Shown piece by piece: positions 1 through 64,000 of a DNA stretch of 64,000 nt. Numbering within the stretch: position 1 is the stretch's first letter; each line of letters begins with the position of its first letter. A program made the translations under genes and the position numbers. The stretch is from Collimonas fungivorans Ter331. GTDB taxonomy: Bacteria > Pseudomonadota > Gammaproteobacteria > Burkholderiales > Burkholderiaceae_D. Location of the stretch: positions 3,740,542 through 3,804,541 of the forward strand of contig NC_015856.1 of the NCBI RefSeq assembly GCF_000221045.1, read 5' to 3'. The notes under the pieces are model-generated. The model saw only the letters and a program-made list of their open reading frames with translations, was not told the origin of the DNA and did not search any database.

Positions 1-177
1 GGCACCGGCCGCGATATCGGCGAAACCTGGACTCGCCTGCTGCGCGACTGGCTGCCGGCCAGCGGCATGCAGCTCGATACCCGTCCGTTCTTCGAGTACT
101 ACCCGGTCGACGCCGGCTACGATGAAAAAACCGGTATCTTCGAGTGCGACCTTTGCATCCCGGTAGTGCCGCTTTAA
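1..177 (+). CDS. C-terminal end of an AraC-type regulator / GyrI-like domain protein (5' cut by window)
   Basis: An open frame runs from base 1 to a TAA at 175-177. The 58 visible residues resemble the end of a GyrI-like small-molecule-binding domain: a TWTRLLRDWLP helix, an FFEYYP segment, then a conserved acidic strand and a terminal CDLCIPV strand. In AraC/Rob-type regulators this domain follows the DNA-binding domain and binds an effector. The N-terminus lies outside the window, so a free-standing GyrI-like protein is equally possible. Family recognition is by motif only. Confidence 0.6.
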   Translation, partial: GTGRDIGETWTRLLRDWLPASGMQLDTRPFFEYYPVDAGYDEKTGIFECDLCIPVVPL

Positions 178-179
178 TC

Positions 180-539
180 CGGCTGCAGCGCCTGGCGCCA
201 TGCGAGTGCGGCCGCCAATTGATTGTGGCGGGCGCAGACAAGCAGTTTGAATTGTCCGCTGCCGGCAACGCCTGGTTCGCCGTTATCGGCGTCGATGTCG
301 CAGCAATCAAGCCGACGCGCCACGGACTGGCGCGGCAATGCCTGGACTGGACCGAGCGCAGCCACCACCTGGCCGGCCCGCTCGGCGTGCAGCTGATGCG
401 CGCGTTATGCGCGGCGGGATGGCTGCGCCGTTCGCCATCTTCGCGCGCTGTCCAGGTCACGCCTAAAGGGTGGGCTGGCCTGAAAGCGCAGCTCGGCATC
501 GATCAGAATTCGGCTGCGCTCATCACTCAGCCAACATAA
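180..539 (+). pseudogene. C-terminal remnant of an ArsR-family winged-helix regulator
   Basis: The frame ending at the TAA at 537-539 encodes a stretch typical of the C-terminal half of roughly 220-residue ArsR-type regulators: FELSAAGNAWF, then CLDWTERSHHLAGPLGVQLMRAL, a GWLRR turn and a VTPKGWAGL end. The N-terminal winged-helix DNA-binding half is absent. The only upstream start codon (ATG at 144) lies inside the preceding gene in another frame and adds residues that do not match the family. I read it as a decayed fragment, though a short expressed protein cannot be excluded. Confidence 0.55.
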
Positions 540-543
540 ACAG

Positions 544-1437
544 TCACGCCGCCGCAATCCTGCGGATGGTTTCGTGCACCGCCTGCAGCAGCAATTCTTC
601 CAGCCGGTTCACCGCCGGCCCTGGCATCGTATGTGCACGGTATAAGGACAAGCCGATCGGCGGCAGCGCCGGCAAGCCGGCCGCTTGCGGCTCGATGATG
701 CGCAAGCTGGCAGGCAGGCCGATCGGCGTGCGCACCGTCAGCCCCAGCCCCGCGGCCGAGGCCGCCCACAGCGCGGCCAGGCTGGCGCTGGTGAACGCAT
801 GGCGCCAGGCGATGCCGGCGCCGTCCAGCGCGTTCGAAGCGATATCGCGCAGCATGCAAGGCGCGTCCAGCAATACCAGCGGCAAGGGCACGCCGGCCTG
901 CACTTGCGCAACATCCTGCGCCGGTCCGATCCAGCACAATGGCAGGTCGTCCACCCGTTGCGCGTTCAGCGCCGGCGTACCGCTTTCCCACAGCAAAGCC
1001 AGATCGATGCGGCCCAGGGTCACGCGCTCGCGCAGGTCTGTGCTGCGCGCAACGCAGACTTCAACCCGCACTTTCGGATGGGCGCGCATGAAACGTCCCA
1101 GCACGTCCGCCAGCAGCGCTTCGCCGAAATCCTCCTGCAATCCCAGCCTCACCTCGCCCTCCAGCTCGACGCCGCGCACCGCGCTGGCGGTTTCGTCGTT
1201 GAGATCGAGCAAGCGGCGCGCGTAACCCAGCAGGATCTCGCCGGCCGCGGTCAGCGCCAGGCCACGCCCGGCTTTACGGAAAATCGGCGCCCCGGCCTGT
1301 TCCTCCAGCTTCTTCAGCTGCGCGCTCACCGCAGACGTAGAGCGCCCTAGGCGGTCGGCCGCCTTGGCGTAGCTGCCGAGGTCGATGCCGGTAGTGAAGG
1401 TACGCAATACGTCGAGGTCAAAACTGATTTGTCGCAT
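544..1437 (-). CDS. LysR-family transcriptional regulator
   Basis: A 297-residue protein with an N-terminal LysR helix-turn-helix (residues about 3-62: DLDVLRTFTTGIDLGSYAKAA then STSAVSAQLKKLEEQ) and a periplasmic-binding-protein-like effector domain. I chose the ATG at 1437 because a GGGATGG sequence precedes it by 5 bases and homologous regulators begin near this point; ATG 1446 and TTG 1458 are in-frame alternatives. It is transcribed divergently from the MFS gene at 1570 across about 130 bp, the usual arrangement for a LysR protein controlling its neighbour. Effector unknown. Confidence 0.88.
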   Translation of the reverse strand: MRQISFDLDVLRTFTTGIDLGSYAKAADRLGRSTSAVSAQLKKLEEQAGAPIFRKAGRGLALTAAGEILLGYARRLLDLNDETASAVRGVELEGEVRLGLQEDFGEALLADVLGRFMRAHPKVRVEVCVARSTDLRERVTLGRIDLALLWESGTPALNAQRVDDLPLCWIGPAQDVAQVQAGVPLPLVLLDAPCMLRDIASNALDGAGIAWRHAFTSASLAALWAASAAGLGLTVRTPIGLPASLRIIEPQAAGLPALPPIGLSLYRAHTMPGPAVNRLEELLLQAVHETIRRIAAA

Positions 1438-1569
1438 GACAACCATCCCGTTTTTCAAAACTGTTTGTTCTAAACAATCTGATATTCAAAAGTATCGCGC
1501 AAAGCGATACTTGCTGCAAGCGCTGAAATCAGCACAGATGCCAGCGCATATCGCCACAGGAGAATCAAG

Positions 1570-2859
1570 ATGTCCTCATCCGCTATTGCCACTACTGCAA
1601 GCTCCAATGACCGCCGTCACCGCTGGAAGGTGCTGGGCGTGGGCGTTGCCGCCAATGCCAGCTTCTCAGCCGCCTTCAGTGGCATTCCGACAACCGCCGT
1701 CCTGATACGCTCGGGTTACCATCTCGACAACGCGGAACTGGGACTGGTGCTGGGCCTGATGGGTCTCGGCATCGCTTTAAGCGAACTGCCTTGGGGCTTG
1801 CTGACCGACCGCTGGGGCGACCGCCCGGTGCTGTTGTCGGGCCTGGCTACCACCGCCGTGGCGCTGGCCTTGATGGCGTTGTTTGTTGTACCTGGCCCAG
1901 GCCATGTGCCCGGCCTGCCGTTGCTGGCCGCCGGCTTGCTGCTGGTCGGCCTGCTCGGCGGCAGCGTCAACGGCTCCAGCGGCCGCGCGGTGATGACCTG
2001 GTTCGGCGAAGGCGAGCGCGGCATGGCGATGAGTATCCGCCAGACCGCGGTGCCGCTGGGCGGCGCCATCGGCGCCCTGTTCCTGCCGGCGCTGGCTGCC
2101 CATTTCGGCTTTGCCTCGGTGTATGGCGTGCTTGCCTTGTTCTGTGCAGTGACGCTGTTTTTTACCTGGCTATGGCTGTATGAACCCGCCGCCAGCGCTG
2201 CCGAAAAAACACATGCGGCACGCCAGCCAACGACGCCGGCGCCATTGAAGGACCGCCAGCTGTGGCGCATCGTCGCCGCGATCGGCATCCTGTGCGCGCC
2301 GCAATGTTCAATCTTGTTCTTTGGCGCCGTGTTCCTGCACGACTTCAGCCACGCCGGCATCGCCGCCATCACCATCGCCATGGCGACATTGCAATGCGGC
2401 GCCATGGTCATGCGCGTATGGAGCGGCCGCTGGACCGACCGCAAGCGCAACCGGCGCGAATTCCTGCGCTTCTGCACCATCTCCAGCGCCATCGCCTTCG
2501 CAGCCCTGGCCGCACTGGTGACGCTGGCCGGCCAGTCGCCGAATATCGGTCCCGTGATGGCGACGCTGCTGATCGCGATGCTGGTGCTGACCGGCGTCAG
2601 CATCTCGGCCTGGCACGGCGTCGCTTATACCGAACTGGCGACCATCGCCGGCGCTCGCAACGCCGGCACCGCGCTCGGCATGGCGAACACCAGCGTATTC
2701 GTGATGTGTTTCCTGACGCCGCTGGCGATCCCACACATCCTCACGTTCGGCAGCTGGCCGGCGGTATGGTTGCTAGGCAGCGCATGCGCGCTGGTCGCCT
2801 TGCGGTTTTTCCCAAAACCTGTGCAAGCGATGCCGGCTAGCGTACCCTGCACGCAATGA
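1570..2859 (+). CDS. MFS transporter, unassigned substrate
   Basis: A 429-residue inner-membrane protein with about 12 hydrophobic segments and the MFS motif-A-like loop between TM2 and TM3 (WGLLTDRWGDRPVLL). A long hydrophilic central loop (about residues 205-230) separates the two six-helix halves. The start is supported by AGGAG 7 bases upstream of ATG. Divergent from the LysR gene at 544-1437, which probably controls it. The first 20 residues are hydrophilic and cytoplasmic. No sequence feature fixes the substrate; nitrate/cyanate-type or drug carriers are equally possible. Confidence 0.85.
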   Translation: MSSSAIATTASSNDRRHRWKVLGVGVAANASFSAAFSGIPTTAVLIRSGYHLDNAELGLVLGLMGLGIALSELPWGLLTDRWGDRPVLLSGLATTAVALALMALFVVPGPGHVPGLPLLAAGLLLVGLLGGSVNGSSGRAVMTWFGEGERGMAMSIRQTAVPLGGAIGALFLPALAAHFGFASVYGVLALFCAVTLFFTWLWLYEPAASAAEKTHAARQPTTPAPLKDRQLWRIVAAIGILCAPQCSILFFGAVFLHDFSHAGIAAITIAMATLQCGAMVMRVWSGRWTDRKRNRREFLRFCTISSAIAFAALAALVTLAGQSPNIGPVMATLLIAMLVLTGVSISAWHGVAYTELATIAGARNAGTALGMANTSVFVMCFLTPLAIPHILTFGSWPAVWLLGSACALVALRFFPKPVQAMPASVPCTQ

Positions 2860-2914
2860 ACGGCATCCGTGGAAAGCCGTTTCTGGCTAGCGGGGACGGA
2901 CGAATTCGATCAAT

Positions 2915-3856
2915 TTAGCCACCCGTCAAAGAAGCATCTCCGTTCAATGCCAACGGCAGCGCCCTGGCCCATCGGTTCGCCGAGAGCGAAAATGTCAGCG
3001 CGCGAACCTGGTGATACCACCCGGCCGGCACATACAGGAGCTCGCCGGGTTGCATGATGCATTCGATCATTGCCGCCTGGCGGGCAAGCGGAAATTTCTC
3101 GAAATCCGGCGCCTCGGGGTCAAACGGCGAGCCGAACAGGATGGCGTTCGCCTCGCGCGGGTAAAGGAATTCGTCGTGGTGAGGCGGCGACAGGAAAATA
3201 CGCTTGCTGCCCCAGATCTGCGCAAAAATATTATCGTCATAGTCGCAATGCAGCGGCGTCACCGTTCCCGATGGGCCAAGCCAAAAGCGCGGCGGGCCCA
3301 TTTTATTAAAATAGGCGGGCCAATGGCATAATGCATTCAATTCACGTAATTCGAGGTTGCCCAGATACGGCGGCAGCTCCTGTGTGTGATTTGCGACGAG
3401 CTCAAGGTACGCCAGCAGAGACATGTCCTGCATCGCCCGGTCCGGCGCGAAAGCGGTATTGACATAGTCGCCGACCCTTGCGCGCACGTGCAGTTCGCCA
3501 AAGCGTTCGCGCAGCGTCTGCGGCGTAAGAGCGGACAGCGGCCACTTGCCGACGAGCCCGGTGATGACAAATGGCAGGCCTTTTGCCGCATGCATGCGGA
3601 ATGCCGCAGCGTCGAGCATGCCCATGCGTGGCACTGCGGAAATGACAGGCAGGTCGCGACCGGCGCGCTTGATCGCTTCACGCATTTCCTGTATCGAAGT
3701 GACGCCGCGAACCAGTGCGTCCTTCCGTTCCCGCGCCTGTTTTTTGACAATAACGTCTTCGGGCGACATGGCCGCCGACGACGGCCGGGGCGGCAACAAT
3801 CGTGACGATCGGCGTGTCTCCTGCCGTTCTCGATTATCGGCTGCTGGTTTTTTCAT
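2915..3856 (-). CDS. JmjC-like cupin (cupin_8) family protein
   Basis: A 313-residue protein (from ATG 3856; an in-frame TTG at 3877 adds 7 residues). The C-terminal half carries the Fe(II)/2-oxoglutarate JmjC-type signature: PSGTVTPLHCDYDDN gives His203 and Asp205, and PAGWYHQVRAL gives the distal His282. The LPFVITGLVGKWP segment near residue 95 is typical of the FIH/JMJD5-like cupin_8 group. The N-terminal 60 residues are basic and low complexity. Such proteins may hydroxylate protein or peptide side chains; the substrate is unknown. It stands alone, convergent with the MFS gene. Confidence 0.8.
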   Translation of the reverse strand: MKKPAADNRERQETRRSSRLLPPRPSSAAMSPEDVIVKKQARERKDALVRGVTSIQEMREAIKRAGRDLPVISAVPRMGMLDAAAFRMHAAKGLPFVITGLVGKWPLSALTPQTLRERFGELHVRARVGDYVNTAFAPDRAMQDMSLLAYLELVANHTQELPPYLGNLELRELNALCHWPAYFNKMGPPRFWLGPSGTVTPLHCDYDDNIFAQIWGSKRIFLSPPHHDEFLYPREANAILFGSPFDPEAPDFEKFPLARQAAMIECIMQPGELLYVPAGWYHQVRALTFSLSANRWARALPLALNGDASLTGG

Positions 3857-4062
3857 TTTTTTTCTATCGTTGTACAAATTATTCTTAACGATGAAAGCAG
3901 TCTTTCACCAGGCTATTCAAAGATATCAACGTAACTTCGAACGATATGATTACATATCAACCCAGACTGATCCAACTCGCCGCCAATCCAGATAACCGTA
4001 TATTTCCGAGCTGGCCTCAACCGTCACGCTTGCGCGATCCAGGCTGAGGCCTCGAAGCCGAT

Positions 4063-4248
4063 TTACTTATCCGCCGCCAACTTGCCGGCCTTTGCCCAAT
4101 CTTCACGCGAGATTTCGCTGATCACAACGTCCACACTCTCCGGCGGACAGGTCAGGGTTTCGACGGCAACTCTAGTCACTTCGCGAACGAAGGCACGCTT
4201 TTGCTCCAGTGTGCGGCCGGGATGCATTTCTAAACGCAAAATAGGCAT
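4063..4248 (-). CDS. 4-oxalocrotonate tautomerase-family protein
   Basis: A 61-residue protein starting MPILRLEM, with Pro2 as the expected catalytic amino-terminal proline after Met removal. Length and pattern (HPGRTLEQKRAFVREVTRVAVETL, then the VDVVISEISREDWAKAGKL tail) fit the small tautomerase family. The start at 4248 is favoured over the longer reading from 4314 because AAGGAG lies 6 bases upstream and only this start exposes Pro2. Divergent from the LysR gene at 4367, which is its likely regulator. The physiological substrate is not evident. Confidence 0.88.
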   Translation of the reverse strand: MPILRLEMHPGRTLEQKRAFVREVTRVAVETLTCPPESVDVVISEISREDWAKAGKLAADK

Positions 4249-4366
4249 GATATCTCCTTGGTAAGGGGCGCCCGGAATTGGGGCCCGATGTCTCAGTATC
4301 GGGCAGTTCGGCACACAGATAAATATGCAATAATTTGAATCATTTCAAACCCCAAGGTTCTTAATC

Positions 4367-5260
4367 ATGGACAAGCTGGCCGGCATGGCGATGTTTGTAC
4401 GAGTGGTGGAGAGCGGCAACTTCACTGCCGCGGCCTCAGTCAGCGGCGTCTCCTCCACCATGGTTGCCAAGCACGTCCGAACTATCGAACAGCGGCTAGG
4501 CGCACGTTTACTCCATCGCACTACCCGCCGCCAACAGCTTACTGAAGTGGGCCGGCTCTATTACGAGCGTTGCAAGAAAGTGCTGTCGGAAGTGGAACTG
4601 GCCGAAGCCAGCGCTTCAGAGCTGCAGGCCAGTCCGCGCGGACTGGTCAGGCTGGTTGCTCCGGTCAGCTTTGGCAGCCACAGTCTTGCTCCTGTATTGG
4701 CCGACTACCTGGCCCGCCATCCTGAAGTCAACGTAGAACTGACACTGGACAATCGCGCGCCTGACCTGATCAAGGAGGGTTATGAATTAGGCATCCAAAT
4801 CGGCGAAATTGAAGCGACCGGGCTGGTCGCGCGGCCGCTGCGTCCCTATCGCAGGATACTGGCGGCAGCGCCAAGCTATCTGGCCCGGCACGGGCAACCG
4901 GAACACCCGGAGCAATTAAACGCGCACAGCTGCCTAGGTCTGTCGTATTGGCGCCACCATGATCACTGGCACTTGCTTGGACCTGACGACGAATTTTGCA
5001 AAGTAACGGTAAAAGGCCGGTTCAGTTCAAACCAGGGTAGCGCCTTGCGCAATGCTGCCTTGCATGGAGCAGGTATCGTGCTTCAACCTGAAGTATTGCT
5101 GGCTGACGATATAGCTGCAGGTCGCCTGGTGCCGGTATTGCCGGCCTGGTCATACAGGCCGACGCCAATGTATCTGATTTACAGGCAGGACAGCAGGCCC
5201 ACGGCAAAGTTACGTAGTGTTATCGATCTGCTGGTAAAGTGTTTCGGCCCTGCGGACTAA
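4367..5260 (+). CDS. LysR-family transcriptional regulator
   Basis: A 297-residue regulator: HTH at residues about 1-60 (MDKLAGMAMFVRVVESGNFTAAA, then VAKHVRTIEQRLGARLLHRTTR), followed by a LysR substrate-binding domain from about residue 90 (GLVRLVAPVSFGSHSLAPVLADYL). It belongs to the CrgA/DmlR-like subgroup judged by the HRTTR motif and compact effector domain. It is divergent from the tautomerase gene (gap 118 bp) and followed downstream by the dehydrogenase remnant at 5275-5490, which may once have been part of its regulon. Confidence 0.9.
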   Translation: MDKLAGMAMFVRVVESGNFTAAASVSGVSSTMVAKHVRTIEQRLGARLLHRTTRRQQLTEVGRLYYERCKKVLSEVELAEASASELQASPRGLVRLVAPVSFGSHSLAPVLADYLARHPEVNVELTLDNRAPDLIKEGYELGIQIGEIEATGLVARPLRPYRRILAAAPSYLARHGQPEHPEQLNAHSCLGLSYWRHHDHWHLLGPDDEFCKVTVKGRFSSNQGSALRNAALHGAGIVLQPEVLLADDIAAGRLVPVLPAWSYRPTPMYLIYRQDSRPTAKLRSVIDLLVKCFGPAD

Positions 5261-5274
5261 CCAGTTCAGCTTTC

Positions 5275-5490
5275 TCAGTCGCCCCGCCAACGGCCAGTTC
5301 TATCCGATCATCCTGGTTGGCGCCACTGATCCAGATCGCCCGCGAGAAGAAAGTCTCGGCGTATGTAGGCGACGGACTTAACCGCTGGCCGGCGGTACAT
5401 GTCAGCGATGCTGCCCGGCTCTACAGGCTGGTGCTGGAGAAACGGGAAGCCGGCAGCAGGTATCACGCTGTCGCCGAAGAAGGGATGGCG
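5275..5490 (+). pseudogene. Remnant of an NAD(P)-dependent SDR/epimerase-family oxidoreductase
   Basis: Within an open frame, residues reading LIQIAREKKVSAYVGDGLNRWPAVHVSDAARLYRLVLEK and then YHAVAEEGMA match the C-terminal third of extended SDR oxidoreductases (GDGxNRWPAVHxxDAARL is characteristic). The upstream Rossmann fold is absent and the sequence diverges immediately after GMA, so only about 70 residues remain. The 434-base stretch 5261-5694 otherwise shows no gene. It is a deletion remnant between the LysR gene and the NIPSNAP gene. Confidence 0.6.
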
Positions 5491-5694
5491 CCCGGCCGGA
5501 GTGGGACTGATCGCAGATCTCGAACAGATGAAATACCTCTAAAACCGAACAGGCTGAGCGCCGGCAGCGTCTTTGCGGCTATCGGCCGCTGCCGGATGGT
5601 CATCAACTCAGGAAATAAAATACCTCCTTGTATGGCATCATGTGGCGATTGTTTTCCCCATCGTTCTAGCTGAAGTCTGCCGACAAGGATTCCC

Positions 5695-6000
5695 ATGGTC
5701 ACCTGCTACCTGCGTTACATCATCGATCCATACAAACTCAAGGAATTCGAGCACTACGGCAAAGTCTGGATTCCGCTGGTGGAGAAATTCGGCGGGATAC
5801 ACCATGGATACTTCCTTCCCTCGGAGGGAATCAGCAACGTGGCGCTGGCGATGTTCACATTTCCTTCGTTCGCGCTGTATGAAGAATACAGGACGAAGTC
5901 GCTGCAGGATCCCGAGTGCCAGGCAGCGTTCAAGTATGCCGAGGAAACCCGCTGCATCGTCAGCTATGAACGCAGCTTCTTCCGTCCTGTCTTCAAGTAA
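5695..6000 (+). CDS. NIPSNAP family protein
   Basis: A 101-residue protein starting MVTCYLRYIIDPYKLKEFEHYGKVW, with the ferredoxin-like NIPSNAP pattern: EFEHY, a G-G-I-H-H-G-Y-F-L turn and a terminal RSFFRPVF. An AAGGA sequence precedes the ATG by 7 bases. NIPSNAP proteins are small dimeric alpha-beta barrel proteins of uncertain function, often near catabolic enzymes. It lies convergent to arsH (gap 11 bp) and is unlikely to belong to the ars operon. Function not assigned. Confidence 0.8.
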   Translation: MVTCYLRYIIDPYKLKEFEHYGKVWIPLVEKFGGIHHGYFLPSEGISNVALAMFTFPSFALYEEYRTKSLQDPECQAAFKYAEETRCIVSYERSFFRPVFK

Positions 6001-6011
6001 ATCAGGCGCTT

Positions 6012-6734
6012 TTAAATCTCTTTCTGGCTGACGCGTTTGCCGAGTTCTTCGGCAGTTTCCCGGCGTTCGCTGTAGCGGTCGACCAGGAATGAAGAAACAT
6101 CGCGGGTAAGCAAGGTGAATTTGAACAGCTCTTCCATCACGTCGACCACACGCTCATAGTAAGACGACGGTTTCATGCGGCCTTCGTCGTCGAACTCCAG
6201 GAACGCCTTGGCTACCGACGACTGGTTGGGGATAGTGATCATCCGCATCCAGCGGCCCAGTATGCGCATCTGGTTGACTGCGTTGAACGATTGCGAGCCG
6301 CCGGATACTTCCATTACCGCCAGCGTCTTGCCCTGCGTCGGCCGCACCGCCCCTATAGACAATGGAATCCAGTCGATCTGCGCTTTCATGATGCCGGTCA
6401 TGGCGCCGTGACGTTCGGGCGAGGTCCAGACCATGCCTTCGGCCCATTGCGCCAGCTCGCGCAGTTCCCGGACTTTGGGATGGCTGTCCGGTTCTCCATC
6501 CGGCAATGGCAAGCCGTGCGGATCGAAGATTTTGACTTCGCCGCCCATCGCTTCCAGCAGGCGGGCCGCTTCCATCGTGAGGAGGCGGCTATAGGATTTT
6601 TCGCGTAACGAACCGTATAGCAGCAGGAAACGCGGCGCGTGCGATGAACGTCCGACCTCGTCAAAGTCCGATGCAAGCGGCGTGTGAAAGAGTCCTGCGT
6701 CGACGTTCGGCAACTTAATCAGATGTTGTGACAC
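6012..6734 (-). CDS. arsH: ArsH, NADPH-dependent organoarsenical oxidase / flavoprotein
   Basis: A 240-residue protein with the NADPH-dependent FMN reductase fold: the flavin phosphate loop [23 protein letters not shown] (about residues 38-60) and a [20 protein letters not shown] segment typical of ArsH. ArsH oxidises trivalent methyl- and aromatic arsenicals to less toxic pentavalent forms. It is the last gene of the minus-strand ars operon and its start overlaps the end of the glutaredoxin-type arsC by 20 bases, pointing to coupled translation. Confidence 0.93.
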
Positions 6735-7146
6735 GGCGTCCCTCCGAATTAATCACGACTTCGCCGTCTTCCTTGGTGAAGGGTCCCTTTTGCGGCAACG
6801 GCAGAATATCGAGCACCAGTTCGGATGGGCGGCACAGGCGCGTGCCGTTTGGCGTGACGACAAACGGCCGGTTGATCAGGATCGGATGCGCCAGCATCGC
6901 ATCCAGCAATTGCGCGTCTGTCAGGCCTGGCGCGTCCAGTCCGAGTTCTGTATAAGGTGTGCCCTTTTGTCTGATAGCTTCACGTACCGCGAGACCGGCG
7001 TCCGAAATCAGTTTCGTAAGAATCGCCAGCGACGGCGGCTGTTTCAGGTATTCGATGACTTCAGGTTCGACACCGGTATTGCGTATGAGCGCCAGCGTAT
7101 TGCGTGATGTGCCGCACTCAGGGTTGTGATAAATAGTAATGTTCAT
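6715..7146 (-). CDS. arsC: Arsenate reductase, glutaredoxin-coupled (ArsC, Spx/ArsC fold)
   Basis: A 143-residue protein starting [18 protein letters not shown], with the catalytic Cys11 in the CGTSRN motif, the [10 protein letters not shown] segment, and the conserved arginines of the ILINRPFVV and TRLCRPSE loops, as in plasmid R773 ArsC. It reduces As(V) to As(III) using glutathione/glutaredoxin. Its ATG overlaps the TGA of the upstream MFS gene by four bases (ATGA). The operon also holds an unrelated LMW-phosphatase-type arsenate reductase, so two reduction routes are encoded. Confidence 0.95.
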
Positions 7147-8369
7147 GGTTCGACTTTCTTTAAAACCGGCAGATTATCTGCCAGCGGGGAATGGTTGGCG
7201 ACGCAAATAAAAAGAATAGCGCCCAGCAGGGCGATACCGATCAGCACCAGAATCGTTCCAGCGTATCCGCCCGTCAGCGAATACACCAGCGATGCCGCAA
7301 ACGGCCCTGCGGCAATCGCTATCAGCACGGGGGTAGCCATGGCGCCGCTGATTGCGCCATACGTTTCGCGGCCATACAGTTCTGCCGGCAGCGTGCCGCG
7401 TACAATCGTCATCACGCCGTTGCCGATCCCGTACATGGCTGCGAATACGCCGTAAACCAGCAGCCACTCAGACGGTGCGAGTAATAATGCCAGCGCCAGC
7501 GGCAACAGCCAGATAGCAATCAATCCTACCTGGCGCGATGTGGCTTTTTTGCCGATAGTGGTTTCCAGGACACGACCTAGAACCTGCATCGGGCCAACCA
7601 GGGCGCCTATTGCCGCGGCATGGGCGGGCGATACTCCCCGTGCCTGCAATATCGAGATCAGATGTAAGGACATGGCTGAAAACACCAGAGCGTTTAGCGT
7701 GATGGCGCCGGTCACCAAATAGAATCTCGGCTCCCGCAGCACTGTGGCCAGTGTGGCCTTGGTCGCAGTTTCTGCTGCTGCCCTGGCGCCGTGATCCTGC
7801 CTGAAAACCGGCAGCAAGGCATGCAGCGGGAGGCACAACAACAGATTGGCGATTGCGTAGATCATCCAAGTATCACGCCAACCGCATTTTCCGAGCAGGA
7901 ACTGCGTGAGCGGCCAAGAGACCGTGCTGGCAAAACCGCCGAACAACGTCACTAAAGTGATGGCCCTGCGATATTCAGAGCCGAAGGTTTGCGTAAGCAC
8001 TGCAAACGCCGGTTGATACAGGGTGGCACTCATGGCAACGCCAATCCCCGCCCACACCAAGTACAGCTCGGTAACCGAGTCCACATGCGATAACAGTGCC
8101 AGTAACAGGGCGGCCAATGCGGAACCGGCGCCCATCAGAATACGGCCGCCAAAGCGATCGATGATGGCGCCGGCCAAAGTCGACAGAAAACCCGACACCA
8201 GCAGCGCTAACGAAAACGCGCCGACGATGACCGGCTTAGAGGTATACAATGCAGTCTGCATTGGCCCCATCAGGACGCCGTAAGCATAAAACAAAGCGCC
8301 CCATCCAATCATCTGCGTCATCCCAAAAGCGGGAATCAGCCATCCGGCGCTGCTGGCATTGTTACGCAT
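7143..8369 (-). CDS. MFS transporter within the arsenic operon
   Basis: A 408-residue, about 12-helix major facilitator protein (FGMTQMIGWGALFYAYGVLMGPM start; AGAIIDRFGGRILMGAG as motif A; AIGALVGPMQVLGRVLE in the second half). It starts 3 bp after the acr3 stop and its end overlaps arsC by four bases, so it is embedded in the operon. Related MFS proteins recur in ars clusters, but I cannot assign it as ArsJ because no partner GAPDH gene is present. A role in export of an arsenical, possibly a methylated or other organic form, is inferred from context only. Confidence 0.85.
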   Translation of the reverse strand: MRNNASSAGWLIPAFGMTQMIGWGALFYAYGVLMGPMQTALYTSKPVIVGAFSLALLVSGFLSTLAGAIIDRFGGRILMGAGSALAALLLALLSHVDSVTELYLVWAGIGVAMSATLYQPAFAVLTQTFGSEYRRAITLVTLFGGFASTVSWPLTQFLLGKCGWRDTWMIYAIANLLLCLPLHALLPVFRQDHGARAAAETATKATLATVLREPRFYLVTGAITLNALVFSAMSLHLISILQARGVSPAHAAAIGALVGPMQVLGRVLETTIGKKATSRQVGLIAIWLLPLALALLLAPSEWLLVYGVFAAMYGIGNGVMTIVRGTLPAELYGRETYGAISGAMATPVLIAIAAGPFAASLVYSLTGGYAGTILVLIGIALLGAILFICVANHSPLADNLPVLKKVEP

Positions 8370-8372
8370 GGC

Positions 8373-9440
8373 TTAACGTCCTTCGTACCAGCCTTGAGTG
8401 CGGTTTACGATACCGACAATCAACAACATGACAGGAACCTCGATCAGCACCCCGACCACGGTTGCCAGCGCGGCGCCGGACTTGAAGCCAAACAGGCTGA
8501 TCGCGGCGGCAACCGCCAACTCGAAGAAGTTGGAAGCACCAATCAGCGCAGAGGGACAAGCGATAGAATGCTTTTCCCCGACAATCTTATTGAGCCAATA
8601 GGCCAGCGCAGAATTAAAGAAAACCTGTATCAGGATAGGAATCGCCAGCAGAGCAATGACCAGGGGCTGTTCGATGATCGCATTGCCCTGGAACGCAAAC
8701 AACAGCACCAGGGTCAACAACAGAGCCGAGATCGACCACGGCTGGATGCGTTCCATCAGCTTGTCGAAACTGGCCTGGCCGCGCCGCAGCAAGGATTTGC
8801 GCCAAACTTGGGCAATGATCACGGGCACTACGATGTACAACATTACCGAAGTCAGTAGCGTGGCCCAGGGCACCGTAATGCTCGATACGCCCAACAAGAG
8901 AGCCACCAGCGGCGCAAATGCGAACACCATGATCAGATCGTTCAGCGCGACCTGCGACAGTGTGAAATAAGGATCGCCACCGGTGAGCCGGCTCCAGACA
9001 AACACCATGGCAGTGCAAGGCGCGGCAGCCAGCAGGATCAGTCCGGCCACATAAGAATCCAACTGTTCGGCGGGCAGGTACGGCGCGAACCAGTGCCGGA
9101 TGAACACCCAGGCAAGCAACGCCATCGAGAACGGCTTGACCGCCCAATTGATGAACAAGGTCACGCCTATGCCGCGCACATGTCCCTTGACCTGATTCCA
9201 GGCGGAGAAGTCGATCTTCAGCAACATCGGAATGATCATCACCCAAATGAGGATGCCGACCGGCAGGTTCACTTTAGCAATTTCCAACGAGCCTATCGCT
9301 TGCACCCCGACCGGGAAAAGCTGCCCAAGAAAAATACCGACAACGATACATAGCGCTACCCAGACAGTCAGATAGCGCTCAAAAAAATTCATGGATACGC
9401 CTGCGGCGCGTCTACCGGTAACTTCGCATTGGACAGACAT
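8373..9440 (-). CDS. acr3: Acr3-type arsenite efflux carrier
   Basis: A 355-residue inner-membrane protein with about ten hydrophobic helices. It has the ACR3 hallmarks: the early FFERYLTVWVALCIVVGI helix, the PCTAMVFVWSRL motif with the conserved cysteine of TM4, and the GASNFFELAVA motif of TM9. It exports As(OH)3 driven by the proton gradient. The MSVQCEV start at 9440 is kept, as related proteins share it; ATG 9392 (MNFFERYL) is an alternative. It lies 53 bp after the LMW-type arsC and 3 bp before the MFS gene. Confidence 0.94.
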   Translation of the reverse strand: MSVQCEVTGRRAAGVSMNFFERYLTVWVALCIVVGIFLGQLFPVGVQAIGSLEIAKVNLPVGILIWVMIIPMLLKIDFSAWNQVKGHVRGIGVTLFINWAVKPFSMALLAWVFIRHWFAPYLPAEQLDSYVAGLILLAAAPCTAMVFVWSRLTGGDPYFTLSQVALNDLIMVFAFAPLVALLLGVSSITVPWATLLTSVMLYIVVPVIIAQVWRKSLLRRGQASFDKLMERIQPWSISALLLTLVLLFAFQGNAIIEQPLVIALLAIPILIQVFFNSALAYWLNKIVGEKHSIACPSALIGASNFFELAVAAAISLFGFKSGAALATVVGVLIEVPVMLLIVGIVNRTQGWYEGR

Positions 9441-9493
9441 AATAATTCTCGAATAAAAACAGGATTGAGGTTGATCAGATCGATGTCTTTACA

Positions 9494-9994
9494 TCAGACT
9501 TTGCTCTGGCCAATAGCATCCATTTCGCGTTTGATCGCATTCTTTTCCAGCATGTGCAGAGGCAAGCTGACAAAGACGTTGATGCGCGCCATGATTTGGC
9601 GGAACACCTTATGGAATACTTCACGCTTATATTCGTCGGCGCCAGTGGCGAGCGCCGGGTCCTCAAATCCCCAGTGCGCCGACAACGGATGGCCTGGCCA
9701 ATATGGACAAGTTTCGCCTGCTGCGTTATCGCACACAGTAATGATGAAATCCATCTGCGGCGCATCGGCAGCGGCAAATTCATCCCAGCTTTTACTACGC
9801 AGGTTTTCCAGCGGATAGTCGGTATGCGAGATCTGTTCGATGGCAAAAGGATTGACGCTGCCGCCTGGGCGGCTGCCGGCAGAGAAACCACGGAACCGGC
9901 CTTTTCCCATGGTGACTACCAATGCTTCAGCCATGATGCTGCGCGCCGAATTACCCGTGCAAAGAAAAAGCACGTTATATACTTTATCGCTCAT
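9494..9994 (-). CDS. arsC: Arsenate reductase, low-molecular-weight phosphatase type
   Basis: A 166-residue protein with the CX5R phosphatase loop near its start (FLCTGNSARS), the FSAGSRPGGSVNP segment, and a PQMDFIITVCDNAAGETCPYWPG stretch with the later cysteines that take part in the disulfide cascade. It reduces arsenate, probably with thioredoxin or glutathione-type partners. It follows arsI by 69 bp and precedes acr3. The C-terminus (LEKNAIKREMDAIGQSKV) is slightly longer than in pI258 ArsC. Clearly distinct from the glutaredoxin-type ArsC at 6715-7146. Confidence 0.93.
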   Translation of the reverse strand: MSDKVYNVLFLCTGNSARSIMAEALVVTMGKGRFRGFSAGSRPGGSVNPFAIEQISHTDYPLENLRSKSWDEFAAADAPQMDFIITVCDNAAGETCPYWPGHPLSAHWGFEDPALATGADEYKREVFHKVFRQIMARINVFVSLPLHMLEKNAIKREMDAIGQSKV

Positions 9995-10063
9995 GGGGCT
10001 ACCTATGTTGAATTACCAGGTTCCGAAAAAATGCATCTGGCGCGGGTGACCCGTATCATCGCT

Positions 10064-10480
10064 TCAGCAACACTTTCCAGCTGCCGCCGCTGGCTTCGCA
10101 TGCGCGTCGCCGAACACGGGAATGGTATCGAGCGTGCGGAAGGTCTCCCATGCAATCCCCTGTGGATCGGTCACCCAGTATTTGTCTGATTTGGCGTAGC
10201 AACAGGAAACATTTTCTTCCTTCGCCACATCAGGCTGAAGCGACTCCAGGCGCGACTGCATCTCATCCAGTTCGCTATCGGATTCGACCTGGATGCCCAG
10301 ATGGTTCAGGCCAGATTGCGCGCCGCGCCGCGAGATTGCGAAATTCACGCGGGGATCGTCCAGCATCCATTTCGCGTAATCGGTCTTTTGCAGTGTGGGT
10401 TCATTCGCAAACATCGATGAATAAAAGCGGATGCTGTCTGCCAGGTTATCGACAGCGACATGGACATGCAGGCGTTTCAT
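10064..10480 (-). CDS. arsI: ArsI/CadI-family C-As lyase (VOC-fold dioxygenase)
   Basis: A 138-residue vicinal-oxygen-chelate protein: MKRLHVHVAVDNLADSIRFY at the start, candidate metal ligands His5, His60 and Glu112, and the vicinal cysteine pair Cys93-Cys94 in the SCCYAKSDKYW loop that binds trivalent organoarsenicals in ArsI. ArsI cleaves the C-As bond of methylarsenite and related compounds. The C-terminus ends KCC, an extra cysteine pair. The start at 10480 has AAGGAG upstream and overlaps the arsR stop by four bases (ATGA). CadI-like proteins are the alternative name, but the CC loop favours ArsI. Confidence 0.88.
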   Translation of the reverse strand: MKRLHVHVAVDNLADSIRFYSSMFANEPTLQKTDYAKWMLDDPRVNFAISRRGAQSGLNHLGIQVESDSELDEMQSRLESLQPDVAKEENVSCCYAKSDKYWVTDPQGIAWETFRTLDTIPVFGDAHAKPAAAAGKCC

Positions 10481-10818
10481 GACGAGGCTCCTTCGGTGGT
10501 GGCACAGGCAGGACTGCAAGTGGGCATGCAGGGGTTACCCCCGCAACAATTTTCGGTAAGAAATGCCAATAATTCATTCATGGTGGCGAAGTTGGCGGAG
10601 TAGATAACGAAGCGGCCTTCGTTACGCGACGCCACCATATCGGCATGAAAAAGCTCCTTCATATGGAACGACACGGAGGAAGGCGAGATGCCCGTAATCT
10701 CCCCGATTTTTCCGGCCGGCAGCCCCTCGGGCCCGGCCTGCACCAATGCACGGAAGATCGCCAGGCGGGAATCCTGGGCAAGCGCCGCAAGGGCGGTGAC
10801 GACTGATTTCGTTTTCAT
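10477..10818 (-). CDS. arsR: ArsR arsenite-responsive repressor
   Basis: A 113-residue winged-helix repressor (LAALAQDSRLAIFRALVQAGPEGLPAGKI; recognition helix SPSSVSFHMKELFHADMV). It lacks the ELCVCDL arsenic site of R773 ArsR and instead has C-terminal cysteines Cys91, Cys92, Cys97, Cys101 and Cys105, resembling the Acidithiobacillus-type ArsR whose site lies at the C-terminus. First gene of the ars operon; its promoter carries an inverted repeat that covers the start codon, so it should be autoregulated and released by As(III) or a trivalent organoarsenical. Confidence 0.93.
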   Translation of the reverse strand: MKTKSVVTALAALAQDSRLAIFRALVQAGPEGLPAGKIGEITGISPSSVSFHMKELFHADMVASRNEGRFVIYSANFATMNELLAFLTENCCGGNPCMPTCSPACATTEGASS

Positions 10819-10852
10819 ATTTCAATGATAGTTGAAATATTGAATAAATCAA
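10817..10852 (-). promoter_or_regulatory. ars operon promoter and ArsR operator
   Basis: On the minus strand a -35 element TTGATT (10847-10852), a 16-bp spacer and a -10 element TATCAT (10825-10830) precede arsR. A perfect 9-bp inverted repeat (ATATTTCAA and TTGAAATAT around a 6-base spacer, 10817-10840) covers the -10 box and reaches the arsR ATG, as expected for an ArsR operator. The predicted transcription start falls on or next to the A of the ATG, so the first transcript may be leaderless. Confidence 0.75.
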
Positions 10853-10912
10853 GGGTTTTCTGCCATCCCACAAACAAACGGGCCCTGCCCGTCTGCTTGG
10901 CCCTATATCGGG

Positions 10913-11380
10913 CTAGGATGCAGCAACATGCTTTTCGATATTCTTCATCTGCTCGTCCCAGCCGCCGCTGTTCATGCTGAACGCTTCCTGGCGCCGCTCG
11001 GCTGGGATATTGTCAAATCCGGATTCGACCACGCGCAGAAAAGTGCCCTCCTCGACCGCCGTCAGTTCGAACACCACCAGCGTGGTCGGCTCCTGCGAAT
11101 AGTCGACCGCGCTATCAACCGCATAGGGATGCCAGCGGAAAGAGAGCAAGCTTTCCGGCTCCACGCGGTCGATCACCACGTTCCAGGCCAGGTGTTCATA
11201 GCCGGGATAAGTGATCTGCCCCTGCACGGCCTGGCCGGCGGCGAAGGTTTTTCCCTTCAGCGCCACGCCGAACCAGTGGCCGAATTCCTCGGCATTCGAT
11301 AACGCGCGCCATACCCGCGAGCGGGCGGCCTTGAGCACAATCTCTTTTTCAATCCGATCCGTAGATTTGTTTTTATCCAT
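10913..11380 (-). CDS. SRPBCC / AHSA1-domain protein
   Basis: A 155-residue protein with the START-like AHSA1 pattern: IEKEIVLKAARSRVWRALSNAEEFGHWFG at residues 10-38, the LSFRWHPYAVD strand, and the terminal GGWDEQMKNIEKHV helix. AHSA1-type proteins form a hydrophobic ligand cavity; bacterial members are often encoded beside ArsR-type regulators. Here it lies upstream of the ars promoter on the same strand but outside the operon (about 95 bp between its end and arsR). A good GGAGGTGACAC ribosome site precedes ATG 11380. Function unknown. Confidence 0.8.
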   Translation of the reverse strand: MDKNKSTDRIEKEIVLKAARSRVWRALSNAEEFGHWFGVALKGKTFAAGQAVQGQITYPGYEHLAWNVVIDRVEPESLLSFRWHPYAVDSAVDYSQEPTTLVVFELTAVEEGTFLRVVESGFDNIPAERRQEAFSMNSGGWDEQMKNIEKHVAAS

Positions 11381-11473
11381 GTGTCACCTCCTGTCTGCAT
11401 ATTAGTCCAAGCCAGGAAAGTGCAGCCATAAAGTGACATGTATTTCTCAACCGGCGTCGTCTTTTTCGCAGGC

Positions 11474-11541
11474 AAAAAAAACCCGCCTGACCTTGCGGTA
11501 GCGGGTTGAATCCAAACCTTAGGAGGTGTTGGAGGAGACAG
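11474..11541 (-). ncRNA. Small RNA candidate A with anti-Shine-Dalgarno loop and intrinsic terminator
   Basis: On the minus strand the sequence reads UCCAAC, a CCUCCU-containing loop, GUUUGGA, then an intrinsic terminator with stem AACCCGC (11507-11501) / GCGGGUU (11486-11480) and a run of eight U. A second copy at 43650-43718 conserves the terminator stem, the AUUYAACCCGC junction and the UCCAACAC-CCUAAGGU core. A TATAGT -10-like box lies at about 11548-11553. It follows the Lrp gene by about 85 bp and could be an independent transcript or be released from that gene's 3' UTR. Confidence 0.6.
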
Positions 11542-11627
11542 GTGTAACTATATGGCAGCGCAGCATCGATGTCTGCTTTATTATTTGTATAACAGTTATA
11601 GATAAATCACATATCTGCTGCACTGCA

Positions 11628-12074
11628 TTAAATCGGTCCGCGATCAATCCGCTTGCTGAGGATGATCGAAGTCGATGTGTGGCGCACCCCTTCCATGGCG
11701 CCGATCTGGTCCAAAAGGCGGTCCAGTTCATCGGTCGACTGGCAGCGCAGGGTCAGCATGTAGTCGATCACACCGCTCACCGCGCACAAGGTTTCCACCT
11801 GCGACATCTGCTGCAGCTGCTGGACCAATGATGGTGCATTGCGGGAATCAATCGAGATGCCGACGTAAGCACGCACTGCGGGCTGGTACAGCCCGAGGTC
11901 GAGGCGCACGCCGTAGCCGGCGATCACACCCTTCTTTTCCATCGCCGCCAGCCGCGCTATCGCGGTCGTCCTGGCAATGCCGACGCGCTTGGCGACGGTA
12001 GCCATGGACAGGCGCGCATCATCCATCAGCAGGGCCAGGATTTTGTGGTCAACTTCGTCGAGTTTCTCTCTCAT
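11628..12074 (-). CDS. Lrp/AsnC-family transcriptional regulator
   Basis: A 148-residue protein with an N-terminal HTH (LDEVDHKILALLMDDARLSMATVAKRVGIARTTAIARLAAMEKKGVIAGYGVRLD, residues 5-60) and a RAM ligand-binding domain (YVGISIDSRNA to LDRLLDQIGAMEGVRHTSTSIILSK). It is divergent from the saccharopine-dehydrogenase-like gene at 12224, with a 33-bp inverted repeat between them. The pairing suggests control of an amino-acid catabolic enzyme by an amino acid such as lysine or a derivative; the ligand itself is not evident from sequence. Confidence 0.92.
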   Translation of the reverse strand: MREKLDEVDHKILALLMDDARLSMATVAKRVGIARTTAIARLAAMEKKGVIAGYGVRLDLGLYQPAVRAYVGISIDSRNAPSLVQQLQQMSQVETLCAVSGVIDYMLTLRCQSTDELDRLLDQIGAMEGVRHTSTSIILSKRIDRGPI

Positions 12075-12097
12075 CGCGACAATCCATCTTCAATATT

Positions 12098-12130
12098 CGT
12101 CAATATGTATCGTTATTATACATTTTGACG
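12098..12130. promoter_or_regulatory. Inverted-repeat operator between Lrp-type regulator and its divergent target
   Basis: Two 13-base arms, CGTCAATATGTAT and ATACATTTTGACG, are complementary apart from one position and flank a 7-base A/T-rich centre. The repeat sits 24 bp upstream of the regulator's start and 94 bp upstream of the dehydrogenase gene, as expected for a site bound by an Lrp/AsnC dimer pair. Binding by this particular regulator is inferred from position. Confidence 0.6.
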
Positions 12131-12223
12131 ACTATTTACACTCTATTATCTGACTTCGCTTGAATTTACAATGGTTGCAGCAGAAAAGACAACATTGATT
12201 AAAACACTAACGCGAGCGACGAC

Positions 12224-13384
12224 ATGACCACCAAACTGATCCTTCTGGGCGCCGGCAAAATCGGCGACGCCATCCTCAACCTGCTGTCCCATACCGGCGA
12301 CTATATCCTGACCGTGGCCGACCGCGATCCACAGCGGCTGGAATACGTGAAGCAGGCGGGTTTCCCCAACGTCACCACGATCCTGGCGGACATCTCGCAC
12401 GCGCCGACCGTGACCAAGCTGATCAGCGGCCACGATGTCACGCTGTCGGCCTGCCCGTATTTCCTGACGCCGGTCATCGCCGCCGCCGCAAAAGCCGCGA
12501 AGTCGCACTATTTCGACCTGACCGAAGATGTCGAAAGCACCCGCTTCGTCAAATCGCTGGCGCTCGATTCGGACACGGCATTCGTGCCGCAATGCGGCCT
12601 GGCGCCGGGTTTCATTTCGATCGTGGCGAACGATGTGGCGAGCCGTTTCGAACAGCTGCATGACGTCAAGATGCGCGTCGGCGCGCTGCCGACCTTCCCT
12701 AGCAATGCGCTCAAGTACAACCTGACCTGGAGCACCGACGGCCTGATCAACGAATACTGCAATCCTTGCGAAGCAATCGTCGACGGCGTGCTGCGCGAGA
12801 CTTCGCCGCTGGAAGAGCTGGAACACTTCTCGCTCGACGGCGTCGACTACGAAGCGTTCAACACCTCGGGCGGCCTCGGCACCTTGTGCGAAAGCCTGCG
12901 CGACCGGGTGCAGAACCTGGACTACAAGACCGTGCGTTATCCCGGCCATCGCGACATCATCAAGATCCTGGTGCGCGACCTGCAGTTGGGCAAACTGGAA
13001 CGCCGTCCGATCCTGAAGGAAGTGCTGGAAACCTCGATCCCGATCACCAAGCAGGACGTGGTGCTGACCTTCGTCAGCGTCAGCGGCATGCGCGACGGCC
13101 GTCTTGAGCAGGAAACCTATGCCCAGAAGACCTATAGCCAGCACGTCAACGGCCAGTTGCTGTCGGCGATCCAGCTGACTACCGCGGCCGGCATCTGCGC
13201 CATGGTCGACCTGGTTGTTACGGGCGTATTGCCGCAAAGCGGTTTTGTGCGGCAAGAGCAAGTTACGCTGGCCGATTTCCTGGCCAACCGTTTCGGCCAG
13301 TTCTACGCCGGCCACGCTCCTGCCCACGGCGGTTTTGCACCGGCCAGCAATACCGATTTCAATAAACTGAAAGCGGTTGCCTAA
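12224..13384 (+). CDS. Saccharopine dehydrogenase-like NAD(P)-dependent oxidoreductase
   Basis: A 386-residue protein with an N-terminal Rossmann motif (LILLGAGKIGDAILNLL, residues 5-21) and the saccharopine-dehydrogenase family pattern: DVTLSACPYFLTPVIAAAA, YFDLTED, PQCGLAPGFISIVAND, and a KMRVGALPTFPSNALKYNLTWSTDGLINEY segment. Family members act in lysine catabolism or on related opine-like substrates. It is divergent from an Lrp-type regulator, consistent with amino-acid-induced expression. It could be lysine 6-dehydrogenase-like or a saccharopine dehydrogenase; sequence inspection alone does not decide. Confidence 0.82.
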   Translation: MTTKLILLGAGKIGDAILNLLSHTGDYILTVADRDPQRLEYVKQAGFPNVTTILADISHAPTVTKLISGHDVTLSACPYFLTPVIAAAAKAAKSHYFDLTEDVESTRFVKSLALDSDTAFVPQCGLAPGFISIVANDVASRFEQLHDVKMRVGALPTFPSNALKYNLTWSTDGLINEYCNPCEAIVDGVLRETSPLEELEHFSLDGVDYEAFNTSGGLGTLCESLRDRVQNLDYKTVRYPGHRDIIKILVRDLQLGKLERRPILKEVLETSIPITKQDVVLTFVSVSGMRDGRLEQETYAQKTYSQHVNGQLLSAIQLTTAAGICAMVDLVVTGVLPQSGFVRQEQVTLADFLANRFGQFYAGHAPAHGGFAPASNTDFNKLKAVA

Positions 13385-13408
13385 ACGCACGGCACGAAGT
13401 TCTCGGCA

Positions 13409-13452
13409 AAACGGCCTGTATCGCTCGCAAGAGTTATACAGGCCGTTTGTTT
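13409..13452 (+). terminator. Intrinsic terminator after the saccharopine-dehydrogenase-like gene
   Basis: Perfect 13-bp arms AAACGGCCTGTAT and ATACAGGCCGTTT, separated by 14 bases, are followed on the plus strand by TTTGTTTT. It lies between convergent genes, 24 bp after the dehydrogenase stop, and may serve both directions because the left arm is preceded by several A residues. Confidence 0.8.
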
Positions 13453-13485
13453 TATCGCTGGCGGACCGCGGCAGCGGCGATGTCG

Positions 13486-16272
13486 TTAAAACGCTTTGCG
13501 TACCCCTGCCGAAAATACATTGTTGACCAGTCCGCCCTTGCCGAACTGCGCATCGTAATTGCCGTACCACCTCCAATTGCTGGCAAACACGCTGGAGACG
13601 CCAATCCCGGCCCAGCCGCTGTTGCGCGCCAGGCCGATGCCCTGCACCGAAAAACCGGCAGCCGGCGCGCCCACGAAAGCCGCGTTGAAATCCAGCTTGC
13701 CGTCCTTGAAGCCGTGCTGCCAGGCCGCGTAGGCCTGTACGTTGCTATGGCCGCCCAGCCAGTCGAAGCCGGCGTCGCCGCGCAAGCCAAGCACGCCCGC
13801 AGTCTGGTGGTAGCTGCTGCTGCCGGCAGTGAGGCCGAAGGGGCTGCCGGTTTCGGTAAACGCACCGCGCTTGAGGCGGTCGTAGCTGATGCCGGCAAAC
13901 GGCGTCAAGGTCGATGTCGCCGACAGTTTGCGCACGTAGCCGGTTTCGGCATAGGCTGAAATCATGCTGTCGGTATGGTTGGCGGACAGGCTGTCGACCT
14001 CGCTGCCGAGGATCACGCTGCGATTGATCTTGCTGGTTACGCGGGCGATGCCGGCGCGGCCGGAGACGTAGATGCCGTCATGGCTGAGCGCATAGCGGCC
14101 ATACAGGGACAAGCCGGTATCCTGGCTGTTCGCAGCGCCGCCGAAACGGTCGAAGCTGGCTTTGCTTTCCGAATAGGACAGCGCGGCGCCGATGATCGCC
14201 TTGTCGTTCAGGTGCGTATCGAAACCGAACTGGCCGCCCCAGGTCGAGGTATCGGCCGAGGAATAGCCGGACTGGCCGAGCTTGCCGGTGGCGCCGATCA
14301 CACTGGCCCACAAGCCCGCCTTGGCGCCGCCCGCAACCGGATTAGCCAGTAGCGACAGACGGTTCGACAAATCACGGTTGATGGCTTGCGACTGCTGGAA
14401 GGTCAGCGCCTGCGACGAGGCATAGATCTGTCCCGACAAACTGTCCAGCACCTGCGCTGCGGCAGCGATATCCGCCGTGCGCTGCAGCGCCGCGGCGCTG
14501 TTCAGGAAGGCGCTGTTGTTGCCGCCAGTGTTACCGCTGGCAGCCATGGCGTCGGCCGCCTTGAGGCCGGTCTCGACGTTGGCGGCGCTGTTGGTGCGTG
14601 TAGGGTCAGCAGCAAACGCTTGCGCTGCAACCGCCTTGACGTCGTTGCGTGCAATGCTCAAGTCAACTTCATTGGCGGTATAAGCCAGCGTCGCGTTCAA
14701 GAAGGTGCCTGGGTTGAAAACCGTACCGTCGTGTTCGAACGACACATCCTGGAACACGCCGGATACGCCGCTGGCAGCGGTCAACACCTTACCTTTGACA
14801 CCGACCAGCTGCGCCACGTAGCCGGACGGATCGCTGCTGCCGGCAGGCGTGGTCGCCACCAGGTGCGAATTGCCGAGCGTGGCGCTGCCGCCTACGGTCA
14901 GGGTTGAATTGAACTGGTTGGCCAGCACCGCGCTGGCGGTGGCCGTGTAGTTGCCGGCAATCGTCATGCCGCCGCCGGTATTGCTGAGACGGCCGCTGTT
15001 GGAGACGCTGCCGCCGATGCGGCCGCCGTCGCCGGACAGCACGCCGGCGCTGTCGATGGTGACTGCGGAAGCAACTGATCCGGTGACGTTCAGCGTGCCT
15101 TTCGCGATTTCATTGGCGCCGCTGTATGTGTTGTTGCCGGACAGGGTCAGCGTGCCGCTGCCGTCTTTCAGCAGACCGGCATTGCCGCCAATGTTATTGG
15201 CGAAGGTTGCGCTGACGGAATCGAAACTGGCGACGAAGTTGCCGCCCAAGGTCAGCCTGGTATCGAACAAGGCTGGGCCGTTGGCGGCTTTGCTGGCGTT
15301 CAGCAGACCCCAGCCATAAGTAGCTGTATCGCCCATGCTGGTTGCCGTGGACAAAATGGTTTGCCGGATCTGGTCGGCATTCATCCAGGGATAGGATTGC
15401 TGCACCAGGGCAGCCGCGCCGGTTACCGCCGGCGCCGCGAACGAGGTGCCGTAGACCCGGCGGCCTGCCGTGGCCGAGATAAAATCGCCAGGCGCCGCCA
15501 GGCACCAGTTGGCGGCCTCGCCGCAGCGGTTCGAATAACTGGAAATCACCCCCGGCGTGGTGTCGCTGCTGCTGTATCCCTGAGCGCCGCCGGCGGCATT
15601 CACCGCCACCACCGCCAGCCAGCCTTTTTGCAGGTCGGGATACAGGGCCGGCAAGCCCGCCGTCAGGCTGGGATGGGCGCTGCCATCGTTGCCCGCGGCC
15701 CAGATGAACAAGCTGCCCTTGCTCACGAAAGGCTGATAGATATTGTAGAAAGTCGGGCCGTTGCCGCCGGGCGTTGCGATCGAACCGAAGGTGTTCGACT
15801 GGTTAAAGATACGTGCACCCTTGTTGAACAAGTCCTGGTAAACCGAGGCATTCAAAGTGACGCTTTCACCACCGATGCCGACCGCGGCGCCCAGCATATT
15901 GACCGCCGGCGCCACGCCGTAGCTGCTGCCGCCCAGCGCTTCCGCCGCTTCGCTGCCATGGCTGTCGCCGGCGCTGCCGCTGGAATACACGGTCTTGCTG
16001 AGGCGTCCGCCAAATTCCGGATCGCTGACATTAAAATCCGTGTCGACCACCGCCACCGTCACGCCGGCTCCGGTGACGCCGCGCGCATGGGCGGCGCCGG
16101 CATTGCTCGGATCGTTGGGGTTGAGCGCGGAGGTCGCGCTGCTGGTCGAGACCGGCGGCGCGCTGCCTGACCCGGAAGAGCCGCCGCCACCGCCGCCGCA
16201 CGCAGAGAGCATGGTGATCGCCGCGGCTGACACAACAGATAAGGGGAGGCGGCTTGCGGGTTCTCGGTTCAT
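13486..16272 (-). CDS. Subtilisin-like serine protease autotransporter with lipobox (type Va secretion)
   Basis: About 928 residues from ATG 16272. A signal peptide ends in a lipobox (ITMLSAC, Cys25) followed by a Gly/Ser linker. The S8 peptidase domain has Asp77 (VAVVDTDFN), His105 (GDSHGSEAAEALGG), the AAGND oxyanion residue and Ser277 (YGTSFAAPA). A passenger linker has autotransporter-associated repeats (LLKDGSGTLTLSGNNTYSGA). The last roughly 280 residues form the autotransporter beta-barrel ending NNVFSAGVRKAF with terminal Phe. This resembles NalP/SphB1-type surface-anchored maturation proteases. The start is uncertain, as no clear ribosome site is seen; TTG 16341 is a longer alternative. 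Confidence 0.88.
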   Translation of the reverse strand: MNREPASRLPLSVVSAAAITMLSACGGGGGGSSGSGSAPPVSTSSATSALNPNDPSNAGAAHARGVTGAGVTVAVVDTDFNVSDPEFGGRLSKTVYSSGSAGDSHGSEAAEALGGSSYGVAPAVNMLGAAVGIGGESVTLNASVYQDLFNKGARIFNQSNTFGSIATPGGNGPTFYNIYQPFVSKGSLFIWAAGNDGSAHPSLTAGLPALYPDLQKGWLAVVAVNAAGGAQGYSSSDTTPGVISSYSNRCGEAANWCLAAPGDFISATAGRRVYGTSFAAPAVTGAAALVQQSYPWMNADQIRQTILSTATSMGDTATYGWGLLNASKAANGPALFDTRLTLGGNFVASFDSVSATFANNIGGNAGLLKDGSGTLTLSGNNTYSGANEIAKGTLNVTGSVASAVTIDSAGVLSGDGGRIGGSVSNSGRLSNTGGGMTIAGNYTATASAVLANQFNSTLTVGGSATLGNSHLVATTPAGSSDPSGYVAQLVGVKGKVLTAASGVSGVFQDVSFEHDGTVFNPGTFLNATLAYTANEVDLSIARNDVKAVAAQAFAADPTRTNSAANVETGLKAADAMAASGNTGGNNSAFLNSAAALQRTADIAAAAQVLDSLSGQIYASSQALTFQQSQAINRDLSNRLSLLANPVAGGAKAGLWASVIGATGKLGQSGYSSADTSTWGGQFGFDTHLNDKAIIGAALSYSESKASFDRFGGAANSQDTGLSLYGRYALSHDGIYVSGRAGIARVTSKINRSVILGSEVDSLSANHTDSMISAYAETGYVRKLSATSTLTPFAGISYDRLKRGAFTETGSPFGLTAGSSSYHQTAGVLGLRGDAGFDWLGGHSNVQAYAAWQHGFKDGKLDFNAAFVGAPAAGFSVQGIGLARNSGWAGIGVSSVFASNWRWYGNYDAQFGKGGLVNNVFSAGVRKAF

Positions 16273-16538
16273 AGGTTCATTCGGAGGTTTAACTTGCGGC
16301 AAACGCCTGGCGAGGGTTGCCCGTAGTCGTTCTTGCGTCAAATTGCTTGGTCAAAAAGAGCATGCACAATACCTCCGGCCGCTGGCCGATACAATGCAAG
16401 GCTGCCATTAAATGCTAAAAAAATGAGCAGATATTTGATGGAATTGATGATTAATAGCAAGTAGTTGTCAACAAATGACGGCAGATGAACAACTAAATAT
16501 CATTTGCGCAACATTAACCGGGGAAGATTTTGAAAAAC

Positions 16539-16566
16539 AAAAAGCCTGCTCAAAAGCAGGCTTTTT
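16539..16566 (-). terminator. Intrinsic terminator after the DsbA-family gene
   Basis: Arms AAAAAGCCTGCT and AGCAGGCTTTTT enclose a CAAA loop, giving a U-run in both directions. It lies 80 bp beyond the stop of the minus-strand gene ending at 16647. The surrounding gene-free stretch 16273-16646 holds this terminator and an A/T-rich region (about 16400-16510) that probably contains the autotransporter promoter. No further gene is seen there. Confidence 0.85.
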
Positions 16567-16646
16567 CTCAGTTGACGGCGGCCTGCTTATGCAAGAAGCA
16601 GCGGTTCGATTTCCACCAGCCTCCCGTCGCCGCACCGGCTGACATG

Positions 16647-17363
16647 CTAAGCGCTTAAGGCTGCTTTCCAGGCTTGCACCTGCCCAAAGAAACGGCCGGT
16701 ATCCAGCACTTCGATGTGCGCTCCGCGTTGCAGCACAAAGGTAGGAAATCCCTGGCCGCCGACGCGTGCAAGCAAAGCTCGGCTGGCGGCTATATGGGCT
16801 TGCGTGGCGGCGCCGTCCAGCTCGGCGAACTTGCCGTCGAACAGCGCAGGATCAAGACCGATCTGCGGCGCCAGCGCATGCAGCACAGCCGCTTCGGCAA
16901 CCCGCAAGCCTTGCACATAGTGCGCCGCCTGTATCCGCGCCAGCATGGCCGATCCCTGTCCGGCAATTGCATCGGCAGCCAGCACCGCGGTAGTCGGCGG
17001 TGCGGAATCGAAGATCGCGCTAGTGTCCAGCAGCAGGCCGTTGAAGTAGTCGTCGCCAAACGGCTGGCCGGTCATGGCCGCGATACGCTGGTCGTGCTGC
17101 ATCACGTAGTTGCGCAACTGCGCGCTGACCTGCTTGCGATTGCTGCCGGTCATCATGCCGCCGCCGTGCAGCTCGATGTGCAGCCCGGCGACCTCGCGCG
17201 CGGCCTGCAGCAAAGGCGCCGCGCCGTAACACCAGCCGCACAGCGGATCGTAGATGTAATGCAGCACGGTGCCCTGCGTCGCAGCCGGCGCCGCTGCAGC
17301 CGTGCTTTCAACCGCACCGGGCAGCGCGCAGCTGCCATCGTCGCAATCGTCGCCGGTTACCAT
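16647..17363 (-). CDS. DsbA-family thiol oxidoreductase (FrnE/2-hydroxychromene isomerase-like fold)
   Basis: A 238-residue protein with the thioredoxin-fold active site CGWC (HYIYDPLCGWCYGAAPLL, about residues 35-52) and a C-terminal cis-Pro region (GGQGFPTFVLQRG). The N-terminus carries a short cysteine-bearing leader (DDCDDGSCALPG) and no export signal, which suggests a cytoplasmic DsbA-like protein. Its start overlaps the end of the upstream metallo-hydrolase gene by 7 bases, so the two are probably co-translated. The natural substrate is unknown; oxidative stress or a redox-linked catabolic role is possible. Confidence 0.83.
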   Translation of the reverse strand: MVTGDDCDDGSCALPGAVESTAAAAPAATQGTVLHYIYDPLCGWCYGAAPLLQAAREVAGLHIELHGGGMMTGSNRKQVSAQLRNYVMQHDQRIAAMTGQPFGDDYFNGLLLDTSAIFDSAPPTTAVLAADAIAGQGSAMLARIQAAHYVQGLRVAEAAVLHALAPQIGLDPALFDGKFAELDGAATQAHIAASRALLARVGGQGFPTFVLQRGAHIEVLDTGRFFGQVQAWKAALSA

Positions 17364-18241
17364 TTCATTTCACCTTTGCTGACCTTGGCGCCCAGTTCCA
17401 GCGACGATACGCCGCCCAGGTTCGGGTAATGCTTTTTCATCGCATCAATCAAGGCGGCGGAATCCTTGGCCTTGACGGTTTCCGCTTCATAGGTCTTCAG
17501 ATAGTCCTTGGTGAACCGTACCGATTCGATGGTTTGCGGTGCGCCGGCGCTGAAATGGCCTGGCACCACGATCTTCGGATGCAAGGACGAAATCTTGTCG
17601 AGCATCTTGATCCATTGCTGGCGCGAAGCCAGGGTCTGGGTATCGGCGGTCCATACATGTTCATTGCCGACCACCAGCACGCCGCCAACCACTGCCTTCA
17701 ACGATGGAATCCAGACAAACGTGCGGTCCGGACTGGCGCCGTCAAGGCCGATCACTTCCAGCTTGCGGCCTTCCAGGGTCAGCGTGTTGCCTTGCAGCGG
17801 TTCCGGCACGATCAGTTGCGTGGGCGCGTTGGTGCCCAGCTTGGGGCCCCAGAACGCCAGCTTGTCCTGCATGGTGGCCTTGATGTGGGCGATCACCGGC
17901 GCCGGCGCCACTATCTTGGCGTCCGGATAGGCTTCCTTCAGCACTTCCAGGCCAAAGTAATAGTCAGGATCGCCATGGCTGATGTAGATGGTGGTCAGCT
18001 TCTTGCCGCTGTCCTGGATCTTTTTGAGCAGCTGGCCGGCGTTGGCGCGGTCGAACTGGGCATCGATGACGATGGCGTCGGTGCTGCCGGTAATCAGTTC
18101 GGAAGATACCGGGAACATGCCGTTGGCGCCCGGATTGAAGACTTCCAGCTTCAAGGGTTGCGGCGCCGCGGCTGCCGAACCGGCGATCATCAGGCCTGCG
18201 GCAGTTGCCAGCAGCGAACGGAACAAGGTGCGTGTAAACAT
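17357..18241 (-). CDS. Exported MBL-fold metallo-hydrolase with variant metal motif
   Basis: A 294-residue protein with a signal peptide (MFTRTLFRSLLATAAGLMIAGSAAAAP, cleavage after AAA near residue 26). It has the metallo-beta-lactamase fold: SSELITGSTDAIVIDAQFD, then ISHGDPDYYFGLEVLKEAYPDA, and a late VVPGHFSAG histidine. The usual HxHxDH motif reads HGDPDY, so the second and last histidines are replaced by Asp and Tyr; related exported MBL proteins share this variant. Probably periplasmic. It forms an operon with the DsbA-like gene and is divergent from the LysR gene at 18356. Confidence 0.82.
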   Translation of the reverse strand: MFTRTLFRSLLATAAGLMIAGSAAAAPQPLKLEVFNPGANGMFPVSSELITGSTDAIVIDAQFDRANAGQLLKKIQDSGKKLTTIYISHGDPDYYFGLEVLKEAYPDAKIVAPAPVIAHIKATMQDKLAFWGPKLGTNAPTQLIVPEPLQGNTLTLEGRKLEVIGLDGASPDRTFVWIPSLKAVVGGVLVVGNEHVWTADTQTLASRQQWIKMLDKISSLHPKIVVPGHFSAGAPQTIESVRFTKDYLKTYEAETVKAKDSAALIDAMKKHYPNLGGVSSLELGAKVSKGEMKW

Positions 18242-18355
18242 CGAGATCTCCAGGGTGATAAGAAAGAAACATCATCATAGTTGACTAAAATGAGGCGAAA
18301 AACCCCATAATAGCGTCCAGTTAGTTGCATAAATCGACCTAATAGGTTAAACGCC

Positions 18356-19264
18356 ATGGACAGACTGGTTGCAATGCAGGTATTCGTCGAGGTCGCGGAC
18401 CGCGGCAGCCTGACCGCCGCCGCCGACAAGCTCGACATGTCACGCGCCATGGTGTCGCGCTACCTGGCCGAACTCGAGGAATGGGTAGGCGCCCGTCTGT
18501 TCCATCGCACCACACGCAAGCTGAGCCTGACCTCAGCCGGCAGCGACACCCTGCCGCGTTGCCGCCAGATGCTGGACATGGCCGGCGAGATCCAGGCTTC
18601 CGCCGCCACGCCCCAGCATACTCCGCGCGGCACGCTGCGCCTGACTTGCAGCATGTCGCTCGGCCAGGCTTACCTGGCGCCGCTGCTGGCGCGTTTCCTG
18701 AAACGCTATCCGGGCACCGCGATCGACATGCTGCTGGTTGACCGCGCAGTCAACCTGGTCGAAGAACGAGTGGACCTGGCGATCCGCATCACCAACGCGC
18801 TTGACCCCAACCTGATTGCGCGCAAGTTGGCGGTGTGCCGCTCGGTGGTGTGCGCCTCGCCAGCCTACCTTGACGAACACGGCACGCCAAAAACCGCGGA
18901 GGACCTGGCGCTGCACAACTGCCTGACCTACTCCTATTTCGGCAAGAGCTTGTGGGAATTCGAGAAAGACGGCGCGCCGGTGACAGTGCCGGTGGGCGGC
19001 AACATGAGCGCCAACGAATCGTCGGTATTGCTGGAAGCGGCTGTCGCCGGCGCCGGCATCAGCTTGCAGCCGGTGTATGCGGCCACAGGATTGCTGCGTA
19101 GTGGTAAACTACGCGCGCTGCTTGGAGAATACCAACCGCGCGAAATGAGCATTTACGGCGTGTACGCATCGCGCCGCCAAATGCCTGCCATCCTGCGCGC
19201 CATGCTCGATTTCCTGGTCGAGGAATTCAGCGCAGACACAGACTGGGCGACACCAGTCGCTTAA
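18356..19264 (+). CDS. LysR-family transcriptional regulator
   Basis: A 302-residue LysR regulator: HTH at residues 1-60 (MDRLVAMQVFVEVADRGSLTAAADKL; RAMVSRYLAELEEWVGARLFHRTTRK) and an effector domain beginning GTLRLTCSMSLGQAYLAPLL. It is divergent from the MBL/DsbA gene pair across 114 bp and upstream of an MdfA-like pump on the same strand, so either could be its target; the divergent pair is the more usual arrangement. Inducer not deducible. Confidence 0.9.
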   Translation: MDRLVAMQVFVEVADRGSLTAAADKLDMSRAMVSRYLAELEEWVGARLFHRTTRKLSLTSAGSDTLPRCRQMLDMAGEIQASAATPQHTPRGTLRLTCSMSLGQAYLAPLLARFLKRYPGTAIDMLLVDRAVNLVEERVDLAIRITNALDPNLIARKLAVCRSVVCASPAYLDEHGTPKTAEDLALHNCLTYSYFGKSLWEFEKDGAPVTVPVGGNMSANESSVLLEAAVAGAGISLQPVYAATGLLRSGKLRALLGEYQPREMSIYGVYASRRQMPAILRAMLDFLVEEFSADTDWATPVA

Positions 19265-19369
19265 ATCAAGCAAAGAATCAAGCAAATCCGTCCGTGACAC
19301 CCGTAAGGCAGCCACTGCCCGCGCGTTAGCCAATGCTTTCAGTCGTCACAGCTTTACCTAGTAAAAAAA

Positions 19370-20611
19370 ATGCAAAAAATCTCGACGCTTACCCGTAATA
19401 CCTTGATGTTCCCGCTGGCTCTGGTGCTGTTCGAGTTTTCGGTCTACATCGCCAACGACATGATCCAGCCGGGCATGCTGACGGTGACCCGCGAATTCGG
19501 CGCCAGCGCAGCCTGGATGGCGTCCGCCATGACTGCCTTCCTGGTCGGCGGCGCCGTGTTCCAATGGCTGTTCGGGCCGCTCTCGGACCGCATTGGCCGC
19601 CGCCCCGTCATGCTGGGCGGCACCGTCTTTTTCATCCTGTCCTGCCTGGCGACGCTGTTCTCGCAAAGCATTGAGAGCTTCATCGTCCTGCGCGTGCTGC
19701 AAGGCGTGGGCCTGTGTTTCATTTCTTCGGTCGGCTACGCCGTGGTGCAGGAAGCATTTGAAGAAAAGGCCGCGATACGCGTTACCGCGCTGATGGCCAA
19801 TGTCGCCTTGATTGCGCCGCTGATCGGCCCCGTGGCGGGCGCTTTCATGATTGAAATCCTGCCTTGGCGCATGGTGTTTGTATTCATCGCCGCCATTGCC
19901 ACCATATCCCTGGTCGGCCTGTGGCGGCACATGCCGGAAACCGTCAAGCAGCGCAAAGAGAAACTGCCGCTGGTGCAGATCTGGCACGACTACCGCGCGG
20001 TGGTCGGCAACCGTCATTTCCTGAAGGCGGCAATGTGCATGCCCTTGCTGGCGATTCCGCTGATCGGCTGGATCGCCATGTCGCCGGAGATCCTGGTGGC
20101 CGACGGCCACCTGAGCGTGATCGAATACGGTTACTGGCAGATCCCGGTGTTCGGCTGCCTGATCGCCGGCAACCTGGTGCTGGCGCGCCAGGTCGACCGC
20201 TGGCGCCTGGGCAGTTCGATCAAGATCGCGCTGTATCCGATTGCCCTGGGCGTGCTGATCATGCTGTTCGGCGCGGCTTTCCTCGACACGCCTTACTTCC
20301 TGGTGGCGGCGATCAGCGTGATTGCTTTTGGCGAAGGCTTGTCGGCGGCAGTCATGATCCGTTTCACGCTGACCGAAAGCGCAGTCTCGAAGGCCACCGT
20401 GGCGGCCACCATGGGCATGATCAACATGACCTTGTACGGCGTCGGCATCGAACTGTACAAGGTGTTTTACCAATATGCGGGCATGATGGGTTTTGCGCTG
20501 TTCTCGCTGGCGGTGATTGCGTTGTACTGGTACCTGTCGCGCAGTGTGGTGGCGCGCGCCATGCTGGCCCGGGTGACCGGGCATGAAGAGAAAGACGGGC
20601 CGCTGATCTGA
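19370..20611 (+). CDS. mdfA: MdfA/MdtM-like MFS multidrug efflux transporter
   Basis: A 413-residue, 12-helix transporter of the DHA1 group. Characteristic are LFEFSVYIANDMIQPGMLTV in TM1, with the membrane-embedded acidic residue seen in MdfA, motif [17 protein letters not shown], and motif C-like ALIAPLIGPVAGAFMIEILPWRMVF. MdfA-type pumps expel cationic and neutral drugs in exchange for protons. It follows the LysR gene at 18356 by 105 bp. The symbol reflects family resemblance, not proven orthology. Confidence 0.85.
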   Translation: MQKISTLTRNTLMFPLALVLFEFSVYIANDMIQPGMLTVTREFGASAAWMASAMTAFLVGGAVFQWLFGPLSDRIGRRPVMLGGTVFFILSCLATLFSQSIESFIVLRVLQGVGLCFISSVGYAVVQEAFEEKAAIRVTALMANVALIAPLIGPVAGAFMIEILPWRMVFVFIAAIATISLVGLWRHMPETVKQRKEKLPLVQIWHDYRAVVGNRHFLKAAMCMPLLAIPLIGWIAMSPEILVADGHLSVIEYGYWQIPVFGCLIAGNLVLARQVDRWRLGSSIKIALYPIALGVLIMLFGAAFLDTPYFLVAAISVIAFGEGLSAAVMIRFTLTESAVSKATVAATMGMINMTLYGVGIELYKVFYQYAGMMGFALFSLAVIALYWYLSRSVVARAMLARVTGHEEKDGPLI

Positions 20612-20618
20612 TGGATCT

Positions 20619-20644
20619 GCTGCTCCGACCGGCGTCGGAGCAGC
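20619..20644. terminator. Strong hairpin between convergent mdfA-like gene and folE
   Basis: Perfect 11-bp arms (GCTGCTCCGAC and GTCGGAGCAGC) with a 4-base loop fill the 44-bp gap between two convergent genes. No U-run follows on either strand, so if it terminates transcription it is not a canonical intrinsic terminator. Confidence 0.5.
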
Positions 20645-20655
20645 GTTGCAGCGAA

Positions 20656-21276
20656 TTATTCGCCGTGCTTTTGGCTGATGATGCTCATGAACTCGCGCCG
20701 CGTCGACGGATCGTCGCGGAACGCGCCCAGCATGCGGCTGGTCACCAGGCTGGTGCCTGGTTTGTGGATGCCGCGCGTGGTCATGCATTCATGCGACGCT
20801 TCGATCACTACCGCCACGCCTTTCGGCAGCAGCACCTGCTGCAAGGTATCGGCAATCTGCACCGTCATTTTTTCCTGGATCTGCAAACGCTTGGCGAAGA
20901 TGTCGACCAGCCGCGCCAGTTTCGAAATGCCGACCACGCGCCGGTCCGGCAGGTAAGCCACGTGGGCCTTGCCGATAATCGGCGCCATATGGTGTTCGCA
21001 ATGGCTCTCGAAACGGATATTGGTCAGCACCACCATCTCGTCGTAGCCCTCGACTTCCGAAAAAGTGGTCGAGAGGATTTCCACCGGGTCCTTGCTGTAA
21101 CCGGCAAAAAATTCTTCATAAGCCCGCGCCACGCGCGCCGGCGTATCCAGCAGGCCTTCGCGGTCAGGATCGTCGCCGGCCCAGCGCAGCAGGGTGCGGA
21201 TCGCCGATTCCGCCTCGGCGCGGCTTGGACGTTCTGACAAGGCGCTAGCCGCCGGTACTGGATCTTTTGAGGACAT
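20656..21276 (-). CDS. folE: GTP cyclohydrolase I
   Basis: A 206-residue enzyme converting GTP to dihydroneopterin triphosphate, the first step of folate synthesis. It shows the family signatures [23 protein letters not shown] (zinc Cys and catalytic His) and [23 protein letters not shown], the second zinc cysteine in [14 protein letters not shown], and the terminal TRREFMSII. The start at 21276 has AAGG upstream; the longer reading from 21366 lacks homology. Divergent from the DJ-1 gene at 21493. Confidence 0.96.
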
Positions 21277-21492
21277 CTGTTTACCTTTTTCTAAAAATTT
21301 TACTTGCTCAATACATTTCGGCTGATGCCGACAGTGTAATTCAGCTATGGCATTACTGCATCGCATTCCTCAAAGGTGGGACGATTGCGCAATGCAACAT
21401 CGAAACTTGCGCCGGTAATAGCCTGTTATTACCTGCCGCACCCTCGCTGTTCCATACTCGACCTTCCCTGCCCCCTCACTGAAGGACTTATC

Positions 21493-22074
21493 ATGAGCGC
21501 GAAAAAAATCCTGATCCTGGCCGGCGATTACGTCGAAGATTATGAATTGATGGTGCCGTTCCAGGCGCTGCAGATGGTCGGCCACCAGGTCGACGTGGTG
21601 TGCCCGGACAAAGCCGCCGGCGCCCAGGTCCGCACGGCCATCCACGATTTCGAAGGCGACCAGACTTATAGCGAAAAACCCGGCCACAACTTTACCTTGA
21701 ACGCCGCATTCAGCGACGTCGACGTCAGCCGTTACGACGCCTTGCTGATCCCGGGCGGCCGCGCCCCCGAATATCTGCGCCTGAATCCGCGCGTGATCGA
21801 AATCGTCCAGCAATTCCACGCCGCCGACAAGCCGATTGCGGCAGTCTGCCACGGTCCGCAGCTGCTGGCGGCGGCCGGCGTGCTGGAAGGAAAAACCTGT
21901 TCCGCCTATTCGGCCTGCGCGCCGGAAGTCAAACTGGCCGGCGGCAAGTATGCGGAAATCGACGTCACCGCCGCCCATCGCGACGGCAACCTGGTGACGG
22001 CGCCGGCATGGCCGGCCCATCCGGCCTGGCTGGCGCTGTTCCTGGCTGCATTGGGAACCCGCATCGAGTTATGA
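21493..22074 (+). CDS. DJ-1/PfpI family protein (class I glutamine amidotransferase-like)
   Basis: A 193-residue protein with the DJ-1/PfpI fold: [34 protein letters not shown] at the start and the nucleophile elbow [24 protein letters not shown], with the catalytic cysteine near residue 118. The start at 21493 is supported by GAAGGA 7 bases upstream. Members act as glyoxalase III, protein deglycase-like or stress chaperone proteins; which applies here is not decidable. Followed after 62 bp by a ribbon-helix-helix protein gene. Confidence 0.85.
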
Positions 22075-22136
22075 TGGAGGCCGTGCGACAGCGACAGCTG
22101 CCGCACGCCATGACTGTTCAAGAAATGAGGTATGCG

Positions 22137-22457
22137 ATGTGTCAGATTTATGCCCAGGCCGATCCCATCCTGTACGAATCGCGCGCCCGCTCGGTGCGCA
22201 TCATGGGCGTCATCACCACCATCAAGCTGGAAAACCTGTTCTGGCAAACCCTGGCGGAACTGGCGGCAGACAACGATTTGACCACCAACCAGCTGATCGC
22301 CAAGCTGCACGATGAAGTCACCACGCACCTGGGCGAGGCCAGCAATTTCGCCTCTTTCCTGCGCGTCACCTGCCTGCGCTACCAGAGCCTGAAAACCGAC
22401 GCCGAGCTTGCCACTACGGCAGCCACGGCGGCAACCAAGATCAGCGCTGCAGCTTAG
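22137..22457 (+). CDS. Ribbon-helix-helix domain protein
   Basis: A 106-residue protein starting [46 protein letters not shown], which fits the RHH_4-type ribbon-helix-helix family: one DNA-contacting strand ([14 protein letters not shown]) and two helices. The ATG at 22137 has GAGG 8 bases upstream. Its last codons overlap the end of the convergent SMR gene by four bases. RHH proteins of this type are widespread DNA-binding proteins of unknown target. Confidence 0.75.
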
Positions 22458-22774
22458 GCAGCTGTCGACAGTTTCAAGCCGATCAGCCCCAGCACGATCA
22501 GGCTCACGCTGGCGATGCGCGCCAGGCTGACCGCCTCGCCCAGCAGCACGATGCCGGCAATGAACGATCCTACCGCGCCGATCCCGGTCCATACTGCATA
22601 GGCGGTGCCCAGCGGCAGGGTGCGCATGGCGATCGCCAGCAGCCAGATGCTGATGGCCATGCCGACACAAGTAATGAGCGACGGCAAATTGCGCGTAAAA
22701 CCTTCGGAATATTTGAGGCCGACAGCCCAGATGACTTCCGCTATGCCGGCGAGTACGAGAATGATCCAGGCCAT
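22454..22774 (-). CDS. gdx: SMR-family guanidinium exporter (Gdx/SugE-like)
   Basis: A 106-residue, four-helix small multidrug resistance protein: [29 protein letters not shown], with the TM1 Glu13 in the [12 protein letters not shown] context typical of SugE/Gdx rather than EmrE, and [25 protein letters not shown]. Gdx exchanges guanidinium for protons. The assignment is strongly supported by a guanidine-II riboswitch directly upstream. GGAGG precedes ATG 22774 by 4 bases; the longer frame from 22864 would run through the riboswitch. Confidence 0.93.
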
Positions 22775-22792
22775 GCGACCTCCATAAAAGAT

Positions 22793-22846
22793 GGGGTCGT
22801 CCCCGGTTGAAATACAATGTGCGGCAGCGCCAGGTCGTCCTGGCGC
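22793..22846 (-). promoter_or_regulatory. Guanidine-II (mini-ykkC) riboswitch
   Basis: On the minus strand two hairpins each carry an ACGA tetraloop: GCGCCAGG-ACGA-CCTGGCGC (22846-22827) and GGGG-ACGA-CCCC (22804-22793). This paired ACGR-loop layout is the defining guanidine-II architecture. The second hairpin ends 10 bases before the ribosome binding site GGAGG (22783-22779) of the SMR exporter, so ligand-dependent loop-loop pairing can control translation initiation. Confidence 0.9.
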
Positions 22847-22932
22847 CGGAATGAAACGCGACACCTATTATATTTTTTTTCTGCCATGGCCGCATGCGCA
22901 GATTTTTTCAGCCCGACCTCGCCAGTTCTCCC

Positions 22933-23256
22933 ATGACAAAAACCTTTGCCCTGTTCCTCCTGACCGCCATCGCCGAGCTGCTCGGCTGCTATCTACCGAT
23001 GTTATGGCTCAACAACAAAGGCTCGGCATGGCTGTTGCTGCCGGCGGCCATCAGCCTGACCGCCTTCGTCTGGCTGCTAAGCTTGCATCCGGCTGCCAGC
23101 GGCCGCGTGTATGCGGCCTACGGCGCGGTGTATATCGCCACGGCGATTTTCTGGCTGTGGAGCGTCGATGGCATTGCCCCGCGCTGGACCGATCTGCTGG
23201 GAGCAGGGTTGGCATTGTCGGGCGCGGCGGTGATCGCCTTGGGCGCGCGCGCCTGA
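22933..23256 (+). CDS. ynfA: YnfA family (UPF0060) inner-membrane protein
   Basis: A 107-residue four-helix membrane protein: [26 protein letters not shown], then the [45 protein letters not shown] signature of UPF0060. The family is SMR-like and has been linked to small-molecule export. Divergent from the guanidine exporter, so two SMR-like carriers lie back to back. Confidence 0.92.
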
Positions 23257-23275
23257 CAAGCTCCCGTCATGGCAG

Positions 23276-24280
23276 CTAGTGCACGCCGATCCATCCCAGG
23301 CCAGCGGCAAACACCACATACAGCAGACCGAACAGCGCCAGGATGCCGCCGCTCAGCATGCCCTTGCGCAGCAAAGCGTACAGGCCGAACATCGAGATCA
23401 TGGTGACGGCGGCGGCCCAGATCAATGCGGGACTCAGCATCCACGGCGTAAAAATCAGCACCAGTGCGGTCGGGATGGTGGCCTGGATCATCATCGCCCC
23501 GCTGATATTACTCAAGGCCAGGGTCTGCTTGCCCTGCCGGACCCAGATCACGGCATTCAGGATTTCCGGCAGTTCAGTCGCAATCGGGCTCAGCAGCAAG
23601 GCAGTCAGCTGCGGCGAGATGCCGAGCCAGGGAGAAATTTCGCCGAGCTGATGCACGAACAACTGCGAGCTGAGGAAAATCACCACTAGCGCCACCAGCG
23701 TCTGCAGCAATGCCCAGCCCAGCACCGGCTGCGGATCGTGAGGACGGAACTTGAGCGGTTCCAGCTCGTGTATCTCGGCGTCGGCATCCTCTTCCTTGCG
23801 CATCTCGCCCCAGATATACACACCGTAGGCCAGCAGGAAAAAAGCGCCCAGCCAAGGCTTGATCACAAACGCCACCAGCCCGAGGCCGACCTTGACCACG
23901 AAAATCCCGATGAACCAGGCCTGGTCCCGGCTCAACCGCTGCGCGGCGCTGGCCGACAGCAGGATGCTGCCGAGCTTCTTGCGGTTCAGGATGAACATCA
24001 GGCCCACCACCGCATACGCGATGGTCGCCAGCACCAGCGGTCCGCCCAGCGCCGCGCCGACGCCGATTTCCCGGTGCGCCGCATCGCGCCCGAACACCAC
24101 GGCGACAAACGTCACCACGCTTTCCGGCAAGGCCGTGCCGAACGCCGCCAGCACTGTGCCTACCGCACTTTGCGCGATGCCGAGCCGGCGTCCGACCCAT
24201 TCGATGCTGTTGACGAAATATTCACAGGAAAGATAGATCACCACGGCCGAGCCGAGCAATAGAGCGAAGCTGAGTATCAT
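23276..24280 (-). CDS. CaCA-family cation exchanger (probable Mn2+/Ca2+ antiporter)
   Basis: A 334-residue membrane protein with two homologous halves of the sodium/calcium exchanger family: FGTALPESVVTFVAVVFGRD in the first alpha repeat and LLLSPIATELPEILNAVIWVRQGKQTLALSNISGAMMIQ in the second. An acidic cytoplasmic loop (KEEDADAEIHELEPLKF) separates them. ATG 24280 has CAGGAG upstream. A yybP-ykoY riboswitch lies in the 5' leader, pointing to manganese export as in other riboswitch-controlled CaCA carriers. Calcium as an additional substrate is possible. Confidence 0.88.
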   Translation of the reverse strand: MILSFALLLGSAVVIYLSCEYFVNSIEWVGRRLGIAQSAVGTVLAAFGTALPESVVTFVAVVFGRDAAHREIGVGAALGGPLVLATIAYAVVGLMFILNRKKLGSILLSASAAQRLSRDQAWFIGIFVVKVGLGLVAFVIKPWLGAFFLLAYGVYIWGEMRKEEDADAEIHELEPLKFRPHDPQPVLGWALLQTLVALVVIFLSSQLFVHQLGEISPWLGISPQLTALLLSPIATELPEILNAVIWVRQGKQTLALSNISGAMMIQATIPTALVLIFTPWMLSPALIWAAAVTMISMFGLYALLRKGMLSGGILALFGLLYVVFAAGLGWIGVH

Positions 24281-24455
24281 GGGTGCGCTCCTGCAGGGCA
24301 AGCCATGGCAACAGACAAGAAAACAAACAAGGAAAGAAGCGGCTTAGCAAAACTGGCTGTGGCAGCATGCTGGCGCTGCCATTGGCGGTAAATAAGCATT
24401 TGGACATCCTGAGGGCCGGGCACTGACGAATGGCGCAACGCCTTCGCCCGGCCGG

Positions 24456-24600
24456 GTAAAGGGAAGCACCATAGGTCTTGCCAAACCGTGCGGTCGCGCA
24501 TGCCATGGCGTAAATTGGATACAGCGCCAAGTATGTTGACATGCGCTCTTCGAAAGACTCGAAGGCGGCTACTCCCCTAAGGAGCCGCAATTTTATCACT
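24456..24600 (-). promoter_or_regulatory. yybP-ykoY manganese riboswitch
   Basis: On the minus strand the leader contains the conserved blocks in order: GGCTCCTTAGGGGAGTAGCC near the 5' end, GCATGTCAACATAC in the middle, and GGTTTGGCAAGACCTATGG toward the 3' side, joined by paired arms. These are the hallmarks of the Mn2+-sensing yybP-ykoY aptamer. About 175 bases separate its end from the antiporter start, room for an expression platform. The stretch 24281-24743 otherwise holds only this leader and the lpxO promoter region. Confidence 0.87.
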
Positions 24601-24743
24601 GAAATATTGCCAGCGGCAACGATAGCCGCGGCATCCTCCAACATTCTCCTGCGCAACAAGCCAGGGTAACAAACGGCTTGGATAACGGATAACAGGCGCA
24701 AAAGAGATAAAATGGCGGCTTATTTGTAACGGAGCACATTTTT

Positions 24744-25646
24744 ATGAAATGGGCAGTAGTCAGTATTTTTATTCTGTCGGTGTTGTACGTCCACTTTCGC
24801 GGCAAGGCGCGCCTGCCGTTTTTTCGGCAACTGTTCGACCATTCGTCGATCATGGCCCCGCTCAACATCTTCATGTACATGTTTTCCAAAGTGCCGACCA
24901 ACACGCCCTACCTGCCGACCAGCACCTTCGCCGACCTGAAGATCCTGGAAGACAACTGGGAAACCATACGCGATGAAGCCAAGGGCCTGATCGGCCTGGA
25001 AAAAATCCGCGCCGCGGAAAAGAACGACGACGCCGGCTTCAACTCCTTCTTCAAGGCCGGCTGGAAACGCTTCTACCTGAAATGGTACGACGCCAGCCAT
25101 CCCTCGGCTGAGCAGTTCTGTCCCAAGACCGTGGCCCTGCTGCGCCGCACGCCGAGCGTCAAGGCCGCGATGTTTGCCGAACTCGCGCCCGGCGGCACCC
25201 TCAACCCGCACCGCGATCCGTTCGCCGGTTCGCTGCGCTACCACCTGGGCCTGGTCACGCCCAACGACGACCGCTGCTTCATCGAAGTCAACCAGCAGCG
25301 CTACAGCTGGCGCGACGGCCAGGGCGTGGTGTTCGACGAAACCTTCATCCACTGGGCGCAGAACGGCTGCGACAGTAACCGCATCATCATCTTTTGCGAT
25401 ATCGAACGACCGATGCGCTACCGCTGGGCGCAGGCGATCAACCGCTGGCTGGGACGCCACATGATGAGCGCGGCGGCGTCGCCCAACGAAACCGGCGACG
25501 AAACCGGCGGCATCAACAAGCTGTTCCGTTTTGTCTGGGCCGCTGGCCAATACCGGCGCGCACTGAAAAAATTCAGCAAACCGCTGTACATGTGCATCAA
25601 GTTCGGCCTGATTATCGGCGTGGTGCTGGCCATCATTTATCTCTGA
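24744..25646 (+). CDS. lpxO: LpxO-like Fe(II)/2-oxoglutarate lipid A hydroxylase
   Basis: A 300-residue aspartyl/asparaginyl beta-hydroxylase-family protein. Hydrophobic anchors lie at both ends (MKWAVVSIFILSVLYVHF and MCIKFGLIIGVVLAIIYL), as in LpxO. The catalytic domain has GTLNPHRDPFAGSLRYHLGL (HxD ligand pair and 2OG-binding Arg) and a distal His in ETFIHWAQN. LpxO adds a 2-hydroxyl group to a secondary acyl chain of lipid A at the inner membrane. Monocistronic, followed by a strong terminator. Confidence 0.9.
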   Translation: MKWAVVSIFILSVLYVHFRGKARLPFFRQLFDHSSIMAPLNIFMYMFSKVPTNTPYLPTSTFADLKILEDNWETIRDEAKGLIGLEKIRAAEKNDDAGFNSFFKAGWKRFYLKWYDASHPSAEQFCPKTVALLRRTPSVKAAMFAELAPGGTLNPHRDPFAGSLRYHLGLVTPNDDRCFIEVNQQRYSWRDGQGVVFDETFIHWAQNGCDSNRIIIFCDIERPMRYRWAQAINRWLGRHMMSAAASPNETGDETGGINKLFRFVWAAGQYRRALKKFSKPLYMCIKFGLIIGVVLAIIYL

Positions 25647-25673
25647 ACCGCCGCAACTCGCGAACAGTTGACC

Positions 25674-25696
25674 AAGCCGCCTGCGGGCGGCTTTTT
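25674..25696 (+). terminator. Intrinsic terminator after lpxO
   Basis: Stem AAGCCGCC / GGCGGCTT with a TGCG loop, followed by TTT, 28 bp downstream of the lpxO stop codon. Confidence 0.9.
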
Positions 25697-25791
25697 CATG
25701 TCCGGCACATGGCCTGCACATGTTGCGTTGCGGTAACAATAATTGATTTTCACAGGTAGACTACCGGTTCTACTTTGCACAAGGAAAACCC

Positions 25792-26856
25792 ATGATGACT
25801 CGTTCGCTGATTGCCACAGCCGTCCTATCACTCGCCGCCTGCGCCACCGGTCCGTCGTTCGCACAGGACAGAGGCAGCGACGGCCTCGCCGAATCGAATG
25901 CGCAGAACCGTCCGGTCAAGGTCATGATCATCACCATGTTCGGCCCTGAAGGTCAGGCCTGGCTGGACCGCCTCGGCCCCTGGAAAACCGTTGCGGTGCC
26001 GGGCCTGTCGCCCGACTATCCGAACGTTAACTGCAACAAGCAGGATGTCTGCGTGATCACCACCGGCATGGGCTACGCCAATGCCTCGGCATCGATCATG
26101 GCGCTGACGTTCTCGTCGCGCTTCGACCTGCGCCACACCTACTTCCTGATCTCCGGCATTGCCGGCGTCGATCCAGCACGCGGCACCGTCGGTTCGGCGG
26201 CCTGGGCCAAATACCTGGTCGATTTCGGCATCCAGTGGGAAATCGATGCGCGCGAAATCCCGGCCGGCTGGAAGACCGGCTATCTCGGCATCAACACCAA
26301 GAGCCCCACCGAAAAACCGCCGCTCGACTATCGCAACGAAGTATTCCAGCTGAATCCGAAACTGGCCGACGCCGCGTTTGCCTTGTCGCGCAATGCCGTG
26401 CTGGCCGACAGCGCGCAGGCGCAGGTAGCGCGCTCCAAGTTCAGTTATGCACCGGCCAACCAGCCGCCGTCGGTAGTCCAGTGCGACATCGCTTCCGGCA
26501 ACACCTGGTGGTCAGGCACCCTGCTGGGCGAACGCGCGCGCGAATGGACCAAGATCCTGACCGACAACAAGGGCGTGTATTGCATGACGGCGCAGGAAGA
26601 CAATGCCACTTTTGAGGCGTTGAAGCGCGCGTCGAGCATCAAGCGCGTAGACCTGAATCGCGTGGCGGCCCTGCGCACCGGGTCGGATTTTGACCGGCCT
26701 TACCAGGGACAGACCAGCGCCGACAACCTGCTCAACTATGCGGACCAGGGCGGTTTCGTGCCGGCCACCGAGAACTTGTATCGGGCGGGGAATCCGTTGG
26801 TGCAGGATATCGTCACGCATTGGGGCGAGTGGCGGGATGGTGTGCCGCATCGGTGA
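25792..26856 (+). CDS. Purine nucleoside permease (NUP family)
   Basis: A 354-residue protein with an N-terminal signal peptide (MMTRSLIATAVLSLAACATGPSFAQ; the LAAC sequence may be a lipobox). The body carries the NUP pattern VKVMIITMFGPEGQAWLDRLG, VCVITTGMGYANASASIMAL, YFLISGIAGVDPARGTVGSAAWAKYLVDFG and CDIASGNTWWSGTLLGERAREWTKILTDNKGVYCMTAQEDNA. The family resembles nucleoside phosphorylases and was named from a fungal nucleoside transporter; in bacteria an exported, possibly periplasmic nucleoside-binding or cleaving role is plausible. Monocistronic with its own terminator. Confidence 0.85.
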   Translation: MMTRSLIATAVLSLAACATGPSFAQDRGSDGLAESNAQNRPVKVMIITMFGPEGQAWLDRLGPWKTVAVPGLSPDYPNVNCNKQDVCVITTGMGYANASASIMALTFSSRFDLRHTYFLISGIAGVDPARGTVGSAAWAKYLVDFGIQWEIDAREIPAGWKTGYLGINTKSPTEKPPLDYRNEVFQLNPKLADAAFALSRNAVLADSAQAQVARSKFSYAPANQPPSVVQCDIASGNTWWSGTLLGERAREWTKILTDNKGVYCMTAQEDNATFEALKRASSIKRVDLNRVAALRTGSDFDRPYQGQTSADNLLNYADQGGFVPATENLYRAGNPLVQDIVTHWGEWRDGVPHR

Positions 26857-26876
26857 GTATTGTCTGTATAAACTCC

Positions 26877-26900
26877 AAGCCGCCTTTGGCGGCTTTTTTT
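26877..26900 (+). terminator. Intrinsic terminator after the purine nucleoside permease gene
   Basis: AAGCCGCC, a TTT loop and GGCGGCTT followed by a run of T, about 20 bp after the stop codon. Confidence 0.9.
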
Positions 26901-27059
26901 ACGTCTGGACATTTTTATCCACGCTCTCAAGCCCATACGCAATTCCGAAACCGTTTTCAGACATTTTCCTCTATCGCACAAGTCAAATATTCATGACATT
27001 CAAGCACTCGAAATCCTTTGAATTTCAACTACTCCTCATGAATCGCCGATGCACAAAAA

Positions 27060-27099
27060 TACACAAAATTATCATAAATTGTGTAGTTTTGTGTATAAT
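27060..27099 (+). promoter_or_regulatory. hicAB promoter with nested inverted repeats
   Basis: TACACAAAA (27060-27068) and TTTTGTGTA (27087-27095) form a perfect inverted repeat. Inside it ACACAA (27061-27066) and TTGTGT (27079-27084) form a second one. A TATAAT -10 box lies at 27094-27099, only 3 bases before the hicA ATG. The arrangement suits autorepression by the HicB ribbon-helix-helix domain; -35 is weak. If this -10 is used the transcript would be nearly leaderless. Confidence 0.5.
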
Positions 27100-27102
27100 A
27101 AT

Positions 27103-27285
27103 ATGAACAGCACACACATCATCAGGCAACTGAAAGCGGCCGGCTGGAAGCATGTTTCCACCCGTGGCAGCCACCACAAATACCGTCATCCCGTCACCGG
27201 AAAATCGGTAATTGTTCCGCATCCGAAGAAAGACCTGGCCCTGGGAACCGCCGAGAGCATCCTGAAACTCGCTGGACTGAAATGA
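27103..27285 (+). CDS. hicA: HicA mRNA interferase toxin
   Basis: A 60-residue double-stranded RNA-binding-fold toxin: MNSTHIIRQLKAAGWKHVSTRGSHHKYRHP, with the catalytic histidine in the RGSHHKYRHP motif, and VIVPHPKKDLALGTAESILKLAGL. HicA cleaves mRNA when free. The start ATG 27103 is chosen over the upstream-extended frame because it gives the canonical length and sits right after the promoter. HicB follows 7 bp downstream. Confidence 0.93.
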   Translation: MNSTHIIRQLKAAGWKHVSTRGSHHKYRHPVTGKSVIVPHPKKDLALGTAESILKLAGLK

Positions 27286-27292
27286 GGACAAA

Positions 27293-27676
27293 ATGTTATA
27301 TCCGCTTTATGTATGGAAGGACAAAGACAGCGCTTATGGCGCCCGCTTCCCGGATCTGCCGGGCGTGTTTACCGCCGCCGACGAATTGAACGATCTTCCG
27401 GCAATGGCGCAGGAAGCTGCTGAAACCATGTATGAGGGTGAAGCGCATATTCCCGAGGCGTCATCCATCGAGAAATGGAGGGATATGGCGGACTACGCTG
27501 GCGGTTTCTGGATGCTGGTCAATATCGATCGCTCGAAAATCAACACCAAGCCTGTGCGGCTCAACATCTCCTTACCGGAAAACCTTTTACGCGACATCGA
27601 TGCATTCGCCAAATCGCATCAGTTGACCCGATCCGGATTCCTGGCCCAAGCCGCGCTGAAAGCAATGGCCCAATAA
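27293..27676 (+). CDS. hicB: HicB antitoxin
   Basis: A 127-residue antitoxin. The N-terminal partial RNase H-like HicB domain (YPLYVWKDKDSAYGARFPDLPGVFTAADELNDLPAMAQEA) neutralises HicA, and the C-terminal ribbon-helix-helix (KPVRLNISLPENLLRDIDAFAKSHQLTRSGFLAQAALKAM) binds operator DNA. GAGGAC precedes the ATG. With hicA it forms a complete, apparently intact type II toxin-antitoxin module. Confidence 0.93.
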   Translation: MLYPLYVWKDKDSAYGARFPDLPGVFTAADELNDLPAMAQEAAETMYEGEAHIPEASSIEKWRDMADYAGGFWMLVNIDRSKINTKPVRLNISLPENLLRDIDAFAKSHQLTRSGFLAQAALKAMAQ

Positions 27677-28004
27677 CTTCTGCATGCAGTCGGCGCCCTT
27701 CGCGACGTCCTGCTGATGCCAATCCATTCGGATTGCTTAGTCCACGTTCGAAACTGGAATGTGAATAAAATACTAATATTATTTAGTATTGAAGATCTAA
27801 GATATCGCCAAAAATATGGTTTAGAATTGCCTTTCGGAATTATTTTCCATCGATTCCCGATGTGCCGCAGACGCCTGAGGTCTACCCGATAGTCCCGCAT
27901 TTACGCCACACATTCCACTTGATGGACTTCCGGTTTCACTCCGCTCGCGAGCGGAGCCAGCAGCGTCAACCTAGGCTTCACTTTTTTAACTAAGGGGCAA
28001 AACC
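27677..28004. other. Gene-free stretch upstream of hcp with an 18-bp perfect palindrome
   Basis: No convincing gene is seen in these 328 bases; short open frames here have no family resemblance. The A/T-rich centre (about 27765-27850) may hold the hcp promoter. A perfect self-complementary 18-mer, CTCCGCTCGCGAGCGGAG, lies at 27939-27956, about 50 bp upstream of the hcp start codon, and could be an operator or a 5' UTR hairpin. Confidence 0.5.
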
Positions 28005-28496
28005 ATGGCAATCGACGTATATCTGCAAATCGACGGCATCAAAGGGGAATCCACCGACGACATCCATAAGGACTGGATCGAGTGCAAATCGGTGCAATGG
28101 GAAGTGCTGCAGCCGAAATCGGCCACTGCATCCACCGCGGGCGGCCATACCGCCGAGCGTTGCGAGCACAAGGATATCGTGATCACCAAGCTGGCCGACC
28201 TGGCTTCGCCGCTGCTGCTGCAAAACTGCTCGTCGGGCAAGACTATTCCAAAAGCGAAATTCGAATTCCTGCGCGCCGACGGCAAGGGCGAACGAATCCG
28301 CTATTTCGAGATCGAGCTGGAAAACCTGCTGATTTCCGATGTCGCGCCGTCCGTCACGGAAGGCAGTGTGCTGAGCGAAACCGTCAGCCTGAAGTACTCC
28401 AAGGTCAAATGGAAATATACCCAGCAAAAAATCGCCGGCGGCTCGGGCGGCAACACTTCGGGCGGCTGGGATCTGTCGACCAACAAGGTCGCGTAA
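28005..28496 (+). CDS. hcp: Hcp family type VI secretion tube protein (orphan)
   Basis: A 163-residue protein with the Hcp fold pattern: MAIDVYLQIDGIKGESTDDIHKDWIECKSVQWEVLQP, CEHKDIVITKLADLASPLLLQNCSSGKTI and FEIELENLLISDVAP, ending in a KVKWKYTQQK strand. A short Gly/Ser-rich tail follows. Hcp hexamers form the inner tube of T6SS and are also secreted. AAGGGGC precedes the ATG. No other T6SS gene is in the window, so this is an orphan hcp that presumably serves a system encoded elsewhere. Confidence 0.9.
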   Translation: MAIDVYLQIDGIKGESTDDIHKDWIECKSVQWEVLQPKSATASTAGGHTAERCEHKDIVITKLADLASPLLLQNCSSGKTIPKAKFEFLRADGKGERIRYFEIELENLLISDVAPSVTEGSVLSETVSLKYSKVKWKYTQQKIAGGSGGNTSGGWDLSTNKVA

Positions 28497-28511
28497 TTTC
28501 ACCGCACAAAC

Positions 28512-28543
28512 AAAAAGAGCCGTGGCAGCCACGGCTCTTTTTT
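28512..28543. terminator. Bidirectional intrinsic terminator between hcp and fahA
   Basis: AAAAAGAGCCGTGG and CCACGGCTCTTTTTT arms form a strong hairpin with A- and U-runs on both sides. It separates two convergent genes. Confidence 0.92.
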
Positions 28544-28559
28544 AACCCCTGCTTTCCTG

Positions 28560-29843
28560 TCAGCCGCGCGCCGGCAATATCTTGCCGCTGACTGCACCGA
28601 AGCCGATGCGGTAACCGTCGCCCTGGCACCAGCCTGTCATCCCTACTTCATCGCCGTCCTGGATAAAACTGCGCTGCACGCCGTCCGCCAGGGCCAGCGG
28701 GTTCTTGCCGTTCCAGGTCAGTTCCAGCAGGCTGCCGAACGATTCCGGCGTGCTGCCGCTGATGGTGCCTGAACCCATCAGGTCGCCGATGCGGGTGTTG
28801 CAGCCCGAGACCGTGTGGTGCGCCAGTTGCTGCACCATGGTCCAGTACATGGCTTTGAAATTGGTGCGGCAGATGGTTTGCGCTGCGGCGGTTTCAGCCG
28901 GCTTGAGCGAGACTTCCAGCGTAATGTCGTAGCCATTCTTGCCGTTCTGTCGCAGGTAAGGGAGCGGCTCAGGCTGCTGCGCCGGACTGGCGACGCGGAA
29001 CGGCTCCAATGCATCCAGCGTGACTACCCATGGCGAAATGGAAGTGGCGAACGATTTGCTGTTGAACGGTCCGAGCGGCACATATTCCCATTGCTGCAGG
29101 TCGCGCGCGCTCCAGTCGTTGAGCAGGACCATGCCGAAGATATGCTGTTCCGCATTGGCGATGTCGATCGGTTCGCCCAATGCGTTAGGCTGGCCGATGA
29201 TGAAGCCGGTTTCCAGTTCGAAGTCGAGCTTGCGGCAGGCGCCGAAGATTGGCGCGTCGGCGGCCGGCAGTTTAAGCTGGCCCATCGGCCGCTGCAGCGG
29301 CGTGCCGCTGACCACCACCGAGCTGGCGCGGCCGTTGTAGCCGATCGGGATGTGCAGCCAGTTCGGCAGCAGCGCGTTGGCGGGGTCGCGGAACATGGAG
29401 CCGACGTTGGTGGCGTGTTCTTTCGACGAATAGAAATCGGTGTAGCCAGGAATGTCCAGCGGCAGGTGCATGGTTGCCTGGTCCTGGGCGATGAATGCCT
29501 TGGCGCGCAGGGCCTGGTTGTCGCGCAGCTGCAGGTTGTCATCGCGCAGCAGTTCGCTGACGGCGGCGCGGGTGCTGCGCCAGGTTGGACGGCCCAATGC
29601 GATGAACGGGTTCAGGCTGGCCTTGCGGAACACTTCTGCGTTGACGCTGAGCAAACCGGCTTCAGCCAGTGCGGCCAGGTCCACTATCTGGTCGCCGATT
29701 GCAACGCCGACGCGCGCAGCTGGATTGGCTGCATCGCTGAACACGCCAAACGGTAAATTCTGGATCGGAAAATGCGACTCCGCCGGAGTCGGGATAAAGG
29801 ATTTCAGCGCGGGATCGTTGGTTTGCATGGTGTCTGTTTTCAT
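28560..29843 (-). CDS. fahA: Fumarylacetoacetase
   Basis: A 427-residue enzyme that hydrolyses fumarylacetoacetate to fumarate and acetoacetate, the last step of tyrosine/homogentisate degradation. The N-terminal domain contains FGVFSDAANPAARVGVAIGDQIVDLAAL. The catalytic domain has DFYSSKEHATNVGSMFRDP, DFELETGFIIGQPN, VLLNDWSARDLQQWEYVPLGPFNSKSFATSISPWVV and the GDLMGSGTISG loop. Its ATG overlaps the hmgA stop (TAATG), so translation is coupled. Ends at a bidirectional terminator shared with hcp. Confidence 0.95.
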   Translation of the reverse strand: MKTDTMQTNDPALKSFIPTPAESHFPIQNLPFGVFSDAANPAARVGVAIGDQIVDLAALAEAGLLSVNAEVFRKASLNPFIALGRPTWRSTRAAVSELLRDDNLQLRDNQALRAKAFIAQDQATMHLPLDIPGYTDFYSSKEHATNVGSMFRDPANALLPNWLHIPIGYNGRASSVVVSGTPLQRPMGQLKLPAADAPIFGACRKLDFELETGFIIGQPNALGEPIDIANAEQHIFGMVLLNDWSARDLQQWEYVPLGPFNSKSFATSISPWVVTLDALEPFRVASPAQQPEPLPYLRQNGKNGYDITLEVSLKPAETAAAQTICRTNFKAMYWTMVQQLAHHTVSGCNTRIGDLMGSGTISGSTPESFGSLLELTWNGKNPLALADGVQRSFIQDGDEVGMTGWCQGDGYRIGFGAVSGKILPARG

Positions 29844-31147
29844 TAAGGTTGACCGTTGAAATGCTTTTGCAGGCCGTGCCAGCATTGCAGGTAGTCTTTC
29901 TGCAGCAGCGGCGTCGCCAGTGCATAAGGCGTCGGATGAATCACGTAGCGGCTTTCAAACATGAAGGCCATTGTATTGTCGATGCGGTGCGGCGCCAACG
30001 TCGCGCTGGATGCCTTGTCGAAAGTCGCCGCGTCCGGGCCGTGGCCGCTCATGCAGTTGTGCAGGCTGCCGCCGCCGGGGGTGAAGCCGTCGGCCTTGGC
30101 GTCGTAGGCGCCGAGGATCAGGCCCATGTATTCGCTCATGACGTTGCGGTGGAACCATGGCGGCCGGAAGGTGTGTTCGGCCACCATCCAACGCGGCGGG
30201 AAAATCACGAAATCGACATTCGCGGTGCCGTGGGTATCCGAGGGCGAGGTCAGCACCGTGAAGATGGATGGATCGGGATGATCGAAACTGACCGTGTTGA
30301 TGGTGTTGAACAGGCTCAGGTCGTATTTATAGGGTACGTAGTTGCCATGCCAGGCCACCACGTCCAGCGGCGAATGGCCGATGCGCGCGGTCCATAGCTT
30401 CCCGCCGAACTTGGCCAGCAGCTGGAACTCGCCTTCCCTGTTTTCATAAGCCGCCACTGGCGCCTGGAAATCGCGCGCATTGGCCAGGCCGTTGGAACCG
30501 ATCGGACCCAGTTCCGGCAGCTGGAACGCCGCGCCATAGTTCTCGCAGATATAACCGCGCGCGCTGCCATCCGGCAGTTCGATGCGGAAACGCATGCCGC
30601 GCGGGATCACCACGATTTCGCCCGGCTTGACTTCCAGCACGCCGAGTTCGGTCCGGGCCAGCAGGCGCCCCAGCTGCGGCACGATCAGCAGTTCGCCGTC
30701 GGCATCGTAAAAGAAACGGTCATGCATGGAACGGTTCGCTGCATACAGGTGGATCGCCATCCCGGCCTGGGCGGCCGCATCGCCGTTGCCGGCGAAAGTA
30801 ACGATGCCATCGATGAAATCGACAGCCTGGCCGTCGGCCGGCATCGGCAACGGATTCCAGCGCAGCTGGTCGGGCGGCGTATCGACCTGGGTGAACGGGC
30901 CGCTGGCCAACAAAGGCTGCGACACCTTTTCAAAGGCATGATGCATCGCGCCCGGGCGGATGCGGTACAGCCACGAGCGCCGGTTGTGTGCGCGCGGCGC
31001 GGTGAATGCGGTGCCGGACAGCTGCTCCGCGTACAGGCCGTAAGGCGCTTTCTGCGGCGAATTCTGGGTGGCCGGCAAGGCGCCGGGCAAGGCTTCGCTG
31101 GCGAAATCGTTGCAGAATCCCGATTGGTAAAGGAAGGTGTTTTCCAT
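29843..31147 (-). CDS. hmgA: Homogentisate 1,2-dioxygenase
   Basis: A 434-residue iron dioxygenase that opens homogentisate to maleylacetoacetate. Typical segments are [19 protein letters not shown], the [14 protein letters not shown] stretch, the [27 protein letters not shown] core, [29 protein letters not shown] with the iron-binding HRNVMSE residues, and [14 protein letters not shown]. First catabolic gene after the aromatic acid transporter (gap 20 bp) and coupled to fahA. No maleylacetoacetate isomerase gene is seen in the window. Confidence 0.96.
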
Positions 31148-31167
31148 GGGTCTTATCCTTGGTTCAA

Positions 31168-32523
31168 TTAATGCGCAACGACGGCTTGCGCTTTGCTGCG
31201 GAGAGAAGTTTCCTGCATCAGCATCAGCATCACCGCCGACACCAGCGCCGGCACCGCCAGCACGATGAAGATGGTGCTGTTGGGCCAGTTCAGGCGGATC
31301 AGCTCGCCGCCCAGCACCGGGCCGACGATGGAACCGATGCGGCCGACGCCCAGGCTCCAGCCGATGCCGGTGGAACGCAAGGTGGTCGGGTAGTAAGTAC
31401 CTGCCAGCGCATTGACCGCCGGCTGGCCGCCGACAATGCAGAAGCCGGCGACGAAGATGCTGGCAAACAGGAACAGCAACGAAATTTCGGGACGGCCGAT
31501 CAGGAATACTGCCAGGCCCGCGACCAGGAACACCGGGATCAGCACGCGGCGGAAACCGGAGCGGTCGATCAGCTGGCCCATGATCAGGGTGCCGAGCGTG
31601 CCGCCGATCTGCAGGGTGGTGCCGGCCATCACCGCGGTGGCGGTCGAGAGGCCGGCGTCCTTGACAATCGTCGGCAGCCAGTTCGACAGGAAATACAGGT
31701 TAACCAGGTTCATGAAATTGATGATCCACAACAGGATCGTGACCTTGGCCCGGCCCTCCTGGAACAGCTGCAGCATGGGCGCGCCCTTGCCGGCTTTTTC
31801 GTTGACGACGTAACGGGTGTCCTGGTCGATCACGACCACGGGATCGATACGGCGCAGCCACTTGCCGACCTGCTCCAGCCGCTTGCCGCGCAAGACCAGA
31901 AACTGCATCGACTCTGGCAGCAGGAAAATCATCAGCACGCCGATCACCAGCGGCACCACGCCGCCGACATGGAATACCGACTGCCAGCCGAAACGCGGGA
32001 TCAGCGCCGCCGACAGCAAGCCGCCCAGCACCGCGCCCAGCGTAAAACCGCAGGACACCAGCATCATCAGGGTTACGCGCTTGCGCACCGGGCTGTACTC
32101 GCCGGCCAGCGCCATCGCATTCGGCATGATCGCCCCCAGCCCGAGTCCGGTAATAAAACGCAAGGCGATCAGCTGCTCCACGCTCGCGGCCAGCGGCGTC
32201 AGCAGCATGCAGGCGGCGAAGAACAAGGTGGCGGCGATCAGCACCGGACGGCGGCCGATGCGGTCGGCCAGGATGCTGAACGCCAGTGAACCGAGCAGCA
32301 TGCCGAACAGGCCGGCGCCGAACACCGGCCCGAGGTTGGCCTTGGCGATGCCCCATTCCTGGATGATGGCAGGCGCCACATAGCCCATGGCCTGGACGTC
32401 GAAACCGTCGATGATCAGGCAGATGGCGCACAGCGCCAGCATGATGATCTGGAAGCTGCCGATGCGGCTGCGGTCGATCAGGGCGGGAATATCAATCGGG
32501 CTGCTATTTGTCGCAATCGCCAT
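31168..32523 (-). CDS. AAHS-family MFS aromatic acid transporter
   Basis: A 451-residue, 12-helix transporter of the aromatic acid:H+ symporter family. TM1 carries [20 protein letters not shown] with the conserved Asp, and motif A is [15 protein letters not shown]. Further signatures are [22 protein letters not shown] and [27 protein letters not shown]. Located directly upstream of hmgA-fahA in the same orientation, it probably imports homogentisate, hydroxyphenylacetate or a related aromatic acid. Divergent from the LysR gene at 32666, its likely regulator. Confidence 0.88.
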
Positions 32524-32665
32524 GCGTGTCTCCGGATAAGTTGGCGCCGTATCAATAACGATCTACGATCTGCTTTTCCGCATTATCATCCTTTTTATTA
32601 TTCAGAAAAATAGGCAATAATTAAAATCATTTTTTAATTAACTTAAATAATATAAAATCATCATC

Positions 32666-33562
32666 ATGGACAGGCTGGAATCGTTACGGGTGTTTTGCCA
32701 GGTGGTGGAACTGAACAGCTTCAGCCGCGCGGCTGAACAGCTGGAGATGTCGAACGCCACCATCACCAACCATATCGCCGCCCTCGAACGGCATTTCGGC
32801 GTGCGCCTGCTGAACCGCACCACCCGCAAGATTTCGCTGACCGACGATGGCCACAGCTGTTACCAGCGCGCGCAACGCCTGCTGGGCGACATGAGCGAAC
32901 TGGAAGACGGACTGCAAGGCCGGCGCGTGACGCCGCAAGGCATCTTGCGCGTCGATGTGCCGACCGTGATTGCGCGCATTTACCTGGCGCCGGCCCTGTC
33001 GCGTTTTGCCGAACTGTATCCGGAACTGTCGATCAGGCTGAATGTGGGCGACCGCATGGTCGACATGGTGGAGGGCCGCGGCGATGTCTGGATCCGGATC
33101 GGCGAACTGAAGGATTCGAGCATGGTGGCGCGCCGCATCTACCAGACCCGCAACCTGTGCTGCGCCTCGCCCGCTTTCCTGGCGCAGCACGGCGTCCCGC
33201 AGACGCCGCAGCAACTCGGCGATTTCCGCTGCCTGGCGTTCATCCACCCCAACAGCGGCCAGAACGTGCCGTGGACCTTCAGCAAGGGCAAGCAGGAATT
33301 AAGCTGGGCGCCGCCCGCCAATATCGCGATCAACCACGCGGAAACCCTGATCCATGCGGCCGCCAGCGGCGCCGGCATCGTCCAGCTGCTGACGCTGTCG
33401 CTCAATCCGCAGATCCGCGCCGGCCTGCTGGCGCCAGTATTGGCGGACTGGGCCACGCCGGGGCCGCCGGTGTCGGTGGTGTATCACCAGAGCCATCAGT
33501 TGTCGGCCAAGGTGAGGGTTTTTGTCGATTTTGTTACAGAGCTGTTTGCCGCTATCGATTAG
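32666..33562 (+). CDS. LysR-family transcriptional regulator, likely for the hmgA operon
   Basis: A 298-residue LysR protein: HTH at residues 1-60 (MDRLESLRVFCQVVELNSFSRAAEQLEMSNATITNHIAALERHFGVRLLNRTTRKISLT), then an effector domain beginning GILRVDVPTVIARIYLAPAL. It is divergent from the transporter-hmgA-fahA operon across a strongly A/T-rich 142-bp region. Control of that operon in response to an aromatic acid is inferred from the layout. Confidence 0.9.
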   Translation: MDRLESLRVFCQVVELNSFSRAAEQLEMSNATITNHIAALERHFGVRLLNRTTRKISLTDDGHSCYQRAQRLLGDMSELEDGLQGRRVTPQGILRVDVPTVIARIYLAPALSRFAELYPELSIRLNVGDRMVDMVEGRGDVWIRIGELKDSSMVARRIYQTRNLCCASPAFLAQHGVPQTPQQLGDFRCLAFIHPNSGQNVPWTFSKGKQELSWAPPANIAINHAETLIHAAASGAGIVQLLTLSLNPQIRAGLLAPVLADWATPGPPVSVVYHQSHQLSAKVRVFVDFVTELFAAID

Positions 33563-33601
33563 AGTTTCGTACCATTTTGTTTTTTAGCCAGGAGAGAAGT
33601 C

Positions 33602-33931
33602 ATGCATTGGGTCTATCTATTGATCGCCATCGTCGCCGAAGTGATTGCCACCAGTGCCCTGAAAGCCAGCGCCGAATTCACGCGGCTACTGCCGTCGATC
33701 GTGGTGGTGGTGGGTTACCTGACCGCCTTCTATTTCCTGTCGCTGACCTTGCGCACCTTGCCGGTGGCGATCGTGTATGCGATGTGGTCGGGCATCGGCA
33801 TTGCGCTGATCGCGCTGGTCGGCTGGCTGTTCCTGAAGCAGAGCCTGGATGCCGCGGCTCTGCTCGGCATCGGCCTGATCGTTTCCGGCGTGCTGGTGCT
33901 GAACGTATTTTCGAAGTCGGTCTCGCACTAA
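33602..33931 (+). CDS. EmrE-type small multidrug resistance protein
   Basis: A 109-residue four-helix SMR protein: MHWVYLLIAIVAEVIATSALKASAEFTRLLPS, with Glu13 in the AEVIATSALKAS context that marks the EmrE/Qac branch, and LPVAIVYAMWSGIGIALIALVGWLFLKQ. It expels lipophilic cations in exchange for protons. AGGAGAGAAG precedes the ATG. Unlike the SMR gene at 22454 there is no riboswitch in front. Follows the LysR gene by 39 bp. Confidence 0.9.
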   Translation: MHWVYLLIAIVAEVIATSALKASAEFTRLLPSIVVVVGYLTAFYFLSLTLRTLPVAIVYAMWSGIGIALIALVGWLFLKQSLDAAALLGIGLIVSGVLVLNVFSKSVSH

Positions 33932-33938
33932 GCCGGCT

Positions 33939-34931
33939 TCATGTCTGCCACAGCGGCGGTTCATCCATCAGCGCGATCTGCTCGCGCAACTCCAGCACCC
34001 GGTCCTGCCAGTAGCGCTGGGTATTGAACCAGGGGAAGGCCACGGCGAAAGCCGGGTCGTCCCAGCGCCGCGCTATCCATGCTGCGTAATGGATCAGGCG
34101 CAAGGTGCGCAGTGCCTCGATCAGGTATAGCTCGCGCGTATCGAAATCGCAGAAATCTTCATAACCGGCCAGCAAAGAACCCATCTGCTGCACCATGTCG
34201 CGCCGCTCGCCCGACAGCAGCATCCACAGATCCTGTACCGCCGGCCCCATGCGGCTGTCGTCGAAGTCGACGAAGTGCGGTCCGGCGTCGGTCCACAATA
34301 CATTGCTGCCGTGGCAATCGCCATGCAGGCGCAAGGCGCCGACGCTGCCGGCGCGTTCGAAACAGCGGCGTACGCCATCAAGCGCTTGGGTCACGGTGCT
34401 GCGATAGGCTTCCAGCAGATCCTCCGGCACAAAGCCGTTGGCCAACAAGAAAGCGCTAGGTTCTTCGCCGAAACTGACGATGTCCAGGGTCGGCCGGTGC
34501 TGGTAGCCGCGGAGCGCGCCGACTGCATGAATGCGGCCGAGGAAGCGGCCCAGCCATTCCAGCGTGGCGCTGTCCTCCAGTTCCGGCGCGCGGCCGCCGT
34601 GGCGCGGAAACACGGCAAAACGAAAGCCGTCGAACTGATGCAGGGTGCGCCCGTCTCCCGCCGCCCATGCGGCTACCACCGGAATCTCGCGTTCCACCAG
34701 CTCCTGCACGAAACCGTGCTCTTCCAGGATGGCTTCGTCGCTCCAGCGCTGCGGCCGGTAGAACTTGGCCACCAGCGGCGGCCCTTGCTCCATGCCGATC
34801 TGGTACACGCGGTTTTCATAGCTGTTGAGCGCCAGCAGGCGGCCGTCGCCGTGCAAGCCGATGCTGTCGAGCGCGTCCAGCACGGTGTCGGGAGTCAGGG
34901 TAGAGAATGAAGCGGGGCTTGGGATAGTCAT
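33939..34931 (-). CDS. srkA: Stress response serine/threonine kinase SrkA/YihE family
   Basis: A 330-residue aminoglycoside-phosphotransferase-fold kinase. Visible elements are ALNSYENRVYQIGMEQGPPLVAKFYRPQRW (ATP-binding Lys), the catalytic loop LRLHGDCHGSNVLWTDAGPHFVDFDDSRMGPAVQDLWMLLSG (catalytic and metal-binding Asp), and the terminal RYWQDRVLELREQIALMDEPPLW typical of SrkA. ATG 34931 is preferred to 34964 by homology. SrkA protects cells against stress-induced death in enterobacteria. Convergent with the EmrE gene. Confidence 0.92.
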   Translation of the reverse strand: MTIPSPASFSTLTPDTVLDALDSIGLHGDGRLLALNSYENRVYQIGMEQGPPLVAKFYRPQRWSDEAILEEHGFVQELVEREIPVVAAWAAGDGRTLHQFDGFRFAVFPRHGGRAPELEDSATLEWLGRFLGRIHAVGALRGYQHRPTLDIVSFGEEPSAFLLANGFVPEDLLEAYRSTVTQALDGVRRCFERAGSVGALRLHGDCHGSNVLWTDAGPHFVDFDDSRMGPAVQDLWMLLSGERRDMVQQMGSLLAGYEDFCDFDTRELYLIEALRTLRLIHYAAWIARRWDDPAFAVAFPWFNTQRYWQDRVLELREQIALMDEPPLWQT

Positions 34932-35017
34932 GTCGGCTATTGTAAGCGCCAGCGGCCTGTTCACCGCATCGATTACACTAATACTCTTGCATCGTTCACT
35001 ATTGCCGGGAGCAGCTT

Positions 35018-35404
35018 GTGCCAGCCATCGCCCTCAACCACTACAACCTGCGCGCGCCGCGTGCGCTGTTATTGCAGCTGAAGGAATTCTATTGCGAAGT
35101 GATCGGCCTGCAAGCCGGCGCGCGGCCGCCTTTCGACAATTTCGGATTCTGGCTGTATGCCGGCGACCAGGCCGTGCTGCACCTGAGCGAAGCGCGCGCC
35201 GGCGATATCCGGCATACCGATACGGCCACCACCTTCGATCATGTCGCCTTCAGCTGCGTCGATCCGGAGCAAATGGAAGCTTGCCTGCAAGCGCATGCAC
35301 TGCCTTACCAAGTGGCGTTTGTGCCGACTATGCAGCAAAAACAGATCTTCTTGCGCGATCCGGCCGGGAACGGCGTGGAATTGAATTTCGCGCATTTAAG
35401 CTAA
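35018..35404 (+). CDS. VOC family (glyoxalase-like) protein
   Basis: A 128-residue protein with a paired beta-alpha-beta-beta-beta VOC layout: IALNHYNLRAPRALLLQLKEFYCEVIGLQAGARPPFDNFGFWLYAGDQAVLHLSE and FDHVAFSCVDPEQMEACLQAHALPY, with the metal-ligand-like Glu in NGVELNFAHLS. GTG start with CGGGAG upstream. Its final codons run into a 12-bp tandem repeat tract, and the stop codon lies in the first repeat unit. Enzymatic substrate unknown. Confidence 0.82.
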   Translation: MPAIALNHYNLRAPRALLLQLKEFYCEVIGLQAGARPPFDNFGFWLYAGDQAVLHLSEARAGDIRHTDTATTFDHVAFSCVDPEQMEACLQAHALPYQVAFVPTMQQKQIFLRDPAGNGVELNFAHLS

Positions 35405-35469
35405 TAAATAAGCTAATAAATAAGCTAATAAATAAGCTAGTAAATAAGCTAGCAAATAAGTTAAATAGC
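35398..35469. repeat. Tandem array of a 12-bp unit after the VOC gene
   Basis: Five consecutive 12-base units of AAGCTAATAAAT run from 35398 to 35457: three identical, then one with CTAGTAAAT and one with CTAGCAAAT. A degenerate sixth unit follows to 35469. The first unit contains the stop codon of the VOC gene. The multiple-of-three unit keeps all frames open or closed in register, which is why the reverse strand reads as repeated YLLA or SLFI. Confidence 0.9.
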
Positions 35470-35544
35470 AAATCGCGCTTTCGGAGCGCTTCTCCAGGCA
35501 ACATCGTTTTACGATATCGCTTCCTTGCCTGACAGTCCGCGCCC

Positions 35545-36429
35545 ATGCATGCGTTATCGCCCAATGTTTCGCCCATCCTCGCCAGATTCCTGAGTACCCT
35601 GCTGCTTTGCCTCTTTTTCGGCCGGCCATCCATCGCAGCGCCGGCGACGCCTCCCGCAGCACCGCCGCTGATGCTGGCCAATATCTACCATCCCGGTATC
35701 ACCCTGGCCGACTATTGGGTCAGCGAAAAACTGGACGGCGTGCGCGGCTACTGGGACGGCGAGAAATTGCTGACGCGCGGCGGCCAGCGGATAAACGCCC
35801 CGCCCTGGTTCACCGCCGGCTGGCCAAAAACGCCGCTGGACGGTGAACTCTGGGCCGGCCGCCAACAGTTCAGCCATGCGGTTTCCACCGTACGCCGCGA
35901 GATGCCCGACGATGCCGCCTGGCGCCGCATGCGCTTCATGGTGTTTGACCTGCCGGCGCATCCCGGCAGTTTCGACCAACGCCTGGCCGCCTTGCAAAGC
36001 ACGCTCGCCAAACTTGCCGTCCCCTGGCTGCAGCCGGTGGCGCAGAGCAAGCTGAACGACCACGCGGCCTTACGGCGTTTGCTGCAGCAAACCGTCAGGC
36101 AAGGCGGCGAAGGCTTGATGCTGCACCGGGGCGCGTCGCTGTACCGGGCGCAACGCAGCGACGACCTGCTCAAGGTAAAAACCCATGAAGATGCCGAAGC
36201 CAGGGTCATCGCCCACCTGCCCGGCAAGGGGAAATACCAGGGCATGCTGGGCGCTTTGCTGGTGGAAACGCCGGACGGCCTGCGTTTCAAGCTCGGCAGC
36301 GGCTTCAGCGACGAGCAGCGGCGCCGGCCTCCGGCCCTTGGCAGCGTCGTGACTTACCGCTTCCGTGGCTTGAACGACAGCGGCATACCGCGCTTCGCCA
36401 GCTTCATGCGGGTCTACGAACAACAGTAG
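35545..36429 (+). CDS. ligE: Periplasmic ATP-dependent DNA ligase (LigE type)
   Basis: A 294-residue minimal ATP-dependent DNA ligase. A signal peptide (LSTLLLCLFFGRPSIAAPA) precedes the nucleotidyltransferase domain. Motif I is SEKLDGVRGYWDG with the adenylated Lys, followed by LDGELWAGR, the RRMRFMVFDLPAH strand, GGEGLMLHRG and DDLLKVKTHEDAEARVIAHLPGKGKYQGMLGALLVE. An OB-fold end (VVTYRFRGLNDSGIPRFASFMRVYE) completes the core without extra domains. LigE enzymes seal nicks outside the cytoplasm and are linked to DNA uptake or biofilm DNA. Monocistronic. Confidence 0.9.
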   Translation: MHALSPNVSPILARFLSTLLLCLFFGRPSIAAPATPPAAPPLMLANIYHPGITLADYWVSEKLDGVRGYWDGEKLLTRGGQRINAPPWFTAGWPKTPLDGELWAGRQQFSHAVSTVRREMPDDAAWRRMRFMVFDLPAHPGSFDQRLAALQSTLAKLAVPWLQPVAQSKLNDHAALRRLLQQTVRQGGEGLMLHRGASLYRAQRSDDLLKVKTHEDAEARVIAHLPGKGKYQGMLGALLVETPDGLRFKLGSGFSDEQRRRPPALGSVVTYRFRGLNDSGIPRFASFMRVYEQQ

Positions 36430-36440
36430 TTGTTGCGGCG

Positions 36441-36950
36441 CTATGCCGCATCGAGATACAGGGCCATGCGTTCTTCGTCATGAAACTGCCCGTCTATGTA
36501 CAGGGCCCGGTGGTCGATGCCGCAAGAAACAAATCCCAGTTTGGCATACAGCGCCCGGGCGCGAGGATTGACGGTATTGACTTTCAAGTCCAGCTGGACC
36601 AGTTCCGGGATAGCCCTCGCATGGGCGATAACCGCCTCGAACATGCCTTGCGCCGCGCCGCTGGCGCGCGCCTCTGGCGTGACATAGACGCCGACGACGG
36701 TGGCCCGGTGATAAATCTTGGAACGGGAGTCGCGCACCAAACCGACGGTGCCGACCAGGACCTCGCCTTGAAACGCGCCGTAAATCACCTGAAAAGGACC
36801 CGCTTTCAAACGCGCCGCCATCTGCTCTTCCGGCACCGCGCTTTCTTCCTCAAGCGTGGGTACGAATGAAGACGGCGAGTCAAGAATGGATTCCAGCCTC
36901 AGCTGGCGGTAGGAAGCAAGGTCTGCCGGGGTTAATGCTCTGATTTTCAT
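36441..36950 (-). CDS. GNAT family N-acetyltransferase
   Basis: A 169-residue acetyltransferase starting MKIRALTPADLASYRQLRLESILDSP. It has the GNAT motif A region ATVVGVYVTPEARASGAAQGMFEAVIAHAR, where acetyl-CoA binds, and NPRARALYAKLGFVSCGIDHRAL. The start at 36950 fits the family; the longer frame to 37274 runs through non-homologous sequence. Substrate unknown. Convergent with the ligase gene and divergent from the UPF0149 gene. Confidence 0.85.
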   Translation of the reverse strand: MKIRALTPADLASYRQLRLESILDSPSSFVPTLEEESAVPEEQMAARLKAGPFQVIYGAFQGEVLVGTVGLVRDSRSKIYHRATVVGVYVTPEARASGAAQGMFEAVIAHARAIPELVQLDLKVNTVNPRARALYAKLGFVSCGIDHRALYIDGQFHDEERMALYLDAA

Positions 36951-37093
36951 ATAAGATGAACCGATATGGATAAACTTGTCACAGGATAAATGATTGTTCG
37001 CCGGCAAGCAGCGCGAATATTTTCCAGCCCTCAGCCATTTCAATCGTAAAATCCGTATCCCCATTTCCATTGTAAATTTAAGCGGCCAATTCC

Positions 37094-37792
37094 ATGAATC
37101 TCGACGAACCCCTCTCAGACAAAGAATTTGACGAACTGGACGACTTCCTGTTGTCCGATCGTTGTGCTGAAGACAGCATGACCATGGATACCCTGCACGG
37201 CTACCTGACGGCGCTGGTGATCGGTCCGGAGCAGGTGTTGCTGGGCGAATGGCTGCCGCATGTGTGGGGGCCATCGCTGAAGGATGCGCCGAAATTCAAG
37301 TCCGACAAGGAATATGAAAAGATCGTCGGCCTGATAGCGCGCTACATGAATGAAATCGCGGTCACGCTGGAAGTCGCGCCGAAAGAATACGAACCGCTGT
37401 TTTGCGAACAGGAATACGAAGGCAAGTCGCTGCTCGATGGCGAAGCCTGGACCTGGGGTTTCTGGGAAGGCATCAACCTGCGCGCCAAAGCCTGGGAGCC
37501 GATCTGGCATTCCAACCTGGCGACGGTGGTGCGACCGATCTACCTGCTGGGCGCCGAAGAGCTGGAAGAAGAGGAAATGGCGCTGCGCGAAGACCCGGTG
37601 CAGCGCCACAAGCTGGCGGTGGAAGTGGAAGCGGCGATTCCGGAAATCTACCGCTATTGGCTGCCGCACCGTAAATCCGCAGTGACCACCATCCAGCGCG
37701 AAACGCCGAAAGTCGGCCGCAATGACGAATGCCCTTGCGGCAGCGGCAAGAAATTCAAGAAATGCTGCGGCGTCGATTCAAAGGAAGATTAA
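37094..37792 (+). CDS. UPF0149/YecA family protein with C-terminal SEC-C metal-binding motif
   Basis: A 232-residue protein. The N-terminal UPF0149 region reads [39 protein letters not shown] and [16 protein letters not shown] zinc-binding SEC-C domain closes the protein: [20 protein letters not shown], with the CxC...CC cysteine set. SEC-C motifs are found at the end of SecA and in several proteins binding SecB or ribosomes; E. coli YecA has the same architecture. Function likely linked to protein export or translation, unproven. Confidence 0.9.
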
Positions 37793-37832
37793 GCAGGACG
37801 GCGGATGGCTGGTCATCCGCCTTGCTACGGCA

Positions 37833-38441
37833 TTATTCCTTGATGAAATGCTCGCGGTAATAGCGCAGCTCTTCAATCGATTCGATGATGTCCGCCAGCG
37901 CGGTATGCTTCTGGTGCTTCTTGAAACCGCTGGCCAGTTCCGGCTTCCAGCGGCGGCACAGTTCCTTCAGGGTCGACACGTCCAGGTTGCGGTAGTGGAA
38001 AAATGCCTCCAGCTTGGGCATGCCGCGCGCCATGAAGCGGCGGTCCTGGCAAATGGTGTTGCCGCACATGGGAGACTTGCCGTTCGGCACGTATTTCTTC
38101 AGGAACTCGATCAGGGCCAGTTCGGCCTCGCTTTCGGTCACGGTCGAGTTTTTCACTTTTTCGATCAGGCCGGAGCGGCCGTGGGTGCCCTTGTTCCAGG
38201 CATCCATGCCATCCATGATTTCGTCCGCCTGATGGATTGCAAATACCGGGCCTTCGGCCAGGATGTTCAGTTGCGGATCTGTCACCACCACCGCTACTTC
38301 AATGATGCGGTCGCTGTCCGGATTGAGGCCGGTCATTTCCATGTCGACCCAGATCAGGTTGAATTCGTTAGGCCGCACCGGCGCCGCTGGAATTGCGGTG
38401 GTAGCGGCGATGGCAGTAGATACGTCGGCGGCTTGTGACAT
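37833..38441 (-). CDS. orn: Oligoribonuclease
   Basis: A 202-residue DEDDh exonuclease that degrades short RNA oligonucleotides and pGpG. The start of the fold is [44 protein letters not shown] with the Asp and Glu metal ligands. [35 protein letters not shown] and [26 protein letters not shown] hold the later catalytic Asp and His. About 20 N-terminal residues (Ala/Thr-rich) are longer than in E. coli, so a downstream start is possible. Divergent from the M48 protease gene. Confidence 0.96.
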
Positions 38442-38530
38442 AATTGTTCTCTTCGTTATATTTAGCTAAGACAGGCCCGGCGTTTGTTTGCGCAAGCCAT
38501 AGAACGGCTATTTTCTCACATAGGGACTAC

Positions 38531-39826
38531 ATGTCTTCATTTGCATTTTCGGTTTTGTTTGTGGTTTTCCTGGCAATCACCCTGGTGGTGCGCTTTTGGC
38601 TGAGTTCGCGCCAGATCCGGCATGTTTTGGCCCATCGCAGCGCGGTGCCGGCTGAATTCGCCGAAAAGATCCCGCTGGCGGCCCACCAGCGCGCTGCCGA
38701 CTATACCGTCGCCAAGACCAAATTCGGCCTGTTTTCGATGCTGGTGAGCGCCGCCGTGCTGATCGGCTTCACCCTGCTGGGCGGTTTGCAATGGCTGTCC
38801 AGCGCCATGTTCAACTGGGCCGGTCCCGGCATGGTCTATCAGATTGGCCTGCTGGTGGCGTTTGCCTTGATTTCCGGCCTGATCGACCTGCCTCTCGATT
38901 ATTACAAGCAATTCGTGCTCGAAGCCCGTTTCGGGTTCAACAAGATGACGGTCAAGCTGTTTTTCGCCGACATGCTGAAGAGCAGCCTGATCGGCGCCGC
39001 CATCGGCCTGCCGCTGATCTGGGTGATATTGCAGCTGATGGCGAAGTCGGGCGGCCTCTGGTGGTTCTACGCCTGGCTGGTGTTCAGCGCTTTCCAGCTG
39101 CTGATGCTGGTGCTGTTCCCGACCGTGATCGCACCGCTGTTCAACAAATTCACCCCGCTCAACGACGACAGCCTGCGCGACCGCATCGAAGGCTTGATGA
39201 AACGGGTCGGCTTCGCCTCCAAGGGCCTGTTCGTGATGGATGGCTCCAAGCGCAGCGCCCACGGCAACGCCTACTTCTCGGGCTTCGGCGCCGGCAAGCG
39301 CATCGTGTTTTTCGATACCCTGCTGGCGCGCCTGGCGCCGCATGAGATTGAAGCAGTGCTGGCGCACGAATTGGGCCATTTCAAGCTGAAGCACATCGTC
39401 AAGCGGATTGTCGTGATGTTCGCGATTTCGCTGGCGTTCCTGGCCTTGCTCGGTTACCTGAAGCAGCAACTGTGGTTCTACACCGGCCTCGGCGTCAATC
39501 CGCTGCTGCTGGCCGACCTCAGCAACAACGATGCGATGGCGCTGATCCTGTTCATGCTGGCGCTGCCGATCTTCACTTTCCTGCTGTCGCCGCTGTCGTC
39601 GATCAGTTCGCGCAAACACGAATTCGAAGCCGACGCCTTCGCCGCCAAGCACACCGACGCCAACGACCTGGTGGCGGCGCTGGTCAAGCTGTATGAAGAC
39701 AATGCCTCGACCCTGACGCCGGATCCGCTGCACTCGGCGTTTTACGACTCGCACCCGCCAGCTTCGGTGCGCATCAACAAGTTGGCCAGTAAGTTGATCA
39801 ACAAGCCATCGGTCGCCCATGGCTGA
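38531..39826 (+). CDS. M48-family (Ste24/CAAX protease-like) membrane metallopeptidase
   Basis: A 431-residue membrane protein with about seven hydrophobic segments and the zinc motif HELGH in [22 protein letters not shown], plus the third ligand Glu in [19 protein letters not shown]. An [30 protein letters not shown] stretch is characteristic of the Ste24/CAAX prenyl protease 1-like group. The start at 38531 removes a non-homologous 29-residue extension. Probably an inner-membrane quality-control protease. Its 3' end overlaps rsgA by 8 bases, indicating co-translation. Confidence 0.92.
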
Positions 39827-40784
39827 GCACAATAAGCAGGACCGCAAGCAGCACAGCAACCAGGCCGGCAGCGGCCTGGTGATCGCCGCCCATGGCCGGC
39901 ACTATCTGGTGCAAGCAACCATAGAAGGCAAATCGCTGAAACTGCAATGCGTCACGCGCGGCAAGAAAAGCGATGTCGCCGTCGGCGACCGCGTGCAACT
40001 GAAGCTGACCTCGCCCAACCAGGGCGTGATCGAAGCCATCGATGAGCGCCGCAGCCTGCTGTACCGCTCCGACCAGTACAAATCCAAGCTGCTCGCCGCC
40101 AACGTCACCCAGCTGTTCATCGTGGTAGCGACCGAGCCGGGTTTTGCCGACGATCTGATTTCACGTGCGCTGGTGGCGGCGGAAGCGGCCGGCGTCACCG
40201 CCCACATCGTGCTGAACAAGACCGATATCGTCGAGGCGCTGGAGAAAACCCGGCAACGGCTGCACATGTATGCCGCCCTCGGTTATCCGGTGCACGAAGT
40301 GTCGGCGCGCGCCTTCCCGGAACAGACCTGCGCCACGCTGGCGCCCCTGCTGGCGGGCCAGTCGACCATCCTGATCGGCCAGTCCGGCATGGGCAAGTCG
40401 TCGCTGATCAACCTGATCGTGCCGGACGCCGACATCGCCGTGCGCGAGATCTCCGCCGCCCTCGACACCGGCAAGCACACCACAACCTTCACCCGCCTAT
40501 ATGAAATGGACATGGCCGATACCAGCCTGGACGGCCATCCGGCCAACATCATCGATTCGCCGGGCTTCCAGGAATTCGGCCTGTACCAGCTGAGCGAAGG
40601 CATGCTGGAGCGCGCCTTCGTCGAATTCTCGCCCTACCTCGGCAAATGCAAGTTTTACAATTGCCACCACCTAATCGAACCGAGCTGCGCCGTGCTGGAA
40701 GCCGTCAAGGAAAACAAGATAGCGGCCATGCGCCACCAGCTGTACGTGCAGTTGCTGCACGAATCGTCGCAAAAGCTGTATTGA
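39819..40784 (+). CDS. rsgA: Ribosome small-subunit biogenesis GTPase RsgA
   Basis: A 321-residue circularly permuted GTPase. An N-terminal OB fold (residues about 18-85) is followed by G4 (VLNKTDIV), G1 ([13 protein letters not shown]), G2 ([12 protein letters not shown]) and G3 ([12 protein letters not shown]), in the permuted order typical of RsgA. The C-terminal zinc domain contains [16 protein letters not shown]. RsgA acts in late 30S subunit maturation. Overlaps the upstream protease gene. Confidence 0.96.
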
Positions 40785-40833
40785 TTGCCAAAAACACCAT
40801 CTTTTGATGGGTATCTTTTCTACTGAAATCCCT

Positions 40834-40980
40834 TATAATTGAAGCACTTATTTCATTTCTAAGCCAATCTCAGGCACTCTGTCCAGGTACGCTGGATACG
40901 CGCGGACGGCATTACAGTAGTTGTTTTAAAAATGGAATTCCAACTATCGGCGGCAGTCGCCACAGCGGCCGCCGTTTTCA
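40834..40980 (+). promoter_or_regulatory. argF promoter and leader with GC-rich hairpin
   Basis: A TATAAT -10 box lies at 40834-40839 with a weak -35. The roughly 140-base leader ends in a stem CGGCGGC (40948-40954) / GCCGCCG (40968-40974) followed by TTTTCATTT, just before the argF ATG at 40984. This could terminate transcription or mask translation. A short in-frame ATG at 40932 opens a 27-codon frame overlapping the argF start in another phase. Regulatory role is inference. Confidence 0.4.
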
Positions 40981-40983
40981 TTT

Positions 40984-41901
40984 ATGGCAATCAAACATTA
41001 CCTGCAGTTTTCTGATTTTTCGCTGGACGAATACGAGTACGTGATTGAACGTAGCCGTCTCATCAAACGCAAATTCAAGAATTACGAACCGCACTACACG
41101 CTGCTCGACCGCACGCTGGTGATGGTGTTCGAGAAAAACTCGACCCGCACCCGCCTTTCGTTCGAAGCCGGCATGCACCAGCTGGGCGGCGCCGCCATTT
41201 ACCTCAACACGCGCGACAGCCAGCTTGGCCGCGGCGAACCGGTGGAAGATGCGGCGCAGGTCATGTCGCGCATGTGCGACGTCATCATGATCCGTACTTT
41301 CGGCCAGGACATCATCGAGCGCTTCGCCACCCATTCGCGGGTGCCGGTGATCAACGGCCTGACCAACGAGCAGCATCCCTGCCAGGTGCTGGCCGACGTC
41401 TTTACCTATATCGAGCATCGCGGCTCCATCGCCGGCAAGAAAGTGGCCTGGATCGGCGACGCCAACAACATGCTGTACTCCTGGCTGCAAGCGGCCCAGG
41501 TATTCGGTTTCCACGTCAATGTCTCGACCCCCAAGGGCTACGATATCGATCCGGGCCAGGTGGCCGCCGACAACCAGCGCTACACCTTCTTCGCCAACCC
41601 GTCCGACGCCTGCGAAGGGGCCGACCTGGTCACCACCGACGTCTGGACCAGCATGGGTTACGAAGACGAAAACACAGCGCGCCTGAAAGCCTTCGACGGC
41701 TGGATCGTCGACCAGGCCAAGATGCAGCGCGCCCAGCCGGACGCCTTGTTCATGCACTGCCTGCCGGCGCATCGCGGCGAGGAAGTCGCGGCCGAAGTGA
41801 TCGACGGCCCGCAATCGGTAGTCTGGGATGAAGCCGAGAACCGCCTGCATGTGCAAAAGGCCCTGCTCGAATATCTGGTGCTCGGAAAAGTGGATCAATA
41901 G
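40984..41901 (+). CDS. argF: Ornithine carbamoyltransferase
   Basis: A 305-residue enzyme making citrulline from ornithine and carbamoyl phosphate. It has the carbamoyl-phosphate site FEKNSTRTRLSFEAGMHQLGG, the HPCQVLADVFT motif, GDANNMLYSW, the DVWTSMGYE segment and the ornithine-binding MHCLPAHRGEEV motif. Located directly upstream of argG, so two consecutive arginine-synthesis steps are adjacent (gap 57 bp). Confidence 0.96.
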   Translation: MAIKHYLQFSDFSLDEYEYVIERSRLIKRKFKNYEPHYTLLDRTLVMVFEKNSTRTRLSFEAGMHQLGGAAIYLNTRDSQLGRGEPVEDAAQVMSRMCDVIMIRTFGQDIIERFATHSRVPVINGLTNEQHPCQVLADVFTYIEHRGSIAGKKVAWIGDANNMLYSWLQAAQVFGFHVNVSTPKGYDIDPGQVAADNQRYTFFANPSDACEGADLVTTDVWTSMGYEDENTARLKAFDGWIVDQAKMQRAQPDALFMHCLPAHRGEEVAAEVIDGPQSVVWDEAENRLHVQKALLEYLVLGKVDQ

Positions 41902-43290
<1,389 letters not shown>

Positions 43291-43315
43291 CCCACGCCAA
43301 CGAAAAGAACCCAAC

Positions 43316-43630
43316 ATGACTACTCAGTTCGATAATGTCACGGTCCTCAAGCAAGGCAATGTCTATTTCGACGGCAAGTGCGTTTCCCATACCGTGGTTT
43401 TCGCCGACGGCAGCAAGAAGACGCTGGGCGTGATCCTGCCCTCGTCGCTGACTTTCAGCACCGGCGTCGCCGAAATCATGGATGTCACCAGCGGCAGCTG
43501 CCGCGTGCGCCAGAAGGACCAGCAAGCTTGGACCACCTATAGCAGCGGCGAGAGTTTTGAGGTGCCGGCCAATTCGAGTTTTGATATCGAAACGCTGGAA
43601 ACCTTGAACTACGTCTGCAATTACGCCTGA
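43316..43630 (+). CDS. ppnP: Pyrimidine/purine nucleoside phosphorylase (YaiE/PpnP)
   Basis: A 104-residue single-domain cupin of the former UPF0345/DUF1255 family: [56 protein letters not shown] and [26 protein letters not shown]. The E. coli homologue phosphorolyses several nucleosides. It follows argG closely, a conserved layout in this bacterial group. Confidence 0.93.
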
Positions 43631-43649
43631 GGCGGGTAAAAAAATAGGC

Positions 43650-43718
43650 AAAAAAAACCCGCGATGCTGTTGCATGGCGGGTTAAATCCATTACCTTAGG
43701 GAGTGTTGGATATGAGGC
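43650..43718 (-). ncRNA. Small RNA candidate B, paralogue of candidate A
   Basis: On the minus strand: UCCAACAC, a CUCCCU-containing loop, AAGGUAAUGGAUU, then an intrinsic terminator with stem AACCCGC (43683-43677) / GCGGGUU (43662-43656) and eight U. The sequence GGCAAAAAAAACCCGC and the ACCUUAGG-GUGUUGGA region (plus-strand view) are shared with the copy at 11474-11541, while the terminator loop differs, which suggests selection on the rest. It lies 66 bp after the murB stop on the same strand, so it may come from its own promoter or the murB 3' UTR. Confidence 0.6.
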
Positions 43719-43783
43719 ATAACAGAGATTAATTCCGTTATGTGACCTAATAATGACACATTAAGATACAAATTGCTTGCGCC

Positions 43784-44815
43784 TCAAATAAAAATAGGTT
43801 CCGGCTCCAGTCCCACCCCAAATCTCGCCATGACGTCGGCTTGCACCGCCTGCGCCAGGCGCACCACATCCTGGCCGCTGGCGCCGCCGCGGTTGACCAG
43901 CACCAGCGCCTGTTTTTCATAGACGCCGGCCGCGCCCAGGTTCTTCCCTTTCCAGCCGCACTGATCGATCAGCCAGCCGGCAGCCAGCTTGAAACTGCCG
44001 TCCGCCTGTTGATAATTCACCAATTGCGGATGCTGCGCCAGCAAGGCTGCGCGTTGCGCCGCCGTTACAATAGGATTCTTGAAAAAACTACCGGCATTGC
44101 CGATCAGCGCCGGATCCGGCAATTTGCGGGTGCGGATGGCGATCACCGCAGCGCTGATATCGCGCGCGCTCGGCTGCGCCAGCTTGCGCGCGTCCAGCTC
44201 TTGCGCCACATCGGCATAGCGCAGGTCGGGCTGCCAGCGCTTGGGCAAGGCGAAAGTCACGTCCAGCACCACTGCCCGGTCGCGCAGGCTGTGCTTGAAC
44301 ACGCTGTCGCGGTAGGCAAAGGCACAGGCATTGCGGTCCAGGGACAGGATTTCACCGCTCTCCATGTCGATCGCGGTCAGCGCATGGAAACGCTCTTGCA
44401 GCTCGATGCCGTAAGCGCCGATGTTCTGGATAGGCGCGGCGCCGACGCTGCCCGGAATCAGGGACAGGTTTTCCAGCCCGGCCAGCCCCTGCTCCAAGGT
44501 CCATAGCACCAGCTCATGCCAGTTCTCGCCGGCGGCGGCGCGCACATAAACGGCGTCGTCGTCTTCGCCGACGATTTCCCGTCCGCGATTACACATATGC
44601 AACACCAGTCCCGGGAAATCCTGGGTCAGCACCAGGTTGCTGCCGCCGCCCAGCACCAGGCGCGGCAAGTGTGATGCATGGGCGTCCGACCTGAGCGCCT
44701 GCAGGATAGCCAGCGATGTGACCGGCAGATAGGCATGCGCGCTGGCGTCGATACCGAAGGTATTGTGCCGGCGCAGCGAAAAATCGAATTGGAGCGGGAG
44801 CTGGGAGATAGTCAT
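43784..44815 (-). CDS. murB: UDP-N-acetylenolpyruvoylglucosamine reductase
   Basis: A 343-residue FAD enzyme of peptidoglycan precursor synthesis. FAD-binding [41 protein letters not shown], the [12 protein letters not shown] tyrosine-containing motif, the catalytic serine region [11 protein letters not shown] and the terminal [10 protein letters not shown] with catalytic Glu define a type I MurB. Divergent from yajQ. Confidence 0.96.
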
Positions 44816-44965
44816 AGCACCGGGATTATAAACTTAAGTAACTGCGGCAAGAAAATAGCGCGGCAGACCGACACCTCGGGTTTCTTGTCCGCTAAAATGC
44901 GCATAGCTCGACGGCCGCACACCACCGCGGCCGGCTTTGTTTGAACATACAGAAGGAATATCACC

Positions 44966-45451
44966 ATGCCATCATTCGATACCGTATCGGAAGCCAACCT
45001 GGTCGAAGTAAAAAACGCCAACGACCAGGCCAACAAGGAAATCTCGACCCGCTTCGACTTCAAGGGCAGCGACGCCCGCATCGAGTTGAAAGAGCGCGAC
45101 CTGACCGCCTATGCCGACTCGGAATTCCAGCTGAGCCAAGTGCGCGACGTACTGACCGCAAAACTGGTCAAGCGCAATGTCGACACCCGCTTCCTCGACA
45201 TCGGCAAGATCGAAAAGATCGGCGGCGACAAGGTCAAGCAGGTCATCAAGATCAAGAACGGCATCGAATCCGAAGCGGCCAAGAAGATCGTCCGCATCGT
45301 CAAGGACAGCAAGATGAAAGTCCAGGCCAGCATTCAGGGCGACGCCGTGCGCATCACCGGCGCCAAGCGCGACGATTTGCAGGCAGCGATGGCGATGCTG
45401 CGCAAGGAAGTGGCCGATTTGCCACTCGAATTCAATAATTTCCGTGACTAA
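44966..45451 (+). CDS. yajQ: YajQ family nucleotide-binding protein
   Basis: A 161-residue protein with two ferredoxin-like domains, starting [37 protein letters not shown]. Further hallmarks are [65 protein letters not shown] and a [10 protein letters not shown] end. YajQ-like proteins bind nucleotides, with cyclic-di-GMP binding reported for some homologues. AGAAGGA lies upstream of the ATG. Confidence 0.95.
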
Positions 45452-45554
45452 ATTGAAACTAGGCAACATATAAGGTTATCATCCACCTGCTGTTGCCTGC
45501 TGACTACTAAATCAGCGGCACTCTCTTAACCTCTTGCCAAGAAAGTCGGACCCC

Positions 45555-46190
45555 ATGCGCCCGCTTGCCCTGATCTCCAGCCTGTTTCTGTTTGCCTCCG
45601 TCACCGCCCAAGCTTCCGACATCGGCGTGGTTGGCCTGTTCCCGGGCAAGGCGGTGCTGGTGATCGACGGCTCCGGACCGAAGACTTTTGCGGTCGGCAG
45701 CAAGGTCACCGACGACGTCAAGCTGGTGGAAGCCAACGGCGCCACCGCCACGCTGGAAATCAAAGGCAAGCGCCAGGTCATCGGCATCGGCGACTATGTC
45801 AGCCGCAGCGCCCCGGGCGCCACCTCCAGCGTCACCCTGAAAGTCAATCCGCAAGGCCACTTCGTGGCGCAAGCCCAGATCAACGGCGCCATGATGACCA
45901 TGCTGGTCGATACCGGCGCCACCATGATCGCCCTGCCGGCATCGGATGCGATGCGGCTCGGCGTGGACTACAAGAAGGGCCGGATGACCATGGTCAATAC
46001 CGCCAACGGCGCGGCGCCGGCGTATATGGTCAAGCTGAACACCGTGAAGATCGGCGATATCGAAATGAACCAGGTCGACGCCCTGGTGCAGGAAGCCGGG
46101 CTGCCGTTCGCGCTGCTCGGCATGTCGTTCCTGAACCGCACCGAAATGAAACGCGAAGGCGAGATGATGGTGCTGACCAAGCGCTTCTGA
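45555..46190 (+). CDS. Exported clan AA (retropepsin-like) aspartic protease
   Basis: A 211-residue protein with a signal peptide (MRPLALISSLFLFASVTAQAS) and a single retropepsin-like lobe: MLVDTGATMIALPASDAMRLGVD holds the DTGAT active-site motif, and LGMSFLNRTEMKREGEMMVL closes the fold. It matches the bacterial TIGR02281-type group. As only one Asp motif is present, activity would need dimerisation. ATG 45555 is preferred to TTG 45534. Substrate unknown. Confidence 0.88.
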   Translation: MRPLALISSLFLFASVTAQASDIGVVGLFPGKAVLVIDGSGPKTFAVGSKVTDDVKLVEANGATATLEIKGKRQVIGIGDYVSRSAPGATSSVTLKVNPQGHFVAQAQINGAMMTMLVDTGATMIALPASDAMRLGVDYKKGRMTMVNTANGAAPAYMVKLNTVKIGDIEMNQVDALVQEAGLPFALLGMSFLNRTEMKREGEMMVLTKRF

Positions 46191-46209
46191 CAGCGCCTGG
46201 CCTGCATGC

Positions 46210-46233
46210 GGGCGGAACACATATCCGCCCTTT
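46210..46233 (+). terminator. Probable terminator after the aspartic protease gene
   Basis: GGGCGGA and TCCGCCC arms with a 7-base loop, followed by TTT, lie 20 bp after the stop and between convergent genes. The U-run is short. Confidence 0.55.
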
Positions 46234-46244
46234 GAACCGCCCGC

Positions 46245-47312
46245 TTAAGCCGGGCTGCTATTGAGCAAACGGCGCTGTTTTACCGCTGCCGCCAAACCTT
46301 CCAGCACCGCCACGCTTTCTTCCCAGTTGATGCAGCCGTCGGTCACCGACTGGCCGTAGACCAGTTCCTTGCCCGGCACCAGGTCCTGGCGGCCGGCGAT
46401 CAGGTGCGACTCCACCATGACACCGACGATACGGCCATCGCCGGCGGCAACCTGGCTGCCGATATCGGCGCATACGGGAATCTGGTTTTCCGGCTTCTTC
46501 GAGCTGTTGGCGTGCGAAGCATCGATCATCAGGCGCGACGCCAGGCCGCTGTTGGCGATATCCTTGCAAGCCGCATCGACGCTGGCCGCATCGTAGTTGG
46601 GTGCCTTGCCGCCGCGCAGGATGATATGGCAGTCTTCATTGCCGTTGGTCGACACGATCGCCGAGTGGCCGCCCTTGGTCACCGACAGGAAATGATGCGG
46701 CTGCGAAGCGGCCTTGATGGCGTCCACTGCAATCTTGATGTTGCCGTCGGTGCCGTTCTTGAAACCGACCGGGCACGACAGGCCGGAAGCCAGCTCGCGG
46801 TGCACCTGCGATTCGGTGGTGCGGGCGCCGATCGCACCCCAGCTGATCAGGTCGGCGATGTATTGCGGGCTGATCACGTCCAGGAACTCGGTGCCGGCCG
46901 GCAGGCCCAGCTCGTTGATGTTCAGCAGCAGCTCGCGCGCCAGGCGCAGGCCGTCGTTGATGCGGAAGCTGTTGTCCATGTACGGATCGTTGATCAGGCC
47001 CTTCCAGCCCACCGTGGTGCGCGGCTTTTCGAAGTACACGCGCATGACGATTTCCAGTTCGCCCTTGAAGCGCTCGCGCTCGCCGACCAGGCGGCCGGCA
47101 TATTCCATCGCCGCCTTGGTGTCGTGGATCGAGCATGGGCCGATCACCACCATCAGGCGGTCATCCTGGCCGTGCAAGATGCGATGCAGGGCAATGCGCG
47201 AATTGGCAGCCGTATCGGCCACTTTCTCGGAGCAGCCGAATTCGCGGATCAAATGGGACGGTGGAACTAATTCTTTCATTTCTCGTATGCGCAGATCGTC
47301 GGTGCGTAGCAT
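46245..47312 (-). CDS. aroG: 3-deoxy-7-phosphoheptulonate synthase (DAHP synthase, type I)
   Basis: A 355-residue enzyme of the AroG/AroF/AroH family, first step of the shikimate pathway. It has VVIGPCSIHDTKAAMEYA, RVYFEKPRTTVGWKGLINDPYMDNSF, SWGAIGARTTESQVHRELASGLSCPVGFKNGTDG and DASHANSSKK. ATG 47312 has AGGAG 6 bases upstream, so the TTG at 47330 is unlikely. The upstream leader encodes a Phe/Tyr-rich peptide followed by a terminator, pointing to attenuation by aromatic amino acid supply. Confidence 0.96.
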   Translation of the reverse strand: MLRTDDLRIREMKELVPPSHLIREFGCSEKVADTAANSRIALHRILHGQDDRLMVVIGPCSIHDTKAAMEYAGRLVGERERFKGELEIVMRVYFEKPRTTVGWKGLINDPYMDNSFRINDGLRLARELLLNINELGLPAGTEFLDVISPQYIADLISWGAIGARTTESQVHRELASGLSCPVGFKNGTDGNIKIAVDAIKAASQPHHFLSVTKGGHSAIVSTNGNEDCHIILRGGKAPNYDAASVDAACKDIANSGLASRLMIDASHANSSKKPENQIPVCADIGSQVAAGDGRIVGVMVESHLIAGRQDLVPGKELVYGQSVTDGCINWEESVAVLEGLAAAVKQRRLLNSSPA

Positions 47313-47344
47313 GTTTTTCTCCTGGCTCAAAAGTGACTGGGTAT

Positions 47345-47373
47345 AAAAAAACCGCCATCGCTGGCGGTTTTTT
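47345..47373 (-). promoter_or_regulatory. aroG attenuator terminator
   Basis: On the minus strand AACCGCCA (47369-47362) and TGGCGGTT (47357-47350) form an 8-bp stem with a 4-base loop, followed by a U-run (47351-47345), 33 bases before the aroG start. Its 5' arm (ACCGCC, 47368-47363) can instead pair with GGCGGT (47424-47419) inside the leader peptide coding region, giving a candidate antiterminator. The hairpin lies between a leader peptide and the structural gene, the classical position. Confidence 0.75.
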
Positions 47374-47396
47374 AGAAATTTCGGTTTGCTCTTTAC

Positions 47397-47477
47397 TTAC
47401 GAACGCTTACCGCTTTTCACCGCCGTGGGGCTGGAATAGCTAAAGTAAAAAAAGAAGTAAGCGCGTGCGAAAGACAT
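47397..47477 (-). CDS. Phe/Tyr-rich leader peptide of aroG
   Basis: A 26-codon frame, ATG at 47477-47475 to TAA at 47399-47397, encoding a peptide with the core AYFFFYFSYSS: of eight consecutive residues seven are Phe or Tyr. Such a cluster is expected where ribosome stalling on Phe and Tyr codons is sensed, as in the pheA leader. The candidate antiterminator arm lies at codons 18-20, four codons after the last Tyr. No strong ribosome site is seen. The longer 71-codon frame starting at 47612 is less likely. Confidence 0.7.
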   Translation of the reverse strand: MSFARAYFFFYFSYSSPTAVKSGKRS

Positions 47478-47625
47478 GTTTTTCAGTAAAGGATTATTAA
47501 AATCAAGGCCAATAGTGCAGGATTTCCGGAAATTTGGCAAGGCCAGGATTACCACAGGCCAGGACACCGCTCCAAGGCAGTTAAGCGGATCCATGGAGTC
47601 CACTCGCCTCAACCAATGGCTCTAT

Positions 47626-47916
47626 TCAACTATGCAATGACTTAAGCGCTATATCTGGCGCCGTTGATACAATTTTGAGCAAGGCGGCGGCTGGGCCAGT
47701 CGGACTGCGCCGGTGCTGCTCCCAGTTTTGCAAAGTCTTGATGCTGACACGCATCAGTTTTGCAAATTCGCTCTGAGATAAGCCAATTTGCTCACGAACG
47801 GCTTTTACATCGGTAGGCGACATCTGAAATCGGCGCGATGCCTCGGCTTTCCCTTCGGAAATAGCCTTTGCTTCTTTCAGACTTTGCAGCAGGTCATCAA
47901 AAAGTACATTTTCCAT
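47626..47916 (-). CDS. HigA/NadS-type helix-turn-helix antitoxin
   Basis: A 96-residue XRE-type protein: a helical N-terminus (FDDLLQSLKEAKAISEGKAEASRRF), then the HTH DVKAVREQIGLSQSEFAKLMRVSIKTLQNWEQHRRSPTGPAAALLKI. The VKAVREQIGLSQSEFA and LQNWEQGRR-like pattern marks the HigA/NadS antitoxin group. It follows the toxin gene by only 2 bp. Toxin-first order is typical of higBA. Probably autoregulatory. Confidence 0.88.
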   Translation of the reverse strand: MENVLFDDLLQSLKEAKAISEGKAEASRRFQMSPTDVKAVREQIGLSQSEFAKLMRVSIKTLQNWEQHRRSPTGPAAALLKIVSTAPDIALKSLHS

Positions 47917-47918
47917 AC

Positions 47919-48230
47919 TTACAGTTCCTTCACAAATTCCCGCAAAATAGCAATTTCCTTATCGGATAGCGTATCTTTTTTGGATTTCGGATAGGCCACT
48001 AGCATGTAAACCTGGTGGTTATCCTTTATCCAATAATAGATCACTCTGATTCCGCCGCTTTTGCCACGACCTCGCGCTGCGTACCGCATTTTGCGGATGC
48101 CGCCGCCATCTTTGATGACATCGCCCCGGGACGGATCCTCCATCAATACCGATTGCAGTTCCCGGTATTCTTCCTCTGCAAGCAAGGCTGTGATCATCCG
48201 AGTAAAAGTGGGCGTCTCGATGAATTCCAT
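47919..48230 (-). CDS. HigB/RelE-superfamily toxin
   Basis: A 104-residue RelE-like toxin from ATG 48230: MEFIETPTFTRMITALLAEEEYRELQSVLMEDPSRGDVIKDGGGIRKMRYAARGRGKSGGIRVIYYW, ending LSDKEIAILREFVKEL. The basic GGIRKMRYAARGRGKSGGIRVIYYW core is characteristic. The 104-residue length fits the family, so upstream Met codons (48236, 48248) are less likely. A TATAAT box at 48238-48243 is very close to the start. Upstream 48231-48475 holds no other gene. Confidence 0.87.
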   Translation of the reverse strand: MEFIETPTFTRMITALLAEEEYRELQSVLMEDPSRGDVIKDGGGIRKMRYAARGRGKSGGIRVIYYWIKDNHQVYMLVAYPKSKKDTLSDKEIAILREFVKEL

Positions 48231-48475
48231 TATCATTATATACGCCATTGGCGTATAGAGAAAACACCAGTCATTTTCGTCGCCGATATGACCAGTTAGT
48301 AAAAAAGGAATATTGGAACATGATGAAAACTCTATTTCGCCAAGAGCCTCCCGTAAAGTCATACGACATAGGGTAATCACCTAAATAGCTGTCTCGCGCG
48401 CACCGGTGGCGCATCAACCGCAACCATTCCCTGGCAATCCCGGCTCGCGCAAAACAAACCAGGACCTACGCTCAA

Positions 48476-49681
48476 TCAATGCATAGCAACCGCATGCCCC
48501 GACCCAACGATGGGCGCAATCCCGTCCCGCCGATCCAGCCGTCCCGCCAGTGAAGTCAGGCCCAACGCACCCAGCACCACGACGGCGCCGATCCAGGGCG
48601 TCGCCATCAAGCCAAGATGGCTGACGATCAGGCCGCCGCCCCAGGCGCCTAGCGCAATACCGACATTGAACGCCGCGATGTTCAGGCCGGACGCCACATC
48701 CACCGCGCGCGGCGCATGGCGTTCAGCCTGCTGCACCACATACACCTGCAAACCCGGCACATTGCCGAAGGCGAAAGCCCCCCAGGCCAGCACGGTCAGC
48801 ACAGCCAGCCAAGGATTGGCCGCGGTAAAGGTAAGCACGAACAGGACCACAGCCAGCATGGCAAACACGATCTGCAATGCGCGTATCGGACCCCTTTTGT
48901 CGGCCAGCTTGCCGCCCCAGATATTACCGAAGGCAACCGAAACGCCGTACACCAGCATCACCAGGCTAACGGTAGAAGCCGAGAAACCGGAGATTTCCTG
49001 CAGGATCGGCGCCAGGTAGGTGAACGCGATGAAAGAACCGCCGTAACCCAGGGCAGTGATCGCATACACCAGCAACAGCCGCGGTTTCTTCAGCACGGCG
49101 GCCTGCGTCAGCAAGGACGCCGGCTTGCTGCTGGCAATATTGTTAGGCACCAGGATCCAGCTGCCGACAAACGCGATCACACCTAGCAGCGACACCGCCA
49201 GGAAAGTCGACTGCCAGCCGAACGTCTGGCCGATGAAAGTTCCAAGCGGCACGCCGGTGACCAGGGCAACGGTCAGCCCGGTGAACATGAGGGCGATTGC
49301 ACTGGCCGCCTTTTCTTTCGGCACCAGGCCGGTGGCGATGGTCGATCCGATCGAGAAGAACACGCCGTGCGCCAATCCTGTCAGCACACGCGCCGCCATC
49401 AGCGCTTCGTAGCCCGGCGCCATCCAGGCAACAAGGTTGCCGATCGTGAACAAGGCCATCAGGCCCAGCAACAGCTGCTTGCGCGGCACGCGGCCGGTCA
49501 AGGCTGTCAGCACCGGCGCGCCTACCGCAACACCCAGCGCATAGAGGCTGACCAGCAGGCCGGCCGAAGGAACGGAAACGCCGAGACTGGTGGCGATAGT
49601 TGGAATCAGGCCAACGATAACGAATTCTGTCGTACCGATGGCAAAAGCGCTGAGCGTGAGCGCCCAAAGTGCGAGTGGCAT
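48476..49681 (-). CDS. AraJ/YdhP-like DHA1 MFS transporter
   Basis: A 401-residue 12-helix transporter: MPLALWALTLSAFAIGTTEFVIVGLIPTIATSLGVSVPSAGLLVSLYALGVAVGAP, with the TEFVIVGLIPTIA signature of the arabinose-polymer/sugar efflux-like group, TGRVPRKQLLLGLM as motif A and GVPLGTFIGQTFGWQSTF as motif C. AGGAAA precedes ATG 49681, so the 68-residue upstream extension of the frame is not coding. Substrate unknown; drugs or sugars are typical of relatives. Confidence 0.87.
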   Translation of the reverse strand: MPLALWALTLSAFAIGTTEFVIVGLIPTIATSLGVSVPSAGLLVSLYALGVAVGAPVLTALTGRVPRKQLLLGLMALFTIGNLVAWMAPGYEALMAARVLTGLAHGVFFSIGSTIATGLVPKEKAASAIALMFTGLTVALVTGVPLGTFIGQTFGWQSTFLAVSLLGVIAFVGSWILVPNNIASSKPASLLTQAAVLKKPRLLLVYAITALGYGGSFIAFTYLAPILQEISGFSASTVSLVMLVYGVSVAFGNIWGGKLADKRGPIRALQIVFAMLAVVLFVLTFTAANPWLAVLTVLAWGAFAFGNVPGLQVYVVQQAERHAPRAVDVASGLNIAAFNVGIALGAWGGGLIVSHLGLMATPWIGAVVVLGALGLTSLAGRLDRRDGIAPIVGSGHAVAMH

Positions 49682-49852
49682 GATGATTTTCCTGTTTGAA
49701 GTTTGACGCCATGCAGTTTGACGGCAGGCGCAACAAAGAAAAACCATTATGGCCACAATACATATTTGACTAAAAATCAAATATATAGGAGATTTAATGT
49801 AAATTTCGCACAAAACTTGCCCAATGCCACGGCCTGTGCTCCGTAGCCAATC

Positions 49853-49908
49853 AATTAGGGTCAGAGTCGAATTTTTAAGCATCAAATAATTCGACTCTGA
49901 CCCTAATT
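49853..49908. repeat. Long palindromic REP-like element
   Basis: Two perfect 21-base inverted arms, containing GGGTCAGAGTCGAATT on the left (49853-49873) and AATTCGACTCTGACCC on the right (49888-49908), enclose a 14-base loop. The GGGTCAGAGTCGAA core is a repetitive palindrome I recall from many proteobacterial genomes near REP-associated transposases; no transposase is present here. It lies in the gene-free stretch 49682-50003, which otherwise holds the MFS promoter region and the ogt promoter. Confidence 0.75.
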
Positions 49909-49922
49909 AACTGCTGGATTAC

Positions 49923-49974
49923 TGAATTCGACCGCAAGACCCGGAGTGCGACACCCTGACTGGCTGCCTAGACT
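49923..49974 (+). promoter_or_regulatory. Ada-box promoter of the ogt operon
   Basis: AAT (49925-49927), six bases, then GCAA (49934-49937) matches the A-box/B-box layout of E. coli Ada sites. Nineteen bases after a shared GTGC follows a -10-like TAGACT (49969-49974); no good -35 exists, as expected for an activator-dependent promoter. The 30-base block from 49923 is 26/30 identical to the block upstream of ada (52674-52703), and the -10 spacing is the same. Confidence 0.75.
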
Positions 49975-50003
49975 GGGAACCGTCAACCACTCTGGAGTAA
50001 GTC

Positions 50004-50567
50004 ATGAACACACTACATAACGCTATCGGACCAGCCCCCTACCTGCGGCAACCCCAAACTGCGGTGGAGGAAGAAATCCATTACGCCATCGGCAACGGCC
50101 TGCTCGGTAAATTCCTGGCGGCCCGGACCTCGCACGGTATCTGCGCCATCATGTTCGGCGACGATGAAGAAGTCCTGGTCACCGAACTGGCGCGCGGCTT
50201 TCCCAAAGCAAAATGCATCTTGAGCGACCACGCGCTGCAAGAACTGCTCACGGAAATAAACACCGTGATGGCTTGGCCGGAATACAGGCTGAGCCAGCCG
50301 CTGGACATCGGCGGCACCAGCTTCCAGCAGCAGGTATGGCAAGCGCTGCTGGAAATTCCTGCAGGCGCCACCGCCAGCTACCAGGACATCGCCAACCGCC
50401 TCGGCAAACCCGATGCCGTGCGCGCCGTGGCAGGCGCCTGCGCCGCCAACCTGCTGGCGCTGGCCATCCCCTGCCACCGGGTCATCAGACAAGACGGCGA
50501 CATCTCAGGCTACCGCTGGGGCGTGCAACGCAAGCAGGCGCTGCTGCAACGCGAGGCGCAGGCATGA
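50004..50567 (+). CDS. ogt: Methylated-DNA-protein-cysteine methyltransferase (Ogt/AdaC-like)
   Basis: A 187-residue O6-alkylguanine-DNA methyltransferase with acceptor Cys157 in LAIPCHRVIRQDG. The RNase H-like N-terminal domain (IHYAIGNGLLGKFLAARTSHGICAIMFGDDEE) closely resembles the C-terminal half of the Ada encoded at 52763, as does the GTSFQQQVWQALLEIPAGATASYQDIA helix. It appears to be a paralogue of the Ada C-terminal part. First gene of an operon whose next start overlaps its stop (ATGA). Confidence 0.93.
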   Translation: MNTLHNAIGPAPYLRQPQTAVEEEIHYAIGNGLLGKFLAARTSHGICAIMFGDDEEVLVTELARGFPKAKCILSDHALQELLTEINTVMAWPEYRLSQPLDIGGTSFQQQVWQALLEIPAGATASYQDIANRLGKPDAVRAVAGACAANLLALAIPCHRVIRQDGDISGYRWGVQRKQALLQREAQA

Positions 50568-51307
50568 ACGCCCCCATCCGCACCGCCGCGGCCAGCGCCG
50601 ATACCATATCCAGTCGGCTGCAAGCCATGGACTGGGAAAGCGTTTACCAGGACTTGGACAGCTACGGCAGCGCGCTGCTGCCGCGCCTGGCAACACCGGC
50701 CGAATGCGCGGCGTTGACCGCGCTTTACCCGCGCGACGACATCTTCCGCAGCCGGGTCGTGATGGAGCGCCACGGCTTCGGACGCGGCGAATACAAGTAT
50801 TTCAACTATCCCTTGCCCGGCCTGATAGCGGACTTGCGCAGCGCGCTCTATCCACTCTTGGCGCCTCTGGCCAACCGCTGGAACGAAACGATGCATATCG
50901 CCGCCCGCTTCCCGCAGCAACATGCCGATTTCATTGCCCGCTGCCACGCTGCAGGGCAATTGCGTCCGACGCCGCTGATGCTGCAATACGGCGCGGGCGA
51001 CTACAACTGCCTGCATCAAGACCTGTACGGCGAACATGTGTTTCCGCTGCAGGCGGCAATCCTGCTGTCGGAACCGGGCCGCGATTTCCGCGGCGGCGAA
51101 TTCGTGATGACCGAACAAAGGCCGCGCATGCAGTCGCGCCCCGAGGTCATCCCTCTGACCCAGGGCGACGCCGTCGTGTTTGCGGTCCATAATCGCCCGG
51201 TGCAAGGCCAACGCGGCGCATATAGGGTAAATTTACGGCATGGCGTCAGCCGCATCCGCTCCGGGTCGCGGCACACGCTGGGCGTGATTTTCCATGACGC
51301 TTTATGA
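50564..51307 (+). CDS. 2OG-Fe(II) oxygenase (prolyl-hydroxylase-like) in the alkylation-response operon
   Basis: A 247-residue protein. The double-stranded beta-helix core shows YGAGDYNCLHQDLYGEHVFPLQAAILLSEP (candidate ligands His151 and Asp153), GGEFVMTEQRPRMQSRPEVIPLTQGDAVVF, and a distal His226 in RVNLRHGVSRIRSG, followed by RHTLGVIFHDA. It differs from AlkB, which is encoded just downstream. Start ATG 50564 overlaps the ogt stop by four bases. Such genes recur beside ada/alkB in related bacteria, suggesting a role in alkylation damage; the substrate is unknown. Confidence 0.8.
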   Translation: MNAPIRTAAASADTISSRLQAMDWESVYQDLDSYGSALLPRLATPAECAALTALYPRDDIFRSRVVMERHGFGRGEYKYFNYPLPGLIADLRSALYPLLAPLANRWNETMHIAARFPQQHADFIARCHAAGQLRPTPLMLQYGAGDYNCLHQDLYGEHVFPLQAAILLSEPGRDFRGGEFVMTEQRPRMQSRPEVIPLTQGDAVVFAVHNRPVQGQRGAYRVNLRHGVSRIRSGSRHTLGVIFHDAL

Positions 51308-51317
51308 AGAGCAGCAC

Positions 51318-51980
51318 ATGACTTTAGATTTGTTCGACCTTGAAGAATTGTCCGAATTGTCAGACAAACGCCAGCAACAGCTGGCGCAAGATGCATTCGT
51401 ATTGCGTGCCTTCGCCACGCCTTACGTGGCGCAGCTGTTGCCGCTGCTGGAAACAATCCAGCAAGCATCGCCGTTCCGCCACCTGGTGACTCCGGGCGGC
51501 TTCCGCATGTCGGTAGCCATGACCTGCTGCGGCGCCCTAGGCTGGACCAGCGACCGCCGCGGCTATCGCTACAGCGCTATCGACCCGGACAACGGCCGCA
51601 ACTGGCCCGCCATGCCCGACATTTTTTTACTGCTGGCGCAAGCTGCGGCAGCACAAGCCGGGTTCGACGGCTTCCTGCCGGATGCTTGCCTGATCAACCG
51701 CTACCAGCCGGGAACCAGGCTGACCCTGCATCAGGACAAGGATGAGCAGGACTACGCCGCGCCCATCGTTTCCGTCTCGCTGGGCATCCCTGCGATGTTC
51801 CTGTTCGGCGGCCACGAGCGCAGCGACAAGGCGGCGCGCGTGCCGCTGTTCCATGGCGACGTCGTAGTCTGGGGCGGCGTCGACCGCTTGCGCTATCACG
51901 GCGTGCTGCCGCTGAAGGAAGCCGAACACCCGCTGCTCGGCGGGCAAAGGATCAATCTCACTTTTCGCAAGGCCGCTTAA
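51318..51980 (+). CDS. alkB: AlkB, DNA oxidative demethylase
   Basis: A 220-residue Fe(II)/2OG dioxygenase that removes methyl groups from 1-methyladenine and 3-methylcytosine. It has MSVAMTCCGALGWTSDRRGYRYS, the NRYQPGTRLTLHQDKDEQDYAAPIVSVSLG core with His138 and Asp140, distal His194 in RLRYHGVLPL, and GGQRINLTFRK with Arg211 and Arg217 for 2OG. ATG 51318, 10 bp after the preceding stop, is favoured by GAAGAG upstream; ATG 51294 would overlap it. Confidence 0.95.
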   Translation: MTLDLFDLEELSELSDKRQQQLAQDAFVLRAFATPYVAQLLPLLETIQQASPFRHLVTPGGFRMSVAMTCCGALGWTSDRRGYRYSAIDPDNGRNWPAMPDIFLLLAQAAAAQAGFDGFLPDACLINRYQPGTRLTLHQDKDEQDYAAPIVSVSLGIPAMFLFGGHERSDKAARVPLFHGDVVVWGGVDRLRYHGVLPLKEAEHPLLGGQRINLTFRKAA

Positions 51981-52676
51981 GTGCTCACTTCAATGCCCGC
52001 TTCAACCATTCTCGCTGCCGACATATCAGACAACGCCTACCATGAAGCAGAACAATTCCTCTCGGCGCTAGATGCTGACTGGGCGCGCCATATAACCCGC
52101 ATCGGCCCCTGCCGCCACGCCGCCAAGCCGGCGCGCGATCCCTATGAAGCCCTGGTGCGGGCAATCGCTTATCAACAGCTGCATGCACGCGCCGGCGACG
52201 CCATCCTTGGCCGCATGCTGGCTCTGTTTGGCGATGCGCCTTTTCCGAGTGCGCGGCAATTGCGGGATACGCCTGTCGACATCTTGCACGGCTGCGGCTT
52301 CTCGGCCGGCAAGATCGCCACGATCCACGGCATTGCCCAGGCGGCACTGGATGGCGTTGTGCCGCCGCGCGCCGAAGCGGTAACCATGAGCGACGCCGAC
52401 CTCATTGAACGCCTGACCAGCCTGCGCGGCGTCGGCCGCTGGACCGTGGAAATGTTCCTGATTTATACGCTGGAGCGCATGGATATCTTGCCGGCCGACG
52501 ATTTCGGCGTACGCGAAGGCTACCGCCGCCTGAAGAACCTGCCGCAGGCGCCGACCAAAAAACAGATCGGCGACATCGGCCGGGCCTGGAGCCCTTACCG
52601 CACCGTGGCCGCCTGGTATCTGTGGCGTCTGCCGAAAAATCCAGCAAATCATGAGGATAACAAGGGTATTGTCTGA
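51981..52676 (+). CDS. alkA: DNA-3-methyladenine glycosylase II (AlkA-type HhH-GPD)
   Basis: A 231-residue base-excision glycosylase. PYEALVRAIAYQQLHARAGDAILGRML begins the HhH-GPD fold, the helix-hairpin-helix is LTSLRGVGRWTVEMFLIY, and the catalytic Asp lies in ILPADDFGVREGYRRL. GTG start directly after the alkB stop, with AAGG upstream; ATG 51993 is an alternative. It lacks the N-terminal TATA-like domain of E. coli AlkA, as in short relatives. Its stop codon overlaps the Ada-box block of the ada promoter. Confidence 0.92.
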   Translation: MLTSMPASTILAADISDNAYHEAEQFLSALDADWARHITRIGPCRHAAKPARDPYEALVRAIAYQQLHARAGDAILGRMLALFGDAPFPSARQLRDTPVDILHGCGFSAGKIATIHGIAQAALDGVVPPRAEAVTMSDADLIERLTSLRGVGRWTVEMFLIYTLERMDILPADDFGVREGYRRLKNLPQAPTKKQIGDIGRAWSPYRTVAAWYLWRLPKNPANHEDNKGIV

Positions 52677-52725
52677 ATTTGACAGCAAGACTCGGAGTGC
52701 TACGGCTCCGATGCGTTGCTAAAGT
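52674..52725 (+). promoter_or_regulatory. Ada-box promoter of ada
   Basis: AAT (52676-52678), six bases, then GCAA (52685-52688), with a TAAAGT -10-like box (52720-52725) 19 bases after GTGC. Sequence and spacing match the ogt-operon promoter at 49923-49974. The block begins at the alkA stop codon. The ada ATG is 37 bases after the -10. Confidence 0.75.
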
Positions 52726-52762
52726 ACAGCTACGATACAACGATAGCTAACCGGAAGCCGAT

Positions 52763-53842
52763 ATGCGAACGCTGACACAACACCAACACACCGCCCGGCA
52801 AGCTGCCGAGCGCGACCCGCGCTGGGCGGCGGTACTGGCGCGCGATCCGGCCGCAGATACGCAATTTGTCTACGCCGTCAAGACCACCGGCGTGTATTGC
52901 CGCCCGAGCAGCCCGACACGCCTGCCGCGTCCGGAAAACGTCGAGTTTTTCGATACGCCGGCGGCGGCCGAAGCAGCCGGCTACCGGCCTAGCAAACGCG
53001 GCGCCGACCAGACCTCGGTGGCGGCCCAGCATGCCGAACTGGTAGCGGCCGCCTGCCGCCGCATCGAAAGCGCGGAAGAACTGCCGAGCCTGGAGGCGCT
53101 GGCGGCCGACGCCGGCCTCAGCCTGTTTCATTTCCACCGCGTGTTCAAGGCCGTCACCGGGCTGACGCCCAAGGCCTATGCTAACGCCCACCGCGCAAAA
53201 AAAATACGCGACCATCTCAGGCGCAGCCATTCCGTCACCGAGGCAATCTACGACGCCGGCTTCAATTCCAACAGCCGCTTCTATGAAGCCTCGGGCAAGG
53301 TGCTGGGCATGACGCCAACCGACTATCGCGCCGGCGGCGCCAACACCGATATCCGTTTTGCCATCGGCGAATGCTCGCTGGGGGCGATCCTGGTGGCGCG
53401 CAGCGAACGCGGCGTCTGCGCCATCTTCCTGGGCGACGATCCGAATGCGCTGGCGCACGACTTGCAGGATAAATTCCCGCGCGCCCACCTGATCGGCGCC
53501 GACCATGATTTCGAACAGCTGGTGGCACAAGTGGTGGGCTTCATCGAAGCGCCGGCCCTCGGCCTCGACCTGCCGCTGGATGTGCGCGGCACAGCTTTCC
53601 AGCAGCGCGTCTGGCAGGCGTTGCGCGACATACCTGCCGGCAGCACCACCAGCTATGCCGAAATCGCGGCCCGCATCGGTTCGCCCAAGGCGGTGCGCGC
53701 CGTGGCCCAGGCTTGCGCCGCCAACAGCCTGGCGGTAGCGATTCCCTGCCATCGCGTGATCCGCAGCGACGGCAGCGCCTCCGGTTATCGCTGGGGGGTG
53801 GAACGCAAGCACGCATTGCTGGAACGCGAACAAATAAAATGA
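52763..53842 (+). CDS. ada: Ada, bifunctional DNA methyltransferase and transcriptional activator, with degenerate zinc site
   Basis: A 359-residue protein with the three Ada parts: N-terminal methylphosphotriester domain (FVYAVKTTGVYCRPSSPTR...GYRPSKRG), AraC-type HTH (about residues 90-190; DAGLSLFHFHRVFKAVTGLTPKAYANAHR) and C-terminal O6-methylguanine methyltransferase with Cys329 (AIPCHRVIRSDG). Cys46 matches the E. coli acceptor Cys38, but the other three zinc cysteines are replaced: Ser50, Ser77 and Gly80. The usual CRPSC and RPCKRC motifs are therefore broken. Own Ada-box promoter upstream; a small Ada-like gene follows 7 bp downstream. Confidence 0.93.
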   Translation: MRTLTQHQHTARQAAERDPRWAAVLARDPAADTQFVYAVKTTGVYCRPSSPTRLPRPENVEFFDTPAAAEAAGYRPSKRGADQTSVAAQHAELVAAACRRIESAEELPSLEALAADAGLSLFHFHRVFKAVTGLTPKAYANAHRAKKIRDHLRRSHSVTEAIYDAGFNSNSRFYEASGKVLGMTPTDYRAGGANTDIRFAIGECSLGAILVARSERGVCAIFLGDDPNALAHDLQDKFPRAHLIGADHDFEQLVAQVVGFIEAPALGLDLPLDVRGTAFQQRVWQALRDIPAGSTTSYAEIAARIGSPKAVRAVAQACAANSLAVAIPCHRVIRSDGSASGYRWGVERKHALLEREQIK

Positions 53843-53849
53843 AACGAAA

Positions 53850-54128
53850 GTGAGTAAAGCGTGGCGGCTCGTCGGCGCCGACGGCAACAGCTATGACAGC
53901 GACCGTCCGGGCGCATTGGGCGGCCACCGCCGCAGCCGCATATACGGCCGCCTGGATTGCCGCGCGGCGTTACAGGCGATTGCACGCGGCGGTTATGTGA
54001 AGAACCGGGTGTTCTTTCTCAACCAGACTGATGCACGAGCCGCCGGCTACCGCCCTTGTGCAGTCTGCCTGCCGCAAGATTACGCACGCTGGAAAATGCA
54101 GCAGGACCAGGCGGCTGCAAGCCGGTAA
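53850..54128 (+). CDS. Small protein with Ada-like metal-binding domain
   Basis: A 92-residue protein with GTG start, 7 bp after ada. The segment SRIYGRLDCRAALQAIARGGYVKNRVFFLNQTDARAAGYRPCAVCLPQDYARWK matches the Ada_Zn_binding layout, with Cys37 and the CAVC pair Cys70/Cys73; the position of the usual second cysteine is not Cys. It lacks DNA-reader or methyltransferase domains. Its cysteines complement those missing in the adjacent Ada, but stand-alone relatives are common and the function is unknown. Probably co-transcribed with ada. Confidence 0.78.
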   Translation: MSKAWRLVGADGNSYDSDRPGALGGHRRSRIYGRLDCRAALQAIARGGYVKNRVFFLNQTDARAAGYRPCAVCLPQDYARWKMQQDQAAASR

Positions 54129-54131
54129 TTT

Positions 54132-54503
54132 TTACAGTGGGCGCAACTGCTCGTCCAGCGAACGCGTTTTTTCACTGACGACATCGCCGGTATGCAGCGT
54201 CGTCTTGCGTTCGATCAGCATGATGTGACACTCTTGTTCTGCTACCGGGTTATGCCGCACGCCTTTCGGCACCACGAACATTTCTCCTTCGCCCAACTCT
54301 ACCGTGCGGTCTTCCATCTCGATGCGCAGATGGCCTTTCAGGATCAGGAACAGTTCGTCTTCGTTGTCATGGCTGTGCCAGGCCAGCGAACCTTTTACCT
54401 TGGCGACCTTGACGTAAGAGTCGTCGACCTCGGCGACCACGCGCGGCGACCAGTGTTCTGTCAGTGAAGCTGCTATCTGTTGCGGTGAGCTGACGTTAGA
54501 CAT
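54132..54503 (-). CDS. Single-domain cupin protein
   Basis: A 123-residue small cupin. The metal-binding motif 1 is LAWHSHDNEDELFLILKGHLRIEM, with the HxH(x)nE ligands; motif 2 is GEGEMFVVPKGVRHNPVAEQECHIMLIE with its His. ATG 54503 has AGGAAA upstream; an alternative ATG at 54551 would overlap the preceding gene's stop. It follows the JmjC-like gene at 54548 on the same strand and may be co-transcribed. Function unknown. Confidence 0.82.
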   Translation of the reverse strand: MSNVSSPQQIAASLTEHWSPRVVAEVDDSYVKVAKVKGSLAWHSHDNEDELFLILKGHLRIEMEDRTVELGEGEMFVVPKGVRHNPVAEQECHIMLIERKTTLHTGDVVSEKTRSLDEQLRPL

Positions 54504-54547
54504 GATTTTCCTATCGGTTGCTGTTTCCATTAATTGCTGGAGGCCCA

Positions 54548-55573
54548 TCATGGGCCTTTCAGTTTGGTGGCCAGGTAATTCCGCACTTGCTGTTCCTGTT
54601 CCGTCGACATGTCGCCCAGCACGCCATGCCGGTGTGCGGGAATGTGCGCAGCCAGGTCTGCATTGTCGTCAAAGACATAGTGATTGAAGATGGCGGCCCA
54701 GGCCTGGCGATACGCCGGCGCCCGCTTCTTCAGATTGACCAGGGCCAGCATCAGGCTGTCGGAACCGGAGTGGATCGAATCGGCCGTGCCGACCGCGCCG
54801 CCCCACCAGTAATTGACCAGGATATTGCAAGCCTGCAGCGACTCGACATGGTGCCACCACAGCGGCGGTATGTAGAGCGCGTCGCCCGGCTCCAGTTCCG
54901 CCGACCGGGCCGCTTTCAGGGCATCCCTGAACCTGGGATATTTTTCGAAATCCGGCTCATTCAGCGCCACCATGCTGATCGGCGCACCGGTGGGCGCGAA
55001 ATCCAAAGGGCCGATATAAAGATTGCCGATCTGCTCCGGCGGGAACAGGGTAAAACGGCGCTTGCCGCTGACCACGCAGGCGATGTTATGGGCATCGTCA
55101 AAATGCGCGGGAGTGGTGACGGCGTTGCCTATCCAAATCCGAGGGATGACTTCCGGGCCAAGCACCGACAATCTGTTCTCATCCAGGAATCCCGGCAGGC
55201 AGCTGGAGATCAGCGCGCTCTGGGCCGCGACAGCCGGCGGATTGGCAAACTGCCGGTAGCGCAGCAATTGTTCGAGGATGACGGAAACCGGCAACCGGTT
55301 GCGCAGGTAGTTGAAGCCGTTCATGGCTTCATCGTAGAAGATGCGTCCCTTGGCTTGCGGCGGCGTCATGATCGCATCGACGTCGCTGCCGCTATCCAGT
55401 TTCCTCAGGTAGCCGCAAATCGCTTCGGTAGAAGTCTTGGCCAACCGCACTGCCGGCCAGTCTTTCACATAACCGCGCAGGACCACCGGCTGGTATTGGG
55501 TGGCGATCTCCTCCTTGAAGATGCGGTCGTCCACATCGTATCGTTCGGCAATCGCTTGCAAGTTCTGGCTCAT
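54548..55573 (-). CDS. JmjC-like cupin (cupin_8) family protein
   Basis: A 341-residue protein of the cupin_8/JmjC group: QPVVLRGYVKDWPAVRLAK near residue 28, the metal motif TTPAHFDDAHNIACVVSGKRRFTLFPPEQIGNLY (HxD) and distal His in LYIPPLWWHHVESL. Fe(II)/2OG-dependent hydroxylation of a protein or small molecule is expected. It is a distant paralogue of the gene at 2915-3856. It lies upstream of the single-domain cupin on the same strand. Confidence 0.85.
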   Translation of the reverse strand: MSQNLQAIAERYDVDDRIFKEEIATQYQPVVLRGYVKDWPAVRLAKTSTEAICGYLRKLDSGSDVDAIMTPPQAKGRIFYDEAMNGFNYLRNRLPVSVILEQLLRYRQFANPPAVAAQSALISSCLPGFLDENRLSVLGPEVIPRIWIGNAVTTPAHFDDAHNIACVVSGKRRFTLFPPEQIGNLYIGPLDFAPTGAPISMVALNEPDFEKYPRFRDALKAARSAELEPGDALYIPPLWWHHVESLQACNILVNYWWGGAVGTADSIHSGSDSLMLALVNLKKRAPAYRQAWAAIFNHYVFDDNADLAAHIPAHRHGVLGDMSTEQEQQVRNYLATKLKGP

Positions 55574-55649
55574 TCGGCTTCCTGGTAAAAGACGGCTATC
55601 AATTTGCCTGAGGAGGATAACTCGATTTGAGCTGATGATCCAGAATGCG

Positions 55650-56120
55650 TTATGGTGCGGCCGGTGCGATCATATGAATGTGTGAAATACCATCTTCGTC
55701 GTACAGCTCGCCGACAGGCTGGAAGCCAAAGCGACTATAAAACCGCTGCAAGTGCGCTTGCGCGCCGATCTTGACGTCATGCCCTGGAAACAGCCTGGCG
55801 GTTTGCGCCATGGCCTGCTGCATCAGTTCGTAACCGGCGCTTTTGCCGCGCAGCTCGGGCGCGGTCACTACCCGCCCGATCGACGGCAAGTGGAACGCTT
55901 GCCCCGGCGGCACGATGCGCGCATAGGCGCCCAGCTCGCCGTTCGGCAGATAACCCAGGCCGTGCCAGGAATGCAGATCGATACCGTCGGCATCCTGGAA
56001 TACGCAGGTCTGTTCCAGCACGAATACACGCTGCCGCAACTGCATCGCCGCATACAGCTGCACAGTGCTCAACTCCTGGAATGGCAACCAATGCCACTCC
56101 ATCATCGTTGCTTCTGCCAT
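55650..56120 (-). CDS. elaA: ElaA-type GNAT N-acetyltransferase
   Basis: A 156-residue acetyltransferase: WHWLPFQELSTVQLYAAMQLRQRVFVLEQTCVFQDADGIDLHSWHGLGYLPNGELGAYARIVPPG is typical of ElaA, with IGRVVTAPELRGKSAGYELMQQAM as the acetyl-CoA loop and YSRFGFQPVGELYDEDGISHIHM at the end. AAGGTG lies 4 bases before ATG 56120, itself 4 bp after the tldD stop, so it is the last gene of the minus-strand yhdP-nit-tldD group. Function unknown in E. coli as well. Confidence 0.9.
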   Translation of the reverse strand: MAEATMMEWHWLPFQELSTVQLYAAMQLRQRVFVLEQTCVFQDADGIDLHSWHGLGYLPNGELGAYARIVPPGQAFHLPSIGRVVTAPELRGKSAGYELMQQAMAQTARLFPGHDVKIGAQAHLQRFYSRFGFQPVGELYDEDGISHIHMIAPAAP

Positions 56121-56124
56121 CACC

Positions 56125-57585
56125 TTAAGCGGTGCCGCCGACAGTCACGCCGTCGATGCGCAAGGTAGGCTGGCCGACGCCGACCGGCACGCTCTGGCCT
56201 TCCTTGCCGCAGACGCCGACGCCGGGATCGAGCTTCATGTCGTTGCCGATCATGGAAACCCGGTTCAGCACGTCCGGACCGTTGCCGATCAGGGTTGCGC
56301 CCTTGACCGGATAGGTGACCTTGCCGTTTTCGATCATGTAGGCTTCGCTCGCCGAAAACACGAACTTGCCGTTGGTGATATCGACCTGGCCGCCGCCGAA
56401 ATTGACTGCGTACAAACCATTCTTCACCGACGCCAGGATTTCCGCCGGATCCTTGTCGCCGGCCAGCATGTAGGTGTTGGTCATGCGCGGCATCGGCAGG
56501 TGGGCGAACGATTCGCGGCGGGCATTGCCGGTCACCGGCATCTTCATCAGGCGCGCGTTCATGGTGTCCTGGATGTAGCCTTTCAGGATGCCGTCTTCAA
56601 TCAGGGTGGTGCACTGGCTAGGATTGCCTTCGTCGTCGATGTTCAGAGAACCGCGGCGGTCGGCGATGGTGCCGTCATCCACCACGGTGACGCCCTTGGC
56701 CGCCACCCGTTCGCCGATGCGGCCGGAGAACGTGCTGGAACCCTTGCGGTTGAAATCGCCTTCCAGGCCGTGGCCGATCGCTTCGTGCAGCAGGATGCCA
56801 GGCCAGCCAGGTCCGAGCACCACGGTCATCGGACCGGCCGGAGCCGGCCGCGCGTCCAGGTTGACCAGCGCCGAAGCGACTGCATCGGCCGCGTACTGCT
56901 CCAGCAGGGCGTCGCTGAAATAACTGTAGCTGTAGCGTCCGCCGCCGCCGCTGCTGCCGGTTTCACGGCGGCCGTTCTGTTCGACGATAACTGTCACCGA
57001 CAGGCGCACCAGCGGCCGGATATCGGCGGCGATCACACCGTCGCTGCGCGCCACCAGCACCACATCGTATTCTGCGGCCAGGCCGGCCATCACTTGCACC
57101 ACGCGCGGATCCTTGGCGCGCGCCAAGCGCTCTACCCGTTCCAGCAGCTTGACCTTTTCGGTGGCGTCCAGCGACACCAGCGGGTCGTTTGGCAGATAGA
57201 GCGAGCGGCCGCCGCTTTGCTGCATGCCGGCGGCGATCTTGATCTTGCCGGCGCCCTGGCGGGCGATGGTGCGGGTAGCTACCGCAGCATCGTGCAGGGC
57301 GCGCTCGGAAATTTCATCGGAATACGAAAACGCGGTCTTGTCGCCGGAAATGGCGCGCACGCCGACTCCCTGGTCGATGGAGAAACTGCCGGTCTTGACG
57401 ATGCCTTCTTCCAGGCTCCAGCCTTCGCTCTTGGTGAACTGGAAGTAGAGATCAGCGTAGTCGACCTTGTGCGTGAACATGGTCCCCAGCGCTTTCAGCA
57501 AGCTCGATTCGTCCAGGCCGAAAGGCGTCAGCAGGATATCGCGCGCGATGGCTAAAGTGCCCAGGTTTGGTTCAAATGGTTTCAT
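56125..57585 (-). CDS. tldD: TldD metalloprotease subunit
   Basis: A 486-residue protein with the zinc motif [11 protein letters not shown] around residue 266, preceded by [16 protein letters not shown] and followed by [24 protein letters not shown]. The N-terminal [42 protein letters not shown] matches TldD. TldD with TldE/PmbA degrades unstructured peptides and processes some modified peptides. PmbA is not in the window. Part of the conserved minus-strand order yhdP-nit-tldD. Confidence 0.95.
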
Positions 57586-57698
57586 TGGTATTCCGGTTTT
57601 ACTGTGGTGTAGTACGGATTGTAGAGCATCCGGGGCCGGGCTGGTCCTGGCGCTGAAAATAGTAATATCTAATAGTAAATTCGTATTGCCAACGATTG

Positions 57699-58529
57699 CT
57701 ACAACTTGCGATGCAGCAACGCCGGCAAACTGTCCCGCACTCCCTTAAGGAAATGGGGGTCGATGCTGCCGCAGACAAGGCCCTCGCCCTCCGCCAGCAC
57801 CGATTTAATTTCACCCCAGGGGTCGATCAGCATGCTGTGGCCCCAGGTGCGGCGGCCGTTGGGGTGTTTGCCGCCTTGCGCCGCCGCCAGCACATAACAC
57901 TGGTTTTCGACGGCGCGGGCGCGCAGCAGGATTTCCCAGTGGGCCTTGCCGGTGGTGTAGGTAAACGCCGCCGGCACCACGATCAGGCTGCAATCGCCCA
58001 GCGCCCGGTACAGCTCAGGGAAACGCAAGTCATAGCAGACCGACAAGCCGACCTTGCCGAACGGCGCTTGGAAACTGCCGGTGTCCTTGCCGTAGACGAT
58101 GGTGCGCGCTTCATCGTAGGATTCCTCGCCCTTGCTGAAGCTGAACAGGTGGATCTTGTCGTAGCGGCTGACCTGGCGGCCGTCGGGGTCGAACACCAGA
58201 GTGGTGTTGAGCACCTTGCCGACCTCGTCGGCGATCATTGGCAAGGTGCCGCCGATCAGCCAGATGCCATGCTCTCGCGCCAGCTGCGCCATGAAAGTCT
58301 GGATCGGCCCTTCGCCCAGGATTTCGGCGCAGGTCAGCTTGTCGGTATCCTGCATGCCCATGATCGGCCAGTACTCGGGCAACAGCACCAGCTGCGCGCC
58401 CTGCGCGGCGGCTTCGGCCACCAGGCGCCGCGCGGTGTTGAAATTTTCTTCCAGCACCGGCGTCGACACCATCTGGATCGCGGCGACGTTGAAACTGGCT
58501 GAACTGGCTGAGCTGGGTATTTGGCTCAT
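57699..58529 (-). CDS. Nitrilase-superfamily carbon-nitrogen hydrolase (Nit1/deaminated glutathione amidase-like)
   Basis: A 276-residue amidase with the Glu-Lys-Cys triad: [20 protein letters not shown] and [17 protein letters not shown]. The [17 protein letters not shown] and [18 protein letters not shown] stretches match the Nit1 branch, which hydrolyses deaminated glutathione. It lies 38 bp after yhdP and 113 bp before tldD, a conserved order in Burkholderiales. Confidence 0.9.
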
Positions 58530-58567
58530 GGTGCGGACTCCTGTGCGGGAACAAAGCTAAGGAAAAA

Positions 58568-61500
58568 TTACCGGCCGGATGACAAGTCAGGCGTGCTCGC
58601 CGTCGGCGTTTCGGTCTTGTGATCGAGTTTGGTCACGACCGGATCGGTCCAGCCGCCGGTAATATTATATTCAAAGGTGAAGGCCCGCATCAGCGGGTCG
58701 CGCAGGAACAGCTGCGCCAGGAAGGTGCCGATGCCGATCACCGGATTGATCGCCAGCGCCACCACCGAGGCGGTGCCGGCATTAATCTCTGGCAGCACCG
58801 CCACGTGCAGGTCCTGGGTCTCGCGCGCGATGTCGGCCACGCCGTCCATCAGCACCGTGGCGCTGACGCCGCGCATCTTGAAATTGTCGGTATGCGCCTT
58901 GCCTTGGGTGATGGAAGCGGTGCCGACGACGCTGTCGAAAGCAAAACCTTCAGAAAAGATGTCGCGGAAATCCAGCGTCAGGCGGCGCGGCAGCGATTGC
59001 AGGCTGAGCACGCCGAGCAGCTTGGCGGCGCCCGGGTCGACTTTCAGGAACTGGCCAGCCGCCATGTCCAGGTTGATCTGGCCGGACAAGGATGGGATAT
59101 CCATGGTGAACGGCAAACCCTTCCAGCTGACTTCGCCGTCCATCCGTCCCTTGGCGGCGCGCAGCACGTGCGCAAAACCGAAACGGTCCAGCAGCTTGCC
59201 GGCATCGGCGATGTCCATGGCGTAGGTCAGGCTGGTGGTGTTGTCGCCGTTGACGGAGGTCCATTTGCCGTCGGCCTTCAATTCCGCATCGGGATTCTTG
59301 ATCGACAGTTTATGGATGCGCCATTCGTTGCCGACATTGGCGCGTACATTGTTGGCGCTCAGTTCAAGCCGTCCGAGCTTCTTGCCGAGCAGCTGGAAAT
59401 CTTCGGCGACGATGTCCAGCCCGGGAATCTGGGTGGAGCCGCCCTTGCCTTCCAGCACGTCACCGACATCCGTCTCGCCGCCCTGAGGAATGATCAGCGA
59501 AGACAGGCGCGCGGTCACCTTGCCGAGGCCGCGGCCCGAGGGTGAAGCGTTCCAGGTCACAAAACCCGAAGCCTGCCTGGAGTCGATGTTGACCTGCCAG
59601 GCGTTTTTCTGATGGGTCGCGCCCAGCACCACGTTGTCCAGCGTCTTGCCCAGCAGGATCAGCTGGCCGGCCCTGACCGACACCAGGTTCGGTTCGGCAT
59701 ACTGCGCCAGGCCGGTCAGGGGCGTTTCCTCGCCCGTCTTGACGGCGCCGTCCTCGTTCAAGGCGCCGGCCAGGTTGTTCCAGGCGTCGACGTTCAAGGT
59801 CTTGGCGTTCATGTTGATCGCCACCCCGCTATCCGGTTCCGGCAGAGGCGAATTGATGCCGATGCCGCCGCGCAGGATTTTCCAGTCGGCCGGCTTGCCA
59901 TTCTCGACGGCGTTCTTGCCGAGCGGCTTCTGCCGCTGGTAACGCGCAACGATGGCCGATCCCAGCGCCAGCTTGAGTTCATCGCGCGCCATTGCCGCAT
60001 CGTCGGAAGCGACGCCGAGCCACTCGAATTTGAACGGCATGGCTTCGCTGGCGCTCTTGCGCAAGGGTTCAGGGAAATCCAGGCCTATGCCTTGCAAGCT
60101 GGATTCGACCACCAGCTCCGGATGATGGTCGCGGATCGCCACGGTGGCGGTGTAACGGCTGCTGCCGCTGGCGTGCGACAGCAGCTTTTGCATCGCCGCG
60201 GCGGGATATATGGCGCGCAGGCCGTCGGCGCCGGCGTTGCCTTCGATCTTGATCAGGGTCTGGCGGTCAGCCTGGGTGCCGCCGCTGGCTTGCACCGGCC
60301 CGCCCAGCAGGCTGCCCTTGATGCCGTTCAGGTTGAAGCCTTTTTCGTTGAATTCCAGCTGGCCGGTGGCGTTGGCGATAGGCGGAATGATCTTTTGCAG
60401 GACCACGTCATTGTTCTGGAATTGCAGCACGCCGGTGACCTTGGCGTCGATCAGATGGGCCAGCGGCAACTGCAGGTTCAGCTGCAGCTTGGCGTTGCCC
60501 TTGGCTTGCGATTCGCTGGTGAAGCTGTCGATCCAGTGCAGCACCGGACTGTCTTTGGTGAACTGCACGAAATTCTGCAAGGCGCCGGCAGCGCTGCCGT
60601 CGATCAGCAGCATCTCGTCGTGCGACGACAGGTCCGGTACGGTCGCCGTCACGTCGCTCACCGCCACCTCCGAGGTTTGCGCGCTGGCGGCCTTGATCTG
60701 CAGGCGCGTGCGGTCCACCGCGAACGTGCCCTCTATCTTTTCCAGCAACGGCCACAGAGGCTGCTTGCCGTCCTGGCCAACATGCGCGGGATCGTATTCA
60801 AGGGTGCCGTTTTCTATTTTGCCGGCAATGCTGAATTCGCCTTTCGGTTTAGCGTTCGCGGTGTCGGTGCGGAACGGGAAATCGGCCAGGTCGCCCTTGA
60901 GCCTGATCGTTACGTCTTTTGCCTTGCCTTCCTTGAGCGCGCCGACCAGCCAGTTGCGCAAATGCTCGGGGGTATGCAGCGGCAGGTAGTTGCCGATTTT
61001 TTTCAGGTCGAATTCGCTGATGTTGCCGGTCATGTCGATCACCCCCAGCGCGCCGTCGCGGCGATCGTGGCGATCTTGCAGCGGCAACAGGTGCGTGCCC
61101 GACAAAGACCCGGCCAGGCCATCCTGGACGAAATTCATGCTGTCGATCTGCAGCAGCACATTCTTTTGCTGGAAATTCCAGCGCGCCTGCATGTCGAGCT
61201 TGTCGAAAGGCAGCAGCGGCGCGTCGAAGAAGCCGGGCAGCTCCAGCTGGGTTTTTTCCGATTTCAGGTTGACGCTGCCGCCCTCCTGGTTGGCGTTGAC
61301 GCTGCCGCTCAGGTTATCGACCCCGGGAATCCCCGGCACCGCGGCTTGCGCCGGCTGGCTGGCAGTCTTGGGCTGCGCCGCACGGGGCGCTTGGGCCTTG
61401 ACGGTCAAACCTTCGAACTGGCCTTTTGCGCTGTACGATGCGATCGCCGGATAAGCGCCCTGCCATTGCGCGGCAAAATCGCGCAACTGGCCGCGCGGCG

Positions 61501-62776
61501 CAAAATCGTCAATCATCTTGATCTGTGCAGCGCTCAGGGGCAGGCGCTGAGCAAAACTCGCCAGCGTCTGCAAATCCAGCTGCCTGGCCTGCAAGCTGTA
61601 TTTTTCCGCTTGCTTGCCTTGCGCCGGCACATACGATTCGCTGATGGTAGTGCGCGGCAGGCTCAGGCCGTCGGCGGTCTTCAGTGAAAAATCGGTGAGC
61701 GTTACCGTGTGGCCGTTGGCGCCGAAGGACGGCACGCCGTCTTGCGGCGCCGGCCCCAGTTCCTCATGGGCGGAAACCCGTCCGCTGATATTCTCCAGGG
61801 CCAAGGGCTGCAGGTCGGGCCGCAGCCGCATGGCCAGGCCGTCCAGTTCAAGATCGGCGGTAAAGTTGCTCATCTTGGCGTGGTCCAGGTCCAGCCAGGC
61901 TTGGACCGCGCCCTTGCCCTGGCTGATTTCGACCGGATAGTCGAAGTAAGGCTTCCACACGGTCAGGTCGGCGTCGTGCAGGTTGGCGTAGAGGGTGCCG
62001 GTCCAGCGCTTGACATCGGCGGTCTTGTGGGTAAATACCGGATGGACAAAATTCGCCCGCACATCCAGCGGCGCGGCGAATGACGCCGGCGGCGTCGCCC
62101 GCACCGACAATTGATGGCGGCGCCAGCGGTTTTGCAGCACCAGGTCGATATTGGTCAGGACCAGTTCCGGCGCCTTGCGCAAGTCGTCGCGCCAGCGCAG
62201 CTGACCGTCGCGGATCACGATCTTGCGCTGGGCCAGCAGCCATTCGGCGCCGGCGCCATCGTTTTCCTGCTTGGAATTGACCAGGATGCCGGCCACGAAC
62301 AGATTGCCCTGGGCATCGCGCTCGACCTGCAAATCGGGTTTATTGATCTCCAGCGAAGCCAGCCGGACGGCGCCCACCAGCGCGGAGCGCCAGGAAATGG
62401 TGGCCGCCACCTGCGGCAAGGTCAGGGCGGGCTGACCTCCTTTATCGTGCACCACTACGTTGTCCAGCACCAGGTGCGGCTGCAAGCCATGCCAGGATGC
62501 CTGGATCGCGCCGATCGAAATCGGATTGCCCACTGTTTTGCTGACGATATGCTCAACTTCAGCCTTGTAGTAGCCGACGTTCGGCAACACTACATAACGC
62601 AAACCCAGGAACAGTCCGCAAAACAGGAAATACGCCACGACCAGCAATGTCAGCAAAGCGCCCAGCAGATGATGGGTAACCAGGTTAACGTGTTTGTAAG
62701 TGGCAATCCCGGCGCGCCAGCAGATGGCAAGCTTGCTGGCCGGCGACGGGATTTTTGCTTGTTCTTCCAACATCAA
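58568..62776 (-). CDS. yhdP: YhdP family AsmA-like envelope protein
   Basis: A 1402-residue protein with one N-terminal transmembrane anchor (VTHHLLGALLTLLVVAYFLFCGLFLGLRYVVLPNV, about residues 33-67) and a long repetitive beta-rich body of the YhdP/TIGR02099 type (DUF3971 region near GNPISIGAIQASWHGLQPHLVLDNVVVHD). The AsmA-like C-terminus reads PLMRAFTFEYNITGGWTDPVVTKLD. Such proteins bridge the inner and outer membranes and take part in phospholipid transport. The start has no strong ribosome site. Divergent from glnE. Confidence 0.93.
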   Translation of the reverse strand: MMLEEQAKIPSPASKLAICWRAGIATYKHVNLVTHHLLGALLTLLVVAYFLFCGLFLGLRYVVLPNVGYYKAEVEHIVSKTVGNPISIGAIQASWHGLQPHLVLDNVVVHDKGGQPALTLPQVAATISWRSALVGAVRLASLEINKPDLQVERDAQGNLFVAGILVNSKQENDGAGAEWLLAQRKIVIRDGQLRWRDDLRKAPELVLTNIDLVLQNRWRRHQLSVRATPPASFAAPLDVRANFVHPVFTHKTADVKRWTGTLYANLHDADLTVWKPYFDYPVEISQGKGAVQAWLDLDHAKMSNFTADLELDGLAMRLRPDLQPLALENISGRVSAHEELGPAPQDGVPSFGANGHTVTLTDFSLKTADGLSLPRTTISESYVPAQGKQAEKYSLQARQLDLQTLASFAQRLPLSAAQIKMIDDFAPRGQLRDFAAQWQGAYPAIASYSAKGQFEGLTVKAQAPRAAQPKTASQPAQAAVPGIPGVDNLSGSVNANQEGGSVNLKSEKTQLELPGFFDAPLLPFDKLDMQARWNFQQKNVLLQIDSMNFVQDGLAGSLSGTHLLPLQDRHDRRDGALGVIDMTGNISEFDLKKIGNYLPLHTPEHLRNWLVGALKEGKAKDVTIRLKGDLADFPFRTDTANAKPKGEFSIAGKIENGTLEYDPAHVGQDGKQPLWPLLEKIEGTFAVDRTRLQIKAASAQTSEVAVSDVTATVPDLSSHDEMLLIDGSAAGALQNFVQFTKDSPVLHWIDSFTSESQAKGNAKLQLNLQLPLAHLIDAKVTGVLQFQNNDVVLQKIIPPIANATGQLEFNEKGFNLNGIKGSLLGGPVQASGGTQADRQTLIKIEGNAGADGLRAIYPAAAMQKLLSHASGSSRYTATVAIRDHHPELVVESSLQGIGLDFPEPLRKSASEAMPFKFEWLGVASDDAAMARDELKLALGSAIVARYQRQKPLGKNAVENGKPADWKILRGGIGINSPLPEPDSGVAINMNAKTLNVDAWNNLAGALNEDGAVKTGEETPLTGLAQYAEPNLVSVRAGQLILLGKTLDNVVLGATHQKNAWQVNIDSRQASGFVTWNASPSGRGLGKVTARLSSLIIPQGGETDVGDVLEGKGGSTQIPGLDIVAEDFQLLGKKLGRLELSANNVRANVGNEWRIHKLSIKNPDAELKADGKWTSVNGDNTTSLTYAMDIADAGKLLDRFGFAHVLRAAKGRMDGEVSWKGLPFTMDIPSLSGQINLDMAAGQFLKVDPGAAKLLGVLSLQSLPRRLTLDFRDIFSEGFAFDSVVGTASITQGKAHTDNFKMRGVSATVLMDGVADIARETQDLHVAVLPEINAGTASVVALAINPVIGIGTFLAQLFLRDPLMRAFTFEYNITGGWTDPVVTKLDHKTETPTASTPDLSSGR

Positions 62777-63003
62777 TCAGAATGGGTAAAATTAATCATT
62801 GTGAGACAGGGCGGGGATAGGAAGTAAAATAAATCGGCTATATCTGAGTGTTTCAAAATAGCAAACTGTTCGACAAGCCGCCAAGCCATATGTTCGCATG
62901 GATCGGCCCGCACATAGCTGAAAAAACGAAAAGGCCCTGGAAAACCCTGCCATTTTCCTTGAATCCTGCGCCATTTACCCTTTAATTCTTTGAATCCGTC
63001 TCT

Positions 63004-64000
63004 GTGAATCCATCTCTATTAAGCAGCACCGCCGCCTCGCGTTATTTCTCGCGCTGGGTGAATGCCGAAGCCGGACGCGCCGGCCAGGTCGCAGAGTTGG
63101 CCAGACCGTTGACAAGATTAACCGTCGACGCGCCGCTGCTCAGGCATTTATTACAAAAAGAAACAGATTCCGGCATGCCGTTACCGCGCGCCATGCGCCG
63201 CCTGCGCAACCTGCTGGTGTGCACCCTGATCGAACGCGACCTGCGCGGCGTGGCCGACCTGGATGAAGTGGTCAGCGCCGTCACCGCCTTCGCCGAATTC
63301 GCGGTGCAAACCCACCTGGCGGCGCTGACTGCCGACCTGGTGGCGCTGCACGGCATGCCGCTGGGCGAAGAATCGGGGCAACCGCAAGAGTTGCTGGTGC
63401 TGGGCATGGGCAAACTGGGCGGCTGCGAACTCAACGTTTCTTCCGATATCGACCTGATCTTCACCTACGCCGAAGATGGCGATACCCAGGCCGGCGACGG
63501 CCAGCGCGCGCTGTCGAACCATGAGTTCTTTACCCGCCTCGGCAAGAAACTGATCGGCGCCTTGTCCGAGATCACCGAAGACGGCTTCACCTTCCGGGTC
63601 GACATGGCGCTGCGGCCGAACGGCGCCTCGGGGCCGCTGGTGGCCAGCTTCAACATGGTCGAGACCTACCTGGTGACCCAGGGCCGGGAATGGGAACGCT
63701 ATGCCTGGTGCAAGGCGCGCGCGCTGACCGGGCGGCCGGAGGACATCGCTGTCCTGGCCAACATCAGCCGTCCGTTCGTGTTCCGGCGTTACCTGGATTA
63801 CGGCTCGATCGACGCCATGCGTTCCATGCACGCGCAGATCCGCACCGAAGTAAAACGCCTGGAAGCGTTGCATCCGGAACGCAGCAACAACGTCAAGCTG
63901 GGGCGCGGCGGCATCCGCGAAATCGAATTCCTGGCGCAGGTGTTCCAGCTGATCCGCGGCGGCCGCGACTGCGATTTGCGCGACCGCTCGACCCGCGCCA
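63004..64000 (+). CDS. glnE: Bifunctional glutamine synthetase adenylyltransferase/adenylyl-removing enzyme, 5' part
   Basis: From a GTG at 63004 an open frame of 332 codons continues past the window edge. It carries the first nucleotidyltransferase domain: LLVLGMGKLGGCELNVSSDIDLIFTYAEDG with the metal-binding Asp pair, FFTRLGKKLIGALSEITEDGFTFRVDMALRPNGASGPLV, and RPFVFRRYLDYGSIDAMRSMHAQIRTEVKR followed by NVKLGRGGIREIEFLAQVFQLIRGG. GlnE adds and removes AMP on glutamine synthetase under PII control. The start is tentative because upstream signals are weak. The 227-bp gap to yhdP (62777-63003) shows no other gene. Confidence 0.93.
   Translation, partial: MNPSLLSSTAASRYFSRWVNAEAGRAGQVAELARPLTRLTVDAPLLRHLLQKETDSGMPLPRAMRRLRNLLVCTLIERDLRGVADLDEVVSAVTAFAEFAVQTHLAALTADLVALHGMPLGEESGQPQELLVLGMGKLGGCELNVSSDIDLIFTYAEDGDTQAGDGQRALSNHEFFTRLGKKLIGALSEITEDGFTFRVDMALRPNGASGPLVASFNMVETYLVTQGREWERYAWCKARALTGRPEDIAVLANISRPFVFRRYLDYGSIDAMRSMHAQIRTEVKRLEALHPERSNNVKLGRGGIREIEFLAQVFQLIRGGRDCDLRDRSTRA

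Follow-up and report, generated by a model that had tools for sequence, protein, structure and literature searches.

The window, the whole 64,000-nt stretch of Collimonas fungivorans Ter331 DNA analyzed here, carries between 50004 and 54128 a one-strand series of alkylation-repair genes encoding an Ogt-like protein, a PF09859 oxygenase, AlkB, a short AlkA, Ada, and a 92-residue small protein:

49925..49937, + strand: second Ada box (AATTCGACCGCAA), 67 bp ahead of the first operon gene
50004..50567, + strand: Ogt-like O6-alkylguanine transferase, 55% identity to the C-terminal domain of Ada
50564..51307, + strand: PF09859 (Oxygenase-NA) 2OG-Fe(II) oxygenase
51294..51980, + strand: AlkB
51981..52676, + strand: short AlkA-type HhH-GPD DNA glycosylase
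52676..52688, + strand: Ada box AAT-N6-GCAA (AATTTGACAGCAA), 75 bp from box end to the ada ATG
52763..53842, + strand: Ada, zinc-less variant, a 359-aa open frame with AraC-type HTH and C-terminal PCHR alkyltransferase domain intact
53850..54128, + strand: small stand-alone Ada_Zn_binding-like gene, GTG start, 92 aa

The small gene starts 7 bp past the ada stop. Between an MFS gene and the operon sits an inverted repeat (window 49848-49913) with 29-nt arms and the core TTAGGGTCAGAGTCGAATT, which has 18 copies in the genome, often as facing pairs, and is a dispersed palindromic repeat.

The ada product scores as a full-length Ada (NF011964, 448 bits against a cut-off of 345), with a PF02805 match of 102 bits. 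In an alignment to E. coli Ada chains 1wpk, 1u8b, 1zgw, and 1adn, the E. coli zinc cysteines, which we take to be Cys38, Cys42, Cys69, and Cys72 with Cys38 as the methyl acceptor, correspond to Cys46, Ser50, Ser77, and Gly80 of the Collimonas protein. The initial annotation, which had Cys46 kept and the other three zinc cysteines replaced by these residues, was correct on this point. The E. coli numbering agrees with the available parts of PMC4437013 and PMC3788762. Cys46 is the only cysteine left of the Zn(Cys)4 site that defines E. coli-type Ada, and its presence makes it a candidate acceptor of the N-domain. Both A-box arginines (E. coli R45 and R71) are retained as Arg53 and Arg79, and A/B-box operators are found at 49925 and 52676.

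We found the identical loss of zinc cysteines in all 14 intact Adas from 15 Collimonas genomes, our own included; the 15th genome, of 1.7 Mb, holds an ada copy broken by several stops, as if a reduced genome had lost the regulator. Among 149 sampled Pseudomonas genomes, 139 gave an Ada match and 137 N-domains could be read (111, plus 26 of the remaining 28, with 25 of the latter 26 four-cysteine; two gave none). In this set, 94 of 137 were zinc-less, as we call Adas without the three cysteines, 42 had all four cysteines, and one had three in place. As the substitutions are present in all 14 intact Collimonas Adas they are not due to chance, and with 94 of 137 Pseudomonas Adas alike we rejected one-off damage as well. 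For Burkholderiales, 69 matches were listed in 250 genomes and 50 of these Adas read: 46 had four cysteines, one was missing one, and three, the window's own and two others, were without three. Across 158 distinct zinc-less Adas (a count that leaves out L174, L218, and L311, which are partly changed or of another kind), Cys46 is found in 155, Arg53 in 157, and Arg79 in 154, while position 50 is Ser in 153 and Ala in 5, position 77 is Ser in 150 and Asn in 8, and the third replaced position is mostly Ala, Gly, or Ser. Such residue conservation is unlike that of a gene in decay, and Collimonas Ada, as judged from these residues, fits a large zinc-less class under strong constraint. According to the available part of a 2024 survey (PMC10957082), every E. 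coli-like Ada retains the four A-box cysteines; we found no description of a zinc-less Ada class in the available texts of the open-licence literature searched. Zinc is described as essential for the folding of E. coli Ada in the accessible portion of PMC4999995, and loss of the zinc site would therefore need compensation.

Trees built from columns outside the zinc domain, without L174, L218, and L311, placed at least three to five changes of the zinc-less state; a single zinc-less clade was not rejected (AU p 0.404) on a tree that also omitted five long-branch rows. In one tree, four-cysteine Pseudomonas Adas of the CKSRLAKR type (L320-L334) nest among the zinc-less ones; the nesting is not firm; if it is true, the zinc site would have been regained or lost repeatedly. 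The acceptor cysteine is also gone in three zinc-less Adas, replaced by Gly in L091 and L230 and by Arg in L112, so the acceptor role may not be universal. When Gly occupies the acceptor position, E. coli Ada is constitutively active according to the sections available of PMC10957082.

The core of the E. coli Ada box is given as AAT-N6-GCAA in the text available of PMC3788762. The two copies ahead of the operon and ahead of ada share 24 of 27 surrounding bases. Over the whole window, this motif was found 9 times against 12.2 expected, which is no excess, so the weight of the boxes rests on their position and conservation. An Ada box starts 78-87 nt ahead of ada in all 14 Collimonas loci, including three without the small gene. 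At the other zinc-less loci, a box lies within 250 nt of ada or of a directly upstream alkA in 79 of 130 cases (1.0 expected by shuffling), and at four-cysteine loci in 31 of 62 (0.5 expected). In the set of relatives, the 1.5 kb ahead of the small gene contain a box at 14 of 30 loci in betaproteobacteria, against 1.0 expected, and at 8 of 31 in gammaproteobacteria, against 1.2 expected; none of the 12 Actinomycetes loci has one.

The description of the downstream gene in the initial annotation, a 92-residue Ada_Zn_binding-like protein encoded 7 bp downstream of ada with cysteines at 37, 70, and 73, was likewise accurate, and the PF02805 match is above the cut-off (32.4 bits; cut-off 23). The AlphaFold model built with 54 sequences reached pLDDT 93 and pTM 0.80; one built with 11 near-identical sequences reached pLDDT 51.5. 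In a Foldseek search of the PDB, the N-domain of E. coli Ada ranked first and second (1zgw and 1u8b, probability 0.99), a weak fold match by E value (0.013 and 0.022, none below 0.001), TM score (0.44-0.46), and rmsd (8). By hhalign (probability 94.7), in agreement with phmmer, Gly33 of the small protein falls at the acceptor position and Cys37, Cys70, and Cys73 at the structural cysteines; in this profile-profile comparison, Cys37 pairs with structural ligand Cys42 and not with the acceptor. We compared the best 80 of 356 matches. All 80 carry GYRPCAVC, a stretch that had served as a search pattern, which means that Cys70 and Cys73 are invariant partly by construction. The acceptor position is Gly in all 80 of these, and we rejected the small protein as a relocated acceptor. 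Its candidacy as an A-box reader was rejected too: hhalign places Ala40 and Val72 at the positions of R45 and R71, with Ala40 invariant in the 54-row alignment and Val72 present in 80 of the best 80 of 356 matches, where it lies within the search pattern. Without the acceptor cysteine and both A-box arginines, the small protein should be neither acceptor nor A-box reader. His26, present in 78 of the best 80 of 356 matches, is by its conservation a possible fourth zinc ligand. The small protein also shows a weak match (28.4 bits) to the candidate defence family PDC-S40.

By its neighbourhood, the small gene is an alkylation-repair gene. In stretches of up to 6 kb on each side of it, a homologue of Ada, Ogt, PF09859, AlkB, or AlkA was found at 73 of 80 loci (the best 80 of 356), but in none of 24 control stretches. 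These controls, each 12 kb long, were taken at arbitrary rather than random places, 20 from five small-bearing genomes and 4 from the window. Two of the seven loci without alkylation genes lie on contigs with less than 800 nt upstream. Among the same best 80 of 356, the direct upstream neighbour is PF09859 at 41 loci, Ada/Ogt at 18, AlkA at 9, and none of these at 12; two of 17 neighbours labelled Ada (L097 and L115) match the Ogt part only. Many relatives (L054-L133) have between one and three diverged copies of a PF09859 oxygenase flanking the small gene. We found no paper in the open-licence literature that names PF09859 or the NCBI name of the small protein.

Within genera, 11 of 15 Collimonas genomes have conserved the small gene, and 5 of 149 Pseudomonas genomes contain it. 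At least 4 of 296 Actinomycetota genomes carry it, one of them the centre genome; among the three new ones, the gene immediately ahead of it is of Ogt type in two, and in the third it is a PF09859 gene that itself follows an Ogt-type gene. Seven plasmid records carry the small gene as well. An annotated 2OG-Fe oxygenase lies directly upstream of it in 2 of the five plasmid records viewed, and in the Cupriavidus metallidurans CH34 plasmid record a zinc-less Ada and a PF09859 homologue lie upstream. On the Microvirga plasmid, its direct neighbours bear no repair name. On Psychrobacillus glaciei plasmid pPB01 (L341 2525-5088), the small gene stands directly before an HNH endonuclease gene and near genes for a BglII-type restriction enzyme and a cytosine methylase. 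The NCBI name is carried by four of the seven plasmid matches directly and by a fifth through the region table (two from Streptomyces and one each from Rhodococcus, Psychrobacillus, and Microvirga). The small protein is a little-noticed, conserved member of alkylation-repair operons in several phyla, whose cysteine set argues against the obvious function.

The initial annotation had offered two readings of the gene pair: either Ada works without a zinc site or its function has moved to, or is shared with, the small protein. As far as gene content goes, the second fails as a general rule on the refuting condition set in that annotation, and each gene occurs without the other. Zinc-less Adas with the same Ser/Gly residues are found without the small gene in 89 Pseudomonas, 3 Collimonas, and 2 other Burkholderiales genomes, and on a poorly resolved ada tree the presence of the small gene changes at least twice within Collimonas. 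Conversely, the small gene accompanies a four-cysteine Ada in 3 genomes, and 22 more of the best 80 of 356 have no readable E. coli-type Ada. It also occurs in Actinomycetota, where no close relative of Collimonas Ada was found: of 13 actinobacterial genomes that carry the small gene, 12 have a top Ada match of no more than 38% identity (one of them matchless) and one has a match of 47%. Two actinobacterial matches were read, of which one has four cysteines and the other three cysteines with Ser at the acceptor position. In the Streptomyces genome of L116, we noted an Ada-like frame (L218) with the three structural cysteines, an acceptor Ser, and no PCHR before the stop. On these occurrences we rejected an obligate split sensor.

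The association between the two runs in one direction. An E. coli-type Ada could be read in 58 small-bearing genomes, and in 55 of these it is zinc-less. In Pseudomonas, this holds for all 5 small-bearing genomes, against 94 of 137 overall, and since the zinc-less form is the norm there, these five say little. In Burkholderiales outside Collimonas, 21 of 23 small-bearing genomes have a zinc-less Ada against 2 of 48 background Adas, a contrast with a Fisher p of ~1e-13 that ignores kinship and how the relatives were found. These pair counts use a manually assigned state for L078 and a background that excludes L174, and they omit L116, since Ser stands at the acceptor of its match L218 and the frame of L218 has no PCHR. 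The association in Burkholderiales hints at a functional tie or at cassette transfer, and where both are present Ada and the small protein may form a facultative partnership.

Conversion of a DNA methyl group into a transcription signal by a protein has its textbook example in the charge switch of Ada's zinc thiolates. That a class present in 94 of 149 sampled Pseudomonas genomes has kept the acceptor and the operators without three of the zinc cysteines suggests that the switch can work in another way. We consider it probable that the Collimonas operon holds two separable things, a member of the zinc-less Ada class and an accessory small protein. The first reading of the initial annotation, that Ada works without its zinc site, agrees with what these residues and motifs suggest, namely a large, constrained class in which the acceptor, the A-box arginines, and the Ada boxes are kept. 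In the N-domain, three of the four zinc thiolates have been exchanged for small neutral residues while the acceptor, the A-box arginines, and the HTH were kept. The resulting protein is probably free of zinc, and binding to A and B boxes has most likely been retained. To switch Ada on, a methyl group would be taken either by the lone thiol of Cys46, the likely acceptor, or by the C-terminal PCHR cysteine, and the zinc-based charge switch of E. coli would be reduced or gone. The small protein is predicted to be a co-expressed accessory zinc domain of alkylation-repair operons. Since it has the three structural cysteines but neither the acceptor nor the arginines that read bases, it is expected to bind zinc for folding or for contacts, not to sense methylation, and may serve the neighbouring PF09859 oxygenase or alkyltransferase.

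Induction data exist for a related arrangement. According to the available text of PMC3788762, MMS raises the activity of the Pseudomonas putida alkA promoter, upstream of ada, ~60-fold, whereas the induction is not significant in an ada strain. Its authors regard these multicopy reporter data as preliminary and state that they cannot explain how the response begins there. In P. alkylphenolica, the two Adas read, each next to an alkA of the same type, are zinc-less.

A further possibility, which we regard as a serious minority view, assigns the whole switch to the C-terminal domain: the zinc-less N-domain would be a DNA-binding module only, and methylation of the PCHR cysteine would activate Ada. 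There is precedent in Caulobacter Cada2, which is without an A-box domain and is switched by its PCHR cysteine according to the part available of PMC10957082. Neutral residues in place of thiolates would presumably remove charge repulsion, and the three natural losses of the acceptor cysteine point the same way; however, Cys46 is retained in 155 of 158 sequences, and a pure DNA-binding module would not need it.

We think it improbable that the two proteins build one site, with Cys46 of Ada and Cys37, Cys70, and Cys73 of the small protein forming a two-chain Zn(Cys)4 center and thereby a full sensor. Their cysteine sets are exact complements, matching E. coli Cys38 on the one hand and Cys42, Cys69, and Cys72 on the other, and an optional two-chain zinc site is therefore conceivable. 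The 7-bp spacing in Ter331, the zinc-less state of 55 among the 58 E. coli-type Adas read in small-bearing genomes, and the Ada boxes upstream of the small gene at 14 of 30 betaproteobacterial and 8 of 31 gammaproteobacterial loci are also in its favor. There is a slim chance, on this arrangement, that a co-induced small protein switches the sensor between a weak zinc-less and a strong zinc form. Against it, however, the zinc-less Ada occurs without the small gene in the 89 Pseudomonas, 3 Collimonas, and 2 other genomes, the 13 small-bearing actinobacterial genomes have distant Ada matches, an upstream Ada box is missing at all 12 Actinomycetes loci, and the 5 of 5 in Pseudomonas carry little weight where the zinc-less form is the norm. 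Moreover, His26 may complete the small protein's own site, and with a shared fold, joining sites between the chains would need an exchange of parts. Decay of the Collimonas Ada N-domain, its role taken over by the C4 AdaA-AlkA type fusion that the genome does encode elsewhere (a 536-codon open frame with all four cysteines), is already disfavoured and very unlikely, given the strong conservation across 158 sequences, the conserved operators, and a whole-genome search of 20 small-bearing Pseudomonas genomes, in 15 of which nothing but the zinc-less Ada matched at E 1e-10.

On the preferred reading, of a zinc-less Ada and an accessory small protein in one operon, the closest known systems each share part of the arrangement. 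Like E. coli Ada, the Collimonas protein has the same domain order, acceptor cysteine, A-box arginines, B-box HTH, PCHR alkyltransferase domain, and AAT-N6-GCAA operators, but three of its four zinc cysteines are replaced. The P. putida alkA-ada pair, as far as PMC3788762 is available, shares the short AlkA beside Ada and the Ada boxes, and we found no mention of missing Ada cysteines in that part of the paper; in two P. alkylphenolica genomes that share this gene order, the N-domain is zinc-less like that of Collimonas. The small gene, by contrast, is present in only 5 of 149 Pseudomonas genomes. Caulobacter Cada2, as described in the portion available of PMC10957082, is likewise an adaptive-response regulator with a PCHR domain and without a four-cysteine zinc site; it differs in that its A-box domain is absent altogether, with an RLHD domain instead, whereas Collimonas keeps the domain (the 102-bit PF02805 match), the acceptor cysteine, and the A-box operator. 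The small gene, finally, belongs to the stand-alone PF02805 group that NCBI names "Ada metal-binding domain-containing protein"; within that group, the Collimonas copy stands directly behind ada, whereas the commonest upstream neighbour in its relatives is a PF09859 oxygenase.
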